Assembly (NCBI RefSeq): GCF_002934365.1
Contig: NZ_PTIY01000002.1
Location: 186,001-250,000, forward strand
From: Methylobacter tundripaludum
GTDB taxonomy: Bacteria > Pseudomonadota > Gammaproteobacteria > Methylococcales > Methylomonadaceae
Length of the DNA: 64,000 bases
Direction of reading: 5' to 3'
The notes under the pieces are model-generated. The model made no database searches. It was not told the DNA's origin and worked only from the letters and a program-made list of their open reading frames with translations. Of this stretch, positions 1 through 64,000 are shown one piece after another. The number at the start of each line of letters is the position of its first letter. Position 1 is the first letter of the stretch. Made by a program: the position numbers and the translations under genes.

Positions 1-141
1 GTTGTCAACGATGCGGAGCTATGCGCGTTTTATCAAGTGAAAACCGGTGAATTGCAACAGTGCCGGGATGCAGCAATGATTACCGTTTATTTTGATGATC
101 ACGGGCATATCGTTCATCTTGATCCGCATATAAACCGGTAG
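1..141 (+). CDS. C-terminal end of an unknown protein (partial)
   Basis: An open frame runs from the left edge in frame 1 to a TAG at 139-141, giving 46 residues that end in HIVHLDPHINR. The start lies outside the window. The residues read like a real protein end (mixed polar and aromatic, no stop), and the frame closes just before a strong inverted repeat that separates it from the convergent cfa gene. I do not recognise the family from this fragment. It has two cysteines and several histidines, which is too little to infer a function. Confidence 0.5.
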   Translation, partial: VVNDAELCAFYQVKTGELQQCRDAAMITVYFDDHGHIVHLDPHINR

Positions 142-146
142 GCGAG

Positions 147-185
147 GGCGTGTTGTGCGTACCACCAGGATACGCACAACACGCC
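147..185. terminator. Perfect 15-bp inverted repeat between convergent genes
   Basis: GGCGTGTTGTGCGTA at 147-161 is exactly complementary to 171-185, with a 9-base loop. It lies between the plus-strand gene ending at 141 and the minus-strand cfa ending at 206, the usual place for a bidirectional terminator. Neither side has a clear run of T, so it could also be an RNA-stabilising hairpin or a dispersed palindrome. Confidence 0.5.
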
Positions 186-205
186 GTATGGCATATATTA
201 ATAAA

Positions 206-1345
206 TTAGCGGACCGATACATACCCTCCTGGCACACCGTTTTTGGATAAAACAATCTGCCAAAGCTGATTTTCCCGCGATCGGAACGCCCCCGCACAAG
301 ACAGCAAATAATATTTCCACATCCGGTAAAAACGCTCGTCGTAGTTGGCGGCGATCCCGCTCCAGCCGGCATCAAAGTTGTCAAACCAACACATCAAGGT
401 TTTATCGTAATCGGCGCCGAAATTATGCAAATCTTCGATAATGAACTTGTCTTCAGTGGCTTTGGCAATTTGTTTGATCGAAGGCAGCATGCCGCCGGGG
501 AAAATGTATTTTTCCATCCACGGATCGACGGTAATGACCGATCTATTGCCGCCGATGGTGTGTAACAGAAACAGGCCGTCATCGTTGAGGCATTTCCTCG
601 CAACCTTCATGTAGTGGGCATAGTTTTTGTAGCCGACGTGCTCAAACATGCCAATCGATACAATGTGATCAAAGGTTTCATTGAGATTGCGGTAATCGGT
701 CAGGCGTATTTCAACCGGAAGATCGGCGCACAAGGATTGACTCAACGCATATTGTTCTTCCGACAGCGTGATGCCGACGCAAGAAACCCGGTAATGTTCG
801 GCCGCATATTTCATAAAACCGCCCCATCCGCAGCCCATATCCAGTATTTTTTGTCCCGGCTGTAGATTCAGTTTTCTGCATATCAAGTCGAATTTGTGTT
901 GTTGCGCTTGATCCAGCGTGTTGGCTTTGCGCCAATAGCCGCAGCTGTAAGCCAGGCTTTTATCGAGCATTGCGCTGTATAAATCATTACCAATATCGTA
1001 ATGGTGTTTGATGATGTCGGAAGTGAGATGCTTGCTTTGCTGATTGGAAAAATAAGCCAGCAGGCTTTTTTTGATGACGTGCGGATTGAGAGAGACTTTC
1101 TTTTTAATTTGGGCCAGACAGATTTTACAAAATAGCTCGTCGAGTTGGCCTGAGTCCCACCAGCCATCCATATAGGCCTCGCCCATCCCCACCGAGCCTT
1201 GAGTGAGGACTCTTTCATACAAATCGGCGTTATAGACGCGAATATCCCACGGGTTATCGCCATTAAAAGTTATGTTTGATCCTTCCAGTAATTTTTCCAG
1301 TTTCAGTCTGAATTTATTATATTTATTATCAATTGAATTACTCAT
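206..1345 (-). CDS. cfa: Cyclopropane-fatty-acyl-phospholipid synthase
   Basis: It methylenates cis double bonds of membrane phospholipid acyl chains using S-adenosylmethionine, at the inner face of the cytoplasmic membrane. The 379 residues match the usual Cfa length. The SAM-binding motif ILDMGCGWGGF is at about 167-177. The family-typical HHYDIGNDLYSAMLD, followed by AYSCGYW, is at about 113-138, and GMFEHVG at about 231-237 belongs to the active-site region. The small N-terminal domain that precedes the methyltransferase domain is present. The gene is monocistronic as far as can be seen. The desaturase about 0.8 kb away makes substrates (unsaturated acyl chains) that this enzyme could modify, so the two fit a membrane-lipid tuning role. 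The family call is firm. Confidence 0.95.
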   Translation of the reverse strand: MSNSIDNKYNKFRLKLEKLLEGSNITFNGDNPWDIRVYNADLYERVLTQGSVGMGEAYMDGWWDSGQLDELFCKICLAQIKKKVSLNPHVIKKSLLAYFSNQQSKHLTSDIIKHHYDIGNDLYSAMLDKSLAYSCGYWRKANTLDQAQQHKFDLICRKLNLQPGQKILDMGCGWGGFMKYAAEHYRVSCVGITLSEEQYALSQSLCADLPVEIRLTDYRNLNETFDHIVSIGMFEHVGYKNYAHYMKVARKCLNDDGLFLLHTIGGNRSVITVDPWMEKYIFPGGMLPSIKQIAKATEDKFIIEDLHNFGADYDKTLMCWFDNFDAGWSGIAANYDERFYRMWKYYLLSCAGAFRSRENQLWQIVLSKNGVPGGYVSVR

Positions 1346-1510
1346 AGTTACGACCTAATTAGACCTGAAAAACAGGCACTGCCGGCTACAAATCGGTTAA
1401 ATAAACCGACGCTTCTTACTAACAGCAAGGCTGGTATGATAATAAGAATTCGATTTTTTTGGCAAATTGCAGATGTATTGAGCTTATAGGAGAAATCCCA
1501 TCGCCTCGAT

Positions 1511-2029
1511 TTATCCGCCGTTGCACCATCCGCAACCCAGCAAGAAATGTTTTTCATCAACAGGCGTTAGAGTGACGGTAGGCGGGCATCGAGAAGGCGA
1601 TGGCTGTTCGGAGACGAAGCGGCCAAGGCTTGTGTCGGTGAACGGTTTGGTCGCCAGCAGTTTGAGAGTCTTAATCGCATCCCGATAGTCGCCTTCGAAG
1701 TAGGCATAAGTGAAAGCCGCGAAATCGACGTGCGAGTTTTCTGTTTCGGATATGACGGCTGCTGCCGTTGCGCCGGCCAAGCGCAACGGTTTACGCAAGA
1801 TTACCACCGCCTTATATGAAGTGCCGTCGCCAAAACCGTGGGCGGCATACCCCGATTCAAAGTCGCTTCCTCGCTGAGCCAGCCGATATACGGCTTCAGC
1901 CGGATTACCTTTGCAAACGAGCGCATTGGAAAGCACTCGGTGTATATCCTGTTCACCGGCATAGGCCTGAAACGTACAGGCAATTGCGATCACAGCGAGA
2001 ACGTGGGCTAGAGGGAAACGGGTTCGCAT
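1511..2029 (-). CDS. Unknown small exported protein
   Basis: The 172-residue reading from ATG at 2029 begins MRTRFPLAHVLAVIAIACTF and then QAYAGEQD, a clear Sec signal peptide with an AYA-G cleavage site, so the mature protein should be periplasmic. I chose this start over an upstream in-frame ATG at 2086 because AGGA lies seven bases before it and the signal peptide begins there. The mature part has a cysteine near the start (ALVCKG), one in SPSRCPP and a C-terminal GCGWCNGG, so disulfides or metal binding are possible. A stretch around YAYFEGDYRDAIKTLKLLA looks helical, somewhat like a TPR-type hairpin. I do not recognise a named family. Confidence 0.75.
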   Translation of the reverse strand: MRTRFPLAHVLAVIAIACTFQAYAGEQDIHRVLSNALVCKGNPAEAVYRLAQRGSDFESGYAAHGFGDGTSYKAVVILRKPLRLAGATAAAVISETENSHVDFAAFTYAYFEGDYRDAIKTLKLLATKPFTDTSLGRFVSEQPSPSRCPPTVTLTPVDEKHFLLGCGWCNGG

Positions 2030-2070
2030 TTTGCTTCCTAAGGTAAAATGAGTAAGGCTCGGATTACATC

Positions 2071-2137
2071 CATGTCGGCAGTCCATGCCGACATGAGGAG
2101 CTATTTAAACAAAGTGATAGGCGGCAAGACTCCGCCT
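2071..2137. repeat. Two intergenic hairpins downstream of the desaturase
   Basis: CATGTCGGCA at 2071-2080 pairs exactly with 2086-2095 across a 5-base loop. A second stem, AGGCGG at 2119-2124 with CCGCCT at 2132-2137, follows. They lie between the end of the minus-strand desaturase (2161) and the start of the exported-protein gene. Either may terminate or stabilise desaturase mRNA. Neither has a T run in the minus-strand direction. Confidence 0.4.
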
Positions 2138-2160
2138 TCTAAAAAATTACCGTGTCTTTT

Positions 2161-3351
2161 TTATGCAACGGCCGGCTTCAACATCGAAGTTTTTCCCACC
2201 ATAATGTCCACTGCTTTCAATAGCCTTTTAAAAACAGACTGTTGTAAATAGGGGATATTATGTTTTTTGCACAACGCCCTCACTTGAGGCTGTACTTTTT
2301 GATATTGGCTCAACGGCATATCCGGCCATAGATGATGCTCGATTTGATAATTCAACCAGCCGTAAAAGAAATCATTAAAATTAGAACCGGTCGGATAATT
2401 TACCGAGCCCAAAATCTGGCGCAGGTAAAACTCGCCTTTGCCTTTGGCTTTTTCGTCAAACATCATCACATCATCCCCGGCATGATTCGGGATCATCACC
2501 AGAAAACTGTGCATGTTGGTGAAAATTTCCGCCAGAATTGAATTAATCAACACGCTGAGAGCGGCAAAACTTCCCAGCGGCAAAAACAGCAAAGGCAGCA
2601 ACACAAAACGATAGGCGATGTAAGGCAAAATACTTTGCAGCCAGAACGCTCGTCCTTGTTGGGTAAACAGGCTCCAGGCGCCTGTACGGGTCATAACCGG
2701 TTCCGGCTCGCCCTGTTGCCTGGCGGAATTCAAGTGCAATTCCTTGTGTGTTCTGGGCGTGTAATAAACCAGTTTCCATATCCCGGAAAACAACGCCACG
2801 ATCACATAGCGCAGCCACATCGGCAGGCTGGATTGTCTCAGCCATTCCATATTGTGTTGCGCATTATTGGGGTCGGCTTTTTCACCCAAACTGTAATGAT
2901 GCAAGACGTTATGCTCATGATGCCAGCCCGCGACAGTAAACCAGTCCGGCCAATCCATAAACCGCCGCCAACCTTGTGCGAATTTTTTGCTGGTGTAATT
3001 TTTATCAACGCCTTCAACTTTGTTGTAGGCTCTATGAACAACCGGATGTCCTACTTGTGTCCAGCGCGTGAAACTGCCTTGGCTGATCAACAGCGCGGAA
3101 ACCGGATTGGGGAAGATCCAGGCCGTGCCGTAACCGATGATCGAGCAAATTTTTCCCCAGCGTTCCATTTTGGTTAAATGGTCAAAATCGTCAATGCCGA
3201 TATTGGCTAGGGCTTGTTGGTGAATTTCGCCGATGTCCTTGGCTAATTGCTCACGGTCTACCGATTGATAACTGTGTAAACTCAAAACTTGCGCCCCTGT
3301 AAGTGCAATGGTGGATAACTTCACTGCTGCGGTGAAGTTTGTGATGGTCAA
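2161..3351 (-). CDS. Membrane fatty-acid desaturase
   Basis: This is an integral-membrane, diiron acyl desaturase of the FA_desaturase family, which introduces a double bond into lipid acyl chains. The three histidine boxes are visible: HPVVH at about 101-105, HHEHNVLHH at about 143-151 and QIEHH at about 335-339. The last (QIEHHLWP) is typical of front-end and delta-9-like acyl-lipid desaturases. Hydrophobic segments lie between the second and third boxes. The 396-residue length is normal. The frame opens with a TTG at 3351 that lacks an obvious Shine-Dalgarno. A TTG at 3285, preceded by AGGGG at a spacing of 8, is a reasonable alternative and loses no conserved motif. Regiospecificity cannot be read from sequence. 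Confidence 0.88.
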   Translation of the reverse strand: MTITNFTAAVKLSTIALTGAQVLSLHSYQSVDREQLAKDIGEIHQQALANIGIDDFDHLTKMERWGKICSIIGYGTAWIFPNPVSALLISQGSFTRWTQVGHPVVHRAYNKVEGVDKNYTSKKFAQGWRRFMDWPDWFTVAGWHHEHNVLHHYSLGEKADPNNAQHNMEWLRQSSLPMWLRYVIVALFSGIWKLVYYTPRTHKELHLNSARQQGEPEPVMTRTGAWSLFTQQGRAFWLQSILPYIAYRFVLLPLLFLPLGSFAALSVLINSILAEIFTNMHSFLVMIPNHAGDDVMMFDEKAKGKGEFYLRQILGSVNYPTGSNFNDFFYGWLNYQIEHHLWPDMPLSQYQKVQPQVRALCKKHNIPYLQQSVFKRLLKAVDIMVGKTSMLKPAVA

Positions 3352-3857
3352 AAAGCCGAACAGGATAGGGCTTTATCGGTTATTTTCCTAATTATATTGT
3401 TGGTTCGGCGCTCTGCGGCGCTGTTCACGGTTAAGGATTGATAATTTTATTTTCAATAAGATATTTTGCGGGCGGTGACTTTTCGCTCGTTCGCTGGTTC
3501 CCAAGCCGGAGCTTGGGAACCAGCGCAAACCGCCAATATCGCACAATGTTGATTACAGCCAGTCGAAGTTGTGGCGGATTGCCTAGCGGCGAATCCGCCT
3601 TACAGCTTTCATCCAGGCTACTTGCTTGCTATCCATTTAATGCGGAAAGATCAGGGAGTGGCCGGAAAGTTGAATTGGAAAGCCGGTCGGGGCATGTTGC
3701 CCCGCCCGAAACGTTTTAGTTAGCTCAGGCACCGAAGAAACGTTAGGAGCGGGGTTGCAAACCCCGCCCCGCTTGGTAGCGGAACACAGGATAGTCGGAG
3801 TCACAAAGTCCTGGATTCCGCAGGCTTCATCCAGGCTACTTGCTCAGATTCGCTTGG
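3352..3857. repeat. Gene-free palindrome cluster upstream of the desaturase
   Basis: I see no gene in this stretch of about 500 bases. It holds at least four perfect stem-loops: 3493-3524 (14-bp stem, loop CGGA, core GGTTCCCAAGC), 3573-3599 (GGCGGATT stem), 3688-3704 (CGGGGCA stem, loop TGT) and 3749-3767 (GCGGGGTT stem, loop GCA). A 19-bp direct repeat, TTCATCCAGGCTACTTGCT, occurs at 3608-3626 and 3826-3844. These look like REP/BIME-type dispersed elements that have accumulated at one site. The 3749 element has a degenerate relative near 36060. Promoter elements for the desaturase must lie at the left end, but none is convincing. Confidence 0.7.
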
Positions 3858-4535
3858 CTACTCATCAAATTCAGACATGTACATTTTTGCTGCATGACCA
3901 CTAAAAACTACTTTTTTCCTCTTTATTGTTATACCGGTTATTTTTATCCAGTCCTGTACCCACTCAATATCTTCGATAGGAGTATTGACTCCATATATAA
4001 CATGAGATATTGAGTTTGGTGGAAGGCTTATAAAGCTGCTTTCCTCAAAACTAATTATTCTCCACTCTTTTTCATACTCCCACTCTTTGCTTTTTGTTTG
4101 AAACCCCTTAATTGATTTTTCAAGTAATGTGGCATTTTGGGGTGTTGTTGGAACGCGCTGGTTATACTTTACTTTGTATAATTTGGAAACTTCCTCTAGC
4201 TTTTTTCTCCTAAATCCTAGACATATTCCTCTGTGATAATTTGAATAGTGAGACCACATTAGAGTTATTCTTGGGTCTTCGCTAAAGCAGGTTATTTTTG
4301 CTGCTCTAGCAGGTGAAAGCAATGGAGAATCCTCTGCGTAGTAGAAGCCGTTATTTGATTCAACCAACTTGGATTCATCTCGATAAAATCCCTCTGTAGG
4401 ATCATTTAATGTGGTATGGTCACCAAGATATATCCTATTCCTTAAAAATATATCTTGGGTATGCCTAAAACTATCACCGGACATACTTCGGTATTTAAAT
4501 AGCGTGGCAATTGATTTTTTAGATTTATTATTCAT
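3858..4535 (-). CDS. DUF2971 family protein
   Basis: The 225 residues carry the family's recurrent blocks in order: LFKYRS at about 13-18, the NDPTEG motif at about 43-48, ITLMWSHYSNYHRGICLGF at about 89-107, and WEYEKEWRI at about 151-159. The biochemical role of DUF2971 is unknown. Its genes are often found in accessory and mobile regions. This one is more AT-rich than the flanking housekeeping genes and sits beside a SLATT-like gene in the same orientation, with a palindrome cluster on its other side, so horizontal acquisition is likely (inference). No signal peptide or membrane segment is seen. No clear ribosome-binding site precedes the ATG at 4535. Confidence 0.75.
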   Translation of the reverse strand: MNNKSKKSIATLFKYRSMSGDSFRHTQDIFLRNRIYLGDHTTLNDPTEGFYRDESKLVESNNGFYYAEDSPLLSPARAAKITCFSEDPRITLMWSHYSNYHRGICLGFRRKKLEEVSKLYKVKYNQRVPTTPQNATLLEKSIKGFQTKSKEWEYEKEWRIISFEESSFISLPPNSISHVIYGVNTPIEDIEWVQDWIKITGITIKRKKVVFSGHAAKMYMSEFDE

Positions 4536-4737
4536 TAAAAACTATATGGTCGAGAAAATATGATAGTAGTCTTGAATGTTGGGCATAAACAGCATGCCCG
4601 ATAGAGTTCTATCAGGGGCATGAGGAGTCCATATCATCAGCCTTAGCTACCACGAATAACATCTTACCGCGTTACTGTAGAGCTTAGTGTAATGAAATAG
4701 CGCGGTAGACGATTTCACCAAGCGGCATTGTTAAGTT

Positions 4738-5223
4738 TCAATTCCTAACACTATTATTGTCATTTTCTTCTTGAGTTTCTTTTTTAGCTGACCTCCATGA
4801 CCAACCATATACAGAAGGTGATATAGCGGACACGTTAGACCGTTTTTCTTTCATATCTTTAAGCCATTTATCTAGATCATTATCTTCCAGTGGTTGAAGT
4901 AGTACTAATTCTAAATCTTCTTTTAGGTCTCTATACCTACAAGCAGCATTTCTATGTGAAGATGATTTTTCACTAAACGATAAAAACGTTTGAAGAGAGG
5001 CAAGTATAACTGCACATAAACTAACCACGCTGGTGACCCATTTATACTCAACTGAAAGCGTGGCATAAATTAATGCCGCTGAAACAGTACTCGCAATCAC
5101 CAAAGGAATACCTAAGCAGAAGTGAAACCTTTGTGCCCATATAGCGGAATCATGGTGAGCAATTTGAGAGCGTTTACTTCTTGCTCTCCACTTTCTAATT
5201 AATTTTTCTTGTTCTGGGCTCAT
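4738..5223 (-). CDS. SLATT-domain two-helix membrane protein
   Basis: The 161 residues have the layout of SLATT proteins: an N-terminal amphipathic helix with W-x-x-R and SQIAHHDSA, two adjacent transmembrane helices (about 36-55, FCLGIPLVIASTVSAALIYA; and about 65-85, VSLCAVILASLQTF), then a helix with FSEKSSSHRNAACRYRDLKEDLE. SLATT proteins are predicted pore-forming effectors in nucleotide-signal conflict systems (SMODS/SLOG-associated), but stand-alone copies are common and no nucleotidyltransferase or SLOG gene is present here. I placed the start at the second ATG (5223) because AGGA precedes it by five bases, while the ATG at 5229 directly abuts AGG. It is probably an accessory gene together with the neighbouring DUF2971 gene. 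Confidence 0.7.
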   Translation of the reverse strand: MSPEQEKLIRKWRARSKRSQIAHHDSAIWAQRFHFCLGIPLVIASTVSAALIYATLSVEYKWVTSVVSLCAVILASLQTFLSFSEKSSSHRNAACRYRDLKEDLELVLLQPLEDNDLDKWLKDMKEKRSNVSAISPSVYGWSWRSAKKETQEENDNNSVRN

Positions 5224-5397
5224 ATCCATCCTAGAAACTTAATATATAAGCAGACACCATATCGGTGTATACATTCAAAATCAAAATATCAGTGCATAAA
5301 GCCACACTGTAAATTTGTTAGGGGCACTCTACGGTTATTCAATATTGATGGCAATCTATTTATGCCGGAATTCAATGTCTCAAAATAACAGCCGCTA

Positions 5398-6552
5398 TCA
5401 GCGACTGGCATGCTCAATACACAAATAACTCTCCGACTGCATATCAATCAATCTCGACACCGTCCGTTCGAATTCAAACGAGCCTTCGCCGGATGTGTAA
5501 AGTTCCTGAGCTGGCACTTCGGCGGTGCAGATCAGTTTTACTTTATGCTCGTACAGCGCATCGATCAGCGTGACGAAGCGTTTGGCTTCGTTGCATTTTT
5601 CGATGGTCAGTTTGGGAATGTCAGCCAGGATCACGATGTCGAAGCGGTTGCCGATTTCCAGGTAGTCGGCGGGGCCTAAGGCGTGCATGCACAGCTCGTC
5701 AAAGGAAGTCAGGGCGACATTGCCGTACACCGCAGACAGCATCACCTTTCTGCCTAATACCTCCACAACGCCCGGTTTCAGCGGGGCGAAATGGGTTAAT
5801 TCGTTATAGCTTTGGCGCACGAATTTTGCGGCCTGTTCATCCAGCGGATAATAATAAGTCGTCTTTAGCGCGTGTAGATGGCTGAGCCGGTAATCCTGGT
5901 CTGCAACCAGCTCGATGACCTTGGCTTTTTCTTGCAGGAGTCCGACAAAAGGCAGGAACAGCTCCCGTTGCAGGCCGTCATGATAGAGTTCGTTGGGATG
6001 ACAGTTGGAGGTGATTACGACGACGATGCCCAGTTCAAACAGCCTGCGGAACAGCCGCACCAAAAGCATCGCATCGGTGATGTCGGACACATGAAACTCG
6101 TCGAAGCAAAGCAGCAGTTCGGATTCCCTAATATGCTTTGCCAAGGCGGAAATGGCGTCGGTATTGTGTTGCTTGCGCCATTGGTGGATGAAAGCGTGGA
6201 CTTCCAGCATGAAGGCATGAAAATGTACCCGACGTTTTTGGGAGATCGGGCAGGTTTCAAAAAACAAATCCATCAACATGGATTTGCCGCGGCCTACGTT
6301 GCCGAAGATATACAGACTCTTGTAGTTGGCAGGTGGGGGTAAGAGTAGTTTATGCAGGCTTGATTTTTGATTGTACTCGACAGCAGCGCTTAAGTTGTCG
6401 AGCAAGGTTTGCAGGTGTTGCAGGGCGGTGATTTGCGCGGGTTCGTGTTGGATGTGGCCTTGCGTGACTAGAGCATTGTATTGCTTTTCCAGTAAGCCTG
6501 ATTGGTTCTTGGATTGTTCAGCGGGTGTCTGGTGGAAAAGCTTTTTTAGCAT
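5398..6552 (-). CDS. zapE: Cell division ATPase ZapE (AFG1 family)
   Basis: ZapE is a cytoplasmic AFG1-like ATPase that associates with the FtsZ ring late in division and under low oxygen in E. coli. The 384 residues match the family length (E. coli about 375). The Walker A region GNVGRGKSMLMDLF lies at about 84-97, and the Walker B LLCFDEFHVSDITDAMLL at about 147-164. An arginine-rich sensor segment, VRLFRRLFELG, follows, and the TSNCHP motif is present. The gene stands alone between the SLATT gene and a MITE-like element. A GAGG lies about 12 bases before the ATG at 6552, somewhat far for a ribosome-binding site. The family call is firm. Confidence 0.92.
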   Translation of the reverse strand: MLKKLFHQTPAEQSKNQSGLLEKQYNALVTQGHIQHEPAQITALQHLQTLLDNLSAAVEYNQKSSLHKLLLPPPANYKSLYIFGNVGRGKSMLMDLFFETCPISQKRRVHFHAFMLEVHAFIHQWRKQHNTDAISALAKHIRESELLLCFDEFHVSDITDAMLLVRLFRRLFELGIVVVITSNCHPNELYHDGLQRELFLPFVGLLQEKAKVIELVADQDYRLSHLHALKTTYYYPLDEQAAKFVRQSYNELTHFAPLKPGVVEVLGRKVMLSAVYGNVALTSFDELCMHALGPADYLEIGNRFDIVILADIPKLTIEKCNEAKRFVTLIDALYEHKVKLICTAEVPAQELYTSGEGSFEFERTVSRLIDMQSESYLCIEHASR

Positions 6553-6565
6553 AAGTGGGTGTTAC

Positions 6566-6706
6566 CTCGTTCCCACGCGCTGCGTGGGAATGCAGTTAAG
6601 GCGCGCTGCGCCACGGGGTTAGGCGCAACGTCTGATAACGTAGCCAGTACAAGCACGGGACGCAACGCGTCCAGTAAGGCGTTCCCACACAACGCGTGGG
6701 AACGAG
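6566..6706. mobile_element. MITE-like element with perfect 14-bp terminal inverted repeats
   Basis: CTCGTTCCCACGCG at 6566-6579 is repeated in exact inverse at 6693-6706, bounding 141 bases with no open frame. Each end can also fold on itself (CCCACGCG followed by CGTGGG). The element fills nearly all the space between zapE and acnB. It is best read as a non-autonomous, palindromic mobile repeat. No transposase is encoded and no obvious target duplication is seen. A related but shorter GGTTCCCAAGC palindrome occurs at 3493-3524. Confidence 0.6.
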
Positions 6707-6716
6707 AAGAACTTTG

Positions 6717-9275
6717 TTAGCCTCCGCCAGCCTTCTTCCGATAACTATCCATTTGATCAAAGTTCAGGTAACGGTAAGTATCCTCGGCTGTTTCGTTGAT
6801 CTGACTTGCATAGTGCATATATTCGTCGAAAGTCGGAATCTTGCCCAGGATCGAACACACCGCCGCCAGTTCGGCCGATGACAGGTACACGTTAGCGCCA
6901 TTGCCCAGGCGATTCGGGAAGTTTCGCGTCGATGTGGAAACTACGGTGGAATTTTCAGCGACCCGCGCCTGATTGCCCATGCATAACGAACACCCCGGCA
7001 TTTCGGTGCGCGCTCCGGCTTTGCCGAAGGTGCTGTAATAGCCTTCCTCGGTCAATTGGGTTTGATCCATTTTGGTCGGCGGGGCAACCCACAAACGGGT
7101 CGGCAATTCGCCTTTTTGCTTTTCCAGCAATTTACCGGCGGCGCGGAAATGGCCGATATTGGTCATGCAGGAACCCAAAAACACTTCGTCGATTTTAGTC
7201 CCGGCCACGGCGGACAGCGGTTTTATGTCGTCAGGGTCGTTGGGGCAGGCCAGCAACGGTTCCTTGATTTCGCTCATGTCGATTTCGATGATTTCATGGT
7301 ATTCCGCATCGGCGTCCGGCTCCAGCAATACCGGGTTAGCCAGCCACTCTTCCATCGCTTTGATCCGGCGCTCTATCGTGCGTACATCGCCGTATCCTTC
7401 GGCTATCATCCATTTCAGCAGGGTGATGTTGGAATTCAGGTACTCTCGGATCGGCGCTTCATTCAGGCGGACTGTACAGCCGCCGGCGGAGCGTTCCGCA
7501 GATGCGTCGGATAGTTCGAAAGCCTGCTCCACTTTTAAATCCGGTAGGCCTTCGATTTCCAGGATGCGGCCTGAGAACACGTTCTTCTTGCCCTGTTTTT
7601 CAACGGTCAGTAAACCGCGCTGTATCGCCACATAAGGAATTGCATTGACCAGATCGCGCAATGTAATGCCCGGCTGCATTTTGCCTTTAAAGCGAACCAA
7701 AACCGATTCGGGCATATCCAGCGGCATCACGCCGGTTGCGGCGGCAAACGCGACCAGCCCTGAACCGGCAGGAAATGAGATGCCGATAGGGAAGCGGGTG
7801 TGCGAGTCGCCGCCGGTGCCGACGGTGTCCGGCAGCAACATCCGGTTCAGCCAGGAATGGATAATGCCGTCGCCGGGACGGAGCGATACGCCGCCGCGGT
7901 TCATGATGAAATCTGGCAGTGTGTGCTGCATGGTGACGTCAATCGGCTTCGGATACGCCGCCGTATGGCAAAACGATTGCAATACCAAGTCGGCGGAAAA
8001 ACCCAGACAGGCCAAGTCTTTCAACTCGTCGCGGGTCATCGGGCCGGTGGTGTCTTGCGAGCCCACGGTAGTCATGTGTGGTTCGCAATACGTGTTGGGA
8101 CGAACGCCCGTAACGCCGCAGGCTTGGCCTACCATTTTTTGCGCCAGCGTAAAGCCTTTGCCGCTGTCTTCGGCGGCAACCGGACGGGAAAAAACCATCG
8201 ATGCAGGCAAGCCCAGCACCTTTCGCGCACGGTCGGTCAAACCCCGGCCGATAATCAGCGGAATACGGCCGCCGGCGCGTACTTCGTCCAGGATCACGTC
8301 GGTTTTCAGTTCGAACTTGCAGATCAGTTCGCCGCTATCATGCCTTTTGACTTCGCCTGCATACGGGTAAATGTCGATCACATCGCCCATCGCCATTTGG
8401 GTGACATCGCATTCAAAGGGCAGGGCGCCTGAGTCTTCCATCGTGTTGAAGAAGATCGGCGCGATTTTGCCGCCGATGCAGACCCCGCCTTCGCGTTTGT
8501 TGGGAATGTAAGGAATATCATTGCCCATGAACCACAATACCGAATTGGTCGCCGATTTGCGCGAAGACCCGGTGCCGACCACGTCGCCGACATAAGCGAC
8601 CGGAAAGCCTTTTTGCTTGAGTTCGGCGATTTGCTGTTCGGCATTGGTAATGCCCTCGCGCGGCATTTTCAGCATGGCTTTGGCATGCAGCGGAATGTCC
8701 GGTCTGGACCAAGCATCGGGAGCCGGAGACAGATCGTCGGTATTGGTTTCGCCGCTTACCTTGAACACGGTGACGGTCAGTTTTTCAGGCACTTTGGGCT
8801 TGCTGGTGAACCATTCGGCTTCCGCCCAGGAATTAAGCACCTGCTTGGCGAACGGATTACCGGCATCGGCTTTTTCCTGCACGTCGTGGAAAGCGTCGAA
8901 TATCAACAAGGTATGGGACAGCGCCTTGGCCGCAATCGGAGCCAAGGCTTCGTTATCCAGCAAATCGATTAACGGTGCGATGTTGTAACCACCCAGCATG
9001 GTGCCCAGCAGTTCGGTGGCGCGCGCCGCATCCAGGATAGGCGAGCTGACTTCGCCTTTTGCGACAGCCGCGAGGAATCCCGCTTTAACGTAAGCCGCCT
9101 CGTCAACACCGGCGGGAACGCGGTTAGCCAGCAGGTCGAGGATGAATTCCTGTTCGCCTGCGGGCGGTTGTTTAATCAGCTCAACCAAAGCGGCGGTCTG
9201 TTCTGCATCAAGCGGCTTGGGGACTATGCCTTCGGCGGCGCGTTCTGCTACGTGTTTACGGTATTGTTCTAGCAT
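6717..9275 (-). CDS. acnB: Aconitate hydratase B
   Basis: It interconverts citrate and isocitrate in the TCA cycle and also acts as 2-methylisocitrate dehydratase; it is cytoplasmic and carries a 4Fe-4S cluster. The 852 residues start with the AcnB-specific HEAT-like domain ([21 protein letters not shown]), followed by the swivel domain. The cluster cysteines are visible in [17 protein letters not shown] (about 701) and [10 protein letters not shown] (about 760-763). AGGA precedes the ATG at 9275 by eight bases. It lies near two isocitrate dehydrogenases at 9995-12512, so three consecutive TCA steps are clustered, though a toxin-antitoxin pair sits between. AcnB of other bacteria binds RNA when it loses its cluster; nothing here tests that. 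Confidence 0.97.
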
Positions 9276-9308
9276 TGGGGATTTCCTGGGGAAAAGGTTT
9301 AAACGGTA

Positions 9309-9644
9309 TCAAACAACGCCTAGGAACACTGCCAGTGTCCTATTAATGGCCAACATGTCTTCTTCGGTGATGTGTCCAAACACATCGCCAATTTTTTCTC
9401 GGGGTACGGTTTGCGCTTTATCTACCATAACTTCAGATGGTTTGCATAGCCCGTTTTTTTCGGTAGGTTTAATCGGAATCCGAAATAATGGCGTACCACG
9501 AAGATCGCTTGTTACAGGAAGGATGGTCACTGATGGATGTTCTGAAAATAGGTCGGACTGAATGATCAATGCGGGTCGTGGCTTGCCGTAAGCGCCTTGC
9601 AAAGCAATCGTGACCAGATCGCCACGCCTCGGTAACTGCTCCAT
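9309..9644 (-). CDS. MazF/PemK-like endoribonuclease toxin
   Basis: This is a predicted ribosome-independent mRNA interferase. The 111 residues match PemK/MazF length, with RRGDLVTIALQGAYGKPRPALIIQ at the N-terminus (the RGD and KPRPALI blocks typical of the fold), PVTSDLRGTPLFRIPI in the middle, and VMVDKAQTVPREKIGDVFG, where MazF proteins keep a D-Q/K-R segment. GGAGGT precedes the ATG at 9644. It lies 32 bases downstream of a small gene of the MazE-like DUF3018 type and shares its orientation, so the pair forms a type II toxin-antitoxin operon transcribed from the promoter at 9905-9945. The toxin is intact. Target specificity cannot be inferred. Confidence 0.85.
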   Translation of the reverse strand: MEQLPRRGDLVTIALQGAYGKPRPALIIQSDLFSEHPSVTILPVTSDLRGTPLFRIPIKPTEKNGLCKPSEVMVDKAQTVPREKIGDVFGHITEEDMLAINRTLAVFLGVV

Positions 9645-9676
9645 GCGTTACTCTACCTCCTGCATCCATGCCGCCG

Positions 9677-9889
9677 TCATTCCCAACCCTCTGTGTCCGC
9701 CGAAGCCTCCAGCCAATTCAATGTATCGGCTTCTTGGGAGTCGCCGCGTAGAGCAAGCGACTGGCGGCGGCATTCATCCGCAAAGTCGCTGCTCCGGGTA
9801 TCCGGCACCCAGATCTGAACGGGCCGCAGCCCGGAAGCTCGCAACCCTGCGCGATGCTTTTGTACGCGTGTGGCTACATTGGTCTTCAT
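9677..9889 (-). CDS. MazE-like antitoxin (DUF3018 type)
   Basis: The 70-residue protein begins MKTNVATRVQKHRAGLRASG and continues into RPVQIWVPDTRSSDFADECRRQS, which is the DUF3018 signature of small antitoxins paired with MazF-like toxins. The N-terminal part should bind DNA and the acidic C-terminus (EASADTEGWE) should bind and inhibit the toxin. The ATG at 9889 has a strong AGGAGGG four bases upstream. The gene precedes the toxin, as is usual, and a 12-bp perfect palindrome at the promoter is a natural autoregulatory operator. Confidence 0.82.
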   Translation of the reverse strand: MKTNVATRVQKHRAGLRASGLRPVQIWVPDTRSSDFADECRRQSLALRGDSQEADTLNWLEASADTEGWE

Positions 9890-9904
9890 AAGCCCTCCTA
9901 ATGA

Positions 9905-9945
9905 GTTACATGTAACATTCTAGTGCAATATCACATGCACCTCAA
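9905..9945 (-). promoter_or_regulatory. Toxin-antitoxin promoter with operator palindrome
   Basis: On the minus strand TTGAGG (complement of 9940-9945) and TAGAAT (complement of 9917-9922) are separated by exactly 17 bases, a good sigma-70 promoter. The perfect palindrome GTTACATGTAAC at 9905-9916 directly follows the -10 box and would cover the transcription start, as expected for antitoxin autorepression. The antitoxin ribosome-binding site lies just after it. Confidence 0.65.
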
Positions 9946-9994
9946 CGAAAAGCATTGGTTGTTCCGGTGTCTCGGCATTCAGTGGCTGGTGTAA

Positions 9995-11005
9995 CTATTT
10001 CATTGCCGCAACAATCGCATTGCCCATCTCAACCGTCCCGCATTTCGATTGCGGGTTAAGGTCCGGCGTAACAAACTTGCCTTCTTTGACTACTTTTTCA
10101 ACGGCTGTTTGGATTTTATCCGCCGCGTCGTGTTCGCCGAGATGATGCAGCATCATGACTCCTGCCATGATAACGGCGGTAGGATTAGCCAGGTTCTTGC
10201 CGGTGATGTCCGGTGCGCTGCCATGCACGGCTTCGAATAATGCCGCATCGGTGCCGATATTGGCGCCGGGAATCAAGCCCAGTCCTCCTACCAGACCGGC
10301 GGTCAAATCGGACAGGATGTCGCCGAACATGTTGGTGCAGACGATCACATCAAACTGGGTCGGGTCCATCACCATGTGCATGCAGGCTGCATCGATGATT
10401 TTTTCGTCAAACTGAATGTCGGGATATTTCGGGGCGATTTCCCTGGCGACATCCAGAAACAAGCCTTGGGTGTATTTTAAAATATTGGCTTTATGGCAAA
10501 CGGTGACTTTTTTGCGGTTGTTGTCCCGTGCGTATTTAAAGGCATACTCGATAATCCTTTCCGATCCTGCCCGGGTGACGACGGCCAGACTTTCAGCGAT
10601 GTCTTTTTTAGGCGTCAGGTAATGTTCGAGTCCTGCGTAGAGCCCTTCGGTATTTTCCCTGACGATCACAATATCGACATTATCGAAACGGGTTTGTACG
10701 CCCGGCCAGTTTTTGGCGGGGCGGACATTGGCGTACAGATCGTATTTTTGTCGCAACGCCACGTTAATGCTTCTAAAACCCGTGCCGACTACCGTGGTCA
10801 GCGGGCCTTTAAACGCCAGACGGGTTTTGTCTATTGACGCCATGGTTTCATCCGGCAGCGGTGTGCCGAACTGTTCGAAAGCGGCCAAACCGGCATACGC
10901 TTCTTCCCACTGAATTTTTACGCCGGACGCATCAATAACTTTTACAGCCTCATCCATTATCGATGGGCCGATACCATCGCCTTTTATTAACGTAACTGCG
11001 TGCAT
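9995..11005 (-). CDS. NAD-type isocitrate dehydrogenase
   Basis: It oxidatively decarboxylates isocitrate to 2-oxoglutarate in the TCA cycle. The 336 residues belong to the isocitrate/isopropylmalate dehydrogenase fold. Substrate-site blocks GDGIGPSI, FRSINVALRQKYDLYANVRP and ENTEGLYAGLEH favour isocitrate, and D-x3-D metal ligands occur near NMFGDILSDL. The cofactor loop reads HGSAPDIT, with Asp-Ile where NADP enzymes have Lys-Tyr, which indicates NAD use. GGAGA precedes the ATG at 11005. A TATAAT (complement of 11038-11043) may be its -10 box. It is transcribed away from the NADP-type icd next door. Isopropylmalate dehydrogenase is the main alternative and is less likely because of the ENTEGLYAG motif and the context. 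Confidence 0.88.
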   Translation of the reverse strand: MHAVTLIKGDGIGPSIMDEAVKVIDASGVKIQWEEAYAGLAAFEQFGTPLPDETMASIDKTRLAFKGPLTTVVGTGFRSINVALRQKYDLYANVRPAKNWPGVQTRFDNVDIVIVRENTEGLYAGLEHYLTPKKDIAESLAVVTRAGSERIIEYAFKYARDNNRKKVTVCHKANILKYTQGLFLDVAREIAPKYPDIQFDEKIIDAACMHMVMDPTQFDVIVCTNMFGDILSDLTAGLVGGLGLIPGANIGTDAALFEAVHGSAPDITGKNLANPTAVIMAGVMMLHHLGEHDAADKIQTAVEKVVKEGKFVTPDLNPQSKCGTVEMGNAIVAAMK

Positions 11006-11213
11006 TCATTTCTCCATCAAATTAAAAAAAACAGCTAATTATAGTGCTTTAGGCCGGTCTTTATCCAGTTGCAGAGCTTAAATGATGCAAATCGGCGTGC
11101 TTTTGTTATGATGAAAAAAGTCCGTGGAGACGTCGTCTAATGCGCCTACTGTTGGTGCGGTTCGACGTCGCTACCTTATGCAGCATTACTCAATGTTATT
11201 TGAAGGAGTTGTT

Positions 11214-12512
11214 ATGGCTAGTCTTACGCTCAATCCACCCCCAAACGGCAGCGCGATTACCGTACAAAACGGCAAGCTTGTGGTGCCGGATAATCCGATT
11301 ATTCCTTTTATCGAGGGCGACGGTACAGGGCCGGATATTTGGCGCGCCGCCGTCCGCGTTTTGGACGCGGCCGTTGCAAGCGCCTATTCCGGGCAAAAGA
11401 AAATTCACTGGATGGAAGTGTATGCAGGAGAAAAGGCTAACCGGCTGTTTGATACCTGGCTTCCCGATGAAACGGTCGAGGCCTGCAAGAACTATCTGGT
11501 ATCCATTAAAGGCCCGTTAACCACACCGGTAGGCGGCGGTATCAGTTCCCTTAATGTAGCTTTGCGCCAGTTACTGGATATGTATGTGTGTTTACGTCCG
11601 GTCAGATGGTTTAAGGGCGTACCCTCGCCGGTAAAAAATCCCGGAGCTGTCGATATGGTCATATTCAGGGAAAATACCGAGGACATCTACGCCGGTATCG
11701 AGTTTGAACAGGGCGGCGATGAGGCAAAGATTTTCCTGAATCTGCTGAAAGAGAATTTTCCCAAGCAATACGCAAAAATCCGTTTCCCGGAATCTTCGGG
11801 CATAGGCGTAAAACCGGTGTCGCGGGAAGGCACGGAGCGTCTGGTTCGTTCGGCTATCGATTATGCGATCGTCAATAAGCGCAAATCGCTGACGATTGTC
11901 CATAAAGGCAATATTATGAAATACACCGAAGGGGCGTTTCGTAAATGGGCTTATGAGTTGGCGGAACGCGAATATCCCGAGCAGATTTATACCTGGGGAC
12001 ACTGGGAGAAAACCCGCGCCGAGTTCGGCGTAGAGGCGGCAAACAAGGTGCAGGCCGAGGCCTTGGCAAAAGGCCGCATTTTTATTAAAGATGCGATCGC
12101 GGATATCACCTTGCAGCAGGTTTTGACCCGGCCCGAGGACTTCGATGTGATCGCCACCTTGAATTTGAACGGCGACTATTTGTCCGATGCCCTGGCCGCG
12201 CAAGTCGGCGGTATCGGCATTGCGCCCGGCGGCAATATCAACTATCAAACCGGTACTGCTGTGTTTGAGGCTACGCACGGAACGGCGCCCAAGTATGCCG
12301 ATCTGGACAAGGTCAATCCGGGCTCGCTAATCCTGTCCGGCGAAATGATGCTGCGCTATTTGGGTTGGACCGAGGCCGCCGATGCGATCATTAATGCGAT
12401 GGATGCCGCTATCTCCAGTAAACGGGTGACGTATGATTTTGCCCGGCTGATGGATGGGGCTACAGAAGTCAAATGCAGCGAGTTTGCGGATGTATTGATT
12501 GAGAATCTTTGA
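11214..12512 (+). CDS. icd: NADP-dependent isocitrate dehydrogenase
   Basis: This is the homodimeric E. coli-type enzyme, decarboxylating isocitrate to 2-oxoglutarate with NADP. I start at the ATG at 11214, preceded by GAAGGAG five bases upstream, giving 432 residues; the open frame extends 30 codons further upstream without homologous character. [12 protein letters not shown] carries the substrate serine that AceK phosphorylates in E. coli. [14 protein letters not shown] follows, and the cofactor loop HGTAPKYA holds the Lys-Tyr pair that selects NADP. A TGTTATGAT extended -10 lies at 11104-11112. Having this gene divergent from an NAD-type enzyme of the same step is unusual. Confidence 0.95.
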
Positions 12513-12542
12513 TTCCGGCAACTCCTTATTTTTGCGACCGGC

Positions 12543-12917
12543 TTATTTATTTAGCAGGGATTTTAGATCTGCAAATGGATTGTGAGTGGCGGCAGGCGCA
12601 GTCGATTTGCCTGCTGCCGAGCCGCCAAACCGGGTTTCTTCGTATCTTGAGTGTTCGTTGTCATGGCAATAAAGGCATAATAATTCCCAGTTGCTGCCGT
12701 CGGACGGGTTGTCGTCGTGGTTATGGTTTTTATGGTGTACGGTCAATTCGGTCAGGTTTTTATGGTCGAATTCGCGGGCGCAACGGCCGCAGACCCAAGG
12801 GTATAACTTAAGAGCCTGTCCGCGGTAAGATTGCTCCCTGAGTTCCTGATTGCGCCGTGCATCGGTCACGATTTTATCCAGCTTGCTTTTATCGGGTTGG
12901 ATTTTCTTGATAGTCAT
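12543..12917 (-). CDS. yajD: YajD-like HNH nuclease
   Basis: The 124-residue protein has a C-x2-C / C-x2-C zinc pair framing an HNH fold: CGRCAREF at about 43-50, LTVHHKNHNHDDNPSDGSNW at about 58-77 and LCLYCHDNEHSRY at about 80-92. This matches the YajD family, whose cellular role is not established. The N-terminus (KIQPDKSKLDKIVTDARRNQ) and the LREQSYRGQALKLYPWVC block are typical of the family. The C-terminal 30 residues are low-complexity and variable. It is convergent with icd, about 30 bases away, and nothing suggests it is mobile. Confidence 0.85.
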   Translation of the reverse strand: MTIKKIQPDKSKLDKIVTDARRNQELREQSYRGQALKLYPWVCGRCAREFDHKNLTELTVHHKNHNHDDNPSDGSNWELLCLYCHDNEHSRYEETRFGGSAAGKSTAPAATHNPFADLKSLLNK

Positions 12918-13124
12918 AACAATGTCTTCTGTAATATGCCGAAAAATAACGTTATTCGAGTTTGCCGGCTTTAATCCGCCGTGTCGATATGACCAAATTC
13001 TAACAGAAAAATATTAAAGAATAGTGACCAAACTTCTCAAGTGCCTGGATTTGAAAAATTAATAAGTAATGCCGGGTTAAAAAATTTATACTTAAACGAT
13101 GATTAATAAAGCTCAAGGTGGCTA

Positions 13125-13850
13125 GTGGACAAACGAACATTTACAAATCGGCTGGTCGTTCTCGATACCGAAACGACCGGGTTAAATCCGCAGGAAGGGC
13201 ACAGGATTATCGAGATAGGTTGCGTGGAGGTGGTTAATCGCCGCTTAACGGGCAAGCGCTTTCATACTTATATTAATCCCGAGCGCGTCATTGATGACGG
13301 CGCTATTGAGGTTCACGGCATCACTAATGAGTTTTTAGAGGATAAGCCGGTCTTTGCGAGCGTCGTGAAGGATTTTATTGCGTTTATTCAGGGGGGCGAG
13401 CTGGTCATTCATAATGCGCCGTTCGATGTCGGCTTTATTAATTATGAATTTTCACTGTTGAATAATGGCACAGGAACAGTCACCGATTACAGCAAAGTAT
13501 TCGATACGCTGACCTACGCCAGAAAAAAACATCCGGGGCAGCGTAACAGTCTGGATGCGCTGTGTAAACGCTACAGCATCGATAACAGTCACCGGGAGCT
13601 GCACGGCGCTTTGCTGGATGCTGAAATTCTGGCCGATGTGTTTTTGTTGATGACCGGCGGACAGTCTTCGTTGCTGGATGAGGGGCAGGCAAGGCCGGAA
13701 GAGGTGGTTGTAAACAGTGGGATTAAATATTTATCGGCGGATCGTCCTCCCTTAAAGGTCGTCCGTTGCACGGAGGAGGAATTAAACGCCCATCAACAGC
13801 GCCTGGAAGCGATTGAAAAAGCGGGCGGGGTTTGTATCTGGAATCAGTAG
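13125..13850 (+). CDS. dnaQ: DNA polymerase III epsilon subunit (proofreading exonuclease)
   Basis: This 3'-5' exonuclease proofreads the replicative polymerase. The 241 residues contain the DEDDh motifs: ExoI VLDTETTGLNPQEGHRIIEIG at about 12-32, ExoII HNAPFDVGFINYE at about 97-109 and ExoIII HRELHGALLDAEILAD at about 153-168. The C-terminal helix region that binds the alpha subunit follows, with a short basic end. The start is GTG at 13125, with AAGGTGG just upstream. In many gammaproteobacteria dnaQ lies beside rnhA; here it stands between yajD and deaD. Confidence 0.93.
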   Translation: MDKRTFTNRLVVLDTETTGLNPQEGHRIIEIGCVEVVNRRLTGKRFHTYINPERVIDDGAIEVHGITNEFLEDKPVFASVVKDFIAFIQGGELVIHNAPFDVGFINYEFSLLNNGTGTVTDYSKVFDTLTYARKKHPGQRNSLDALCKRYSIDNSHRELHGALLDAEILADVFLLMTGGQSSLLDEGQARPEEVVVNSGIKYLSADRPPLKVVRCTEEELNAHQQRLEAIEKAGGVCIWNQ

Positions 13851-13899
13851 TAAGCGGATCGATTAATATCGACCAAGCGGCGCGGATGCGATCAATGAT

Positions 13900-13925
13900 G
13901 GAGTCCAAAGCAAACTTTGGACTCC
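13900..13925. terminator. Perfect stem-loop between convergent dnaQ and deaD
   Basis: GGAGTCCAAAG at 13900-13910 pairs exactly with 13915-13925 around the four-base loop CAAA. It sits between convergent genes (dnaQ ends 13850, deaD ends 13968), so it is a likely bidirectional transcript-end hairpin. No strong T run flanks it. Confidence 0.55.
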
Positions 13926-13967
13926 TGAAATGAATGATAACGGGGAGGCGGCCAGTAGAGCTGTAGG

Positions 13968-15764
13968 TTATTCGCCGGCTTTCGGTTTGGCCCGTCTGGA
14001 TGTCGAACCTACTCTTTTTTTGCTTTTATCCACTTTTCTCGCGTCATCGTCGGTTTTCGCCGCTTTTTTAGCACTTTCATCCATTTTGGATATGTTAAGT
14101 TGCTGGCCGGCTACCCTGACTTTTTTCAGTTCCTGAAATAATTCTTTCGGCATACCCGCCGGTAATTCAACGGTACTGTAGTTGTCTTGTATTCTGATGC
14201 GGGCGATATGGTCGCCGTCGATGCCTGTTTCATTGGCTATGGCGCCAACGATATTACCGGGTTTTACGCCGTGGTTATGACCGACTTCAATGCGATACAT
14301 TTCCATTTCAATATTGGCCCCGCCCTCGAAGACGCGCTTTGGTTTGCGGTCTTTTTGAGGCCTGTCGGATCTCGATGATCTGTCGTCTCTATCTCTTGAC
14401 GGCCTGTCGTCCCGGCTGTCTTTGGATCTTTTCGGCGGGTTTTGCATTAACAGCGGCGTATCGCCCTGAACCAGTTTTGCCAGTGCGGCTGCTATTTCCA
14501 ACGCGCTGACATTGTGTTCCTGCTGGTATTGCTCTATCAATTGGCTGAAAAAGCTCAGCTCTTCCGCAGCCAGGGTGTCGGTAATGTTCTGTTTGAAACG
14601 GGAAATGCGTTTATTGTTAATAACTTCCGTTGAAGGCAAACCCATTTCTTCAACTTTTTGCTTGGTCGCCCTTTCGATATTATTCAGCAGATTTCTTTCC
14701 CTGGGAGCGATAAACAGGATGGCGTCGCCGGTGCGGCCCGCGCGTCCTGTTCTGCCGATACGGTGAACATAGGATTCGGTATCGTAAGGAATGTCATAGT
14801 TGACGACGTGGGTGATGCGGTCTACGTCCAGTCCGCGCGCGGCAACGTCAGTCGCTATCAAAATATCCAGTTTGCCGTTTTTCAGGTTGGCGATAGCGCG
14901 TTCCCGAAGTGCTTGAGACATGTCGCCGTTAATCGCGGCTGCCGAATAACCGCGCGCTTCCAGCTTTTCCGCCAGTTCAACGGTTGCGGTTTTGGTTCTG
15001 ACGAAGATAATCATGCCGTCAAAGGTTTCGACTTCCAGGATGCGGGTCAGTGCGTCCAGTTTGTGTATGCCGCTGACTAGCCAATAGCGTTGGCGTATGT
15101 TTTCAGCCGATGTGGTGGTGACTTTGATGGTGACATGCTCGGGTTCATGCAGGTATTGCTGAGCGATCTTGCGGATCACCGTAGGCATGGTCGCTGAAAA
15201 CAGCGCGATTTGTCTTTGTTCGGGGATTTGTTCAAGAATCCATTCCACGTCGTCAATAAAGCCCATGCGCAGCATTTCATCGGCTTCATCAAGAACCAGA
15301 TAGCCGAGCCCTTTCAGGTTAAGCGTGCCTTTACGCATATGATCCATGACCCGGCCAGGCGTGCCGACCACCACATGAGCGCCGCGCTTCAGCTGGCGTA
15401 ATTGGGTGCTGTAGTCCTGTCCGCCGTAGATGGGCAGCACATGGAAGCCTTTTAAATGCGCGGCATAACGTTGAAACGCTTCCGCCACCTGAATGGCCAG
15501 TTCGCGGGTTGGCGCCAGCACCAGCACTTGCGGGTCTTTTTGCTTCAGGTCGATGCGTGACAAAATGGGTAATGCAAACGCGGCGGTTTTGCCGGTTCCT
15601 GTTTGTGCTTGCCCCAGGACGTCTTTGCCTTGCAGTAGGAGCGGGATGGTTTGTGCTTGTATGGGTGAGGGTGTTTCATAACCGACATCTTTCAGTGCTC
15701 TTAGCACCGGTTCAATCAGGGCTAAATCACTAAAAGAGGGAAATGTTGAAACATCATTGGACAT
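13968..15764 (-). CDS. deaD: DEAD-box RNA helicase DeaD/CsdA
   Basis: It is an ATP-dependent RNA helicase for ribosome assembly and mRNA decay at low temperature. The 598 residues show the DEAD-box order: Q motif PSPIQAQTIP (about 33-42), AQTGTGKTA (about 54-62), PTRELA, TPGRV, VLDEADEM (about 156-163), FSATMP, then the second RecA domain with ARGLDVD and HRIGRTGRAGR. After about residue 440 comes a charged RDDRPSRDRDDRSSR tract, then a DbpA-type RNA-binding domain (YRIEVGHNHGVKPGNIVGAIANE, about 484-506) and a lysine-rich tail. This C-terminal layout separates DeaD from RhlB, RhlE and SrmB. The 120-base gap to yaiI must hold its promoter, transcribed divergently. Confidence 0.93.
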   Translation of the reverse strand: MSNDVSTFPSFSDLALIEPVLRALKDVGYETPSPIQAQTIPLLLQGKDVLGQAQTGTGKTAAFALPILSRIDLKQKDPQVLVLAPTRELAIQVAEAFQRYAAHLKGFHVLPIYGGQDYSTQLRQLKRGAHVVVGTPGRVMDHMRKGTLNLKGLGYLVLDEADEMLRMGFIDDVEWILEQIPEQRQIALFSATMPTVIRKIAQQYLHEPEHVTIKVTTTSAENIRQRYWLVSGIHKLDALTRILEVETFDGMIIFVRTKTATVELAEKLEARGYSAAAINGDMSQALRERAIANLKNGKLDILIATDVAARGLDVDRITHVVNYDIPYDTESYVHRIGRTGRAGRTGDAILFIAPRERNLLNNIERATKQKVEEMGLPSTEVINNKRISRFKQNITDTLAAEELSFFSQLIEQYQQEHNVSALEIAAALAKLVQGDTPLLMQNPPKRSKDSRDDRPSRDRDDRSSRSDRPQKDRKPKRVFEGGANIEMEMYRIEVGHNHGVKPGNIVGAIANETGIDGDHIARIRIQDNYSTVELPAGMPKELFQELKKVRVAGQQLNISKMDESAKKAAKTDDDARKVDKSKKRVGSTSRRAKPKAGE

Positions 15765-15885
15765 GGATTTACCTGTTGGAAATATAGAATGCGCGGATAG
15801 CGCGGAGAAATGTTTTGTATATCAGCGCATTATAACGCACTATATTAAAGTTTGCAGCTAAATTAACGGGACCAAGGGTTACATA

Positions 15886-16332
15886 ATGAGAATTTGGGTC
15901 GATGCGGACGCTTGTCCTAATATGGTTAAGGATATTTTATTCCGCGCGGCGGAACGAAAACAGGTGCCGCTAACGCTGGTTGCCAATCAGTTTTTAACTG
16001 TACCTCCCTCCAAGGTCATCAAGGCGGTGCAGGTCTCTGGCGGTTTTGATGTGGCTGATAATTACATTGTCAAACATTTACAGGAAAATGATCTGGTTAT
16101 TACCGCCGATATTCCGCTGGCTGCTGAAGTGATAGCAAAAAATGCCCATGCGATTAATCCTCGCGGCGAGCTTTACACCAAAGAAAATATCAGGGAGCGA
16201 TTAGCCATACGGGATTTTATGGAGGAAATGCGCAGTACCGGTCAAGCATCGGGAGGTCCGCCGCCTCTCGGTCAGCGAGAAAAACAGGATTTCGCCAATA
16301 CGCTGGATCGTTTTCTGGCTAAATACCGGTAA
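15886..16332 (+). CDS. yaiI: YaiI/YqxD family protein (UPF0178)
   Basis: The 148 residues match the YaiI/YqxD family: [24 protein letters not shown] at the N-terminus, [13 protein letters not shown] at about 55-67, [14 protein letters not shown] at about 75-88 and [14 protein letters not shown] near the end. The acidic residues (DADACP, DxAD, TADIP) form a PIN-like metal site, and a nuclease role has been proposed from fold, without direct proof. It is monocistronic and divergent from deaD. There is nothing unusual in its length or composition. Confidence 0.9.
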
Positions 16333-16410
16333 AATGTTAGCTGGGTATCCAGATAAACTCCGTCCGTCTAGTGCTTGCATGTTGGCTTTGTTGGGTCGAA
16401 TTCATTCATT

Positions 16411-16434
16411 TAGGGGCGGATAAATCCGCCCCTA
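16411..16434. repeat. Dispersed palindrome, GGGGCGG type
   Basis: TAGGGGCGGAT at 16411-16421 is exactly complementary to 16424-16434, with only AA between. It lies between yaiI and dapA, just upstream of the dapA promoter. Related TAGGGGC or TAGGGC palindromes occur at 30860-30897 and 33770-33785, so it belongs to a dispersed intergenic family. It could also end yaiI transcription. Confidence 0.6.
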
Positions 16435-16448
16435 CAAAGTTATTTGCT

Positions 16449-16457
16449 TGTTATAAT
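16449..16457 (+). promoter_or_regulatory. Extended -10 promoter for dapA
   Basis: TGTTATAAT (TG-N-TATAAT) lies 43 bases before the dapA ATG. No good -35 is seen, which is tolerable for extended -10 promoters. Confidence 0.5.
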
Positions 16458-16499
16458 GTTTCCAGTTTTTAACTGTATTAATTCTGATCGAGAGATTTC

Positions 16500-17375
16500 A
16501 TGATTCAAGGTAGTATCGTAGCCTTAGTAACGCCGATGGATGAACGCGGTGCGGTGGATAAGGAAAGTTTAAAAAAGTTGGTGGAATTTCATATTGCAGA
16601 AGGAACGGACGCTTTGGTCGCCGTCGGCACCACAGGCGAGTCGGCGACGCTGGATGAGCATGAGCACTGTGATGTTATCAAGTCTATCGTTGATTATGCC
16701 GGCGGCAGGATACCGGTGATTGCCGGAACCGGCGCAAACGCGACGACCGAAGCGATCAATCTGACCCGGCTAGCCAAAGAAGCCGGCGCCGATGCCTGCC
16801 TGATCGTGACTCCTTATTACAACAAGCCTACTCAGGAAGGTTTGTACCTGCATTACAAGGCTATTGCCGATGCCGTCGATATTCCGCAGATTTTATATAA
16901 CGTGCCGGGGCGCACAGCCTGCGACATGTTGCCGGAAACCGTTGGCCGCTTGTCTCATATCAAGAACATCGTCGGCGTTAAAGAGGCGACCGGGGATTTG
17001 TCCAGGGTTAAAGCAATCCGCGATTTGACCGGTGATGATTTCGCAATCTACACCGGCGATGATGCGACCAGTCGTGAATTTTGCCTGCTGGGCGGCAACG
17101 GCAGCATTACCGTAACCGGTAATGTTGCGCCAAAGCTGGTGCATGAAATGATCATGGCGGCGATAGAGGGAGACAATGAAACGGCTTTAGCCATCGACAA
17201 AAAATTGATGTCGCTGCATAAGAACCTGTTTATTCAGTCCAATCCGATTCCGGTCAAATGGGCGGTTGCCGAGATGGGGTTGATGGGCAAAGGCATACGC
17301 TTACCTCTAACTTGGCTGACCGAAGATTGCTTCGACGCGGTTCGAGACGCGATGCGTCAGGCCGAAGTTGTTTGA
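16500..17375 (+). CDS. dapA: 4-hydroxy-tetrahydrodipicolinate synthase
   Basis: It condenses pyruvate with aspartate semialdehyde, the first committed step of lysine and diaminopimelate synthesis, in the cytoplasm. The 291 residues match E. coli Dap[10 protein letters not shown] at about 43-51 carries the catalytic threonines, [12 protein letters not shown] at about 132-143 the tyrosine, and GVKEATGD at about 158-165 the Schiff-base lysine. The ATG at 16500 begins [17 protein letters not shown], a standard start. bamC follows 95 bases downstream, the classic gammaproteobacterial dapA-bamC order. Confidence 0.97.
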
Positions 17376-17470
17376 AAGGTTAATGAAAGGTGAAAAGTGT
17401 AATAATTTTTTGAGCTTTGAACTGTCTTTGCCTGCTGAACAGTAACTAGCTAATACGTTACGAATACCTT

Positions 17471-18112
17471 ATGAAAATTAAAATCGGTTTACCCATTATT
17501 GTTGCTGTGTTGGTCAATCTATCGGCCTGCAGTTACATAAAAAATTTATTTCCTGACAAAGAAAAAGATTATCAGTTCACCACTGAAATTCCGCCGTTGG
17601 TCTTGCCGGCCGATCTTGCCGGCGACTCAATTAAAAACGTTCCTGCCGCCCCGGCTGCCGAGACCGTCGATGCGGCTCCAGCCGACCCGTCAACCGAAAC
17701 AGCGGCGGATATCGAGCGTAAATTTATCCAGATTGAACTGGTTGACGCCGAGGATGGGGCAAAGCGATTGCATATCGGTGCGCCGCCAAACCAGGCATGG
17801 CGTATAGTCGGCAAGGCATTGAGCCGGAACGCTCTTGAAGTGACCAACCGCAACCAGGACCAACGATTTTTTCAAGTCCAGTACGAGCCGAACAAACAGA
17901 AAGTGGAAGACGGATCTATTTGGGATGAGGGCGTCTTTTTTTTCGTTGGGCTTAATATCGATGAATACGAATATGTTCTCAAAATGGTGGAAAACAACCG
18001 GCAGACCGATGTCGTTATTCTGGATAAAGAACAGAAACCGGTGTCTGACGCAGGGAGTTTAAGTTTGTTGACACTGTTGTATGACACCATTAAGGCCGAT
18101 TTGGCTAAGTGA
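17471..18112 (+). CDS. bamC: BamC-like outer-membrane assembly lipoprotein
   Basis: It is a predicted lipoprotein of the BAM beta-barrel assembly complex. The signal peptide MKIKIGLPIIVAVLVNLSAC ends in a lipobox (LSAC, Cys20). An unstructured segment, KDYQFTTEIPPLVLPADL, follows, like the part of E. coli BamC that wraps around BamD. An alanine/proline-rich linker and one helix-grip domain (LHIGAPPNQAWRIVGKALSR onward) come next. At 213 residues it is shorter than the two-domain E. coli protein (about 344), so only one of the two C-terminal domains appears to be present. Position after dapA supports the call. Confidence 0.82.
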   Translation: MKIKIGLPIIVAVLVNLSACSYIKNLFPDKEKDYQFTTEIPPLVLPADLAGDSIKNVPAAPAAETVDAAPADPSTETAADIERKFIQIELVDAEDGAKRLHIGAPPNQAWRIVGKALSRNALEVTNRNQDQRFFQVQYEPNKQKVEDGSIWDEGVFFFVGLNIDEYEYVLKMVENNRQTDVVILDKEQKPVSDAGSLSLLTLLYDTIKADLAK

Positions 18113-18119
18113 TTTATCA

Positions 18120-18197
18120 GGCTAAAGGCTAAAGGCGAAACGGCTTTTTTAGCCCTTCGCCTTTAGCCTTTAGCCTTTGCCTTTTACCTTGAACCTT
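18120..18197. repeat. Heptamer-repeat hairpin after bamC
   Basis: Starting seven bases after the bamC stop, AAGGCTA-type heptamers are repeated on the left arm. After a short spacer with TTTTTT, the complementary heptamers (TTTAGCC) follow on the right arm, so the whole folds into one long hairpin. Further AAGG-complement units trail to 18197. Three similar elements lie after hflX, carB and greA. The hairpin with internal T run may also act as the dapA-bamC terminator. Confidence 0.65.
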
Positions 18198-18207
18198 ATT
18201 TTTACAC

Positions 18208-21200
18208 ATGTTAAAAATCTCTGGAACTTCCGCGCTTTCCGATTTCCGCATTAATAAACTACTGGCTGAACTTCAGTCGATAGAGCCTGCTGTCAAGGCC
18301 GTCTCGGCCCGGTTTATTCACTTCATCGATATTGAGCATGACTTGGACGACGACCAGTTGGCAATTCTAAAGCAGTTATTGGCTTACGGCTCCATCCATG
18401 CAGGCAACGGAATTGCCGGGACGCATTTGCTGGTCGTACCGCGCTCAGGCACGATTTCCCCTTGGTCGAGCAAGGCGACCGAGATTGCCCAGCGTTGCGG
18501 GTTATCCGCAGTTAACCGGATCGAGCGGGGCGTTGAGTACACGCTGGACGCCAATATCCCGCTGCCTGTCGCCGTAAAAGCGTTATTGCACGACCGTATG
18601 ACCCAAACCGTTGTGGACGGCGACGTCGAGCCCGAATTGTTTGCTCATCATCAGCCCAAGCCGTTAATGCATGTTGCCATAGTAGAGCAAGGCCGCGACG
18701 CGTTGGTTAGCGCTAATACGGAACTGGGTCTGGCTTTGTCCGATGATGAAATCGACTACCTGACCGAGAGCTTTCAAGCCTTGGGCAGGAACCCGACAGA
18801 TGTCGAGCTGATGATGTTTGCCCAGGCCAATTCCGAGCATTGCCGGCACAAGATTTTTAACGCCGACTGGACGATAGATGGCGTGGAGCAGGCGCAATCG
18901 TTGTTTAAGATGATCCGCAATACTGCGGAAAAAAGCCCGGAAGGCATCTTGTCGGCCTACAGCGATAACGCTTCTGTCATGGTCGGTTCAACCGAGCGGG
19001 TTTTTATCCGTAATCCGCAAACCGGCGAATACGCTTATGTCGAAGAAGACGCGCATTTGCTGATGAAAGTGGAAACGCACAATCATCCGACCGCCATTTC
19101 GCCTTATCCGGGCGCGGCAACCGGCTCCGGCGGCGAAATTCGCGACGAAGGTGCAACCGGCCGCGGTTCTGCACCCAAAGCAGGCTTGACCGGGTTTTCC
19201 GTGTCGCATTTGAAAATCCCCGGATTCCCCCAGCCCTGGGAAGCCGATAACGGCAAGCCGGAGCGTATCGCTTCGGCGCTGACCATCATGCTGGAAGGCC
19301 CGCTCGGCGGCGCGGCGTTTAATAACGAATTCGGCAGGCCCAACCTGACCGGTTATTTCCGCAGCTTCGAGCAAGCGGTTCCGGGCAAGGACAATGAATT
19401 CCGGGGCTATCATAAACCGATCATGATCGCCGGAGGCCTCGGCAATATCCGGCCGATGCTGGTCAATAAACAGCCGATTCCGGCCGGTTCGCTGATCATC
19501 ATTTTGGGTGGCCCGGCGATGTTGATCGGGCTGGGCGGCGGGGCGGCTTCCTCGCAGGCTTCCGGCGCAGGTTCGGAAGACCTGGATTTCGCCTCGGTGC
19601 AGCGGGAAAACCCCGAAATGGAGCGCCGTTGCCAGGAAGTCATCAACCATTGCAACGCGATGGGGGCCGACACGCCGATCGTGTCGATCCATGATATTGG
19701 CGCGGGCGGCTTGTCCAACGCGGTGCCGGAAATCATCCATGACTGCGACCGAGGCGGCCGCTTCGAGTTACGCAAGGTGCACAACGCCGATATCGGCATG
19801 TCGCCGATGCAAATCTGGTGCAACGAAGCGCAGGAGCGTTATGTAGTTGCGATTAAGCCGGAATCGCTGGAATTGTTCAGCGCTTTTTGCGAACGCGAAC
19901 ACTGCCTGTTTGCGGTGATCGGCGAGGCGACCGACGAAGAGCATTTGACGCTGAGCGACGACTTGCTCGGCGACAAGCCGGTCGATATTCCGATGTCGGT
20001 ATTATTCGGTAAATCGCCGAAGCTGCACCGCAATGTCGAGCACGTTCCAGCCAACACCAAAGCGCTGGATGTCAGCGGCATCACGCTGGACGAAGCGGTC
20101 AAGCGCGTGCTGGCATTCCCGGCCGTCGCCGACAAAAGTTTCTTGATCCATATCGGCGACCGCTCGGTAACCGGGCTGGTGGCCCGCGACCAAATGGTCG
20201 GCCCCTGGCAAGTGCCGGTGGCCGATGTGGCCGTCACCGCCGTGGGCTTTCATTCTGTGACCGGCGAAGCGATGGCGATGGGCGAACGTTCGCCGATTGC
20301 GGTGATCGACGCCCCGGCATCCGGCCGCATGGCGATAGGCGAGGCGATCACCAATATCGCCGCCGCAAGCATCGATTCCTTGAAAAAAATCAAACTGTCC
20401 GCCAACTGGATGGCCGCGGCAGGTTATCCAGGCGAAGATGCGGCCTTGTTCGACACCGTCAAAGCGGTGGGCATGGAATTGTGTCCGGCGCTGGGTATCG
20501 CGATCCCGGTGGGCAAGGATTCCTTGTCGATGCTTACCGTATGGAAAGACGGTGATGTCGAAAAAACGCTGACCGCGCCGTTGTCGCTGGTGATTACCGC
20601 GTTTGCGCCGGTCGCCGATATAAATAAAACCCTGACTCCGCAACTGCGCTGCGTGCCGGATGAAGACAGCGCCTTGATCTTGGTTGACTTGGGCGCAGGT
20701 AAAAACCGTTTAGGCGGTTCGGTGCTGGCGCAAGTCTACAACCAGCTCGGCGATGATTGTCCCGACCTGGATGACGCAAGTCTGTTGAAAGCTTTCTTTG
20801 ATAGCATACAAACACTGAACTCCCAGGACAAACTGCTGAGCTACCATGACCGTTCCGATGGCGGCTTGCTGGCGGTGGTCGCGGAAATGATGTTCGCCAG
20901 CAGGCTCGGTGTGGCCCTGACCCTCGACAGCCTGGGCGAGGATGTACTGGGCGTTTTGTTTAACGAGGAGCTGGGTGCGGTACTGCAAGTGCGTCAGAGC
21001 GACTGCAAGGATGTCGTGGAGCTGTTGAAACAATCGGGCCTAATCGATTGCATTTATGTGATCGGCAAGGTCATTGATGACAACTGCAGGGATGCAGGAG
21101 GTAGAGCAATGCAGGGAGCAATTGCCGAGCAGCAACTGAATATCCGCCATTTGGGCGAGATTATTTATTCCGCCGGCCGGGCCGAATTGCAGACCGTCTG

Positions 21201-22125
21201 GTCCGAACTCAGCTACAAAATGCAGGCTTTGCGCGATAACCCGGAATGCGCGCAGCAACAGTTCGAGCGGATCACTGACGATGAAGACCCCGGTTTGAAT
21301 GTTGCGTTGACCTTTGACGTCGATGACGATGTGACCGCACGGTTTAAAAATACGGCAAGACCCAAAGTCGCGATACTGCGCGAGCAGGGCGTTAACGGTC
21401 ATGTGGAAATGGCTGCGGCATTCGACCGTGCCGGGTTCGCCAGCATCGACGTGCACATGAGCGATATTATTCATGGCCGGGTCAGTTTGGCTGATTTCAC
21501 CGGCCTAGTCGCCTGCGGCGGTTTCTCCTACGGCGACGTACTGGGTGCAGGCGGCGGTTGGGCAAAATCGATATTGTTCAACCCGCGCTGCCGCGATGAA
21601 TTCGCCGCCTTTTTTCAACGCCCCGACACGTTCGGCTTGGGCGTTTGTAACGGTTGCCAAATGATGTCGGGGTTAAAAGACATTATCCCCGGCGCAGAAC
21701 ATTGGCCGCGTTTTATGCGCAACAACTCGGAACAATTCGAAGCGCGCGTGGCCTTAGTTGAAGTGCAGAAATCGCCGTCGATATTGTTCGCCGGTATGGA
21801 AGGCTCCCGAATGCCGGTCGCCATTGCGCATGGCGAAGGACGCGCGGAATTTGCCGAGGACCCTGCGGTTGCGCTGGAAGCGGGCGCAGTGGCGTTGAGT
21901 TATGTCGATAACTACGGCGAATTAACTACCGAATTTCCCGCCAATCCCAACGGTTCGCCGTTCGGCATTACCGGGCTGACCACCACGGACGGACGCTTTA
22001 CCATTATGATGCCGCACCCCGAGCGCTGTTTCAGGACCGTGCAAAACTCATGGCGCCCGGACGATTGGGATGAATACGGCGCTTGGATGCGCCTGTTTAG
22101 AAACGCCAGGGTTTGGGTGGGTTAG
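18208..22125 (+). CDS. purL: Phosphoribosylformylglycinamidine synthase
   Basis: The large single-chain PurL converts FGAR to FGAM with glutamine and ATP, fourth step of purine synthesis. Its 1305 residues match the gammaproteobacterial form (E. coli 1295), as opposed to the split PurL/PurQ/PurS type. Visible parts are the N-terminal PurS-like domain (to about 150), AIR-synthase-type ATPase halves ([22 protein letters not shown] at about 290-311; PVGKDSLSM), and the C-terminal glutamine amidotransferase with nucleophile [11 protein letters not shown] at about 1144-1154 and HPERCFR at about 1271-1277. The start at 18208 follows a heptamer-repeat hairpin directly, so its promoter may lie in or before that element. 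Confidence 0.97.
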
Positions 22126-22203
22126 TATGTCGTGCTCAGACATGTTTGAAGTGTGATAAATGTAATCAAAGCCTGGCAATAAAAAGTGTAGAGGTTGTGG
22201 ATT

Positions 22204-23133
22204 ATGGATAAGGTCGGCATGATGAAAAATAAAAATCGAAGAGCTGCTTTTCGAATTTATGACGAGGTTAATCTGTTTTATAAAAAAATAGATGAGCAAT
22301 TGGTGACCGACCCATACGCTACTGCCGATGAAATTTTGGATATTCCCCCGTCGACGATAAATGTTGAACACAGGGTGCGGGGAGTAACGCTATTGCCCGG
22401 CCTGAAAAAAAACGTGCCGGACTGGCAGTTTAAGGAAGACGGCGTTCGCAACGTTAATATCAGTGCTAGCGGCATAGCTTTTAATTGCGATGATGCGCTT
22501 AAAGAAGGCGATTACCTGGCAATCAAGATATTGCTCATCTCCACCATGACGATCATAGTGACGTGTTGCAAGGTTGTGTATTGCAGAGATAGCGATCCAA
22601 ACCAGACTCATTTTCCTTATTTTGTTGGTGCCCATTTTGTCAGTATGGAAAATGCAGACAGGGAGTTGCTGGTTGAACATGTGGCCAAGCATAAAGCGCG
22701 ACAAAATATAGTCCGGGGATTTATCCTGGGTACTGTCGTTACGGTTATCGCGGTGCCTGATGTAGCATTCGATTTATTGTCCGGGCTGGTCCATTTCCTG
22801 TTCGTCAACATTCTCCATTTTCTTCATCTTGCGTTTGAGTTTATCGAGTCCTCTCTCGATCACTTCGTTGAGCATCTGTTTCATACCGACACTCATCAAA
22901 CTCAGATTATTGTCTTTTATATCCTAGTGGCTTTTGTCATCGCGGGGCTTTATTGGCTGTGGCGGGCATTGCCGCCTTTTTGCCGGCGATGCAAAGAAAA
23001 CCTGTTTTCTTACTGTGCGCATAAGAAAGCAAGTTTGCTTTATTATTGGGAAGAGCTGTCTTTGCTGAATAAAATTAAACTGGTTGTGATTGGCGTCGCC
23101 GCCATCGCCGCCTATGTTTCTTTCGGTTTTTAG
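22204..23133 (+). CDS. PilZ-domain membrane protein
   Basis: It is a predicted c-di-GMP receptor at the cytoplasmic membrane. The ATG at 22204 follows GAGG by nine bases; the TTG at 22195 is less likely. The RxxxR half (RAAFR, 13-17) and the NxSxxG half (NISASG, 85-90) of the c-di-GMP site are both present, but nearly 70 residues separate them, far more than in a minimal PilZ domain. A helical insertion, as in some Xanthomonas PilZ proteins, is a reasonable reading. After about residue 170 there are three or so hydrophobic helices rich in His/Phe, the last (IKLVVIGVAAIAAYVSFGF) at the extreme C-terminus. No catalytic domain is present. The downstream target is unknown. Confidence 0.75.
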   Translation: MDKVGMMKNKNRRAAFRIYDEVNLFYKKIDEQLVTDPYATADEILDIPPSTINVEHRVRGVTLLPGLKKNVPDWQFKEDGVRNVNISASGIAFNCDDALKEGDYLAIKILLISTMTIIVTCCKVVYCRDSDPNQTHFPYFVGAHFVSMENADRELLVEHVAKHKARQNIVRGFILGTVVTVIAVPDVAFDLLSGLVHFLFVNILHFLHLAFEFIESSLDHFVEHLFHTDTHQTQIIVFYILVAFVIAGLYWLWRALPPFCRRCKENLFSYCAHKKASLLYYWEELSLLNKIKLVVIGVAAIAAYVSFGF

Positions 23134-23158
23134 GTCTGGTTGCGATAGGCTAAATTTG

Positions 23159-23373
23159 CTAAGGAAGCGCTGATTGAGTCCTTCGGCAGCTAAGGATCAT
23201 GCATAAATTAATTTAGGCAATTACCATGAAGAGCATGAAGGACATGAAGACTTAAACCTTTCATGCCCCTTCATGTCCTTCATGGTTAAAAAATGAAAAA
23301 TAAAACTTGCTCAAGTTATTTCATGCACGTTCCCAGGGACGAACGGAGTCGATTTGTTCAGTGCTTCCCTAAG
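23159..23373. mobile_element. MITE-like remnant carrying a nonamer hairpin
   Basis: This is the main content of the gene-free stretch 23134-23521. The left end CTAAGGAAGCGCTGA and the right end TCAGTGCTTCCCTAAG are imperfect inverted repeats, and similarity continues inward (GAGTCCTTCG against the complement of CGAACGGAGTC). No open frame lies between them. Inside, 23223-23286 forms a strong hairpin built of nine-base units (CATGAAGGA-like) repeated three times on each arm. The rest, to 23521, should hold the rlpA promoter; I see no convincing boxes. Confidence 0.45.
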
Positions 23374-23521
23374 AGGGTGAAGTTCACGAAGGTGCGTATA
23401 ACTTAAAAAAACAGTCAGATGAGTTGGGGGTTTAACAAGGCATTGATTTTGTGAGTTTAAGCTACACTTAAGACTTGTTAAGTTAAGATGGAGCCAGATT
23501 AAATAAAAAAGGCTCTATCTT

Positions 23522-24013
23522 ATGAATAAAATCATGCTAGCAGTTCCTGTTTTTTTTATATGCAGTTATTTTGTTAACCCGATACAAACGGCGGAAGCGT
23601 CCGAACATCGCTCGGTCAAGAAAATTTCCAAACACTCCGCAGCAAAAGTCCATCAAACCAAACATCAGGCAAATAACCGTCCAAGCACGGTTTCCTGGTA
23701 TGGTCCTGAGTTTCACGGCAGGCAGACTGCCAGCGGTCAAAAGTACGACATGTATGCAATGACCGCAGCACATAAAACGCTGCCCCTGTTATCTTACGCT
23801 AAAGTTACCAACCTCAAAAATCATCGTAGCGTTGTGGTTCGGATCAATGATCGAGGGTCTTTTCATGGAAAAAGAGACATGGATTTATCCTATGCGGCTG
23901 CAAAAAAATTGGGCATCCAGGGCTTAGGGGCCGTGGAGATTGTACCGCTAAGTCGTAACGAGGCCTTGCCGTTATTGAATGATAACGAGGGTAAAGCAAA
24001 TAAACACAGTTAA
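23522..24013 (+). CDS. rlpA: RlpA-like lytic transglycosylase
   Basis: RlpA proteins cleave naked peptidoglycan strands in the periplasm, mostly at the septum. The 163 residues start with a signal peptide (MNKIMLAVPVFFICSYFVNP, cleavage near AEA-SE). After a basic linker, a double-psi beta-barrel domain has the family blocks STVSWYGPEFHGRQTASG (about 56-73), MTAAHKTLPL (about 79-88), VRINDRGSF and RDMDLSYAAAKKLGI. The aspartate of NDRG and the histidine of AAHKTLPL are the conserved active-site residues. There is no C-terminal SPOR domain, so septal targeting by that route is absent. I see no clear lipobox. It is a stand-alone gene. Confidence 0.88.
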   Translation: MNKIMLAVPVFFICSYFVNPIQTAEASEHRSVKKISKHSAAKVHQTKHQANNRPSTVSWYGPEFHGRQTASGQKYDMYAMTAAHKTLPLLSYAKVTNLKNHRSVVVRINDRGSFHGKRDMDLSYAAAKKLGIQGLGAVEIVPLSRNEALPLLNDNEGKANKHS

Positions 24014-24292
24014 TCCGCCCCTCTGAAAATATCCCTAAATCATCCCGCACCAAATAAGTTAGGCTTTACAATCCGTCAGACTGTCAGGCTATAAAAAGCA
24101 GCAGCCTGCGCCTGTTCATATATAAATTCTATAAATTCGTTTCGCTACCTGCACGCCCGGATAGGCTGTTTTTTGGTTTGATGCCGAAAGATCTGTGCGT
24201 GCGCGTATGATTAGGATTTGGTTCGTGTAAAATACAATCAAATATAACGGCAACAGCAATCGGCCTATTCAGCGCAGGGACTTTTAAAAAAC

Positions 24293-25129
24293 ATGTCAGA
24301 AACCAGTGAAACCTTAGTTATTTATCATGGCGATTGTTTGGATGGCTTGGGCGCGGCATGGAGCGCATTTTGTAAGTTGGGTCATCAAGTCCGTTATATT
24401 CCTGCCCGTTATGGTGACGATATGCCCGATTTTGAGCCGGGAGCGGTACTGTATATATTGGATTTCTCCTATTCGCCTCAGCTATTAGTCGATGCTTCCG
24501 CGAAAGCAGGCCGGATCATCCTGATTGACCATCACATGACTGCGATGGAGCAATGCAATGATTTTTTCAACGCACAACCCGTTCCTGAAAATTTGTCGGT
24601 CAATTTCGATTTGTCGCGGAGCGGGTGCATCTTAACTTGGCAGTATTTTTTTCACGATTTGAAACCGCCTCAAATCCTGTTGCATATCGAAGACCGTGAT
24701 CTTTGGCGATTCAAACTGGACGGCACCCGCGAAATTACATCGGCGTTGTATGAGCGAACCCCAATTACATTTGCCGAGATTGGCGCGCTTGATCTGCCTG
24801 AATTGCTGGCGGTGGGCCGCATACAGGTTAAGCAGTTTGCAAGCATGGTGCAGAGGCTGGCCAAGTCGGCGCACAATGTTTCGGTTGCCGGGCAGGCCGG
24901 TCTTGCCGTTAATGCGCCGTCATTATTCTCAAGCGATTTGGGACATGTATTAGCCGAAAAATCAGGTACGTTTGGGATGACCTATCAGTATGACGGCAAA
25001 AAGCAGCAATGGAATTTCTCGCTCCGTTCGATCGGCGATTACGATGTTGGTCATCTGGCGCAAAGTTTTGGTGGAGGCGGGCACAGGAACGCGGCGGGTT
25101 TTGCCTTGGATAACAATCCATTTTTCTAG
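24293..25129 (+). CDS. DHH-family phosphoesterase
   Basis: The 278 residues carry the DHH/DHHA1 metal-dependent phosphoesterase layout: IYHGDCLDGLGAAW at about 10-23 (first Asp motif), YILDFSYSP at about 57-65, the DHH motif LIDHHMTA at about 78-85, and the C-terminal DHHA1 glycine motif FGGGGHRNAAGFAL at about 260-273. Relatives hydrolyse short oligoribonucleotides, pAp or cyclic dinucleotides. Which substrate applies here is not visible. No membrane or regulatory domain is present, which argues against the GdpP type. It is upstream of fumarase but has a separate promoter gap. Confidence 0.8.
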   Translation: MSETSETLVIYHGDCLDGLGAAWSAFCKLGHQVRYIPARYGDDMPDFEPGAVLYILDFSYSPQLLVDASAKAGRIILIDHHMTAMEQCNDFFNAQPVPENLSVNFDLSRSGCILTWQYFFHDLKPPQILLHIEDRDLWRFKLDGTREITSALYERTPITFAEIGALDLPELLAVGRIQVKQFASMVQRLAKSAHNVSVAGQAGLAVNAPSLFSSDLGHVLAEKSGTFGMTYQYDGKKQQWNFSLRSIGDYDVGHLAQSFGGGGHRNAAGFALDNNPFF

Positions 25130-25201
25130 TACCCTGCGCTGATTGATTGTATCAGTCAGCGCCAAATCATGTTCGCGTGCCACAAACACAAGCTGTTCGG
25201 A

Positions 25202-25207
25202 TATAAT
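25202..25207 (+). promoter_or_regulatory. Putative fumarase promoter (-10 box)
   Basis: A perfect TATAAT lies 43 bases upstream of the fumarase ATG, with no clear -35. Just before it, 25137-25163 forms an imperfect hairpin (GCGCTGA stem) that may terminate the DHH gene. Confidence 0.4.
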
Positions 25208-25250
25208 AGGCCGCCTGAATTCTTAGCAAGCATATAGCAGGGAACCTTCG

Positions 25251-26768
25251 ATGAGCATTATTCGTCAAGACGATCTTATTCAAAGCATTGCCGATTCGCT
25301 GCAATATATTTCGTATTATCATCCGCTGGACTTTATCAAGGCCATGCATGAGGCCTATCAAAAGGAAGAGAATCCGGCGGCGAAGGACGCCATCGCGCAA
25401 ATCTTGATCAACTCCCGGATGTGCGCGGAAGGCCATCGCCCGATTTGCCAGGATACCGGCATTGTTACGGTGTTTTTAAAGATCGGCATGAATGTCCGGT
25501 GGGATGCAAATATGAGTGTCGCCGATATGATCAACGAGGGTGTCCGGCGCGCTTATCTGCATCCTGATAATGTGCTGCGAGCTTCGATATTGGCTGATCC
25601 CGCGGGGAAACGCATCAATACCAAGGACAATACTCCGGCGGTAATACACATGGAAGTCGTGTCCGGCGATACGCTCGACATCGAAATAGCCGCCAAAGGC
25701 GGAGGCTCCGAAGCCAAGGCAAAGTTTGCGATGCTCAATCCTTCGGACAGTATCGTCGACTGGGTGTTGAAAACCGTTCCAACCATGGGAGCGGGATGGT
25801 GTCCTCCCGGCATTCTGGGTATAGGCATAGGCGGCACCGCCGAAAAAGCGATGCTCATGGCAAAGCAGGCATGCATGGGGTCTATCGATATTCATGAGCT
25901 GATCGCGCGCGGCCCGCGCAATGCGTTTGAAGAATTGCGGCTGGAACTGTATGACAAAGTCAATGCGCTGGGGATTGGCGCACAAGGTTTGGGCGGACTT
26001 ACGACGGTGCTGGATATAAAAATCAATGATTATCCGACGCATGCGGCCAACAAGCCGGTTGCGATCATCCCTAATTGCGCCGCCACCCGGCATGTGCATT
26101 TTGTTCTGGACGGCAGCGGCGCCGCCGAATTTAAACCGCCGCGCCTGGAAGATTGGCCGGAAATCGCTTGGCATGCAGGCGCCACCGCTCGCAGAATTAA
26201 CCTGGACACAGTGACGCAGCAGGACCTGGCAAGCTGGAAACCGGGAGAAACCTTATTGCTTAGCGGTACCCTGCTGACCGGACGGGATGCGGCGCACAAG
26301 CGAATGGCTGAGCTTTTTGAACGGGGCGAGGCGTTGCCCAAAAGCGTTGATTTTACCAATAAATTCATTTATTACGTGGGGCCGGTCGATCCGGTTCGCG
26401 ATGAGGTGGTGGGGCCGGCAGGCCCCACCACGGCGACGCGGATGGATAAGTTCACCGAAGTCATGCTGGATAAAACCGGCTTGCTCGGCATGATCGGCAA
26501 GGCTGAGCGCGGGCCAGAGGGACTTGCCGCGATAAAAAAACATAAGGCCGTTTATTTGATGGCGGTCGGGGGTGCGGCTTATCTGGTGTCAAAAGCCATC
26601 CGTAAATCGCGTATTGTCGCTTTTGAAGATCTCGGCATGGAAGCCATACACGAGTTTGTTGTAGAGGATATGCCGGTTATGGTCGCGGTTGATACGCAGG
26701 GTGTCTCGGTGCATCAAACCGCGCCAAAGATTTGGCAGGCCAGGATCGGCAAGATTCCCGTGAAGTAA
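25251..26768 (+). CDS. Class I fumarate hydratase (iron-sulfur)
   Basis: It reversibly hydrates fumarate to malate in the TCA cycle using an oxygen-sensitive 4Fe-4S cluster. The 505 residues correspond to the fused alpha-beta form (FumA/FumB). The alpha part has the cluster-cysteine context GHRPICQDTGIVTVFLK at about 61-77, KGGGSEAKAKFAMLNPSD at about 146-163 and IPNCAATRHVHF, with GIGIGGTAEKAML. The beta part begins near residue 330 with LLLSGTLLTGRDAAHKRM and continues with YYVGPVDP and GPAGPTTATRMDKF. I cannot separate fumA from fumB by sequence, so no symbol is given. RBS: AGGGAA nine bases before the ATG. Confidence 0.95.
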   Translation: MSIIRQDDLIQSIADSLQYISYYHPLDFIKAMHEAYQKEENPAAKDAIAQILINSRMCAEGHRPICQDTGIVTVFLKIGMNVRWDANMSVADMINEGVRRAYLHPDNVLRASILADPAGKRINTKDNTPAVIHMEVVSGDTLDIEIAAKGGGSEAKAKFAMLNPSDSIVDWVLKTVPTMGAGWCPPGILGIGIGGTAEKAMLMAKQACMGSIDIHELIARGPRNAFEELRLELYDKVNALGIGAQGLGGLTTVLDIKINDYPTHAANKPVAIIPNCAATRHVHFVLDGSGAAEFKPPRLEDWPEIAWHAGATARRINLDTVTQQDLASWKPGETLLLSGTLLTGRDAAHKRMAELFERGEALPKSVDFTNKFIYYVGPVDPVRDEVVGPAGPTTATRMDKFTEVMLDKTGLLGMIGKAERGPEGLAAIKKHKAVYLMAVGGAAYLVSKAIRKSRIVAFEDLGMEAIHEFVVEDMPVMVAVDTQGVSVHQTAPKIWQARIGKIPVK

Positions 26769-27022
26769 GTTAAATTGGTTGCGTTTTACCGGTTGTCCTG
26801 ATTTAAATGGGACGGTAAGGTGATGCTGAGCAGGTCAGTCGTACTTGAATTTATAAAAATATACCCCATCGTATTGAGTTATCAGCAGATAAAACTGGGA
26901 ACGTTCTGAATATGCGTGTGTAGATTAAAAAAATATTCTGAAACCGGAGTATTGATTTGTGTTGATTTGTAATTACAGTTATCTTAATCGATAGTTATTA
27001 AAAAATAATAAGGAGAAATGGG

Positions 27023-27262
27023 ATGTCAAAAGGTCAAAATTTGCAGGATAATTTTTTAAATGCTCTTAGAAAAGAGCATACACCTGTTTCTATTTTTCTT
27101 GTTAATGGGATAAAGTTACAGGGAAAAGTGGATTCATTCGATCAGTACGTGGTTATGCTTAAAAATACCTCCAGCCAAATGGTTTATAAGCACGCCATAT
27201 CGACCATTGTACCGAGTAAAGCGGTAAAGCTGACCCATGACCATGATTCCAGTGAAGAATAA
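27023..27262 (+). CDS. hfq: RNA chaperone Hfq
   Basis: This hexameric Sm-like protein pairs small RNAs with mRNAs. The 79 residues show Sm1 ([20 protein letters not shown], about 21-40) and Sm2 ([12 protein letters not shown], about 55-66), with the proximal-face YKHA motif and the distal-face residues intact. The C-terminal tail is short, ending [12 protein letters not shown] precedes the ATG. It opens the conserved hfq-hflX-hflK-hflC-hisZ-purA neighbourhood. The AT-rich stretch before it, 26769-27022, likely holds the promoter. Confidence 0.97.
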
Positions 27263-27367
27263 TTGGGCTTTTGTGTGAATGTTTTTTCTCTGTCGGCAAT
27301 TCTGCTGGGCATCGGCATGCGCAGGAAAAATAAATCTTTTTTATAATCATATCTATGGGGTATTTAT

Positions 27368-28633
27368 TTGTTTGATCGTCCCGAATCAGGTGAGCGGGCA
27401 GTCCTTGTTCATCTGACATTTCATTCCGGGCAGGAGGATCTTTTAGAATTAAAAGAATTGGCTAAGTCCGCCGGAACCGATCCTGTCTATGTGGTAACAG
27501 GCAGCCGCAAAAAACCCGATCCAAAATATTTTGTCGGCAAAGGCAAGCTTGAAGAGCTTAAAGGTATCATCGAGATCTATGAGGCCGACATTGTTTTATT
27601 CAATCACCCGCTTTCACCCAGTCAGGAAAGAAATCTTGAAGGTTTTTTGGGCGTTCGCGTGGTCGATAGGAATGGCTTGATCCTTGATATTTTTGCCCAG
27701 CGCGCGCAAACCTTTGAAGGCAAACTACAGGTTGAATTGGCGCAATTGCAGCATTTATCGACGCGACTGGTTCGCGGTTGGACCCATTTGGAACGCCAAA
27801 AAGGCGGTATCGGTTTGCGGGGGCCGGGTGAAACCCAGCTGGAAACCGATAGACGGCTATTGGGTTTGCGCATTAAACAGATTCAACAGCGTTTGGATAA
27901 AGTCGATAAGCAAAGACATCAAGGGCGCAGCAAAAGAAGAAAAGCGGAAGTTCCATCGGTTTCTCTGGTGGGTTATACCAATGCCGGTAAATCAACCCTG
28001 TTTAATAGGCTGACAGGCGCCGATATTTACGTGGCGGATCAGCTGTTTGCTACCTTGGATCCGACCTTGCGCAACTGCAAGTTGCCCAATAGCAGCGAGA
28101 TTGTTGTGGCCGATACGGTGGGATTTATACGGCATTTGCCGCATGAGTTGGTGGCGGCTTTTAAATCCACGCTACAGGAAGCCAGCGAGGCGGATTTGTT
28201 GTTGCATGTGATTGATGCCAGCGGCGCCGATAGGGATGAAACGATTTGCCAGGTCAATCAGGTGCTTGAAGATATTGAGGCTAATGAAGTCAGGCAGCTT
28301 GAAGTTTTCAATAAAATAGATTTATTGGATGACATCCAGCCGCGGATTGATCGGGATGATGTTGGAAACCCTGTTCGTATATGGTTGTCCGCCGAAACCG
28401 GAGACGGAGTCGAGCTGCTTTATCAGGCATTGGCTGAAATATTTTCAAATACAAAAATCAAAAGAAAATGCTATTTGCAACCCGGTCAAGGCGATATAAG
28501 GGCGAAATTATTTTCTTGCGCCAAAATAATTAGCGAGAAAGCCGATGATTTTGGCGGCTATGAATTGGTCGTCGAAATTGATACAAAGTATTCGGGTTTG
28601 TTGAAATCAGTTAAGGTTGAGGAAGTGGTTTGA
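27368..28633 (+). CDS. hflX: GTPase HflX
   Basis: HflX is a ribosome-associated GTPase that splits stalled ribosomes after heat stress. The 421 residues start at a TTG (27368) giving MFDRPESGERAVLVHL, matching E. coli HflX, which also starts at TTG; GGGG lies upstream. The N-terminal domain has the GxxxxxKP...FVGKGKLEEL block, the middle coiled coil is RGWTHLERQKGGIGLRGPGE, and the G domain begins at about 197 with SLVGYTNAGKSTLFNRLTG, DTVGF and NKID. A heptamer-repeat hairpin begins right at its stop codon. Confidence 0.96.
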   Translation: MFDRPESGERAVLVHLTFHSGQEDLLELKELAKSAGTDPVYVVTGSRKKPDPKYFVGKGKLEELKGIIEIYEADIVLFNHPLSPSQERNLEGFLGVRVVDRNGLILDIFAQRAQTFEGKLQVELAQLQHLSTRLVRGWTHLERQKGGIGLRGPGETQLETDRRLLGLRIKQIQQRLDKVDKQRHQGRSKRRKAEVPSVSLVGYTNAGKSTLFNRLTGADIYVADQLFATLDPTLRNCKLPNSSEIVVADTVGFIRHLPHELVAAFKSTLQEASEADLLLHVIDASGADRDETICQVNQVLEDIEANEVRQLEVFNKIDLLDDIQPRIDRDDVGNPVRIWLSAETGDGVELLYQALAEIFSNTKIKRKCYLQPGQGDIRAKLFSCAKIISEKADDFGGYELVVEIDTKYSGLLKSVKVEEVV

Positions 28634-28694
28634 AAAGGCAAAAGAAGAGGGCGGCCGGTTTTTAGCCTTTTGCCCTCAGTCTTTCGCCTTTCGC
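28632..28694. repeat. Heptamer-repeat hairpin after hflX
   Basis: AAAAGGCAAAAG on the left and TAGCCTTTTGCCCTC with TTTCGCC units on the right fold into an imperfect hairpin that begins at the hflX stop codon. It is a degenerate member of the family at 18120, 40786 and 41350. hflK starts about 100 bases further on. Confidence 0.5.
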
Positions 28695-28790
28695 AGATAT
28701 TTACGATAGAATACCGAGCATGAGTAGGTAAGCTTAAGGAATGTTGCCTCTTGTTGATAAAAATTTAAGTAACCCATATGGAGCAAAGTT

Positions 28791-29993
28791 ATGTCCTGGA
28801 ATGAGCCTGGCGGTGATAAGAAAGATCCCTGGAGCGGTCGTGGCGATCAAAAAGGCCCACCCGATCTAGACGAGGCAATACGTTCATTGCAAGAAAAGTT
28901 AGGCGGTTTTTTTGGCGGCGGTAAAGAGGGTGATGACGACTCTTCCGGACTTCCTCCATTGAAAAGTCTCGGCTTTCTCGCAGTCGGTGCGATAGCTTTA
29001 TGGGGATTAAGCGGTTTTTATATTGTCGACGAAGGTACTCAGGGCGTAGAAACCCGCTTTGGCAAGTATGTTGCGACAACTCAGTCGGGTTTGAACTGGC
29101 ATTTTCCTGCGCCTATCGAGCGGGTTGAAGTTGTCGATGTCAAGCAACAGCGCTACATTGAAGTAGGCTACCGTAGCGGCGGCACGGAACAGGCTCTTGG
29201 CTCGGTGCCGAAAGAAGCGTTAATGCTGACCAAAGATGAAAATATTGTCGATGTGCGTTTGGCGGTGCAGTATCAGGTTAAAGACGCCAAGGAATTCATC
29301 TTCAATATCGTCAATCCCGCAGCCACCTTGAAGCAGGTCACTGAAAGCGCACAGCGCGGAGTGGTCGGCAGCAGCAAAATGGACTTTGTTTTGACTGAGG
29401 GTCGTAGTGAAATCGTGGCCCAGATTAAAAAAGAAATTCAGGATGTGATGGACAGTTACAAGTCCGGAATCCAGGTGACCAGTGTCAACCTTCAGGATGC
29501 ACAGCCGCCTGAGCAGGTGCAAAACGCATTTGAAGATGCTATTAAGGCGCGTGAAGACGAGCAGCGTTTGATTAATGAGGCGGAAGCCTACTCCAACGAC
29601 GTTGTGCCGAAAGCGCGCGGCGCCGCAGCGAGAAAAATACAGGAAGCCGAGGGCTATAAAGAACAGGTTATTGCCCAGGCGGAAGGTGAATCCAACCGTT
29701 TTTCCAAATTGCTGGCCGAATATACCAAAGCGCCGGATGTGACCAGAAAACGTCTTTATATCGAATCCATGGAGTCGGTATTGGCCGAGACCAATACTGT
29801 GATGGTTGACGTCAAAGGCAGTAATAATATGCTTTATTTGCCATTAGATAAAATGATCCAGCAGCAGCCTTCGATTCAACCAGCTAACGTTCCTCAAAGT
29901 ACAGCAGAACAACCTTCTCATGCAAAGGTTGAGACGGCGCAGCCTACCGCTGTGCGAACTTCAACCCGCGGCCGTGACGCAAGGGGACGCTAA
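28791..29993 (+). CDS. hflK: FtsH protease modulator HflK
   Basis: HflK forms with HflC a membrane cage around FtsH and tunes its proteolysis. The 400 residues have a glycine-rich cytoplasmic N-terminus (MSWNEPGGDKKDPWSGRGDQ), one transmembrane helix (about 63-83, LGFLAVGAIALWGLSGFYIV), then an SPFH/band-7 domain (GTQGVETRFGKY onward) and a coiled coil with AGxARKIQEAEGYKEQVIAQAEGE. The last 50 residues are disordered. hflC follows with a one-base stop/start overlap (TAATG), so the two are translationally coupled. Confidence 0.96.
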   Translation: MSWNEPGGDKKDPWSGRGDQKGPPDLDEAIRSLQEKLGGFFGGGKEGDDDSSGLPPLKSLGFLAVGAIALWGLSGFYIVDEGTQGVETRFGKYVATTQSGLNWHFPAPIERVEVVDVKQQRYIEVGYRSGGTEQALGSVPKEALMLTKDENIVDVRLAVQYQVKDAKEFIFNIVNPAATLKQVTESAQRGVVGSSKMDFVLTEGRSEIVAQIKKEIQDVMDSYKSGIQVTSVNLQDAQPPEQVQNAFEDAIKAREDEQRLINEAEAYSNDVVPKARGAAARKIQEAEGYKEQVIAQAEGESNRFSKLLAEYTKAPDVTRKRLYIESMESVLAETNTVMVDVKGSNNMLYLPLDKMIQQQPSIQPANVPQSTAEQPSHAKVETAQPTAVRTSTRGRDARGR

Positions 29994-30847
29994 TGACACA
30001 GAATAAAATATTGGTAGGCCTTGGCGCATTGTTGTTTATCGGCATGATGTGCATGTTTACCGTCAGTGAAACAGAAAAGGCAATTAAGTTCCGTTTAGGC
30101 GAGATCGTAAAGAACGATTACGAACCCGGATTGCATTTTAAATGGCCGTTTATCAACAACGTAAAGAAGTTCGATAAGCGTATTCAAACGATGGCCGCCA
30201 AACCTGAGCGCTTCTTAACCGCCGAAAAGAAAAACGTTATCGTCGATTCTTTTGTTAAATGGCGCATCGGCGATGTAACCACTTTCTATACGGTGGTTGC
30301 CGGTGATGTGGATCAGGCTAATTTACGCCTGGATCAAATCATTAAAGACGCATTCCGCGGTGAATTCGGTAAGCGGAACATCAAGCAGCTGGTTTCAACG
30401 GATCGCCAGGAGATTCGTGAGATACTGATTAAAAACGCCAAGCCGCTTGCGGCCGACTTAGGGATGGAAATTATTGATGTGCAAGTGATGCGCATCGATT
30501 TGCCGGAGGAAGTCAGTAGCTCCGTGTTTCGCAGAATGGAAGCCGAGCGTGAGCGGGTTGCCCGTGAATTCAGATCGCAAGGCGCGGAAGCCGCCGAAAG
30601 AATTCGGGCCGACGCCGACAGGCAACGGGTTGTTACGATGGCGAATGCGTTCCGGGATGCGGAAATGCTTCGCGGCGAAGGCGATGCGAAATCTGCGGAA
30701 ATCTATGCCAAAGCCTATGGTGCGGATACTGAATTCTTCACTTTCTATCGCAGTTTGAACGCCTATAAAAAGACGTTTACGAGTTCAAGCATGATGGTGC
30801 TTGATCCCGATTCCGACTATTTTAGATATTTTAAGCAGCAAAAATAG
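29993..30847 (+). CDS. hflC: FtsH protease modulator HflC
   Basis: The 284-residue partner of HflK has an N-terminal transmembrane helix (ILVGLGALLFIGMMCMFTV), an SPFH domain (SETEKAIKFRLGEIVKNDYEPGLHFKWPF onward, in parts) and a long coiled coil with RVAREFRSQGAEAAERIRADADR. The C-terminal part (FFTFYRSLNAYKKTF) is typical. Its ATG overlaps the hflK stop by one base. It is followed by a 38-bp palindrome and then a good intrinsic terminator, so the hfl unit probably ends here. Confidence 0.96.
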   Translation: MTQNKILVGLGALLFIGMMCMFTVSETEKAIKFRLGEIVKNDYEPGLHFKWPFINNVKKFDKRIQTMAAKPERFLTAEKKNVIVDSFVKWRIGDVTTFYTVVAGDVDQANLRLDQIIKDAFRGEFGKRNIKQLVSTDRQEIREILIKNAKPLAADLGMEIIDVQVMRIDLPEEVSSSVFRRMEAERERVAREFRSQGAEAAERIRADADRQRVVTMANAFRDAEMLRGEGDAKSAEIYAKAYGADTEFFTFYRSLNAYKKTFTSSSMMVLDPDSDYFRYFKQQK

Positions 30848-30859
30848 GTAAAGATAAAA

Positions 30860-30897
30860 TTCTTGTAGGGGCAACCGGCCGGTTGCCTCTACAAGAA
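30860..30897. repeat. 38-bp near-perfect palindrome, GTAGGGGC type
   Basis: The 19-base arms centred at 30878/30879 (left arm starts TTCTTGTAGGGGCAACC) match with a single mismatch. It belongs to the same TAGGGGC palindrome family as 16411-16434 and lies just after hflC. Confidence 0.65.
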
Positions 30898-30907
30898 CCC
30901 CGTAACC

Positions 30908-30935
30908 AACGCTCCATATTCGGGGCGTTTTGTTT
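30908..30935 (+). terminator. Intrinsic terminator after hflC
   Basis: AACGCTCC at 30908-30915 pairs with GGGGCGTT at 30922-30929 (one G-T pair), followed by TTGTTT. It lies 60 bases after the hflC stop and 18 bases before the hisZ start, so it could also attenuate read-through into hisZ. Confidence 0.6.
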
Positions 30936-30952
30936 GAGTGGACATACAAAAC

Positions 30953-33447
<2,495 letters not shown>

Positions 33448-33477
33448 ACGGCTGTTGCCTAATTACCTGGAGTTAAC

Positions 33478-33765
33478 ATGGCTGAAACAGTAGACGAATT
33501 GACGGTAACATACGAAGACGGCGGCATTGAGACAGTCAAGGAGCTGGATAAAAAAGTGCTGACCAAAGGTGCATGGGCTACGGTTATGTACCGTTACCAG
33601 GATTGGAACCGCGCTAAAGAAGAATACGGCCCTGATAAATACACCATTCGCCGTTACCAGAAGCAGAATGGTGAATACAAGCAAAAATCGAAGTTCAACA
33701 TTTCCAGTAAGGATCAGGCGAAAGCCATTATCGAGGCGCTGGAAGATTGGATTAAATTGAACTAA
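33478..33765 (+). CDS. Small conserved-looking protein of unknown function
   Basis: The 95 residues are rich in charged and aromatic residues: MAETVDELTVTYEDGGIETV, then KGAWATVMYRYQDWNRAKEEYG, then KYTIRRYQKQNGEYKQKSKF and an amphipathic end ISSKDQAKAIIEALEDWI. The pattern (several beta strands with alternating K/R and Y/W, then one helix) suggests a compact soluble domain, perhaps nucleic-acid binding; this is only an inference from composition. The ribosome-binding site TGGAG sits six bases before the ATG. It is 30 bases after purA, so probably cotranscribed. I do not recognise a named family. Confidence 0.75.
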   Translation: MAETVDELTVTYEDGGIETVKELDKKVLTKGAWATVMYRYQDWNRAKEEYGPDKYTIRRYQKQNGEYKQKSKFNISSKDQAKAIIEALEDWIKLN

Positions 33766-33769
33766 TGCG

Positions 33770-33785
33770 GTAGGGCACGCCCTAC
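33770..33785. repeat. Short palindrome GTAGGGC-AC-GCCCTAC
   Basis: A perfect 7-bp stem with a two-base loop starts four bases after the stop codon of the small gene. It resembles the TAGGGGC palindromes at 16411 and 30860, and may end the hisZ-purA transcript. Confidence 0.5.
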
Positions 33786-33831
33786 ACGAGTGTTCGTAGC
33801 GCCGATCCAAAACTTGAGCGGGCATATTTAC

Positions 33832-35109
33832 ATGACAAAAAACACCTCCCCCTCAGTCTTCCGCATCGCCTTAGCCAGCTTCATCGGCACCGCCATCGAG
33901 TTCTACGATTTTTATATCTACGGCATGGCCGCAGCCTTGGTTATCGGCCCGGTATTTTTCCCCGGCGGCAATCCGACAACCCAAGCGCTCAGTTCTTTCC
34001 TCACCTTTGCCGTAGCCTTTCTGACCCGGCCTTTGGGCGCGGCGCTGTTCGGGCATTTCGGCGACCGCATCGGGCGCAAAACAACCTTGGTCGCATCGCT
34101 ACTGGTCATGGGCGTCTCCACTACATTGATCGGCTTGTTGCCGGGATACGACGCGATCGGCGCATGGGCTCCGGCATTGCTGTGCCTGTTGCGTTTCGGT
34201 CAAGGCATCGGCTTGGGCGGAGAATGGGGCGGCGCGGCGCTGCTGGCGACCGAGAACGCCCCGGCCGGAAAGCGCGGCTGGTACGGTATGTTTCCCCAGT
34301 TGGGGCCGCCGGTGGGGTTTCTGTTGGCGACCGGCAGCTTTTTGCTGCTGGCTGAATTACTGACCGAGCAAGAGTTTAAAGACTGGGGCTGGCGGCTCCC
34401 GTTTCTTGCCAGTTCGGTTTTGGTCGTGATCGGTTTGTATGTGCGTCTGGCCTTGGCCGAAACGCCGGTATTTGCCAAGGTGTTACAGCAGCACCAGCAG
34501 GTCGGCTTGCCGCTTCGGGATATAGTTAAATCTCATCTCGCTCCGTTGTTTCTGGGGGCAATGGCGATGGTCGTGTGCTATGCGCTGTTCTATATTTCAA
34601 CCGTGTTTTCCCTGAGCTACGGCACCACCACGCTGCAAATCCCGCGGCAGCAATTTCTCGGCATGCTATGCGTGGCCGTGTTGTTTATGGCTGCGGCCAC
34701 ACCGCTATCGGCGCGGGCAGGCGACCGGTTCGGACGGCGGCCCGTTTTACTGGTTGCCGGAAGCTTAGCATTCCTGTCCGGTTTCCTGTTAAAGCCGATG
34801 TTGGAAAGCGGCTCCCCGTTGCTGATTACCGCCTTCCTGTCCTTGGAGCTGTTCCTGATGGGAGCCACCTTCGCGCCGATGGGAGCCTTGCTGCCGGAGC
34901 TGTTCCCCTCTAAAGTACGCTATACCGGTGCGGGAACCGCCTACAATTTGGGCGGCATACTAGGTGCTTCGTTCGCACCCTATATCGCGCAACGACTGGT
35001 TGCAGAAGGCGGACTGGCATGGGTCGGCGGCTATGTCTCGTTGGCTGCGGCGCTTAGCCTGCTTGCTGTGTATTTGATGCGGGAAACTCGGGATAATCGG
35101 TGGGTATAA
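33832..35109 (+). CDS. MFS transporter, metabolite:H+ symporter type
   Basis: The 425 residues form a 12-helix major facilitator. The starting segment (RIALASFIGTAIEFYDFYIYGMAAALV) and the loop GHFGDRIGRKTTLVASLLVMG, plus the second-half loop ARAGDRFGRRPVLL, are typical of the MHS branch, whose members carry proline/betaine, citrate, 2-oxoglutarate or shikimate with protons. RFGQGIGLGGEWGGAALLATEN at about 122-143 is the family's fourth-helix motif. I start at the ATG at 33832; a GTG 14 codons upstream adds only polar residues. Substrate cannot be deduced, and no catabolic gene is adjacent. It interrupts the usual housekeeping order after purA. Confidence 0.85.
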   Translation: MTKNTSPSVFRIALASFIGTAIEFYDFYIYGMAAALVIGPVFFPGGNPTTQALSSFLTFAVAFLTRPLGAALFGHFGDRIGRKTTLVASLLVMGVSTTLIGLLPGYDAIGAWAPALLCLLRFGQGIGLGGEWGGAALLATENAPAGKRGWYGMFPQLGPPVGFLLATGSFLLLAELLTEQEFKDWGWRLPFLASSVLVVIGLYVRLALAETPVFAKVLQQHQQVGLPLRDIVKSHLAPLFLGAMAMVVCYALFYISTVFSLSYGTTTLQIPRQQFLGMLCVAVLFMAAATPLSARAGDRFGRRPVLLVAGSLAFLSGFLLKPMLESGSPLLITAFLSLELFLMGATFAPMGALLPELFPSKVRYTGAGTAYNLGGILGASFAPYIAQRLVAEGGLAWVGGYVSLAAALSLLAVYLMRETRDNRWV

Positions 35110-35253
35110 AGGTGATGGTGTCGTATAGATGTATAATTTATTTGCTTAATCAAAATAATCACACGATGAACTTATGAAAAATATACGAGAAATTAGGTTT
35201 TTTATAAAACCATCGGTGTCATATATATCATGTTATGCCTATAGGGAGATCGC

Positions 35254-35976
35254 ATGTCGCAATTGAAACCGTCTGTCATAAGTGACATCCTGGAGGCCCT
35301 GGGCAAGTCACGATTTACGAAGGAGGACTTCAGAATTGAGTTTCCGGAGTCAGATCGTATTCTGACCAAAATTACCTTCCTTCACAAACCTGAGTATTTC
35401 TTGATGCTCTCTGAAGAAGGGAAGCAAAACCAGGTTACTGTAAAACACAACTACGACTTAAGTTCTCGCACCGAGTCCGTCAAGTACACTGCTTATATCG
35501 TTCGGGAAGTTCCCGGACGATATAAGACTGACGACGAGTCTGAAATTGACAACCCCGGGGGACTCCTTGAATTAATTCCCAAGTGGTGCGACAACATTCG
35601 CTCTGACCTCTATGCGCTCGCACCGAAAATTGATCCGCTGGAGGAATTCAGAAGGAAACTCGACGAAGACATCAACACGTTGATTGATGACCCATCTGCG
35701 TTCTTTACTGAAGAGGAGATGGAACGAGTAGATTCACAGTTTGACAAACTCTTCGCCGAAATTTCGGAGCTTAGAGAGAGCTATTCGTTGACAAAACAGC
35801 AGCTAGAAAGTATTCAAAGGGAATTTGAAGAGTTTAAGAAAAGCGCTCGGGTTTATCCGAAAGGTATATGGGCGCGGGTTACCAGCAATAGATACGTTAA
35901 GGCGACAGGGCAAATTGTCAATTCACCGGAGGGGCGAAATTTTCTTTTCCAGCAGATACGCCGTTTGCTTGAGTAG
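35254..35976 (+). CDS. Orphan protein with C-terminal coiled coil
   Basis: The 240 residues have an N-terminal mixed domain (MSQLKPSVISDILEALGKSR, a hydrophobic strand KITFLHKPEYFLML, then SSRTESVKYTAYIVREVPGRY) and a predicted helical middle and coiled coil (FDKLFAEISELRESYSLTKQQLESIQREFEEFKKSA, read in parts), ending in a basic segment, VYPKGIWARVTSNRYVKATG. There is no signal peptide or membrane helix. GGGAG lies six bases before the ATG. Flanking DNA is AT-rich with palindromes, and it stands alone between an MFS transporter and carA, so it looks accessory. I do not recognise the family. Confidence 0.65.
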   Translation: MSQLKPSVISDILEALGKSRFTKEDFRIEFPESDRILTKITFLHKPEYFLMLSEEGKQNQVTVKHNYDLSSRTESVKYTAYIVREVPGRYKTDDESEIDNPGGLLELIPKWCDNIRSDLYALAPKIDPLEEFRRKLDEDINTLIDDPSAFFTEEEMERVDSQFDKLFAEISELRESYSLTKQQLESIQREFEEFKKSARVYPKGIWARVTSNRYVKATGQIVNSPEGRNFLFQQIRRLLE

Positions 35977-36004
35977 CAAGATAGGATGAGCTGAGATCCG
36001 ACGC

Positions 36005-36080
36005 CCATCAATTGTGAATGATGGACGAACCTTATCTTCAACATTACTCTACGGAGCGGGACGGGCTTTGTAACCCCGTC
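36005..36080. repeat. Two dispersed palindromes after the orphan gene
   Basis: This is part of the gene-free stretch 35977-36291. CCATCA at 36005-36010 pairs with TGATGG at 36019-36024, and the sequence resembles the complement of the 37483-37506 hairpin. GACGGG at about 36060 pairs with CCCGTC at about 36080 through a GGGCTTTGTAACCCC core, a relative of the 3749-3767 palindrome. From 36080 to 36200 I see nothing specific; the carA leader follows. Confidence 0.45.
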
Positions 36081-36209
36081 TCCACGTTTTGAGTCATGGA
36101 TAAAATTGATTATCTTAAATGTTCTGTACGGGATGAATATTCTGTACAGAATCTGTAGCATGTCTTGGGTTTAAAAAAAATTGTTAATGACCCAAACCGC
36201 ATAATCTCG

Positions 36210-36271
36210 TAAAATTACCCCAGTTTTGTTTTTTTACAACGGGATGAGTCCTTAAGGGTTCATCCCGTTTT
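36210..36271 (+). promoter_or_regulatory. carAB leader: -10 box, T-run start and terminator-like hairpin
   Basis: TAAAAT at 36210-36215 could be a -10 box placing the start near the G at 36223, which is followed by TTTTGTTTTTTT. A hairpin follows (AACGGGATGA at 36238-36247 with its complement 36260-36269, then TTTT), 20 bases before the carA start. The arrangement suggests UTP-sensitive control of initiation (as at E. coli carA P1) or attenuation. The -35 is not clear. Confidence 0.45.
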
Positions 36272-36291
36272 GCACATTTGAGGTGACGTGT

Positions 36292-37419
36292 TTGACTAGG
36301 TCTGCTTTATTGGTTTTGGAAGATGGAACGGTTTTTAACGGTGTAGCCATTGGTGCAGATGGATGTTCCGTGGGCGAGGTTGTTTTTAATACGGCTATGA
36401 CCGGGTATCAGGAGATTTTGAGCGATCCTTCTTATGCCCGGCAAATTGTGACGTTAACCTATCCCCATATCGGCAATGTCGGGACGACTGGCGAAGATGA
36501 CGAGTCAGTCGGCGTTTTTGCCAGCGGTTTGGTGATCAGGGATTTGCCGTTGTTGGCCAGCAACTGGCGTAGCGAAAGAACCTTGCAGCAATATTTGATC
36601 GATAATAACGTCGTCGCTATTGCCGATGTCGATACCCGGCAATTAACCCGGCTTTTGCGTGACAAAGGCGCGCAACGCGGCTGCATTATGGCGGGCGAAT
36701 CGGTCGACTTGGACGTTGCGAAAAAAGCCATCGAAGGCTTTCCAGGTTTGAAAGGGATGGATTTGGCTAAGGAAGTCACCGTTGCTCAGTCCTATGAATG
36801 GACTGAAGATGTCTGGCATTTGCAGCATGGTCATAAGCCAGCCGAAAATCTGACCAAGCACGTTGTGGCTTATGACTTCGGTATTAAACGCAATATTCTG
36901 AGATTATTGGCCAATCGCGGTTGCCGCATCACTGTTGTTCCTGCAACAACGCCAGCTGAAACAGTATTGGCGATGAATCCAGACGGCGTTTTCCTGTCTA
37001 ATGGTCCCGGCGATCCTGAGCCGTGTACTTATGCGATAGAGGCTATTAAAGCGATACTGGAGAAAAAAGTTCCGGTGTTCGGCATTTGTCTGGGACATCA
37101 GTTATTGGCTTTAGCCAGCGGCGCAAAAACCGAGAAAATGAAGTTCGGTCATCATGGCGCCAATCATCCGGTTCAGGAAATAGCCACGGGCCGGGTCATG
37201 ATCAGTAGCCAGAATCACGGCTTTGCGGCCAACGAAGCCAGTCTGCCCGATAATTTAGTAGCGACTTACCGCTCATTGTTCGACGGCAGTTTGCAGGGTA
37301 TCAAACGGACGGACTGCCCGGCTATGAGCTTTCAAGGCCACCCCGAAGCAAGTCCAGGTCCTCATGATGTGGAGTCTTTATTCGATGATTTCATCGAGAT
37401 GATGGAACAAGCTTCGTAG
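36292..37419 (+). CDS. carA: Carbamoyl phosphate synthase small subunit
   Basis: It is the glutaminase half of carbamoyl phosphate synthase, supplying ammonia to CarB for arginine and pyrimidine synthesis. I choose a TTG at 36292, giving [17 protein letters not shown], because GAGGT lies eight bases before it and E. coli carA also starts at TTG with the same residues; a GTG at 36283 overlaps the ribosome-binding site. The 375 residues contain [11 protein letters not shown] and YPHIGNVG near the N-terminus, the nucleophile GICLGHQLL at about 264-272, and the triad His-Glu in [11 protein letters not shown] at about 349-359. Confidence 0.96.
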
Positions 37420-37474
37420 TATCCTGGTTTCGTAAAGTGGGCTGACGACTGCATGGATGCAGGAGCAATTGCCT

Positions 37475-37528
37475 AGGATGAGGCCCATCGTTCGCGATTG
37501 ATGGGCTGAAATTTGTTTAGCCCATCCT
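37475..37528. repeat. Palindromic element between carA and carB
   Basis: GCCCATC at 37483-37489 pairs with GATGGGC at 37500-37506. An outer pair, AGGATG at 37475-37480 and CATCCT at 37523-37528, can extend it. The core resembles the hairpin at 36005-36024, so carA is bracketed by two related palindromes. It lies inside an operon, so strong termination is unlikely. Confidence 0.5.
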
Positions 37529-37566
37529 GCACAAGTAACAGCAACATAAATGGTAACTCATACAAA

Positions 37567-40500
37567 ATGCCAAAAAGAACCGACATAAAATCGATTTTAT
37601 TACTGGGCGCAGGTCCCATTGTTATTGGTCAGGCTTGCGAGTTTGATTATTCAGGCACGCAAGCCTGTAAAGCGCTTCGGGAAGAAGGTTATCGCGTTAT
37701 TCTGGTCAATTCCAATCCGGCGACGATTATGACCGACCCGGAGATGGCCGATGCGACCTATATCGAGCCTATCGACTGGCAAACCGTAGAAAAAATCATC
37801 GCCAAAGAACGCCCCGACGCGATATTGCCGACCATGGGCGGACAAACTGCGTTGAACTGCGCGTTGGATCTTGATGCCAACGGCGTTTTGGAAAAATACG
37901 GCGTCGAGATGATCGGCGCTACCAAAGAAGCGATTAACAAAGCCGAAGACCGTGAATTGTTCAATCAGGCGATGCGGAAAATCGGCTATGAAGTGGCGAG
38001 ATCAAAAACCGCGCATTCGATGGAAGAGGCAATGGCCGCGCAGCAGGAAGTGGGCTATCCGACGGTTATCCGTCCCTCATTCACGATGGGCGGCAGCGGC
38101 GGCGGTATTGCTTACAACAAGGAAGAGTTTGTTGAAATTTGCGAGCGCGGTCTGTATTTGTCGCCAACCAACGAGTTATTGATTGAAGAGTCGGTGCTGG
38201 GCTGGAAAGAATACGAAATGGAAGTAGTGCGCGATTCGAAAGACAATTGCATCATTGTTTGTTCCATTGAAAACTTCGACCCGATGGGCGTGCATACCGG
38301 CGATTCGATCACCGTAGCGCCGGCACAAACTTTGACCGATAAGGAATACCAGATTCTGCGGAATGTCTCTCTGGCGGTGTTGCGCGAGATTGGCGTCGAT
38401 ACCGGCGGCTCCAACGTACAGGTCGCGATTAATCCGAAAGACGGCCGCTTGATTGTTATCGAGATGAATCCGCGCGTATCGCGTTCGTCTGCGTTGGCGT
38501 CCAAAGCAACCGGTTTCCCGATTGCCAAAGTGGCGGCGAAACTGGCGGTCGGTTACACGCTCGATGAATTGAAAAACGAGATCACCGGCGGCGCAACACC
38601 GGCATCGTTCGAGCCGACTATTGATTATGTGGTCACCAAGGTTCCACGGTTTACTTTTGAAAAGTTCCCTCAGGCGGATGACCGTTTGACCACGCAGATG
38701 AAATCCGTCGGCGAAGTCATGGCGATTGGCCGTACTTTTCAGGAATCACTGCAAAAAGCCTTGCGCGGCTTGGAAATCGGCATCAGCGGCCTTGATGAAA
38801 TTATCGATTTGAACCGGGAAGATGCCCGGGAAAAAATGCAGCGTGAAATGCGCCATCCGGGGCCGGATCGTTTGCTCTATGTCGCCGATGCATTCCGTAG
38901 CGGCATGAGTCTGGAAGACGTGCATGAAGCCAGTAAAATCGATCCCTGGTTTTTAGCGCAGGTTGAAGACTTGGTGATTACTGAAAAGTCATTATCGACT
39001 AAAACTTTGTCGACCTTGAAAGCAGGGGAGCTGTATAAATTAAAGCGCAAAGGCTTTTCCGATCTCAGATTGGCCAAGTTGCTGGATACGTCCGAATCCG
39101 AGGTGCGCAATGTGCGGCATAAACAGAATATTCGTCCGGTTTATAAACGCATCGATTCCTGCGCGGCGGAGTTTTCATCCGACACGGCTTATTTGTATTC
39201 AACTTATGAGCAAGAATGCGAAGCGCGGGTTTCCGATAAGGAAAAAATCATTATTCTGGGTGGCGGGCCTAACCGTATCGGGCAGGGGATCGAGTTCGAT
39301 TACTGCTGCGTGCATGCCGCACTGGCTTTGCGTGAAGACGGCTATGAAACCATCATGATCAATTGCAATCCTGAAACGGTTTCTACCGATTTTGACACCT
39401 CGGATCGTTTGTATTTCGAGTCGTTAACGCTGGAAGATGTACTGGAAATCGTGCATCTTGAAAAGCCCAAAGGCGTGATTGTGCAATACGGCGGGCAAAC
39501 GCCGCTGAAACTGGCGCGCGCATTGGAAGCTGCGGGCGTGCCTATTATCGGTACATCGCCTGACTCGATCGATTTGGCCGAAGACCGTGAGCGTTTTCAA
39601 AAATTACTGGAAAGACTGGATCTAAGACAGCCGCCGAATGCAACGGCCCGTTCCGTCGAGCAGGCGATTAATGCGGCAAGAGAGTTGGGTTATCCGCTGG
39701 TTGTAAGACCGTCTTATGTTTTGGGCGGCCGGGCCATGGAGATCGTCTTCAATGAAGAGGGTTTGCAGCGTTATATGAAAGAAGCGGTCAGTGTGTCCAA
39801 CGATTCGCCGGTGTTGCTGGATCGTTTCCTTGACGATGCGGTCGAAATGGATGTCGATGCTATTTATGACGGGGAGCAGGTATTGATCGGCGGCTTGATG
39901 GAGCATATTGAGCAGGCCGGCGTGCATTCGGGCGATTCGGCATGTTCGCTGCCTCCGTATGAATTAGCTCAGCATATCCAGGATAAATTGCGCGAACAAG
40001 TGGCTAAAATGGCCGAGGCTCTGGGAGTCGTGGGTTTGATGAATACCCAGTTTGCGATCCAGGGTGAGGATATTTATGTGCTTGAAGTTAATCCAAGGGC
40101 CTCGCGTACCGCACCTTTTGTATCCAAGGCAACCGGTTACCCGCTGGCTAAGATTGCGGCGCGCTGCATGGTTGGGCAAACTTTGGCGCAACAAGGTATT
40201 ACCAAGGAACGCATTCCCGGTTACTATTCGGTTAAAGAAGCGGTGTTCCCGTTTGTTAAATTCCCAGGCGTCGATCCTTTGTTGGGGCCTGAAATGAAAT
40301 CGACCGGTGAAGTGATGGGGGTGGGTAAAACCTTCGGTGAGGCTTTTGCCAAGTCTCAGCGCGCTGCCGGCGTCAATTTGAATCACAGCGGCAAGGTGCT
40401 GATCAGTATTCGTGATGCGGATAAAGCCAAGGCGCCCGATGTTGCCAGAATGCTGGTTGACAAGAAATACGAAATTGTCGCCACCGGCGGCACGGCAAAG

Positions 40501-40785
40501 TATCTTAAGGACGCGGGCATTCCTTGCGAAGTGGTCTACAAGGTTAACGAGGGGCGGCCTAACACGGTTGATATGATTAAGAACGATCAGGTTCAACTGA
40601 TTATTAATACGACAGAAGGCGCAAAAGCGATTTCCGATTCATTCACCATGCGCAGAGAGGCTTTGCAGCATCGCGTAACGTATTACACGACGATGGCCGG
40701 TGCAAGAGCGGCTTGTTACGCATTGGGTGAGTTGGACGCGGGCGATGTGAATAGCTTGCAGGGTCTGCATAAGAGTTTGATTTAA
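37567..40785 (+). CDS. carB: Carbamoyl phosphate synthase large subunit
   Basis: It makes carbamoyl phosphate from bicarbonate, ammonia and two ATP. The start at 37567 gives [22 protein letters not shown], the standard CarB N-terminus, and 1072 residues (E. coli 1073); the upstream extension to 37513 is non-homologous. The two ATP-grasp halves are visible through repeated blocks: [19 protein letters not shown] and [31 protein letters not shown] and [12 protein letters not shown], and [18 protein letters not shown] and [18 protein letters not shown]. The C-terminal MGS-like allosteric domain starts near [14 protein letters not shown] heptamer-repeat hairpin starts directly after the stop. Confidence 0.97.
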
Positions 40786-40848
40786 GACGAAAGGTGCAAG
40801 GCGAAAGGCTAAAAGAGCGGCGAATTTCGCCTTTCGCCCTTAGTCTAC
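40786..40848. repeat. Heptamer-repeat hairpin after carB
   Basis: From the first base after the carB stop, AAGGCGA and AAGGCTA heptamers on the left are mirrored by TTTCGCC units on the right, forming a long hairpin with a GAGCGGCGAA centre. It is the same design as 18120-18197. It separates carB from greA. Confidence 0.65.
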
Positions 40849-40872
40849 AAAATAATTATTGGAGTTTTAAAA

Positions 40873-41349
40873 ATGAATAAAGTACCGCTCACCGTCAAAG
40901 GTGCGGAAAAATTACGTGCAGAATTGGAAGAGTTAAAGTCGGTTGTGCGTCCGCGTATCATAGCGTCGATTGCCACTGCACGAGAGCACGGTGATTTGAA
41001 AGAAAACGCCGAATATCATGCCGCGAAAGAGCAGCAAAGCTTTACCGAGGGACGTATTTCCGAGATTGAGGGCAAACTTTCCAATGCGCAAATTATTGAC
41101 GTTACCAAGGTTGATGCCAATGGAAAGGTCGTGTTTGGCGCTACAGTAGAAATAGAGGATATTGAATCCGAGAGAAAGGTGACGTACCAGATTGTTGGAG
41201 AAGATGAGGCCAATATCAAGGAAGGGCGTATTTCAATCGGCTCGCCGATTGCCAGAGCTTTAATCGGTAAAGAAGTTGAAGATGTTGTGACGGTTAAGAC
41301 GCCGGGCGGCGATGTCGACTACGAAATTCTTTCGATTCAGTATATTTGA
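40873..41349 (+). CDS. greA: Transcription elongation factor GreA
   Basis: GreA rescues backtracked RNA polymerase by stimulating transcript cleavage through the secondary channel. The 158 residues show the N-terminal coiled-coil hairpin with the acidic tip ([20 protein letters not shown], with the Asp-Glu pair) and the C-terminal FKBP-like domain ([25 protein letters not shown] and [18 protein letters not shown]). GGAG precedes the ATG by eight bases. The carB-greA-yhbY-rlmE-ftsH order is typical of gammaproteobacteria. Confidence 0.97.
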
Positions 41350-41420
41350 GGTTCAAGGTTCAAGGTTCAAGGTTCAAGAGGAGAAGGCCTTGTATCTTTC
41401 TCCTTGAACCTTGCGCCTAA
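41350..41420. repeat. Tandem GTTCAAG heptamer hairpin between greA and yhbY
   Basis: Directly after the greA stop, GTTCAAG occurs four times in perfect tandem (41351-41378). GGAGAAGG follows, and the right arm TTCTCCTTGAACC at about 41398-41410 is complementary. It lies between convergent greA and yhbY, so it may serve as a shared transcript end. Unit length is again seven bases. Confidence 0.65.
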
Positions 41421-41421
41421 C

Positions 41422-41688
41422 TTATTTATCAGGGTTTAGTCTGTAAATAACTGCAATTTGTCCGATACTTTGGATAAGCTCGGCTCCGGTGTCAGTGCAG
41501 ATTTTTTCGCTGATTAGTTTGCGATCTTCCCTTTCAGCGCGTATTCGCACTTTAATCAGTTCGTGGCTGTCAAGCGCCAATTCAATCTCTGCCAGCACGG
41601 CCGCCGTAAGTCCTGATTGACCAATCATAATGACGGGCTTTAAGCTGTGCGCTTGGGCTCGAAGTTTTTTCTTGTCTGCAGAGTTCAC
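41422..41688 (-). CDS. yhbY: Ribosome-assembly RNA-binding protein YhbY
   Basis: This small CRM-domain protein is associated with the 50S precursor. The 88 residues start at GTG 41688, preceded by AGGA seven bases upstream. They contain the CRM signature: LRAQAHSLKPVIMIGQSGLT (about 9-28), where GQSG corresponds to the conserved GxxG loop, and AEIELALDSHELIKVRI. It is transcribed divergently from rlmE, with only about 48 bases between the starts, the usual arrangement. Confidence 0.93.
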   Translation of the reverse strand: MNSADKKKLRAQAHSLKPVIMIGQSGLTAAVLAEIELALDSHELIKVRIRAEREDRKLISEKICTDTGAELIQSIGQIAVIYRLNPDK

Positions 41689-41736
41689 TCTTTATTCCTA
41701 AATCAAAAGCCTGAATTTTACACTAAAAATATAATT

Positions 41737-42354
41737 ATGGGACGAAGTAAAAGCAGTAGTCGCTGGATGCAGGAGCATTTCGCCGACGAATACGTCAAAA
41801 TGGCGCAAGCACAGGGCTATCGTTCGCGTGCGGTTTTTAAATTGAAGGAAATTCAGGATAAAGACCAGTTGATTAAGCCGGGGATGAATATTATCGATTT
41901 GGGCGCTGCCCCGGGTGGATGGTCGCAGTTTGCGCGGCCGATTGTCGGTAAAAAAAACAAGATTATTGCGTTGGATATTTTACCGATGGAGCCGCTTGAG
42001 GGTGTCGATTTTATACAGGGCGATTTTCGTGAACAAGCCGTTCTGGATCAATTGTATGCTGTTCTGGATGGTGTGCCGGTTAATCTGGTGATGTCGGATA
42101 TGGCGCCGAATATGAGTGGCAATAAGGGGGTAGATCAGCCCAGCGCTATTTATTTGGGGGAGTTGGCTTTAGAAACGGCCAAGACTGTATTGACTAAAGA
42201 CGGTGTTTTTCTGGTGAAGTTATTTCACGGTGCCGGCTTTGAGGCGTTTTTTAAGGAGGTTCAACAATCCTTTGCCAAAGTGGCGATCAGAAAGCCGAAA
42301 GCGTCAAGGCCTCGAAGTAATGAAGTTTATATTTTAGCTAAAGGCTTTAAATAG
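41737..42354 (+). CDS. rlmE: 23S rRNA 2'-O-ribose methyltransferase
   Basis: It methylates the 2'-O of U2552 in 23S rRNA of the 50S subunit (also called RrmJ/FtsJ). The start at 41737 gives 205 residues beginning MGRSKSSSRWMQEHFADEYV, as in E. coli; the upstream extension overlaps yhbY and is non-homologous. The SAM motif is IIDLGAAPGGWSQ at about 52-64. The catalytic K-D-K-E set is visible as RAVFKLKEI, MSDMAPNMSG, FLVKLFHG and the final EVY. ftsH follows after 150 bases. Confidence 0.96.
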   Translation: MGRSKSSSRWMQEHFADEYVKMAQAQGYRSRAVFKLKEIQDKDQLIKPGMNIIDLGAAPGGWSQFARPIVGKKNKIIALDILPMEPLEGVDFIQGDFREQAVLDQLYAVLDGVPVNLVMSDMAPNMSGNKGVDQPSAIYLGELALETAKTVLTKDGVFLVKLFHGAGFEAFFKEVQQSFAKVAIRKPKASRPRSNEVYILAKGFK

Positions 42355-42504
42355 TCTTTTGTAGCACTATTATATGTAGAACAGTGTAAGCTAGGTATTA
42401 TCTGCTGGTGAATGCCAGATAAATAACGACAGTCAGGAAAGTTAACTCCTGATATAATTACTCAGTTTTTAAATCGAGAGCCGATCAGGCCCAGGATGTG
42501 TAAA

Positions 42505-44436
42505 TTGAACGATATGATAAAAAATATAATCCTATGGGTCGTCATTGCAGTTGTATTGATGTCCGTTTTTAATAATTTTGGCCCGCAAAATGACCGGTCT
42601 GATTCGTCGATGTCGTATTCGCAATTTATCGAGTCGGTCAAAGCGGGCCAGGTTCAGCAGGTGATGATTGAAGACAATATCATCAAAGGAAAGATGCAGG
42701 GCGGGCAGATATTTAAGACTTACGCACCATCGGATCCGCATATGGTCGATGATTTGCTGGCGAACGGCGTTGAAATCAAGGCCGTTCCGCCCGAGCAGCC
42801 TTCTATGCTGATGCAGTTGCTGGTTTCTTTTGGACCAATGTTATTGCTGATTGCGGTTTGGGTTTTCTTCATGCGGCAAATGCAGGGCGGCGCTGGTGGC
42901 GGTCGCGGCGCAATGAATTTCGGTAAAAGCAAAGCCCGCATGCTTGAAGAAGATCAGATCAAAGTGACTTTTGCTGATGTAGCCGGTTGTGATGAAGCTA
43001 AGGAAGAAGTTGTCGAGATGGTCGATTTCCTTAAGGATCCGGCGAAATACCAAAAGCTGGGCGGTAAAATTCCTCGCGGCGCGTTGATGATCGGCCCTCC
43101 GGGAACAGGAAAAACCTTGTTGGCCAGGGCTATCGCCGGCGAAGCGAAAGTGCCGTTTTTTACAATTTCCGGCTCGGATTTTGTTGAAATGTTTGTCGGT
43201 GTCGGTGCATCCCGTGTACGCGACATGTTTGAGCAAGCCAAAAAACATGCGCCCTGCATCATTTTTATTGATGAGATCGATGCCGTCGGTCGCCAGCGCG
43301 GAGCCGGTTTGGGTGGCGGTAATGACGAGCGCGAACAAACGTTAAACCAATTGCTGGTTGAAATGGATGGTTTCGAGGGCAATGAGGGCATTATCGTCAT
43401 TGCGGCAACAAACCGTCCCGATGTACTGGATAAAGCGTTATTGCGTCCGGGCCGGTTTGACCGTCAGGTAACGGTAGGTTTGCCGGATGTCAGGGGGCGT
43501 GAGCAGATTCTTAATGTACATGTCAAAAAAGTGCCGATTGCTGACGATGTTGAGGTTAAATATATTGCGCAAGGTACACCGGGTTTTTCCGGGGCTGATT
43601 TGGCTAATTTGATCAATGAAGCCGCTTTATTCGCCGCCAGAATGAATAAGCGGGTGGTCAATATGGCCGATCTGGAAAAAGCCAAGGATAAATTGATCAT
43701 GGGCGTTGAAAGAACGTCTATGGTCATGAATGAGAAAGAAAAGAAAATGACCGCTTATCATGAAGCGGGGCATGCCATAGTCGGCAGATTGGTTCCTGAA
43801 CATGATCCAGTCTACAAGGTTAGTATTATGCCTAGGGGTCGTGCGTTGGGTATTACCATGTTTCTGCCTGAACGGGATCAGTACAGTGCCAGCAAGCAAA
43901 AATTGGACAGTATGATTTCCAGTTTGTATGGCGGTCGCATCGCCGAGGAAGTGGTTTTTGGTTCTGAGCAGGTGAGCACCGGCGCGTCGAACGATATTGA
44001 ACGGGCTACTGAATTGGCTCGAAATATGGTGACTAAGTGGGGCTTTTCTCAGCGTTTGGGGCCGTTGTCATATAGTGAAGAAGAAGGCGAAGTCTTTTTG
44101 GGGCGGTCGGTGACGCAACATAAAACGGTTGCCGAAGAAACTTCTCATACTATCGATGAAGAAATCCGTTCTTTTATTGACCGGAATTATGAGCGTGCCG
44201 AAACAATTTTGAAGGAAAATATCGATATTCTGCATGCTATGGCAGAAGCGTTAATGAAATATGAAACTATCGATAAATATCAAATTGAGGATTTGATGGC
44301 CCGCAAGCCTGTAAGAGATCCGCAGGGCTGGGATGATAAGCCCCCTTCTCATGGCGATGTCGTAGTCGATGATGTTAAGAGTAAAGACGACGCAAAAAAT
44401 GAGAAATTGTGTGGCGGAACTGCTGAGCAAAATTGA
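42505..44436 (+). CDS. ftsH: ATP-dependent zinc metalloprotease FtsH
   Basis: FtsH is a membrane-bound AAA+ protease that degrades misfolded membrane proteins and regulators. I start at a TTG (42505), giving [14 protein letters not shown], because AGGA lies eight bases upstream and the residues match the Pseudomonas start; the ATG at 42496 lies inside that AGGA. The 643 residues have two transmembrane helices (about 5-23 and 98-117) around a periplasmic domain, Walker A GPPGTGKT at about 197-204, [13 protein letters not shown], the arginine finger region RPGRFDRQ, and the zinc site HEAGH at about 417-421. HflK/HflC at 28.8-30.8 kb are its modulators. An intrinsic terminator follows. Confidence 0.96.
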
Positions 44437-44456
44437 GAGCTTGAAGAGTTGACGCT

Positions 44457-44487
44457 AAAGGAGAGATGTAATGTCTCTCCTTTTTTT
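44457..44487 (+). terminator. Intrinsic terminator after ftsH
   Basis: AAAGGAGAGA at 44457-44466 pairs exactly with 44474-44483 around TGTAATG, and T continues to 44487. It lies 20 bases after the ftsH stop, so glmM needs its own promoter in the 85 bases that follow. Confidence 0.85.
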
Positions 44488-44571
44488 GTGCGCCTTATAA
44501 GTACCTGTATGGCAAGTAGGGCTTTTTAGCTTTCGCGTTTTATTTTTCATCTGTTTTTAGGTTTTAGAATT

Positions 44572-45912
44572 GTGACAAAGAAATATTTTGGGACTGATGG
44601 CATCAGGGGCCGGGTGGGCGAACATCCAATAACGGCGGATTTTTTCTTGAAATTGGGCTGGGCCGCCGGTCGCGTGTTTGCGAGCGAAGGGCATGGCTTT
44701 GTTCTTGTTGGTAAGGATACGCGTATTTCCGGGTATATGTTTGAGTCTGCGCTGGAGGCCGGTTTAACCGCTGCGGGAGTCGATACCCGCTTGTTAGGCC
44801 CGATGCCGACGCCGGGGATAGCCTATTTAACGCGTACTTTAAGGGCGCAGGCAGGTATTGTTATCAGCGCCTCTCATAATCACTATTACGACAATGGGGT
44901 CAAGTTTTTCTCGGTACAGGGAACGAAACTGCCGGATAAAATAGAGAGAAAAATAGAGCGGCATATTGATTCGCCAATGACGACGGTAGAGTCGTCAAAA
45001 TTGGGCAAGGCGAAGCGCTTGGTTGATGCCGCAGGGCGCTATATTGAGTTTTGCAAGGCCAGTGTGCCGACTCGGTTGGATTTTAGCGGCATGAGGATCA
45101 TAGTCGATTGCGCTCATGGAGCAACGTATCATATAGCTCCGCATGTGTTTAGCGAAGTGGGTGCGGAAGTTGTTACGATTGGGGCTGAACCGGACGGTCT
45201 TAATATAAACGATGAGTGCGGTGCAACCAAGCCCGAGAAGCTTGCGGCAACGGTTTTAGCTTACCGTGCAGATTTTGGTATTGCTCTGGACGGTGATGGT
45301 GATCGATTGGTCATGGTCGATCATAAGGGTGAAATTGTTGATGGTGACGAGCTTATTTATATTATTGCCAAAGCACGATTAGATGAGGGGCTAATGTCCG
45401 GGCCTGTCGTAGGTACGCTAATGACAAACCTGGGTATGGAGCATGGCTTGAAGAAGCTGGGAATCGATCTGCTAAGGGCGAATGTGGGGGATCGGTACGT
45501 CATGGAAATGTTGGCGGAGCATAAGGGGATTTTAGGCGGCGAAAATTCCGGGCATATCATTTGTCTGGATAAGACAACAACGGGCGATGGCATTATTGCT
45601 GCTTTACAGATTATGGCGGAAATGCAAAGTAGCGGTAAAAATTTACATGAATTGAAATCCGGCATGGAGAAATATCCGCAAGTCCTGGTAAACGTAAAGA
45701 CTAACAAGAAAATAAATCCGGCTGAAGATGAGGGAATACAAAAATCGGTGAAAGCGGTCGAGAAGAAACTCGGAGATACTGGGCGCGTGTTGCTTAGGGC
45801 TTCGGGAACAGAGCCGTTAATTCGCATAATGGTGGAAGGACGGCAGGAAGACTCGGTTAAAAATTACGCCCATCAAATAGCAGAGGACGTTAAGAAAGCA
45901 ATGGGAGCTTGA
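44572..45912 (+). CDS. glmM: Phosphoglucosamine mutase
   Basis: It converts glucosamine-6-phosphate to glucosamine-1-phosphate for UDP-GlcNAc, cell-wall and LPS synthesis. The 446 residues start at GTG (44572), giving [19 protein letters not shown]. The phosphoserine loop [12 protein letters not shown] lies at about 98-109, metal-binding ALDGDGDR at about 239-246, sugar-binding GGENSGH and the C-terminal phosphate loop [15 protein letters not shown]. In E. coli and many relatives folP sits between ftsH and glmM; here it is absent. Confidence 0.97.
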
Positions 45913-45967
45913 ATTGGGGGCTATTAATATATATCATAAGCGGTTTGATTCTATGTGAGGAGTGGTG

Positions 45968-46714
45968 ATGCGTCGGTCTCTAGTTATGGGAAATTGGAAG
46001 ATGAATGGAACTCTTGCCAGTGCTGAGTTGCTTGTAAAAGGTATTGTTGCCGGGTTAGGGGAGAATAGTGCGGATATCGCAGTGTGCGTTCCTTATGTGC
46101 ATGTGCCTAAGATAAGTGAATTGGTTAAGGGTACCGCATTGGCATTGGGCGCGCAAAACGTTGCCGATAAACCTTCGGGCGCGTTTACCGGAGAGATTTC
46201 GGCGGCGATGCTAAGTGAATTCAATTGCAAATACGCTCTGGTAGGACACTCAGAAAGACGCAGTTATTACGGTGATACAAACGAGTCGGTAGCTGCGCGT
46301 TTTTGTCAGGCGCAAGAGCAAAACATTATTCCTGTTCTGTGCGTAGGCGAAACGCTGGAACAACGCGAACAAGATCAAACCTTTGCGGTAATCGATGCTC
46401 AACTTGATGCGGTTATTAGCTTGGCGGGTATAGCGGCTTTTGGTGCGGCAGTGATCGCCTACGAGCCTGTTTGGGCAATAGGAACAGGAAAAACGGCTAC
46501 TGATGAACAGGCTCAAGAAGTTCATCAGTACATAAGAAAGTATATTGCCGCCAAAGATCAGGCTATTGCGGATCAAATACAAATTTTGTATGGCGGCAGT
46601 GCAAAACCGGATAACGCAAAAGGCTTGTTTGCTATGCCGGATATTGATGGCGGTTTAATTGGCGGGGCTTCGTTGGATGCGGAATCCTTTTTAAAGATTT
46701 ATCATTCAATCTAG
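45968..46714 (+). CDS. tpiA: Triosephosphate isomerase
   Basis: It interconverts dihydroxyacetone phosphate and glyceraldehyde-3-phosphate in glycolysis and gluconeogenesis. The ATG at 45968 is preceded by GAGGAG at a spacing of five, giving 248 residues; an in-frame GTG at 45962 overlaps that site. The catalytic residues are in NWKMNG (Lys), VGHSERR (His) and AYEPVWAIGTGKTA (Glu plus the mobile loop), and the phosphate-binding ILYGGSAKPDN and GGLIGGASL close the barrel. secG starts seven bases later, so they are cotranscribed. Confidence 0.97.
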   Translation: MRRSLVMGNWKMNGTLASAELLVKGIVAGLGENSADIAVCVPYVHVPKISELVKGTALALGAQNVADKPSGAFTGEISAAMLSEFNCKYALVGHSERRSYYGDTNESVAARFCQAQEQNIIPVLCVGETLEQREQDQTFAVIDAQLDAVISLAGIAAFGAAVIAYEPVWAIGTGKTATDEQAQEVHQYIRKYIAAKDQAIADQIQILYGGSAKPDNAKGLFAMPDIDGGLIGGASLDAESFLKIYHSI

Positions 46715-46721
46715 ATTTATT

Positions 46722-47126
46722 ATGTATCAGGTAATTATTGTTGTTCATGTGCTGTTGGGTTTAGGTGTTGTTGGACTGATATTAATGCAACAAGGTAAGG
46801 GAGCTGATGCGGGTGCTGCTTTTGGTACGGGGTCTTCAGGTTCTGTTTTTGGCGCTCAGGGTGCGGCATCCTTTTTATCTCGAGCTACGGCAATTCTGGC
46901 AACTTTGTTTTTTATGACCAGTTTAGGTCTGGCAGTATTGAATGGTAAGCAGGGTGCAGCTTATGATTTAATGAATGCGCCTAAAGTTGATCAGGATGCG
47001 CTTGGTATTCCTGATGTGAGTGGGGTAAAAGGTGCTGCCAATACCTCTCCTGTGCCTGAACCTAAGTCCGAAGAAGTGCCTGTTGCAGCTCCCGCGGTTT
47101 CTGAACAAGCAGCTGAGAAAAAGTAA
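46722..47126 (+). CDS. secG: Preprotein translocase subunit SecG
   Basis: It is the small membrane subunit of the SecYEG channel. The 134 residues have two transmembrane helices (about 1-20, YQVIIVVHVLLGLGVVGLIL; about 51-70, LSRATAILATLFFMTSLGLA) joined by the SecG-specific QQGKGADAGAAFGTGSSGSVFG loop (in two parts). A longer proline/alanine/glutamate tail, VPEPKSEEVPVAAPAVSEQA, follows, as is common in proteobacteria. The tRNA-Leu downstream is the usual neighbour. Confidence 0.93.
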   Translation: MYQVIIVVHVLLGLGVVGLILMQQGKGADAGAAFGTGSSGSVFGAQGAASFLSRATAILATLFFMTSLGLAVLNGKQGAAYDLMNAPKVDQDALGIPDVSGVKGAANTSPVPEPKSEEVPVAAPAVSEQAAEKK

Positions 47127-47213
47127 CAAATACTGTTTATCGTGTAAGTAAATATTAAATAAAGAATAATTAAAACAGTGTGCATTGAATAGTATCTTTA
47201 CGATCATGTTTTA

Positions 47214-47298
47214 GCCGATGTGGTGAAATTGGTAGACACGCCATCTTGAGGGGGTGGTAACGAAAGTTGTGCCGGTTCAAATCCGGCCATCGGCACCA
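47214..47298 (+). tRNA. tRNA-Leu (anticodon GAG)
   Basis: The 85-base cloverleaf has acceptor arms GCCGATG (47214-47220) and CATCGGC (47288-47294), discriminator A and an encoded CCA end. The anticodon loop TTGAGGG gives GAG, reading CUU/CUC leucine codons. The long variable arm (AAC-GAAA-GTT) marks a class II tRNA, and the T arm GCCGG-TTCAAAT-CCGGC is regular. It follows secG, as in many gammaproteobacteria. A terminator starts six bases after the CCA. Confidence 0.97.
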
Positions 47299-47303
47299 AA
47301 TAT

Positions 47304-47340
47304 ACCCTGCTAGGGATTTTCTCTAGTGGGGTGTTTTTTT
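47304..47340 (+). terminator. Intrinsic terminator after tRNA-Leu
   Basis: ACCC...CTAG on the left pairs with CTAG...GGGT on the right around GGATTTTCT, followed by seven T. It ends the secG/tRNA transcript and isolates the chemosensory cluster downstream. Confidence 0.8.
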
Positions 47341-47487
47341 GTTTGTTACAATGAAAATGAATAAATTAAGTTTCGATGTTGAGAAGTGCGATACAGAAAA
47401 AAATTAGACTATACTTGACCAGACGTAGGCGCTGTAATATTCGCACAGGTTTTTGCTTTGAAAATTTAGAGATTAATGGAGAAAACA

Positions 47488-47850
47488 ATGGCAAGTATTC
47501 TTGCAGTTGACGATTCAGCTTCAATGAGAAAAATGGTTTCATTTACTTTAAGAGCTGCTGGGTACGATGTCGAAGAAGCTGTGGATGGAGTTGATGCTTT
47601 AGAAAAAGCCCAGGCTAGAAAGTTTGATTGTGTGGTAACTGATGTCAATATGCCAAACAAAGACGGAATCACTTTAATTAGAGATCTGCGCGCACTCCCG
47701 GATTATAAATTTATTCCCATGCTGATGCTGACAACTGAATCTGGGATCGAAAAAAAGCAAGAAGGTAAAGCTGCCGGGGCAACAGGGTGGATGGTTAAGC
47801 CTTTTAATCCTGATCAATTATTAAAAACATTACTGAAAGTTTTAGGGTAG
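47488..47850 (+). CDS. cheY: CheY-like response regulator
   Basis: This 120-residue single receiver domain has the acidic pair VDDS (Asp8-Asp9), phospho-acceptor Asp52 in VVTDVNMPNKDG, the switch threonine in MLTTES and the conserved lysine in MVKPFNPDQL. The ATG at 47488 is chosen because GGAG lies seven bases upstream, created within the four codons of an earlier ATG. It heads the chemosensory cluster, like cheY2 in the P. aeruginosa che2 cluster. A TTGACC at 47415-47420 could be a -35 box, but the -10 is weak. No flagellar gene is nearby, so the output is not necessarily the flagellar motor. Confidence 0.9.
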   Translation: MASILAVDDSASMRKMVSFTLRAAGYDVEEAVDGVDALEKAQARKFDCVVTDVNMPNKDGITLIRDLRALPDYKFIPMLMLTTESGIEKKQEGKAAGATGWMVKPFNPDQLLKTLLKVLG

Positions 47851-48046
47851 TTGATACGCTATCGTGCCTAAGTGTGTTAGGTGCATGCAGGGCAGTTTAT
47901 GTCTCAATACGCCCAGTTGGAAAAGCTTTATTTGAAATGTTTAGATAAATGATTTAAGTATTTATCCAGACGAGGATCAATAAAGAAAGTGTTTTGGGTT
48001 ATTGTTAATCTTATTTAAATGAATTTAGGCGCACACAGGTAAGTCT

Positions 48047-50161
48047 ATGTCTATTGATATGTCACAATTCCATCAGGTCTTTTTTGAAGAATGTTTCGAA
48101 GGCCTGGAAGCAATGGAATCAGGATTGTTAACTCTCGATATGGGAGATATTGATTCGGAAATAATCAATACCATTTTCAGGGGGGCGCATTCGATCAAGG
48201 GTGGCAGTGGAACTTTTGGTTTTACCGTAGTTGCTGAATACACCCATATTATGGAAACCTTGCTTGATGAAATGCGAGATGGGCGTAGGAAAGTAACCCA
48301 GCCGGCAGTAGATGTTTTACTTGGATCTGTTGATTGCCTCAGAGAGATGCTGACTGCGATACAGAATGAACAGGACGTTAATAACGCTAGCGTAGCCAAG
48401 CATAAAAAAGCGTTGGAAGTTGTTCTTAACGGCGGTTCTATGACAGAAGAATCGGCCCCCATTCCTGTTGGGCAGGAATTAGCGAAAGAATCTGTTGCCG
48501 TCAACATCGTCCCTGATATTGCGGAAGAAGAATCCGTTGAATTAGAAGAGCAGGGCTGGAAAATAGCTTTTTGCCCCTATTTGGATTTGCTTAAAACCGG
48601 CAATGATCCTGTAAGACTGTTTCGAGAGCTGAATGAGCTAGGTGAATTAACAACTATTGCTAATATTCAGGATATTCCAGGTTTTTATGAGTTAGATCCA
48701 GAGGAATGTAATATTTCTTGGGATTTAAAAGTTGTCGGAGATATTTCGGGCGATGAAATCAAGGAAATATTTAATTGGGTTGAAGGCGATTGTGAAATGG
48801 AGATTGAGCCGCTTGCTAAAACCAAAATCGTAAAATCCGCTCCTGCTGTACAAGAATCCCATCCTGAACCTGCCGTAACCATATCCAATAATCCCGTTCC
48901 TAAGCCCGTTGAGGTCAAATCTAAGCCAGTTCAAGAGGCCAAAAAACCGGAAGTTCAGGATAATGACAATGAAGCGGCAAAAACCACAGCAAAAGCCAGC
49001 TCAATTCGGGTGGATACCGATAAAATCGATACTTTGATCAATATGGTTGGTGAAGTTGTGATTACCCAATCAATGTTGGGTTTAGTGGGTGAAAACTTTA
49101 GTATGGATAAAGTTGGCCAACTTAAAAGAGGGCTAGCCCAGTTAGAACGCCACACTCGAGATCTACAACAAAGCGTCATGAATATTCGGATGCTGCCTAT
49201 TAGCTTCGTTTTTAGCCGCTTCCCGCGTTTAGTACATGACATCAGCAGTAAATTAGATAAGAAAATTGTGCTGAAACTTGTCGGAGAAAATACCGAAGTC
49301 GATAAAGCCGTCGTTGAGCTGATCAATGACCCGTTGGTTCATTTAATTAGAAATAGTCTGGATCACGGTATAGAAATGCCTGCTGACAGAGTCGCAGCAG
49401 GTAAGCCTGAAACAGGAACTATAGAGTTGAAGGCCTATCATCGAGGCGGTCACATCGTTATAGAAATCATCGACGATGGTCGTGGATTAAATAAAGATAA
49501 GCTGCTGGCAAAAGCCATAGAAAAAGGTTTGATTGAAGAGAATAACTTACTGACAGAAAAACAGATATTCGAATTGATCTTTATGCCTGGTTTTTCTACG
49601 GCTGAACAGCTCACCGATATTTCCGGTCGCGGTGTAGGCATGGATGTCGTAAGAAGAAACATCCAGTCATTGGGCGGTAATATAGAAATTATTTCAGAGC
49701 TGGGTAAAGGCACAACGATTGCGATCCATTTACCGCTAACCTTGGCTATTCTTGACGGCCAATCCGTTGCTGTGGGAGACGAGACTTATATTGTACCGTT
49801 AGTCTCCATTATTGAATCGATTAACATTACGGAAAGAATGTTAAACAAGGTAGCAGGTAAAGGGGAGACTTTTCGTCTGCGCAATGAATATTTACCTGTT
49901 ATCAGAATGCGAGAAATTTTTAATGTCCATTCTGGCAATCCAACGAAGTCAAAGGAGGGAGTTCTTGTGGTTGTTGAAGGACAGGGGGAGCTTTGTTGCT
50001 TACTCGTAGATGAATTATTAGGCCAACAACAGGTTGTTATTAAATCATTGGAAGCAAATTACCGGCGAGTGGAAGGCGTTTCAGGGGCAACTATTTTGGG
50101 TGACGGTTCTGTTGCGCTGATTCTTGATGTTCCAGGTTTGGTGCGTTTTTCAACTCGATAA
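48047..50161 (+). CDS. cheA: Chemotaxis histidine kinase CheA
   Basis: The 704-residue kinase of the array has an HPt domain with phospho-acceptor His48 (RGAHSIKGGSGTFGF). At about 165-260 a separate regulatory-type domain (WKIAFCPYLDLLKTGNDP onward) replaces the classical CheY-binding P2, followed by a Pro/Lys/Glu linker. A dimerisation helix pair comes next (DKIDTLINMVGEVVITQSML, about 325-345), then the kinase domain with N-box LVHLIRNSLDHGIE (about 429-442) and GRGVGMDVV (about 527-535), and a C-terminal CheW-like domain. All catalytic motifs are intact. A 196-base gap follows cheY, and cheW starts 20 bases later. Confidence 0.96.
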   Translation: MSIDMSQFHQVFFEECFEGLEAMESGLLTLDMGDIDSEIINTIFRGAHSIKGGSGTFGFTVVAEYTHIMETLLDEMRDGRRKVTQPAVDVLLGSVDCLREMLTAIQNEQDVNNASVAKHKKALEVVLNGGSMTEESAPIPVGQELAKESVAVNIVPDIAEEESVELEEQGWKIAFCPYLDLLKTGNDPVRLFRELNELGELTTIANIQDIPGFYELDPEECNISWDLKVVGDISGDEIKEIFNWVEGDCEMEIEPLAKTKIVKSAPAVQESHPEPAVTISNNPVPKPVEVKSKPVQEAKKPEVQDNDNEAAKTTAKASSIRVDTDKIDTLINMVGEVVITQSMLGLVGENFSMDKVGQLKRGLAQLERHTRDLQQSVMNIRMLPISFVFSRFPRLVHDISSKLDKKIVLKLVGENTEVDKAVVELINDPLVHLIRNSLDHGIEMPADRVAAGKPETGTIELKAYHRGGHIVIEIIDDGRGLNKDKLLAKAIEKGLIEENNLLTEKQIFELIFMPGFSTAEQLTDISGRGVGMDVVRRNIQSLGGNIEIISELGKGTTIAIHLPLTLAILDGQSVAVGDETYIVPLVSIIESINITERMLNKVAGKGETFRLRNEYLPVIRMREIFNVHSGNPTKSKEGVLVVVEGQGELCCLLVDELLGQQQVVIKSLEANYRRVEGVSGATILGDGSVALILDVPGLVRFSTR

Positions 50162-50181
50162 GATAATAGATAGAAGCAGAT

Positions 50182-50697
50182 ATGGCACAAGAAGCTGAAA
50201 ATAAAGATACTGACCAATATCACTATAGTAAAAATCTGGATAACGCAGTGCAATATCTGAGTTTTGCTTTAGGCAAGGAAGAATATGGCGTTGATATTCT
50301 TCGAGTGCAGGAAATACGAAGTTGGGAGCCCGTGTCCAGAATACCTAATGTTCCTTGTTACGAAAAAGGCGTCGTTAATCTACGCGGCTCCATTGTTCCG
50401 ATTCTGGATTTGAGAGAAAGGTTTAACTTAAGCAAAGCTGAATATACGCCATTAACAGTTGTTGTGGTGTTGCAAACCGGCGACAGCAACAAGACACGTA
50501 TAATGGGTGTTGTTGTCGATTCCGTCTCTGATGTAATTAGTGTAGATAAAACTGAAATTCAAAGTGCCCCAGACTTTGGGGCTAAGGTAAGTAATGAATT
50601 CATTAATGGACTGGTATCGGTTAATGAACGCATGGTGATGTTGCTTGATGTGGATAAGTTACTGAAACTGGAAGAGCTGGATCAGGATGAAAATTAA
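50182..50697 (+). CDS. cheW: Chemotaxis coupling protein CheW (first copy)
   Basis: This scaffold links receptors to CheA. The 171 residues have a charged N-terminal extension of about 25 residues (MAQEAENKDTDQYHYSKNLD), then a full CheW domain: QYLSFALGKEEYGVDILRVQEIRSW, in parts; VVNLRGSIVPILDLRERFNL at about 68-87; VVVDSVSDVISVDKTEIQSAP at about 112-132; and MVMLLDVDKLL near the end. A second cheW lies at 53147. The two differ mainly in the N-terminal extension, so they may have distinct partners. Confidence 0.95.
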   Translation: MAQEAENKDTDQYHYSKNLDNAVQYLSFALGKEEYGVDILRVQEIRSWEPVSRIPNVPCYEKGVVNLRGSIVPILDLRERFNLSKAEYTPLTVVVVLQTGDSNKTRIMGVVVDSVSDVISVDKTEIQSAPDFGAKVSNEFINGLVSVNERMVMLLDVDKLLKLEELDQDEN

Positions 50698-50757
50698 TGG
50701 TTTTCAAGTATCCTGGGTGGATAAATGTATTTTGCATGGTTTGAGAGGTAAGTTAGC

Positions 50758-53100
50758 GTGAAGATTAATATGCCTGTAACTAATAACGAGGTGATTCTGA
50801 AAAAAGGTGCGATCCTGGTTTCGAGAACCGATTTAATGGGTCGTATTACTTACGTTAATGATGCATTTGTTGAAACCAGCGGATTTACCCGTGATGAGTT
50901 GATGGGAGCGGAACATAACATTGTTCGCCATCCTGACATGCCTGCGGAGGCTTATGAAGATTTATGGGCAACCTTAAAACAACTTAGGCCTTGGCAAGGA
51001 CTGGTAAAGAACAGATGTAAAAACGGCGACTATTACTGGGTCGAGGCCAATGCTATGCCGTTATTTAAAGATGGAAAGGTCTATGAGTATCTTTCTGTTC
51101 GACATCCTCCAAAACGTGACCGAATTCCAGCTGCCGAGTTGTTGTACAAAAAAATTAACGCCGGTGAAGTAAAATTAAAGCCGACAGGTTTAGCAATAAT
51201 AGCTAAGTCTATAGGAGAAATTGCAATAGGGAAGAAAAATGCTTTTGCAGTAGCCGCTTTTTTGCTGCCTATCTTTTTTTTGATGTATCGATTATTTTTG
51301 ACCGGGGAGTATGCCTTATTAGCAGGCGTCGGTTTGTTAGCCGCGATAGCATCTGCACTTAGCATTAACATGACTCGAGTAATAACCGATACGCTGGAAA
51401 CAGCGATCACTATTTGTTATCGGCTGAGCAGTGGCAGCTTCGGAAACAAGGTTAACTTGAAACGAGAAGATCAGTTAGGCGATTTTTTACGTGGCTTGTA
51501 TTGTATGGAAGTCAAGTTGGGCGTGGATTTAGCTGATTTTAAGCAAGGCCTTGCAGAATCCAAACGTATCACTCAGGCTCTGGATAATGTGCAGTCCCCT
51601 GTCATGGTAGCGAACAAGAATTTTGAAATCATTTATATGAATGACAGTGTTCAGAGGATGTTCAAAGCAGCGGAAAGTGATCTTCGCAAAGAACTACCTG
51701 ATTTTTCCGCCGATAAGATGATGGGTTCAAATGTTGATTTGTATCACTCTACAGTTAGAAGCGGGGTATTGCAAAAAGCACAAGAATCAGTCAAAGCGGA
51801 GTTGGTCATTGGCGGTCGGCATATGAGTATTATCGCTAGTCCCGTGAATAGCGATGGCGAACGTATTGGTTATGTTGCTGAATGGCAGGATAGAACTCAT
51901 GAGGTTTTAATTGAGCAGGAAATTGATCGGTTGGTGCAAGGGGTTAAAGCCGGTGATTTAAGTACCCGGATAAAACTAAACGACAAACAGGGATTCACGA
52001 AAGCGCTGTCGGTTGGCATCAATGAGTTAACCGATGTCATTGAAAGTGTATTTAGCGATATTAACAGAGTAATGGAAAATATGGCTGAAGGCGATTTGAC
52101 TACGGCTATTACTAACGAATACCAAGGTGTCTACGCTGAATGCAAGAGTAATATTAATGGCACCTTGGCAAAGCTCAGTGAATTTATCATTCAAATCAGA
52201 GATGCTGCGGATTTTATAGACAGTTCATCACAAGAAATGGCCAGCGGTAATAACAACCTGTCACATCGAGCTGAGCAACAAGCGGCTAGCCTTGAGGAAA
52301 CGGCTGCCAGCATGGAAGAGCTTGCCAGTACTGTAAAAAATAATGCACAGAACACAGTTCAAGCAACGGAGGTTGTGAATTTAGCAAGTCAATTGGCCCA
52401 AAAAGGCGGAGGCGTAGTTAATTCAGCTATCGCAGCAATGCAGGAAATTAATGAGAGCAGCAATAAAATTGCTGAGATTATTGGTGTAATTGATGAAATT
52501 GCATTTCAAACTAATCTGTTGGCATTAAACGCATCTGTAGAAGCTGCCAGGGCGGGAGAGCAGGGGCGCGGCTTTTCGGTTGTGGCGACAGAAGTGCGCA
52601 ACTTGGCTCAACGTAGCGCAACTGCGGCTCAGCAAAGTAATGAGCTGATCCAGAACAGCGTGCAAAAAGTCCGTGCCGGAACGGCTTTCGTAAATGAGAC
52701 GGGGGCCGCGCTCACTGAAATTGTCGAAAGCGTTGCGAAAGTTGGCGACATTGTGGCCCATATTGCCAGCGCCAGTTCAGAGCAATCAGCGGGTATCGAA
52801 CAAGTCAATCAGGCTGTTTCCCAGATGGATGACATTACTCAGCAGAATGCGGCTTTGGCAGAACAGGCCGCCGCAGGTAGCATTGCTATGAGTGAACAGT
52901 CTACCAATATGACCCAGTTGCTTAGCTTTTTTAGAGTCAATTCAAAGGCTGTTTCGGCAATGTCTAAGTCATCCGGGCATAGTAAGGCGTTTGTAGCACC
53001 ACCAGTAAGGGCAACAACGCAAAAAACTGTAGCAGCCCCTGCTTTATTATCTTCGAGTAAGCTCAAAAGTGATAGCAGCGACGAATGGGAAGAGTTTTAA
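50758..53100 (+). CDS. Aer-like PAS chemoreceptor with EWEEF CheR tether
   Basis: The 780-residue receptor begins (GTG 50758) with an Aer-type PAS domain: Arg57, His58 and Asp60 in VRHPDMP, and Trp79 in RPWQG fall at the same positions as the FAD-binding residues of E. coli Aer. A hydrophobic hairpin (about 163-203) anchors it in the membrane with no periplasmic domain. A second PAS-like region (about 280-385), HAMP-like helices and a full MCP signalling tip (DEIAFQTNLLALNASVEAAR, about 580-600) follow. The last five residues before the stop are EWEEF, a CheR/CheB docking pentapeptide. It should sense redox or oxygen state from the cytoplasmic side. A receptor placed inside the cluster, before cheR, resembles Aer2/McpB in P. 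aeruginosa che2. Confidence 0.93.
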   Translation: MKINMPVTNNEVILKKGAILVSRTDLMGRITYVNDAFVETSGFTRDELMGAEHNIVRHPDMPAEAYEDLWATLKQLRPWQGLVKNRCKNGDYYWVEANAMPLFKDGKVYEYLSVRHPPKRDRIPAAELLYKKINAGEVKLKPTGLAIIAKSIGEIAIGKKNAFAVAAFLLPIFFLMYRLFLTGEYALLAGVGLLAAIASALSINMTRVITDTLETAITICYRLSSGSFGNKVNLKREDQLGDFLRGLYCMEVKLGVDLADFKQGLAESKRITQALDNVQSPVMVANKNFEIIYMNDSVQRMFKAAESDLRKELPDFSADKMMGSNVDLYHSTVRSGVLQKAQESVKAELVIGGRHMSIIASPVNSDGERIGYVAEWQDRTHEVLIEQEIDRLVQGVKAGDLSTRIKLNDKQGFTKALSVGINELTDVIESVFSDINRVMENMAEGDLTTAITNEYQGVYAECKSNINGTLAKLSEFIIQIRDAADFIDSSSQEMASGNNNLSHRAEQQAASLEETAASMEELASTVKNNAQNTVQATEVVNLASQLAQKGGGVVNSAIAAMQEINESSNKIAEIIGVIDEIAFQTNLLALNASVEAARAGEQGRGFSVVATEVRNLAQRSATAAQQSNELIQNSVQKVRAGTAFVNETGAALTEIVESVAKVGDIVAHIASASSEQSAGIEQVNQAVSQMDDITQQNAALAEQAAAGSIAMSEQSTNMTQLLSFFRVNSKAVSAMSKSSGHSKAFVAPPVRATTQKTVAAPALLSSSKLKSDSSDEWEEF

Positions 53101-53146
53101 TGTTGTTAAAAACTGAAAACCATATAACCGACAGGAAACTATAACA

Positions 53147-53629
53147 ATGACAACAGATGTGAATAGTCGGGTAGAACAATTTCTCACCTTTCAACTTGCA
53201 GGCGAAGCCTATGGCGTCGAAATTTTAAAGGTGCAAGAGATTCGTGGCTGGGAAGCCGTTCGCATAATACCGAATACCCCTGCTTTTGTTAAAGGTGTAT
53301 TGAATCTACGCGGATCCGTTGTACCCATTATTGATTTACGAGAACGTTTTTCTCTGGAACACTGTGAATATTCTCCTAAGACAGTAGTTATTGTGCTTTG
53401 TGTTGAACATGGAGCAAACCAGTTTGTTATGGGCATTGTGGCCGATGCGGTTTCTGATGTGCTGGATATTAACTTAGGGGATATCAAAAAAGCACCAAAT
53501 TTTGGTTCAAAAATTGATACGCGTTACATGCGAGGTATGCATGTGTATAAGAAAAAGATGATTATGCTTTTAGACGTTGATAAATTGCTCAATCCCGATG
53601 AGGTTGAGGGTATTGAAAGTTTGGTGTGA
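53147..53629 (+). CDS. cheW: Chemotaxis coupling protein CheW (second copy)
   Basis: The 160 residues form a plain CheW domain: EQFLTFQLAGEAYGVEILKVQ, in parts; VLNLRGSVVPIIDLRERFSL at about 61-80; GIVADAVSDVLDINLGDIKKAP at about 103-124; and KMIMLLDVDKLLNPDE. Its C-terminal codons overlap the start of the parA-like gene by four bases, so the two are translationally coupled. In Vibrio, a CheW-like protein (ParP) links a ParA ATPase (ParC) to the array; the coupling here suggests a similar pairing (inference). Confidence 0.95.
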   Translation: MTTDVNSRVEQFLTFQLAGEAYGVEILKVQEIRGWEAVRIIPNTPAFVKGVLNLRGSVVPIIDLRERFSLEHCEYSPKTVVIVLCVEHGANQFVMGIVADAVSDVLDINLGDIKKAPNFGSKIDTRYMRGMHVYKKKMIMLLDVDKLLNPDEVEGIESLV

Positions 53630-54399
53630 CGGTGAGAATTGTTGCAATAATTAATCAGAAAGGTGGGGTTGGAAAGACGACTACTACTGCGAATTTATGT
53701 CATGCTATTGCAGAATTAGGAATAAAAGTTACGGCCATCGATCTTGATCCGCAAGGCCATTTAGCAGTTTCTTTAGGTGTAACAACACAGGGGATTGGTG
53801 GTATTGATGAGGCTATGCTGAAAGAGAAAAAAGTTCATCAGCAACTTATTTCTGTCAGGGATAATTTGCAGCTCATTACATCAGGATCAAAGCTTAAAGA
53901 GATTGAACACCTAACGAGCAATAGTTCGCCTCGTGGTGTTTTGTTAAAAGATGCCTTACATGAAAGTCTTAATGATCAGGACTTTGTTTTTATTGATTGT
54001 CCCCCATCTTCGGGATTGCTAGTTGCGAATGCATTGATTGCTGCTGATGAGATTTTAATTCCTATGGCCAGCGATTTTCTTGCGTTGCAAGGTTTATCTC
54101 ATTTAATGGGTACGATTAAGAGATTCGAAAAGGCTTTGAAAAGGAAATTTAAAACACTATTAGTGATGTCTCGATATTCGCCTAATAGAAGAATATCGAG
54201 CCAGGTGTTAAATATTCTGCTTACGCATTTTCCTGAGCAAATATTGGCGACAGTCATTAGAGAGACAGCGCTGCTTGCAGAATGTCCCAGCTTTGGTAAA
54301 ACGATTTTAGAATATAGTCCGAAAAGTCGTTCGGCAAGGGATTTTCGTAGCCTTGCTCATGATTTTCTTGAAGACAAGGTGATGTATGGCAACAAGTGA
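53626..54399 (+). CDS. ParA/MinD-family ATPase of the chemosensory cluster
   Basis: The 257 residues have the deviant Walker A NQKGGVGKTTTTANL (about 9-23), Walker A' AIDLDPQGHLAVSLG (about 38-52) and Walker B FIDCPPSSGLLVANAL (about 124-139), as in ParA/Soj proteins. In chemotaxis operons such ATPases (ParC in Vibrio, PpfA in Rhodobacter) place arrays at poles or segregate them at division. There is no parB or parS here, which argues against a plasmid or chromosome partition role. The start GTG at 53626 overlaps the cheW stop; a GTG at 53632 is possible. It also overlaps the next gene by 14 bases. Confidence 0.9.
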   Translation: MTVRIVAIINQKGGVGKTTTTANLCHAIAELGIKVTAIDLDPQGHLAVSLGVTTQGIGGIDEAMLKEKKVHQQLISVRDNLQLITSGSKLKEIEHLTSNSSPRGVLLKDALHESLNDQDFVFIDCPPSSGLLVANALIAADEILIPMASDFLALQGLSHLMGTIKRFEKALKRKFKTLLVMSRYSPNRRISSQVLNILLTHFPEQILATVIRETALLAECPSFGKTILEYSPKSRSARDFRSLAHDFLEDKVMYGNK

Positions 54400-55033
54400 A
54401 GAAAATGATTTAATCGGGTACGATCCTCTAGCGTGGATGGACGGCGATGTTGATAAGGTTGAAGAAACAATCGATAAGGTATATTTGGATAGCAATAAAC
54501 CTGAAGACGCAGGCTGTGATAATGATGTCACGATGACCGATGATTACTCGGATGATTTGATTGAAAATGCCGAAGAAATTGTGATTTTAAATATAACTAA
54601 AGAAAATGAATTAGTAATAGATGAGATCGATAGCGACAGCGTTTTTATAGAAGAAAGGGGTGATGACAGCATGGATGGAGAAGGTAACTGGGCAAAAATA
54701 GATGCATTAGACGGTTCAGGAGCAGTTGCCGAGGATTCTGTTTCAGAGGAAATGGATGGGTCGCAAATTGATTTAGATTCTACATTGACTATTCAGAATG
54801 TCGTTAAGCTGCACGAAAAGTTGAAGAATTTGTTGGGCGCTTACGATGAAATTGAAATAAATGCATCTGATGTATCGTCAATAGACACAGCCACACTGCA
54901 GCTATTGGTTTCATTGAAAAAAGATGAAGTTAAATTGCAAAAGAAAGCAACCATTATTTACCCGTCACCACGATTTGTTGAGTCTGCCAAATTGCTGGGC
55001 TTGTTAGACGTACTTGGCGTTCATGACGAGTAA
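54386..55033 (+). CDS. STAS-domain protein with acidic N-terminal extension
   Basis: The 215 residues fall into three parts. First, a short N-terminal peptide (MATSEENDLIGYDPLAWMDG) contains DPLAWM. Second, an acidic, presumably disordered linker covers about 20-125. Third, a C-terminal STAS domain (about 128-215) has DVSSIDTATLQLLVSLKKDE, in which the usual Ser acceptor is Thr (IDTA), as in MlaB-like STAS proteins. STAS proteins act as switch partners of kinases and phosphatases or as scaffolds. The start overlaps the ParA gene and cheR follows 20 bases later, so it is made with the array. Its role is unknown; array assembly or partner-switching output are both possible. Confidence 0.75.
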   Translation: MATSEENDLIGYDPLAWMDGDVDKVEETIDKVYLDSNKPEDAGCDNDVTMTDDYSDDLIENAEEIVILNITKENELVIDEIDSDSVFIEERGDDSMDGEGNWAKIDALDGSGAVAEDSVSEEMDGSQIDLDSTLTIQNVVKLHEKLKNLLGAYDEIEINASDVSSIDTATLQLLVSLKKDEVKLQKKATIIYPSPRFVESAKLLGLLDVLGVHDE

Positions 55034-55053
55034 TTAAAAAGGAAGCGGTTTAT

Positions 55054-55893
55054 ATGGCCATTGTTGAGAAGGATCGAGAATTTAAATTTACTGTTGATGA
55101 TTTTAATTTTTTAAGAAAGCTGTCCAATGAGCATTCAGGTATTCAGGTTCCTGATGAAAGATTTGATATGTTTTATTCGAGACTGTCAAAGCGGGTAAGG
55201 AAACTTGGGTTGGCGGATTTCAAGGAATATTGCCAGTATCTTAAAAATTATCCTGAGCACGAGTTTACTGAGTTTATTAACGCCATAACAACCAATTTGA
55301 CTGCCTTTTTCAGGGAAATGCATCATTTTGATTATGTCCGTGACGTTGTTATCCCTGAAATTTTAGTTAGAAATAAAAACTCCAGAAAAATCAGGGTATG
55401 GTCCGCCGGCTGCTCTACCGGAGAGGAGCCTTATTCTTTGGCGATTACTTTATTGGAAAATGTACCCGCTGACTGGGACATTAAAATTTTAGCAACTGAT
55501 TTGGATACCAATGTCTTACAAACAGCATCGGCAGGTATCTACACGGAAGATCGCGTCAGTGATTTACCAGAAGATATACTCAAGCGATGGTTTATGCGAG
55601 GTAAATCATCACAGTCTGGCCAAGTAAAAGTAAGGCCTCAATTACAACAAATTATTCAATTTAAAAAATTAAATTTGATGCAAGACTGGCCAATGAAGTG
55701 CCATTTTGATTTTATTTTTTGTCGTAATGTTTTAATTTACTTTGACCGTGAAACAAAGACATTACTTGCACAAAGATATGCTCAAATGTTGTCGAGTAGG
55801 TCGTGGTTGTTTATCGGACATTCGGAATCATTAAACCAGCTATCCAATGAATTCGAGCTGGTTGCATGTACCAGTTACAGGAAAAATACATAA
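55054..55893 (+). CDS. cheR: Chemoreceptor methyltransferase CheR
   Basis: It methylates receptor glutamates using SAM, in adaptation. The 279 residues have the N-terminal helical domain (FNFLRKLSNEHSGIQVPDER onward), the NLTAFFRE motif at about 81-88, SAM-binding RVWSAGCSTGEEPYSLAI at about 113-130, the beta subdomain region DRVSDLPEDILKRWF that binds receptor pentapeptides, and FDFIFCRNVLIYFD at about 219-232. The neighbouring receptor ends in EWEEF, a fitting docking site. Confidence 0.96.
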   Translation: MAIVEKDREFKFTVDDFNFLRKLSNEHSGIQVPDERFDMFYSRLSKRVRKLGLADFKEYCQYLKNYPEHEFTEFINAITTNLTAFFREMHHFDYVRDVVIPEILVRNKNSRKIRVWSAGCSTGEEPYSLAITLLENVPADWDIKILATDLDTNVLQTASAGIYTEDRVSDLPEDILKRWFMRGKSSQSGQVKVRPQLQQIIQFKKLNLMQDWPMKCHFDFIFCRNVLIYFDRETKTLLAQRYAQMLSSRSWLFIGHSESLNQLSNEFELVACTSYRKNT

Positions 55894-55899
55894 GCACTA

Positions 55900-56538
55900 A
55901 TGAGTACTAGCAATGATATTGGTCCAGCCTCCATTGATGGCTTTGAACACATTAATAGGTATATGGATAAGGAACGTGGAGTAGTCGCCGCAAAAATTTT
56001 GCCCGGCGAATACTATGTGACCCAAGAGGACGAATTGATTACAACAGTATTAGGCTCTTGCATATCGGCCTGCATCCGGGACAAGGTATCAGGATTGGGT
56101 GGAATGAATCATTTTATGTTGCCCGAAACTACAGCGGATAAGCTGAAACAGGGTAATGAAGCGGTGGTTGGTAATGCAACCCGCTATGGAAATTATGCTA
56201 TGGAGCATTTAATTAACACTATTTTGAGGAATGGCGGCAAAAGGAAAAACTTGGAAGTTAAAGTGTTTGGCGGCGGTAAAATTATTCCAACCTTGACGGA
56301 TGTCGGCCAGAAAAATATTGATTTTATTTTGGATTATATTGACACAGAAGGTTTGCCCCTATTATCCCAGGATTTAGGCGATATTTATCCCCGAAAAATA
56401 ATTTATTTCCCTCGGACAGGGAAAGTTGGAATGAAGAAAATCGAGCATTTGCATAATGATACAATTGTAAGAAGAGAGCGACAGTATTTTAACAATATTA
56501 AAAACGCGCCTGTTGAGGGTGATGTTGAGCTTTTTTAA
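55900..56538 (+). CDS. cheD: Chemoreceptor glutamine deamidase CheD
   Basis: It deamidates receptor glutamines to glutamates. The 212 residues carry the catalytic cysteine in TVLGSCISACIRDK (about 48-61), the histidine in LGGMNHFMLPE (about 66-76) and the core ATRYGNYAMEHLIN and VFGGGKIIP. A 15-20 residue N-terminal extension precedes the domain. The start lies six bases after the cheR stop. The last 27 codons are echoed by a decayed copy at 57061-57147. Confidence 0.95.
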   Translation: MSTSNDIGPASIDGFEHINRYMDKERGVVAAKILPGEYYVTQEDELITTVLGSCISACIRDKVSGLGGMNHFMLPETTADKLKQGNEAVVGNATRYGNYAMEHLINTILRNGGKRKNLEVKVFGGGKIIPTLTDVGQKNIDFILDYIDTEGLPLLSQDLGDIYPRKIIYFPRTGKVGMKKIEHLHNDTIVRRERQYFNNIKNAPVEGDVELF

Positions 56539-56547
56539 GAGTATACA

Positions 56548-56967
56548 ATGAATAAAATACGTGTATTGATTATTGATGATTCATTGTTAATCAGAAAGGT
56601 ACTGACTGAGATTTTAAATTCGTCTCCAGATATTGAGGTGGTTGGCGCGGCAGAAGATCCTCTTATTGCCAGAGAGATGATTAAGGCATTAAATCCGGAT
56701 GTGTTGACGTTGGATATTGAAATGCCACGTATGGATGGGATAACTTTTTTGCGCAATTTGATGCGGCTTCGGCCTATGCCTGTTGTCATGATTTCAGCGC
56801 TTACAGAAAGTAATGCTGAAGTTACTTTAACTGCGTTGGAGTTAGGTGCGGTAGATTTTATAGCTAAACCGACAATTGACGTGGAAAATGCATTGAATGA
56901 CTATGCTGATGACATAATTGCCAAGGTCATAGTAGCATCACAGGCTAATATTAGAAGACTTGAATAA
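56548..56967 (+). CDS. Stand-alone CheB receiver domain (duplicate of the cheB N-terminus)
   Basis: The 139 residues are nearly the same as the first 139 of the full CheB at 57152 (both read IRVLIIDDS at the start, [22 protein letters not shown] and GAVDFIAKP) but stop at the linker, so there is no methylesterase domain. Receiver residues are intact: Asp10-Asp11, phospho-acceptor Asp56, Ser83 in place of Thr, and Lys107. It arose by tandem duplication with the cheD 3' end. Because the frame and active site are kept despite divergence, it is likely functional, perhaps as a phosphate sink or a competitor of CheB. It may alternatively be a recent gene fragment. Confidence 0.85.
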
Positions 56968-57060
56968 TGGTCTGCAATCAGAAATTCTGGAGCGGCAGGG
57001 CTGGATATTACACGGAGAAATATATGTGTATGCCAGGATAAAAACTCCATAAATTCTAGG

Positions 57061-57147
57061 AATGATGTAATTGCTTAAGGTAAAGTAGTAGCAATCAATA
57101 TTAAAAATGCACCTATTGACGGTGATGATCGGCTTCTTTTAGAGTGA
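57061..57147 (+). pseudogene. Decayed copy of the cheD 3' end
   Basis: In-frame translation gives NDVIA, a stop, then GKVVAINIKNAPIDGDDRL and LLE, which aligns with the last residues of CheD (NDTIVRRERQYFN then NIKNAPVEGDVELF) with one codon lost. Nucleotides align over the same span (for example AATATTAAAAATGC against AATATTAAAAACGC at 56493). It directly precedes the full cheB just as cheD precedes the receiver copy, so it marks the duplication joint. The stop codon shows it is not translated as CheD. Confidence 0.75.
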
Positions 57148-57151
57148 GTTT

Positions 57152-58252
57152 ATGGGTAAGATACGCGTATTGATCATTGATGATTCAGCATTAATCAGGA
57201 AAATACTGACTGAAGTTTTAAGTTCCTCCCCCGATATTGAGGTAGTCGGTGCAGCAGCGGATCCTCTTATTGCCAGGGAAATGATTAAACAATTAAATCC
57301 AGATGTATTGACGCTGGATATTGAAATGCCGCACATGGACGGGATAACTTTCTTGAGCAACTTGATGCGCTTAAGACCAACTCCGGTTGTAATGATCTCC
57401 ACGCTTACGGAACATGGTGCGGAGGCTACTTTAAATGCTTTGGCATTGGGCGCGGTAGATTTTATTGCTAAGCCTAAAGTCGATGTTGTTAACACGTTAA
57501 ACGAATACGCCGATGAAATTATTTCAAAGGTCATCGTTGCTGCGCAGGCTAAAGTGGGGGCCGTTCATGATAGAGCGATCAAACCCAAAAGTTCCGCGCC
57601 AGCTTCTCCCGAGATTCCAGAAAAACATTCAGTCGATGTTATTCTGAAACCAGCACCTGTAAAAACTCATATCAGCCCTACCAACAAGATAATTGCCTTA
57701 GGCGCATCAACGGGGGGAACTGAAGCGATTAAAGCTGTCGTTAAAGGGCTGCCGGCAAATACGCCGCCTCTTTTAATAACTCAACATTTACCGGCTGCAT
57801 TCAGTCAGTCATTTGTCCGGCATATTGATTTGGCAACGGAAATGTCAGCGTGTATTCCCAAGCATGGCCAGACGGTTGAGCCGGGTAATATTTATCTTTC
57901 GCCGGGAGACAAGCATATGCTGGTGATTAGAGAGGGAGGTAAATACATTATTCATTTGAGCGATGGTTTGCCTGTCAATCGCCATAAACCCGCAGTTGAT
58001 GTCCTGTTTCGCTCAGTCTCTCAATGTGCGGGTGCAAATGCCGTGGGCGTGTTATTGACGGGTATGGGGGCTGATGGAGCAATGGGCATGAAAGAAATGC
58101 ACGATGCGGGTGCTAAGACGGTTATTCAGGATGAGCAGTCCAGTGTCGTTTGGGGCATGCCGGGGGCCGCATTTAAATTGGGTTGCACCGACTACGTGGT
58201 GCCGTTAGAAGAGGTTTCGCATAAGATTTTAAGCTTGGTTAAGCTTGGTTAA
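57152..58252 (+). CDS. cheB: Chemotaxis methylesterase CheB
   Basis: It demethylates receptor glutamyl methyl esters and is activated by CheA phosphorylation. The 366 residues have a receiver domain (Asp10-Asp11, Asp56 in TLDIEMP, Lys107 in IAKP), a linker of about 45 residues and the methylesterase domain with the catalytic triad: Ser in IALGASTGGTEAI (about 186-198), His in ITQHLPAAFS (about 211-220) and Asp in LLTGMGADGAMGM (about 303-315). It is complete, unlike the receiver-only copy upstream. Confidence 0.96.
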   Translation: MGKIRVLIIDDSALIRKILTEVLSSSPDIEVVGAAADPLIAREMIKQLNPDVLTLDIEMPHMDGITFLSNLMRLRPTPVVMISTLTEHGAEATLNALALGAVDFIAKPKVDVVNTLNEYADEIISKVIVAAQAKVGAVHDRAIKPKSSAPASPEIPEKHSVDVILKPAPVKTHISPTNKIIALGASTGGTEAIKAVVKGLPANTPPLLITQHLPAAFSQSFVRHIDLATEMSACIPKHGQTVEPGNIYLSPGDKHMLVIREGGKYIIHLSDGLPVNRHKPAVDVLFRSVSQCAGANAVGVLLTGMGADGAMGMKEMHDAGAKTVIQDEQSSVVWGMPGAAFKLGCTDYVVPLEEVSHKILSLVKLG

Positions 58253-58324
58253 CCGGAATATGCTGCCAAAGTTCTTTTAAATTATATTACCAGCTTTTTT
58301 CCGATGTAATGGGCAACGTTCTTT

Positions 58325-58352
58325 ATATAGATATATTTATATAGATATATTT
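58325..58352. repeat. Two tandem copies of a 14-bp AT-rich unit
   Basis: ATATAGATATATTT is repeated exactly twice in the 187-base gap between cheB and the receptor-like gene. It could affect promoter spacing or simply be slippage-prone. No clear promoter is seen around it. Confidence 0.5.
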
Positions 58353-58439
58353 CATTAGAACTTACCATGACAGAATAATAATGTATTGCGTCATATACAG
58401 GATTCTAAAAATGTTACTTTTCACGCTGTGTAATTAACT

Positions 58440-59048
58440 ATGACTAATCAGACTAAATCACAATTTATTGCAGTAGCTTCCATTACCTCGGAGTTGAGTG
58501 CGGTCATGGTGGTGGCTAAAGAAATATCATTAGCTGCGGCCAACGCCAAGGCTATCGCATTTAGGGCTGGAGATAAAGCAAAAGGATTTCAACCGATTAC
58601 TGATTTCATTAATGAATTGGCTAAAGAAACAATTGAACTGGTTACCAATATCAATATCTATGCCTTAGTGTTATATCGCTTAACTGTCGATGAATACCAA
58701 AAAACGGTTGCGTATAATAAATTCGAGCTGGCGGCAAAAATGGCTGAAGATGCCCCCTATGCTAAATCGATGCAGGAGCCTGTAGATCATGCAAGGCTGT
58801 CAATGCAAGATTGCCAAAGGCAGTTTAAACGGGATGTCTCGCAACTGTTAGGCCAGCTCGAAGCCGTGATGCATCATGCACGCGCCGCTCGGGTTATTGC
58901 AGCAAATTCAAGAATTGAAGCATCACAAGCAGGTGAATATTTGCAGAGTTTGCAGGCGGTTGCTGAAAGTGTGGATAAAGCCGCACATACCATTCATGAT
59001 AATGTGCAGCGTTGTAGGATCGCATTATCCATTTATCGCAATAGTTGA
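58440..59048 (+). CDS. Soluble chemoreceptor-like protein with two receptor-tip segments
   Basis: The 202 residues are almost entirely helical, with no membrane segment, HAMP or ligand domain. Two stretches resemble the descending helix after the MCP signalling tip: ANAKAIAFRAGDKAKGF, followed by QPITDFINELA (about 35-62), and ANSRIEASQAGEYLQSLQ, followed by AVAESVDKAA (about 161-188). Compare NASVEAARAGEQGRGF in the receptor at 50758. It may bind CheA/CheW or the diiron protein encoded 29 bases downstream. It lies in the chemosensory cluster and in the same orientation. I do not recognise a named family; calling it an adaptor is inference. Confidence 0.7.
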   Translation: MTNQTKSQFIAVASITSELSAVMVVAKEISLAAANAKAIAFRAGDKAKGFQPITDFINELAKETIELVTNINIYALVLYRLTVDEYQKTVAYNKFELAAKMAEDAPYAKSMQEPVDHARLSMQDCQRQFKRDVSQLLGQLEAVMHHARAARVIAANSRIEASQAGEYLQSLQAVAESVDKAAHTIHDNVQRCRIALSIYRNS

Positions 59049-59077
59049 ATAGTTTAACTTAAAAGGCATTGTTTTTT

Positions 59078-59806
59078 ATGAAAACGACCAAGATATATGA
59101 AGGATCGCATCAATGGATTATGTTTGGAAGGGATGAAGGCAAGCCCAATAATGTAATCGATACCAACCAATATGTAGTACGCACGGCCAACCGCTGTCTG
59201 CTTTTAGATCCGGGTGGCGCTGAACTGTTTGCCCCGATGATGGCGGCTGTGTTACATCATGCACCTGTAGATCAAATAACGGATCTGTTCGCTTCGCATC
59301 AGGATCCTGATGTGATCTCGTCGCTGGGTTTATGGGATCAGGCGTTAACAAATGCCAAGCTCCATGCGCCGGCGATTTGGGAAGGTTTTTTGCGGCATTA
59401 CAGCTGTGAATCAATAGAATACGTGGCTATTCCGGATAACGGCGGAACAATTAAATTGGAGTCTGTGGAATTACAGATTATCCCTGCTCATTATTTGCAC
59501 TCATCCGGGAATTTTCACATTTATGATCCGCAAGCTAAGATTCTGATGTCTGGGGATGTGGGTGGAGCTATCGAGGGTCCTGATGCACCTGTTTTCGTTG
59601 AGAATTTTGCCGCGCATGTAGAGAAAATGCGGTATTGGCATCAGCGGTGGATGCCGTCAAATCAGGCCAAAAGAGTCTGGATTGAACGGGTAAGAAATCT
59701 GGATATTGATATTTTAGCTCCACAGCATGGACGGATGTTTAAAGGCGATGATGTTAAACGGTTTTTAGACTGGTTTGATGCTTTACAGGTAGGTATCGCT
59801 GTTTAA
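59078..59806 (+). CDS. Oxygen-binding diiron protein (metallo-beta-lactamase fold), ODP-like
   Basis: The 242 residues match the flavodiiron metallo-beta-lactamase core without flavodoxin. Metal ligands can be counted: His74-x-Asp76-x-Asp78 (SHQDPDV), then His141 after 62 residues, Asp160 after another 18, and His217 (PQHGRMF). This is the spacing of flavodiiron proteins, but Glu is replaced by Asp at 76 and the usual His after Asp78 is Val. Such stand-alone ODP proteins occur in chemotaxis operons and sense oxygen or Fe(II) in Treponema. Reductase-type NO/O2 turnover would need an electron donor not seen here. A TTG at 59069 is an alternative start. Confidence 0.82.
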   Translation: MKTTKIYEGSHQWIMFGRDEGKPNNVIDTNQYVVRTANRCLLLDPGGAELFAPMMAAVLHHAPVDQITDLFASHQDPDVISSLGLWDQALTNAKLHAPAIWEGFLRHYSCESIEYVAIPDNGGTIKLESVELQIIPAHYLHSSGNFHIYDPQAKILMSGDVGGAIEGPDAPVFVENFAAHVEKMRYWHQRWMPSNQAKRVWIERVRNLDIDILAPQHGRMFKGDDVKRFLDWFDALQVGIAV

Positions 59807-59934
59807 TCGATCAGTTACTTTCAAAGAAGAGACGGATCAATTAGATTTTTTAACGTTTCCGCATTAGTATTGTGGATAGCTAGTTTGAGATGAATTAGCT
59901 TTATCTAGTCAAACGCATGCTTTTTTAGACCTTC

Positions 59935-59967
59935 AAGGGCGCTATTAATCTAGCGCCCTTTTTGTTT
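59935..59967 (+). terminator. Intrinsic terminator after the chemosensory cluster
   Basis: AAGGGCGCTA at 59935-59944 pairs exactly with 59951-59960 around TTAATC, followed by TTTGTTT. It is about 130 bases after the last cluster gene, the likely transcript end. Confidence 0.8.
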
Positions 59968-60146
59968 CCAGCCACTAACACGGTATATCGAGGTAAACCG
60001 TTGAATCAAATGTCTCTCAATGGGATATAGTTGGTATGGTTTGCCCCTCTCATTCCCTGTGTTTTGGGTAAGGGCGCTGCAATATTGATCGCAATCAACG
60101 TAATTAGCTGTTTGGGCTGACAAGCTTAAGAGACGTTAAATGTAGT

Positions 60147-60359
60147 TTATGCACAGTTAACTCTGTTGCAATAAATGAGATGTCAAGTTTTAGGTGGATT
60201 TCATGCATCAAAAATTACGCAAATCCAATTTGTTGATATTTAATAAAAAATTATTTTTGTATAAAAATACTACAATTCAACGAAGAGTTAGGTTTTATCG
60301 AATCTGGGCGGTGTTATTTATAGCTTATGCACAAAGTTATACACAGGAATTGTGGAAAA
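60147..60359. other. Cluster of DnaA-box-like 9-mers with an AT-rich tract
   Basis: This lies in the gene-free stretch 59807-60617. TTATGCACA occurs at 60147-60155 and 60325-60333, TTATACACA at 60337-60345, and the complement of TTTTCCACA at 60351-60359. All fit or nearly fit TTATNCACA. Between them, 60229-60280 is strongly AT-rich. This resembles parts of a replication origin or a DnaA-titration site, but the neighbours are not origin genes. A 64-codon frame over 60194-60388 looks spurious. From 59968 to 60146 I see nothing specific. Confidence 0.4.
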
Positions 60360-60412
60360 CAGTACAGACGGTTGATTGGCAAGTTTGAATGCTGAAGTCA
60401 GCGGAAAAATCC

Positions 60413-60469
60413 AAAAAAAAGGGAGCCTAATAAACGATTAAGCTCCCGCTTACCACAAGTGGGGGTAAG
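60413..60469 (-). terminator. Minus-strand terminator-like hairpin and second hairpin upstream of ppsA
   Basis: GGGAGC at 60421-60426 pairs with GCTCCC at 60442-60447, extended by TAAT/ATTA, and is preceded by A8 at 60413-60420. Read on the minus strand this is a stem followed by T8, a canonical intrinsic terminator. A second stem, CTTACC with GGTAAG (60449-60469), lies next to it. No minus-strand gene is seen upstream of it in that direction, so it would end an unannotated leftward transcript. Confidence 0.55.
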
Positions 60470-60515
60470 TAAGAGCGCATATTGATATGCTATCAACGAG
60501 AAAGCAAAACGATAA

Positions 60516-60538
60516 TGTGACATAGTGTCACATATAAT
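60516..60538 (+). promoter_or_regulatory. ppsA promoter with operator palindrome
   Basis: TATAAT at 60533-60538 is a perfect -10 box 80 bases before ppsA. The perfect palindrome TGTGACATAGTGTCACA (7-3-7) at 60516-60532 fills exactly the 17 bases upstream, where the spacer would be. The -35 position reads CGATAA, which is poor. It resembles a CRP/FNR-type site but with one extra central base. Confidence 0.5.
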
Positions 60539-60617
60539 AAATATGGTTATTTAGCTAACGATTGAATAAATCCCGGTAAGCTGTCAATCAAGCAGATCAT
60601 TCGTTTAAGGAGCTATG

Positions 60618-63029
60618 ATGTCTGAGCAAGCAAATTATATCCGTTGGTTTAATGAATTAACGATTGAAGATGTATCTCTCGTAGGCGGCAAGAATGCCTC
60701 GTTAGGCGAAATGTACAGGGAATTGACGCCGCAAGGCATCCAAGTTCCAAACGGTTTTGCCGTGACCGCCGAAGCTTACCGCTATGTGTTGGACCAAACG
60801 CATAGCTGGGAGGCGCTGCATCAGGCATTGGATGATTTAAATCCTGACGATGTCGCCGATCTTGCCAAACGTGCACGTAAAGCAAGGGAAACAATCTACG
60901 CCGCACCTTTTCCTGAAGACCTTGAGCAGCAAATTATCGAGGCCTTTAATCAATTGAAAAAACAGTATGGCGATGATTTAAGCGTTGCGGTGCGCAGTTC
61001 CGCTACCGCCGAAGATTTGCCGACCGCCAGTTTTGCCGGACAACAGGATACTTACCTGAATATACGCGGGGATCAGGCGCTGTTGGATTCCTGCAAGCGC
61101 TGTTTTGCCAGCCTGTTCACCGACCGGGCCATCCACTACCGGGTCGATCAAGGATTCGATCATTTCAAACTGGCCTTATCGATAGGCATTATGAAAATGG
61201 TCCGCTCGGATCTGGACGCCAGTGGCGTGATGTTTTCGCTGGACACCGAATCGGGATTCAAAGATGTGGTGTTTATTACCGGAGCCTATGGCCTGGGTGA
61301 AAATGTCGTGCAAGGCGCGGTAGACCCCGACGAGTTTTATGTGCATAAACCCACTTTTGAACAAGGCCATCGAGCGGTATTAAGGCGGACCTTGGGTTCA
61401 AAGAAAATAAAGATGGTTTACAGCGATGGACGCACCCGTGAATCTACCCGCAATATCGTGACCTCTGCCGAAGAACGCAACCGCTTTTGTATCAACGATG
61501 CCGATGTCCTGACTCTTGCCGATTACGCCATTAAAATAGAAAAGCATTACAGCGCCAAAGCAGGTCAGGCCAAACCGATGGATATGGAGTGGGCGAAAGA
61601 CGGTCTTGACGGTACGTTGTATATTGTACAGGCGCGTCCGGAAACCGTGGTTTCCCAATTACGCGGCATGGTTCTGGAACAATACAGCCTTAACCAGAAA
61701 GCAGAGCCGTTGATCACGGGGCATGCGGTGGGCAGCAAGATTGCCACGGGCAATGCGCGGATTATCGATAATGTCGAGCAGCTAAGCAGCTTTAAAGCCG
61801 GGGATGTGCTGGTTGCCGATATGACGACGCCGGATTGGGAACCGGTCATGAAAATAGCTTCGGCGATAGTCACCAATCGCGGCGGGCGTACTTGTCATGC
61901 AGCGATTATCTCGCGCGAATTGGGCGTCCCGGCCGTTGTCGGCTGCGATAACGCCACGACGATGATTAAAAATAACAGCCCGGTTACGGTGTCGTGTGCC
62001 GAAGGCGATGCGGGCAAAGTTTATTCCGGTATTCTCGGTTTCGACATTAAAACCACTGATCTGTCGGAGCTGCAACGCCCGAAAACCAAAATCATGCTCA
62101 ATATCGGGAATCCCGAACTGGCCTTTAAAACCAGCTTCCTGCCGAATGACGGTGTGGGATTGGCTCGGATGGAGTTCATCATCACCGAATACATCAAGGC
62201 GCACCCTATGGCGCTGATACACCCGGAGCGAGTGCAGGATGCCGGTGAGCGGGAACAGTTGGCCCGATTAACGCGCAATTATGCCGGCGCTGAAGATTAC
62301 TTTGTCCAGAAACTGTCGGAAGGCGTCGGAACCATTGCCGCCGCGTTTTATCCCAAACCTGTCGTCGTGCGCATGTCTGATTTTAAAACCAACGAATACG
62401 CTACCTTGCTCGGCGGGCGCTGGTTTGAATTCGATGAAGCCAATCCGATGATTGGTTTTCGAGGCGCATCGCGTTACATCCACCCCGCTTACGCAGAAGG
62501 TTTTGCGTTGGAATGTAAGGCCATGAAGCGGGTGCGCGAGCAGATGGGGTTAAGCAATGTGATTTTGATGATCCCATTTTGCCGCCGCGTACAGGAAGCC
62601 GAACGAGTGCTCGATTACATGGCGCAGCTCGGTTTGAAACGCGGCGAACAGGGGCTGGAAATTTACGTGATGTGTGAGATTCCCAATAACGTCATTCAAA
62701 TCGATGCTTTTTCCAAGTGTTTTGACGGTTTTTCTATCGGTTCCAATGACTTGACCCAGCTTACCTTGGGTGTAGACCGCGACTCCGCAATCATCGCCGA
62801 AGATTTTGACGAGCGCGACCCCGGCGTTAAGGAAATGATCCGTCTTGCCGTTGACGGTTCGCGGCGCAACGGCCGGCATTGCGGTCTTTGCGGACAGGCG
62901 CCGTCCGACTATCCCGAGATGGCGGAGTTTTTGGTGGAGGTCGGCATAGACTCTATGAGTCTGAATCCAGATACCGTGCTACAGACGACGCAACGGGTGT
63001 TGGAAACTGAACGGCGTTTGGGACGATAG
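60618..63029 (+). CDS. ppsA: Phosphoenolpyruvate synthase
   Basis: It converts pyruvate and ATP to PEP, AMP and phosphate for gluconeogenesis. I choose the second ATG (60618), which lies five bases after AAGGAG; the ATG at 60615 is only two bases after it. The 803 residues have the ATP-grasp domain (VGGKNASLGEM; VRSSATAEDLPTASFAGQQD at about 120-139), the phosphohistidine domain with TNRGGRTCHAAIISRELG (His near 426) and the C-terminal PEP-binding barrel ending with GSNDLTQLTLGVDRDS and the catalytic cysteine in HCGLCGQAPSDYPE. Pyruvate phosphate dikinase is excluded by length and motifs. No PpsR-type regulator gene is adjacent. Confidence 0.96.
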   Translation: MSEQANYIRWFNELTIEDVSLVGGKNASLGEMYRELTPQGIQVPNGFAVTAEAYRYVLDQTHSWEALHQALDDLNPDDVADLAKRARKARETIYAAPFPEDLEQQIIEAFNQLKKQYGDDLSVAVRSSATAEDLPTASFAGQQDTYLNIRGDQALLDSCKRCFASLFTDRAIHYRVDQGFDHFKLALSIGIMKMVRSDLDASGVMFSLDTESGFKDVVFITGAYGLGENVVQGAVDPDEFYVHKPTFEQGHRAVLRRTLGSKKIKMVYSDGRTRESTRNIVTSAEERNRFCINDADVLTLADYAIKIEKHYSAKAGQAKPMDMEWAKDGLDGTLYIVQARPETVVSQLRGMVLEQYSLNQKAEPLITGHAVGSKIATGNARIIDNVEQLSSFKAGDVLVADMTTPDWEPVMKIASAIVTNRGGRTCHAAIISRELGVPAVVGCDNATTMIKNNSPVTVSCAEGDAGKVYSGILGFDIKTTDLSELQRPKTKIMLNIGNPELAFKTSFLPNDGVGLARMEFIITEYIKAHPMALIHPERVQDAGEREQLARLTRNYAGAEDYFVQKLSEGVGTIAAAFYPKPVVVRMSDFKTNEYATLLGGRWFEFDEANPMIGFRGASRYIHPAYAEGFALECKAMKRVREQMGLSNVILMIPFCRRVQEAERVLDYMAQLGLKRGEQGLEIYVMCEIPNNVIQIDAFSKCFDGFSIGSNDLTQLTLGVDRDSAIIAEDFDERDPGVKEMIRLAVDGSRRNGRHCGLCGQAPSDYPEMAEFLVEVGIDSMSLNPDTVLQTTQRVLETERRLGR

Positions 63030-63206
63030 TGATTTTTTTTCTGGGTCGGCCACATACTGAGTTTGTCTATGCGTTTAGTTTTGATGCGAACGTCCAAACG
63101 GATACTTTGGAGTTTTAAACGCCTCTAGCGGCTGGAGAATCGTTCTCAACCTAAAACATTGGATTTGGGCGCTGTTGATTCATACTGAAAGTCGTCGGCG
63201 TTGCTG

Positions 63207-64000
63207 TTATTTTTTGTCGGACAGCAGAACAACTCTGTTCCTGCCTTCATTTTTTGCCCGGTACATAGCTTGGTCGGCGGCTTCGATCATGTCGGCGTAT
63301 CGACCATAGCGCGGGCTATACATGGCCACGCCGATGCTGACCGTCATTATTTGACCATGAAACCGCTGACTTAGAATCTTGCCGCGACGCTCAATTTCCG
63401 ATCGGATGCGTTCGGCGTAACCTTTGGCCCCGGCCTCATTGGTATTTTTAAGTACGAATAAAAATTCTTCTCCTCCATAGCGGCCGATGAAATCTCCTGG
63501 GCGGATTGAATGGCGCAAAATATCGGCAACAATCTTTAATGCATCATCCCCAGCCTGATGTCCGCAGTTGTCATTAAGCAGCTTGAACTTGTCTATATCG
63601 ATAAAGCCAACGGCGATATTTGCCAGAATGGACGCATCCTCTTGAAAAGTCTCGACCAGGAAATTGTTGACCATTCGTTTATTGAACAATTGCGTTAAGT
63701 GATCGAGTTGCGCGTGCTTTTTCTCCTGGCCATATTGTTTGGCATTAAACATCGCAATCCCCAATTCATAGGCAATGGGCATGATTTCCGGCAGTAATTG
63801 TTCATGCATCGGTTTTTCTGACAGTGAATTATCGGCGTAAAGCAAACCGACCAGATTGTTATGATGTAACACGGGTATAGCGATAAACTCAGTAGTCTTC
63901 AAGCGTTGAATGATGGAATTACCAGGCTCTGTTTTGGCATCGATGATGACGGCTTTTTTTGCGCGTAAACAATTTAACAACAAACCGGAAATGCCGCTAA
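63207..64000 (-). CDS. GAF-GGDEF diguanylate cyclase (N-terminus outside window)
   Basis: The minus-strand frame is open to the right edge, reading SGISG before the first possible start at 63983, so the true start lies beyond 64000. The visible part holds the end of a GAF-like sensor domain (AVIIDAKTEPGNSIIQRLKT, then FIAIPVLHHNNLVGLLYADN) and a complete GGDEF domain: DHLTQLFNKR at the start, VGFIDIDKFKLLND, and the active site RYGGEEF. An RPGD sequence five residues before it fits the RxxD inhibitory site, so it should be an active, product-inhibited c-di-GMP synthase. The PilZ protein at 22204 could be one receptor of its product. It is convergent with ppsA. Confidence 0.9.
   Translation of the reverse strand, partial: SGISGLLLNCLRAKKAVIIDAKTEPGNSIIQRLKTTEFIAIPVLHHNNLVGLLYADNSLSEKPMHEQLLPEIMPIAYELGIAMFNAKQYGQEKKHAQLDHLTQLFNKRMVNNFLVETFQEDASILANIAVGFIDIDKFKLLNDNCGHQAGDDALKIVADILRHSIRPGDFIGRYGGEEFLFVLKNTNEAGAKGYAERIRSEIERRGKILSQRFHGQIMTVSIGVAMYSPRYGRYADMIEAADQAMYRAKNEGRNRVVLLSDKK

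Follow-up and report, generated by a model that had tools for sequence, protein, structure and literature searches.

Locus organization

How could a soluble, chemoreceptor-like protein of only 202 residues take part in chemotaxis signalling, and what does the diiron protein encoded directly after it contribute? The question arises from two adjacent genes of Methylobacter tundripaludum, located in the 64,000-nucleotide stretch of contig NZ_PTIY01000002.1 that we analysed (the window). The first gene, here called mini, starts 187 bases past the end of an upstream che operon (Table 1), in which CheA, MCP, REC, CheB, and the ParA-like protein were named by Pfam, and CheW, STAS, CheR, and CheD by eye. 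Its stop codon lies 29 bases before the ATG of the second gene at 59078, the distance given in an earlier note made from the sequence alone, or 20 bases if the upstream TTG at 59069 is the start. A terminator-like hairpin downstream of the second gene suggests that the pair marks the end of a transcription unit. The nearest named loci, those of Methylobacter sp. and M. tundripaludum SV96, encode mini proteins with 98% identity. The differences to M. tundripaludum at first, second, and third codon positions (6/4/48) are mostly at third positions, and such a pattern between species indicates that the reading frame is under purifying selection.

Table 1. Features of the mini-ODP locus and the upstream che operon, in positions of the window.
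Feature	Position	Strand	Description or basis
che operon: CheA, CheW, MCP, CheW, ParA-like, STAS-like, CheR, CheD, REC-only, CheB	48047..58252	+	ORFs
mini	58440..59048	+	ORF; 202-aa soluble two-tip chemoreceptor-like protein
Tip 1 of mini, residues 26-61	58515..58622	+	N381-, R388-, G395-, and F396-like residues kept; E385-like acid absent
Helix 2/3 loop of mini, residues 102-108, variable distal end	58743..58763	+	AF2, conservation
Tip 2 of mini, residues 148-185	58881..58994	+	E385-like acid kept; R388- and F396-like residues absent
ODP-family diiron protein, 242 aa	59078..59806	+	PF19583; PDB matches
H74-x-D76-x-D78 metal-ligand motif	59297..59311	+	Sequence; invariant in 10/10 ODPs aligned
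H141, predicted ligand	59498..59500	+	Sequence; invariant in 10/10 ODPs aligned
D160, predicted ligand	59555..59557	+	Sequence; invariant in 10/10 ODPs aligned
H217, predicted sixth ligand	59726..59728	+	Sequence; invariant in 10/10 ODPs aligned
Intrinsic-terminator-like hairpin, 128 bases 3' of ODP	59935..59960	+	Pattern scan only

The downstream gene encodes an ODP-family protein

The second protein matched PF19583 with an E-value of 3.2e-71 and 239.7 bits (curated cut-off 27.2), as well as PDB entries 6qrq (E = 1e-59) and 6qnm (E = 6e-53), and it is thus a member of the ODP family, which bears out the ODP-like diiron identity that the earlier note had proposed. A general metallo-beta-lactamase family in Pfam also matched it. 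The ligand spacing is the one previously written down, with H74-x-D76-x-D78, 62 residues, H141, 18 residues, and D160, followed by H217, which had been left out, and all six diiron ligands align to 6qrq and 6qnm. We take the six-ligand H-x-D-x-D...H...D...H assignment in ODP from flavodiiron proteins. Judging by its family membership, the protein probably has oxygen or iron as its ligand.

Two receptor tips in one chain

Pfam MCPsignal matched residues 12-72 of mini at E = 3.2e-5 and 24.3 bits, which is below the curated cut-off of 34.6, and it matched 11 of 12 mini family members at E ≤ 0.01. Conservation was highest in two segments, residues 26-61 and 148-185 (128 sequences, effective number ~29). 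Both halves of the protein matched the hairpin tip of chemoreceptors (MCPs) in hhalign comparisons, the N-terminal half at E = 1.6e-11 and the C-terminal half, against the same MCP tip, at E = 1.3e-5 (score 34.9), and the halves also matched each other over 62 columns with their tips aligned (E = 2e-5, score 30.0). None of 100 column shuffles and none of 100 heptad shuffles of the C half against the MCP reached 34.9 (best 18.2 and 30.9, respectively), and neither did any of 100 column or 100 heptad shuffles reach 30.0 for the comparison between the halves (best heptad 23.2). Scores dropped to 14.8 and 15.6 with an MCP profile lacking the tip, and the middle of mini, used as a control, scored 8.4. 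The reversed C half scored 14.7 against the MCP and 22.1 against the N half (real score 30.0), and the match between the halves, taken alone, is therefore weaker than the matches to MCPs.

A profile of the C half (residues ~105-202, 19 sequences) was also searched against 177,635 distinct PDB sequences. Its top seven matches were all chemoreceptors (E from 9.3e-6 to 9.5e-5), aligned in the register of the tip and apparently representing versions of two receptors. Given these hhalign controls and PDB matches, the second tip-like stretch of mini is real, as the earlier note had read it from the letters of a 202-residue helical protein. For the profile of the whole mini family, the best four PDB matches were 4jpb, 3ur1, 3g67, and 3g6b, all named methyl-accepting chemotaxis protein, which we take to be the soluble receptor Tm14 of T. 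maritima, with 3ur1 and 4jpb presumably fragments of it in ternary complexes with CheA and CheW.

A membrane helix in mini is unlikely, with a best 19-residue hydropathy of 1.65 in a stretch that contains Glu vs. 2.19 for the MCP of the same window, and together with the Pfam results this agrees with the earlier description of a protein with no sensor or membrane part. The hydrophobic N-terminal stretch that gave this borderline value was considered as a membrane anchor and rejected, as it contains a charged residue and is tip helix 1. CheZ, suggested by size and helical hairpins, was likewise rejected, as no CheZ family was among the Pfam matches of mini at E ≤ 10, of which the weak ones were mostly filtered. 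A search for distant mini relatives in viral contigs gave 195 pattern matches, none of which was confirmed.

AlphaFold (AF2), given an alignment of close orthologues with at least 67% identity to the query, predicted four helices in mini (residues 3-47, 51-101, 109-161, and 165-200) with a turn at each tip (mean pLDDT 86.7, pTM 0.77). The order of the helices, rather than coordinates, suggests that both tips would lie at one end of the bundle. The chain holds two signalling hairpins, which at 202 aa in total are not both full-length signalling domains, and its helices of only 36-53 residues do not form the long coiled coil with a methylation region that is typical of receptors, in which the methylation sites lie further from the tip. 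The 50 matches listed by VIA-align included no MCP chain besides receptor sensor domains, a result that carries no information, since the signalling chain of an MCP has just one hairpin of the dimer. The distal end of mini is poorly conserved, and the loop between helices 2 and 3 located there is a candidate contact site for ODP.

Trimer-contact residues are divided between the tips

At the trimer interface of receptors, E385-R388' ionic locks and F396 stacking have been described (PMC8144572). In 128 minis, the E385-equivalent was never acidic at tip 1 (0/128) and was E at tip 2 in 123; the R388-equivalent was R or K in 112 at tip 1 and in 8 at tip 2; and the F396-equivalent was F or Y in all 128 at tip 1 and in none at tip 2, where 127 had L. 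All three residues were present in each of the 18 ordinary MCPs compared. The division of E and F between the tips holds in both mini groups and is kept across two pair types whose minis share <20% identity, and the R388-like base at tip 1 occurs in just 9 of the 21 minis of the second group, those far from the mini of the window. N381 is absent from tip 2 in 30 of the 128 minis, and the mini of the window has Pro at the V398-equivalent, the numbers of tip residues other than E385, R388, and F396 being those that we presume. Given that E385 is lost in tip 1, R388 and F396 in tip 2, and V398 is replaced by Pro, ordinary trimers may not form.

The best explanation for this pattern in the aligned sequences is that the two tips are non-equivalent and that mini, with the trimer-contact residues divided between them, would be an asymmetric pseudo-dimer. 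We propose more tentatively that mini is a receptor dimer in one chain whose tips are specialised, one for the trimer axis and the other for the periphery with CheA/CheW, and in which ODP replaces the sensory and membrane half. The division of E385-, R388-, and F396-like residues would then be the record of this specialisation, which we offer with the same reserve as part of the same reading, and the assignment of one or the other tip to the trimer axis is provisional. The subunits of receptor dimers occupy different places in arrays, and single-chain receptors have been engineered to tell them apart (PMC4692393). If the reading is true, nature would have provided in mini a very small single-chain receptor in which the roles of the subunits are already divided, and the question of which subunit does what could be tested with a soluble protein of 202 residues.

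Mini and ODP form a conserved pair

Among 80 named loci (the best 80 of 106 relatives), 79 had an ODP gene directly 3' of mini and in the same orientation; in the remaining locus the contig stops 145 bases after mini. M. tundripaludum SV96 (L080) and Methylotuvimicrobium buryatense 5G (L128) are among the strains with the pair. The gaps between both genes in these loci were 18-391 bases, three of them above 100, and one ODP (L136) is truncated to 29 residues at the end of its contig. In a class sample of 369 genomes, minis were matched at 25 places in at least 24 genomes and 17 families (E ≤ 1.1e-17, over most of the profile), the number of genomes being a lower bound, as at most eight candidates per genome were scored. 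Ordinary MCPs in this sample began at 2e-16 and mostly had frames of at least 400 aa, so that the minis were well apart. ODP was beside mini at all 25 places (24 loci and L227) and beside an ordinary MCP at none of six loci from the same class search. Counted over all fetched loci, including those that overlap, there were 203 mini matches with at least 60 bits, of which 198 had an adjacent ODP; four of the other five were at contig ends, and one was a tandem duplicate. One locus (L061, 4980-6425) has two tandem minis before one ODP, and the extra copy (5787-6425), whose second tip is degenerating, is not directly followed by ODP. The pair was also present in plasmid records, one from Pseudoalteromonas (L034) and one from Shewanella (L219), where the mini profile matched proteins of 205 and 207 aa with 171 and 89.9 bits, respectively; the Shewanella protein matched no Pfam family at E ≤ 0.001.

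In a phylum sample, ODP (E ≤ 1e-40) was present in 62 of 398 genomes. Among 30 of the ODP loci, 7 had an adjoining mini match (L189-L195), very diverged in L195 (33.6 bits), and 22 had none; the neighbours at 7 of these 22 included one GGDEF gene. At the one other of these 30 loci (L216, 2137-3090), from a member of the Pseudomonadota outside the class, a mini-like frame with an in-frame stop lies beside ODP, and the stop may reflect either a sequencing error or a pseudogene. Mini goes with ODP, and the reverse does not hold.

Mini and ODP each form two clusters, which were fully concordant in 137 distinct pairs (117 + 20). The distances of both proteins were correlated at 0.946 (maximum of 0.243 in 500 permutations), a value that is inflated by shared ancestry. 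In genomes with both types (e.g., G030, G034, and G048), every mini stays with its own ODP type, and this partner fidelity is a stronger point than the correlation. Pairs of the second type were found inside an operon with the order CheA-MCP-CheW-mini-ODP-CheR-CheB in 5 of 5 loci (L234-L238), and both genes overlapped by four bases in 10 of 13 paralogue loci in which they were complete. The mini-ODP pair is a real unit. The earlier note had set a lack of co-occurrence elsewhere as a result that would count against its proposal; what we found was near-constant adjacency, two co-diverging types, and a second type within che operons.

Association with chemotaxis genes

Among 237 genomes of the family, a CheA dimerisation domain was present in 114 of the 115 with mini and in 52 of the 122 without a mini match at E ≤ 1e-5 (Fisher P = 4e-25, with no correction for shared ancestry). 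The only mini-bearing genome without CheA (G147) has a broken mini, of which residues ~97-199 are kept and joined to an IS200-type transposase-like stretch (L220, 2311-2799; by eye), and its ODP frame is without the C-terminal end. These observations fit a decay of mini together with the loss of CheA; an assembly fault is possible as well, given that this mini is at a contig end. A second genome (G165), which has CheA, holds mini only as two pieces, one of them with a stop, and broken minis are therefore not confined to the genome lacking CheA. At many pairs, for example in Methylomonas, there were no che genes within the ~4 kb examined. Given that the tip homology is strongest to 4jpb, 3ur1, 3g67, and 3g6b and that the presence of mini tracks CheA, docking of mini in chemoreceptor arrays is plausible.

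Proposed function and alternative explanations

On balance, we consider it probable that mini is an asymmetric, array-docking adaptor that relays an oxygen or iron signal from ODP to CheA, where we infer the docking of mini, its binding to ODP, and the nature of the signal. One mini chain would form a four-helix bundle that imitates the end by which an MCP dimer docks to the kinase, and its two tips would take the places of the two subunits. Mini lacks a sensor and a membrane part and is too short to hold a methylation region, and its input would come from the ODP of the neighbouring gene. Iron-loaded ODP would bind or release oxygen at its diiron site, and the oxygen state would alter how ODP contacts the distal end of this bundle, at the helix 2/3 loop. 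The changed contact would shift the mini tips among the normal receptor dimers on CheA/CheW and thereby change kinase output, resulting in an oxygen/Fe(II) taxis response. With such a system, the range of sensing by ODP would come to include methanotrophs along with other Gammaproteobacteria, and oxygen gradients matter for methane oxidation. The system also suggests that a working receptor is perhaps little more than a tip and a separate sensor.

The strongest alternative, which we nevertheless regard as unlikely, is that mini acts as a negative adaptor: tip 1 would bind CheA/CheW, the trimer would stay incomplete, and arrays would be capped or loosened, with ODP setting the amount of free mini. 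Such a role would match the fact that the E385-R388' lock (PMC8144572) is impossible between like mini tips, given that tip 1 is without the acid and tip 2 mostly without the base, and the report that deletion of ODP alters the ordering of CheA in Treponema arrays (PMC7666581). However, a pure capper needs no second tip, and yet the E of tip 2 is kept in 123 of 128 minis. Less probable still is that mini serves as a carrier or partner for ODP only, outside the chemotaxis array and for instance with another signalling output. The specific receptor-tip homology, the second-type pairs inside che operons, and the presence of CheA in 114 of 115 mini genomes all argue against this explanation, even though many pairs are without a nearby che gene and, at two other loci, ODP has a GGDEF gene next to it (by eye at L075, and at L197).

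Two further explanations have little left in their favour. An ordinary one-tip cytoplasmic MCP with a long hairpin like 3g6b, in which the second tip would be coiled-coil similarity, could be read from the phmmer alignment in which a single MCP hairpin (2ch7) covers mini residues 13-197 and from the similar alignment of the family profile, but we consider it very improbable and rejected this single-tip reading in view of the hhalign controls, the PDB search with the C half, the four helices predicted by AF2, and the position of the tip, at ~43 of 202 residues in mini vs. mid-chain, at ~107 of 213, in 3g6b. The idea that mini is a decaying MCP fragment, with ODP as a housekeeping oxygen- or NO-handling enzyme adjoining it by chance, draws on the sub-threshold Pfam score of the former and the metallo-beta-lactamase match of the latter, but is contradicted by the third-position divergence, the conservation over 17 families, the near-invariant pairing, and the matched co-divergence, and it has hardly any probability left.

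Relation to known systems

The earlier note had taken a split cytoplasmic receptor of this kind to be undescribed, a claim that does not stand: for Treponema denticola (TDE2496/TDE2498), an MCP homologue that lacks a membrane part and a sensing part is reported to be genetically coupled, as here, to an ODP-family diiron protein, and to be able to modulate CheA (PMC7666581). Given this precedent, and that ODP has been termed an auxiliary sensory subunit of soluble receptors (PMC6978683), the concept is not new. Mini resembles the Treponema type in being adjacent to ODP and without membrane or sensor part, and differs in having two tips per chain within 202 aa. TDE2496 is presumably an ordinary single-tip receptor, and the Treponema type would, on our assumption, be a single-tip hairpin that homodimerises.

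The Tm14 entries resemble mini in length (~210 aa) and were the best PDB matches of both the family profile and the C half, and we take Tm14 to be an ODP-linked receptor as well. Tm14 has one tip per chain and forms homodimers. In CetA/CetB, CetA is a membrane-type protein. Receptor and sensor are separate proteins in this bipartite aerotaxis receptor, as they are in mini-ODP, and in CetA/CetB they interact and respond to oxygen, with the signal passing through FAD rather than through a diiron site as in ODP (PMC12442639).

Natural soluble single-chain MCP signalling domains were described from a handful of genomes, among them that of Rhodospirillum centenum, and have no known function (PMC4692393). 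These domains and the engineered single-chain Tsr and Tar share with mini the presence of two receptor hairpins in one chain (PMC4692393). According to the available text of the same source, which names no partner for the natural domains, they repeat MCP signalling domains, whereas in mini the helices are only 36-53 residues long, the tips have diverged, and ODP is nearly always the neighbour. The titles and abstract beginnings of the literature searched, which included few subscription journals, mentioned no receptor with two tips that is paired with ODP, and this is weak evidence of novelty. As far as this literature goes, the new aspect is the combination of features, with an asymmetric two-tip receptor of miniature size being linked to ODP in many gammaproteobacterial families.

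Additional observations

The genome of the window encodes a second ODP (L075, 1420-2190, on G000:C5), which by eye is followed by a GGDEF-type gene, and at another locus (L197) Pfam identified a GGDEF protein adjoining ODP; ODP may feed c-di-GMP signalling too. Another region of this genome (L003, 10-1068; G000:C3, ~330603) encodes an MCP and CheW, closely followed by a C-terminal ODP remnant of ~100 aa, with no mini match, and looks like a decayed operon of the second type.

Within the che operon of the window, the receiver-only ORF (56548-56967) lies directly before CheB (57152-58252), shares ~80% identity with the receiver domain of CheB, and resembles a partial duplicate of CheB; both are present in many relatives. 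The ParA-like ATPase and the STAS-like protein of this operon (53626-55033) are also kept in many relatives and possibly function in array positioning.
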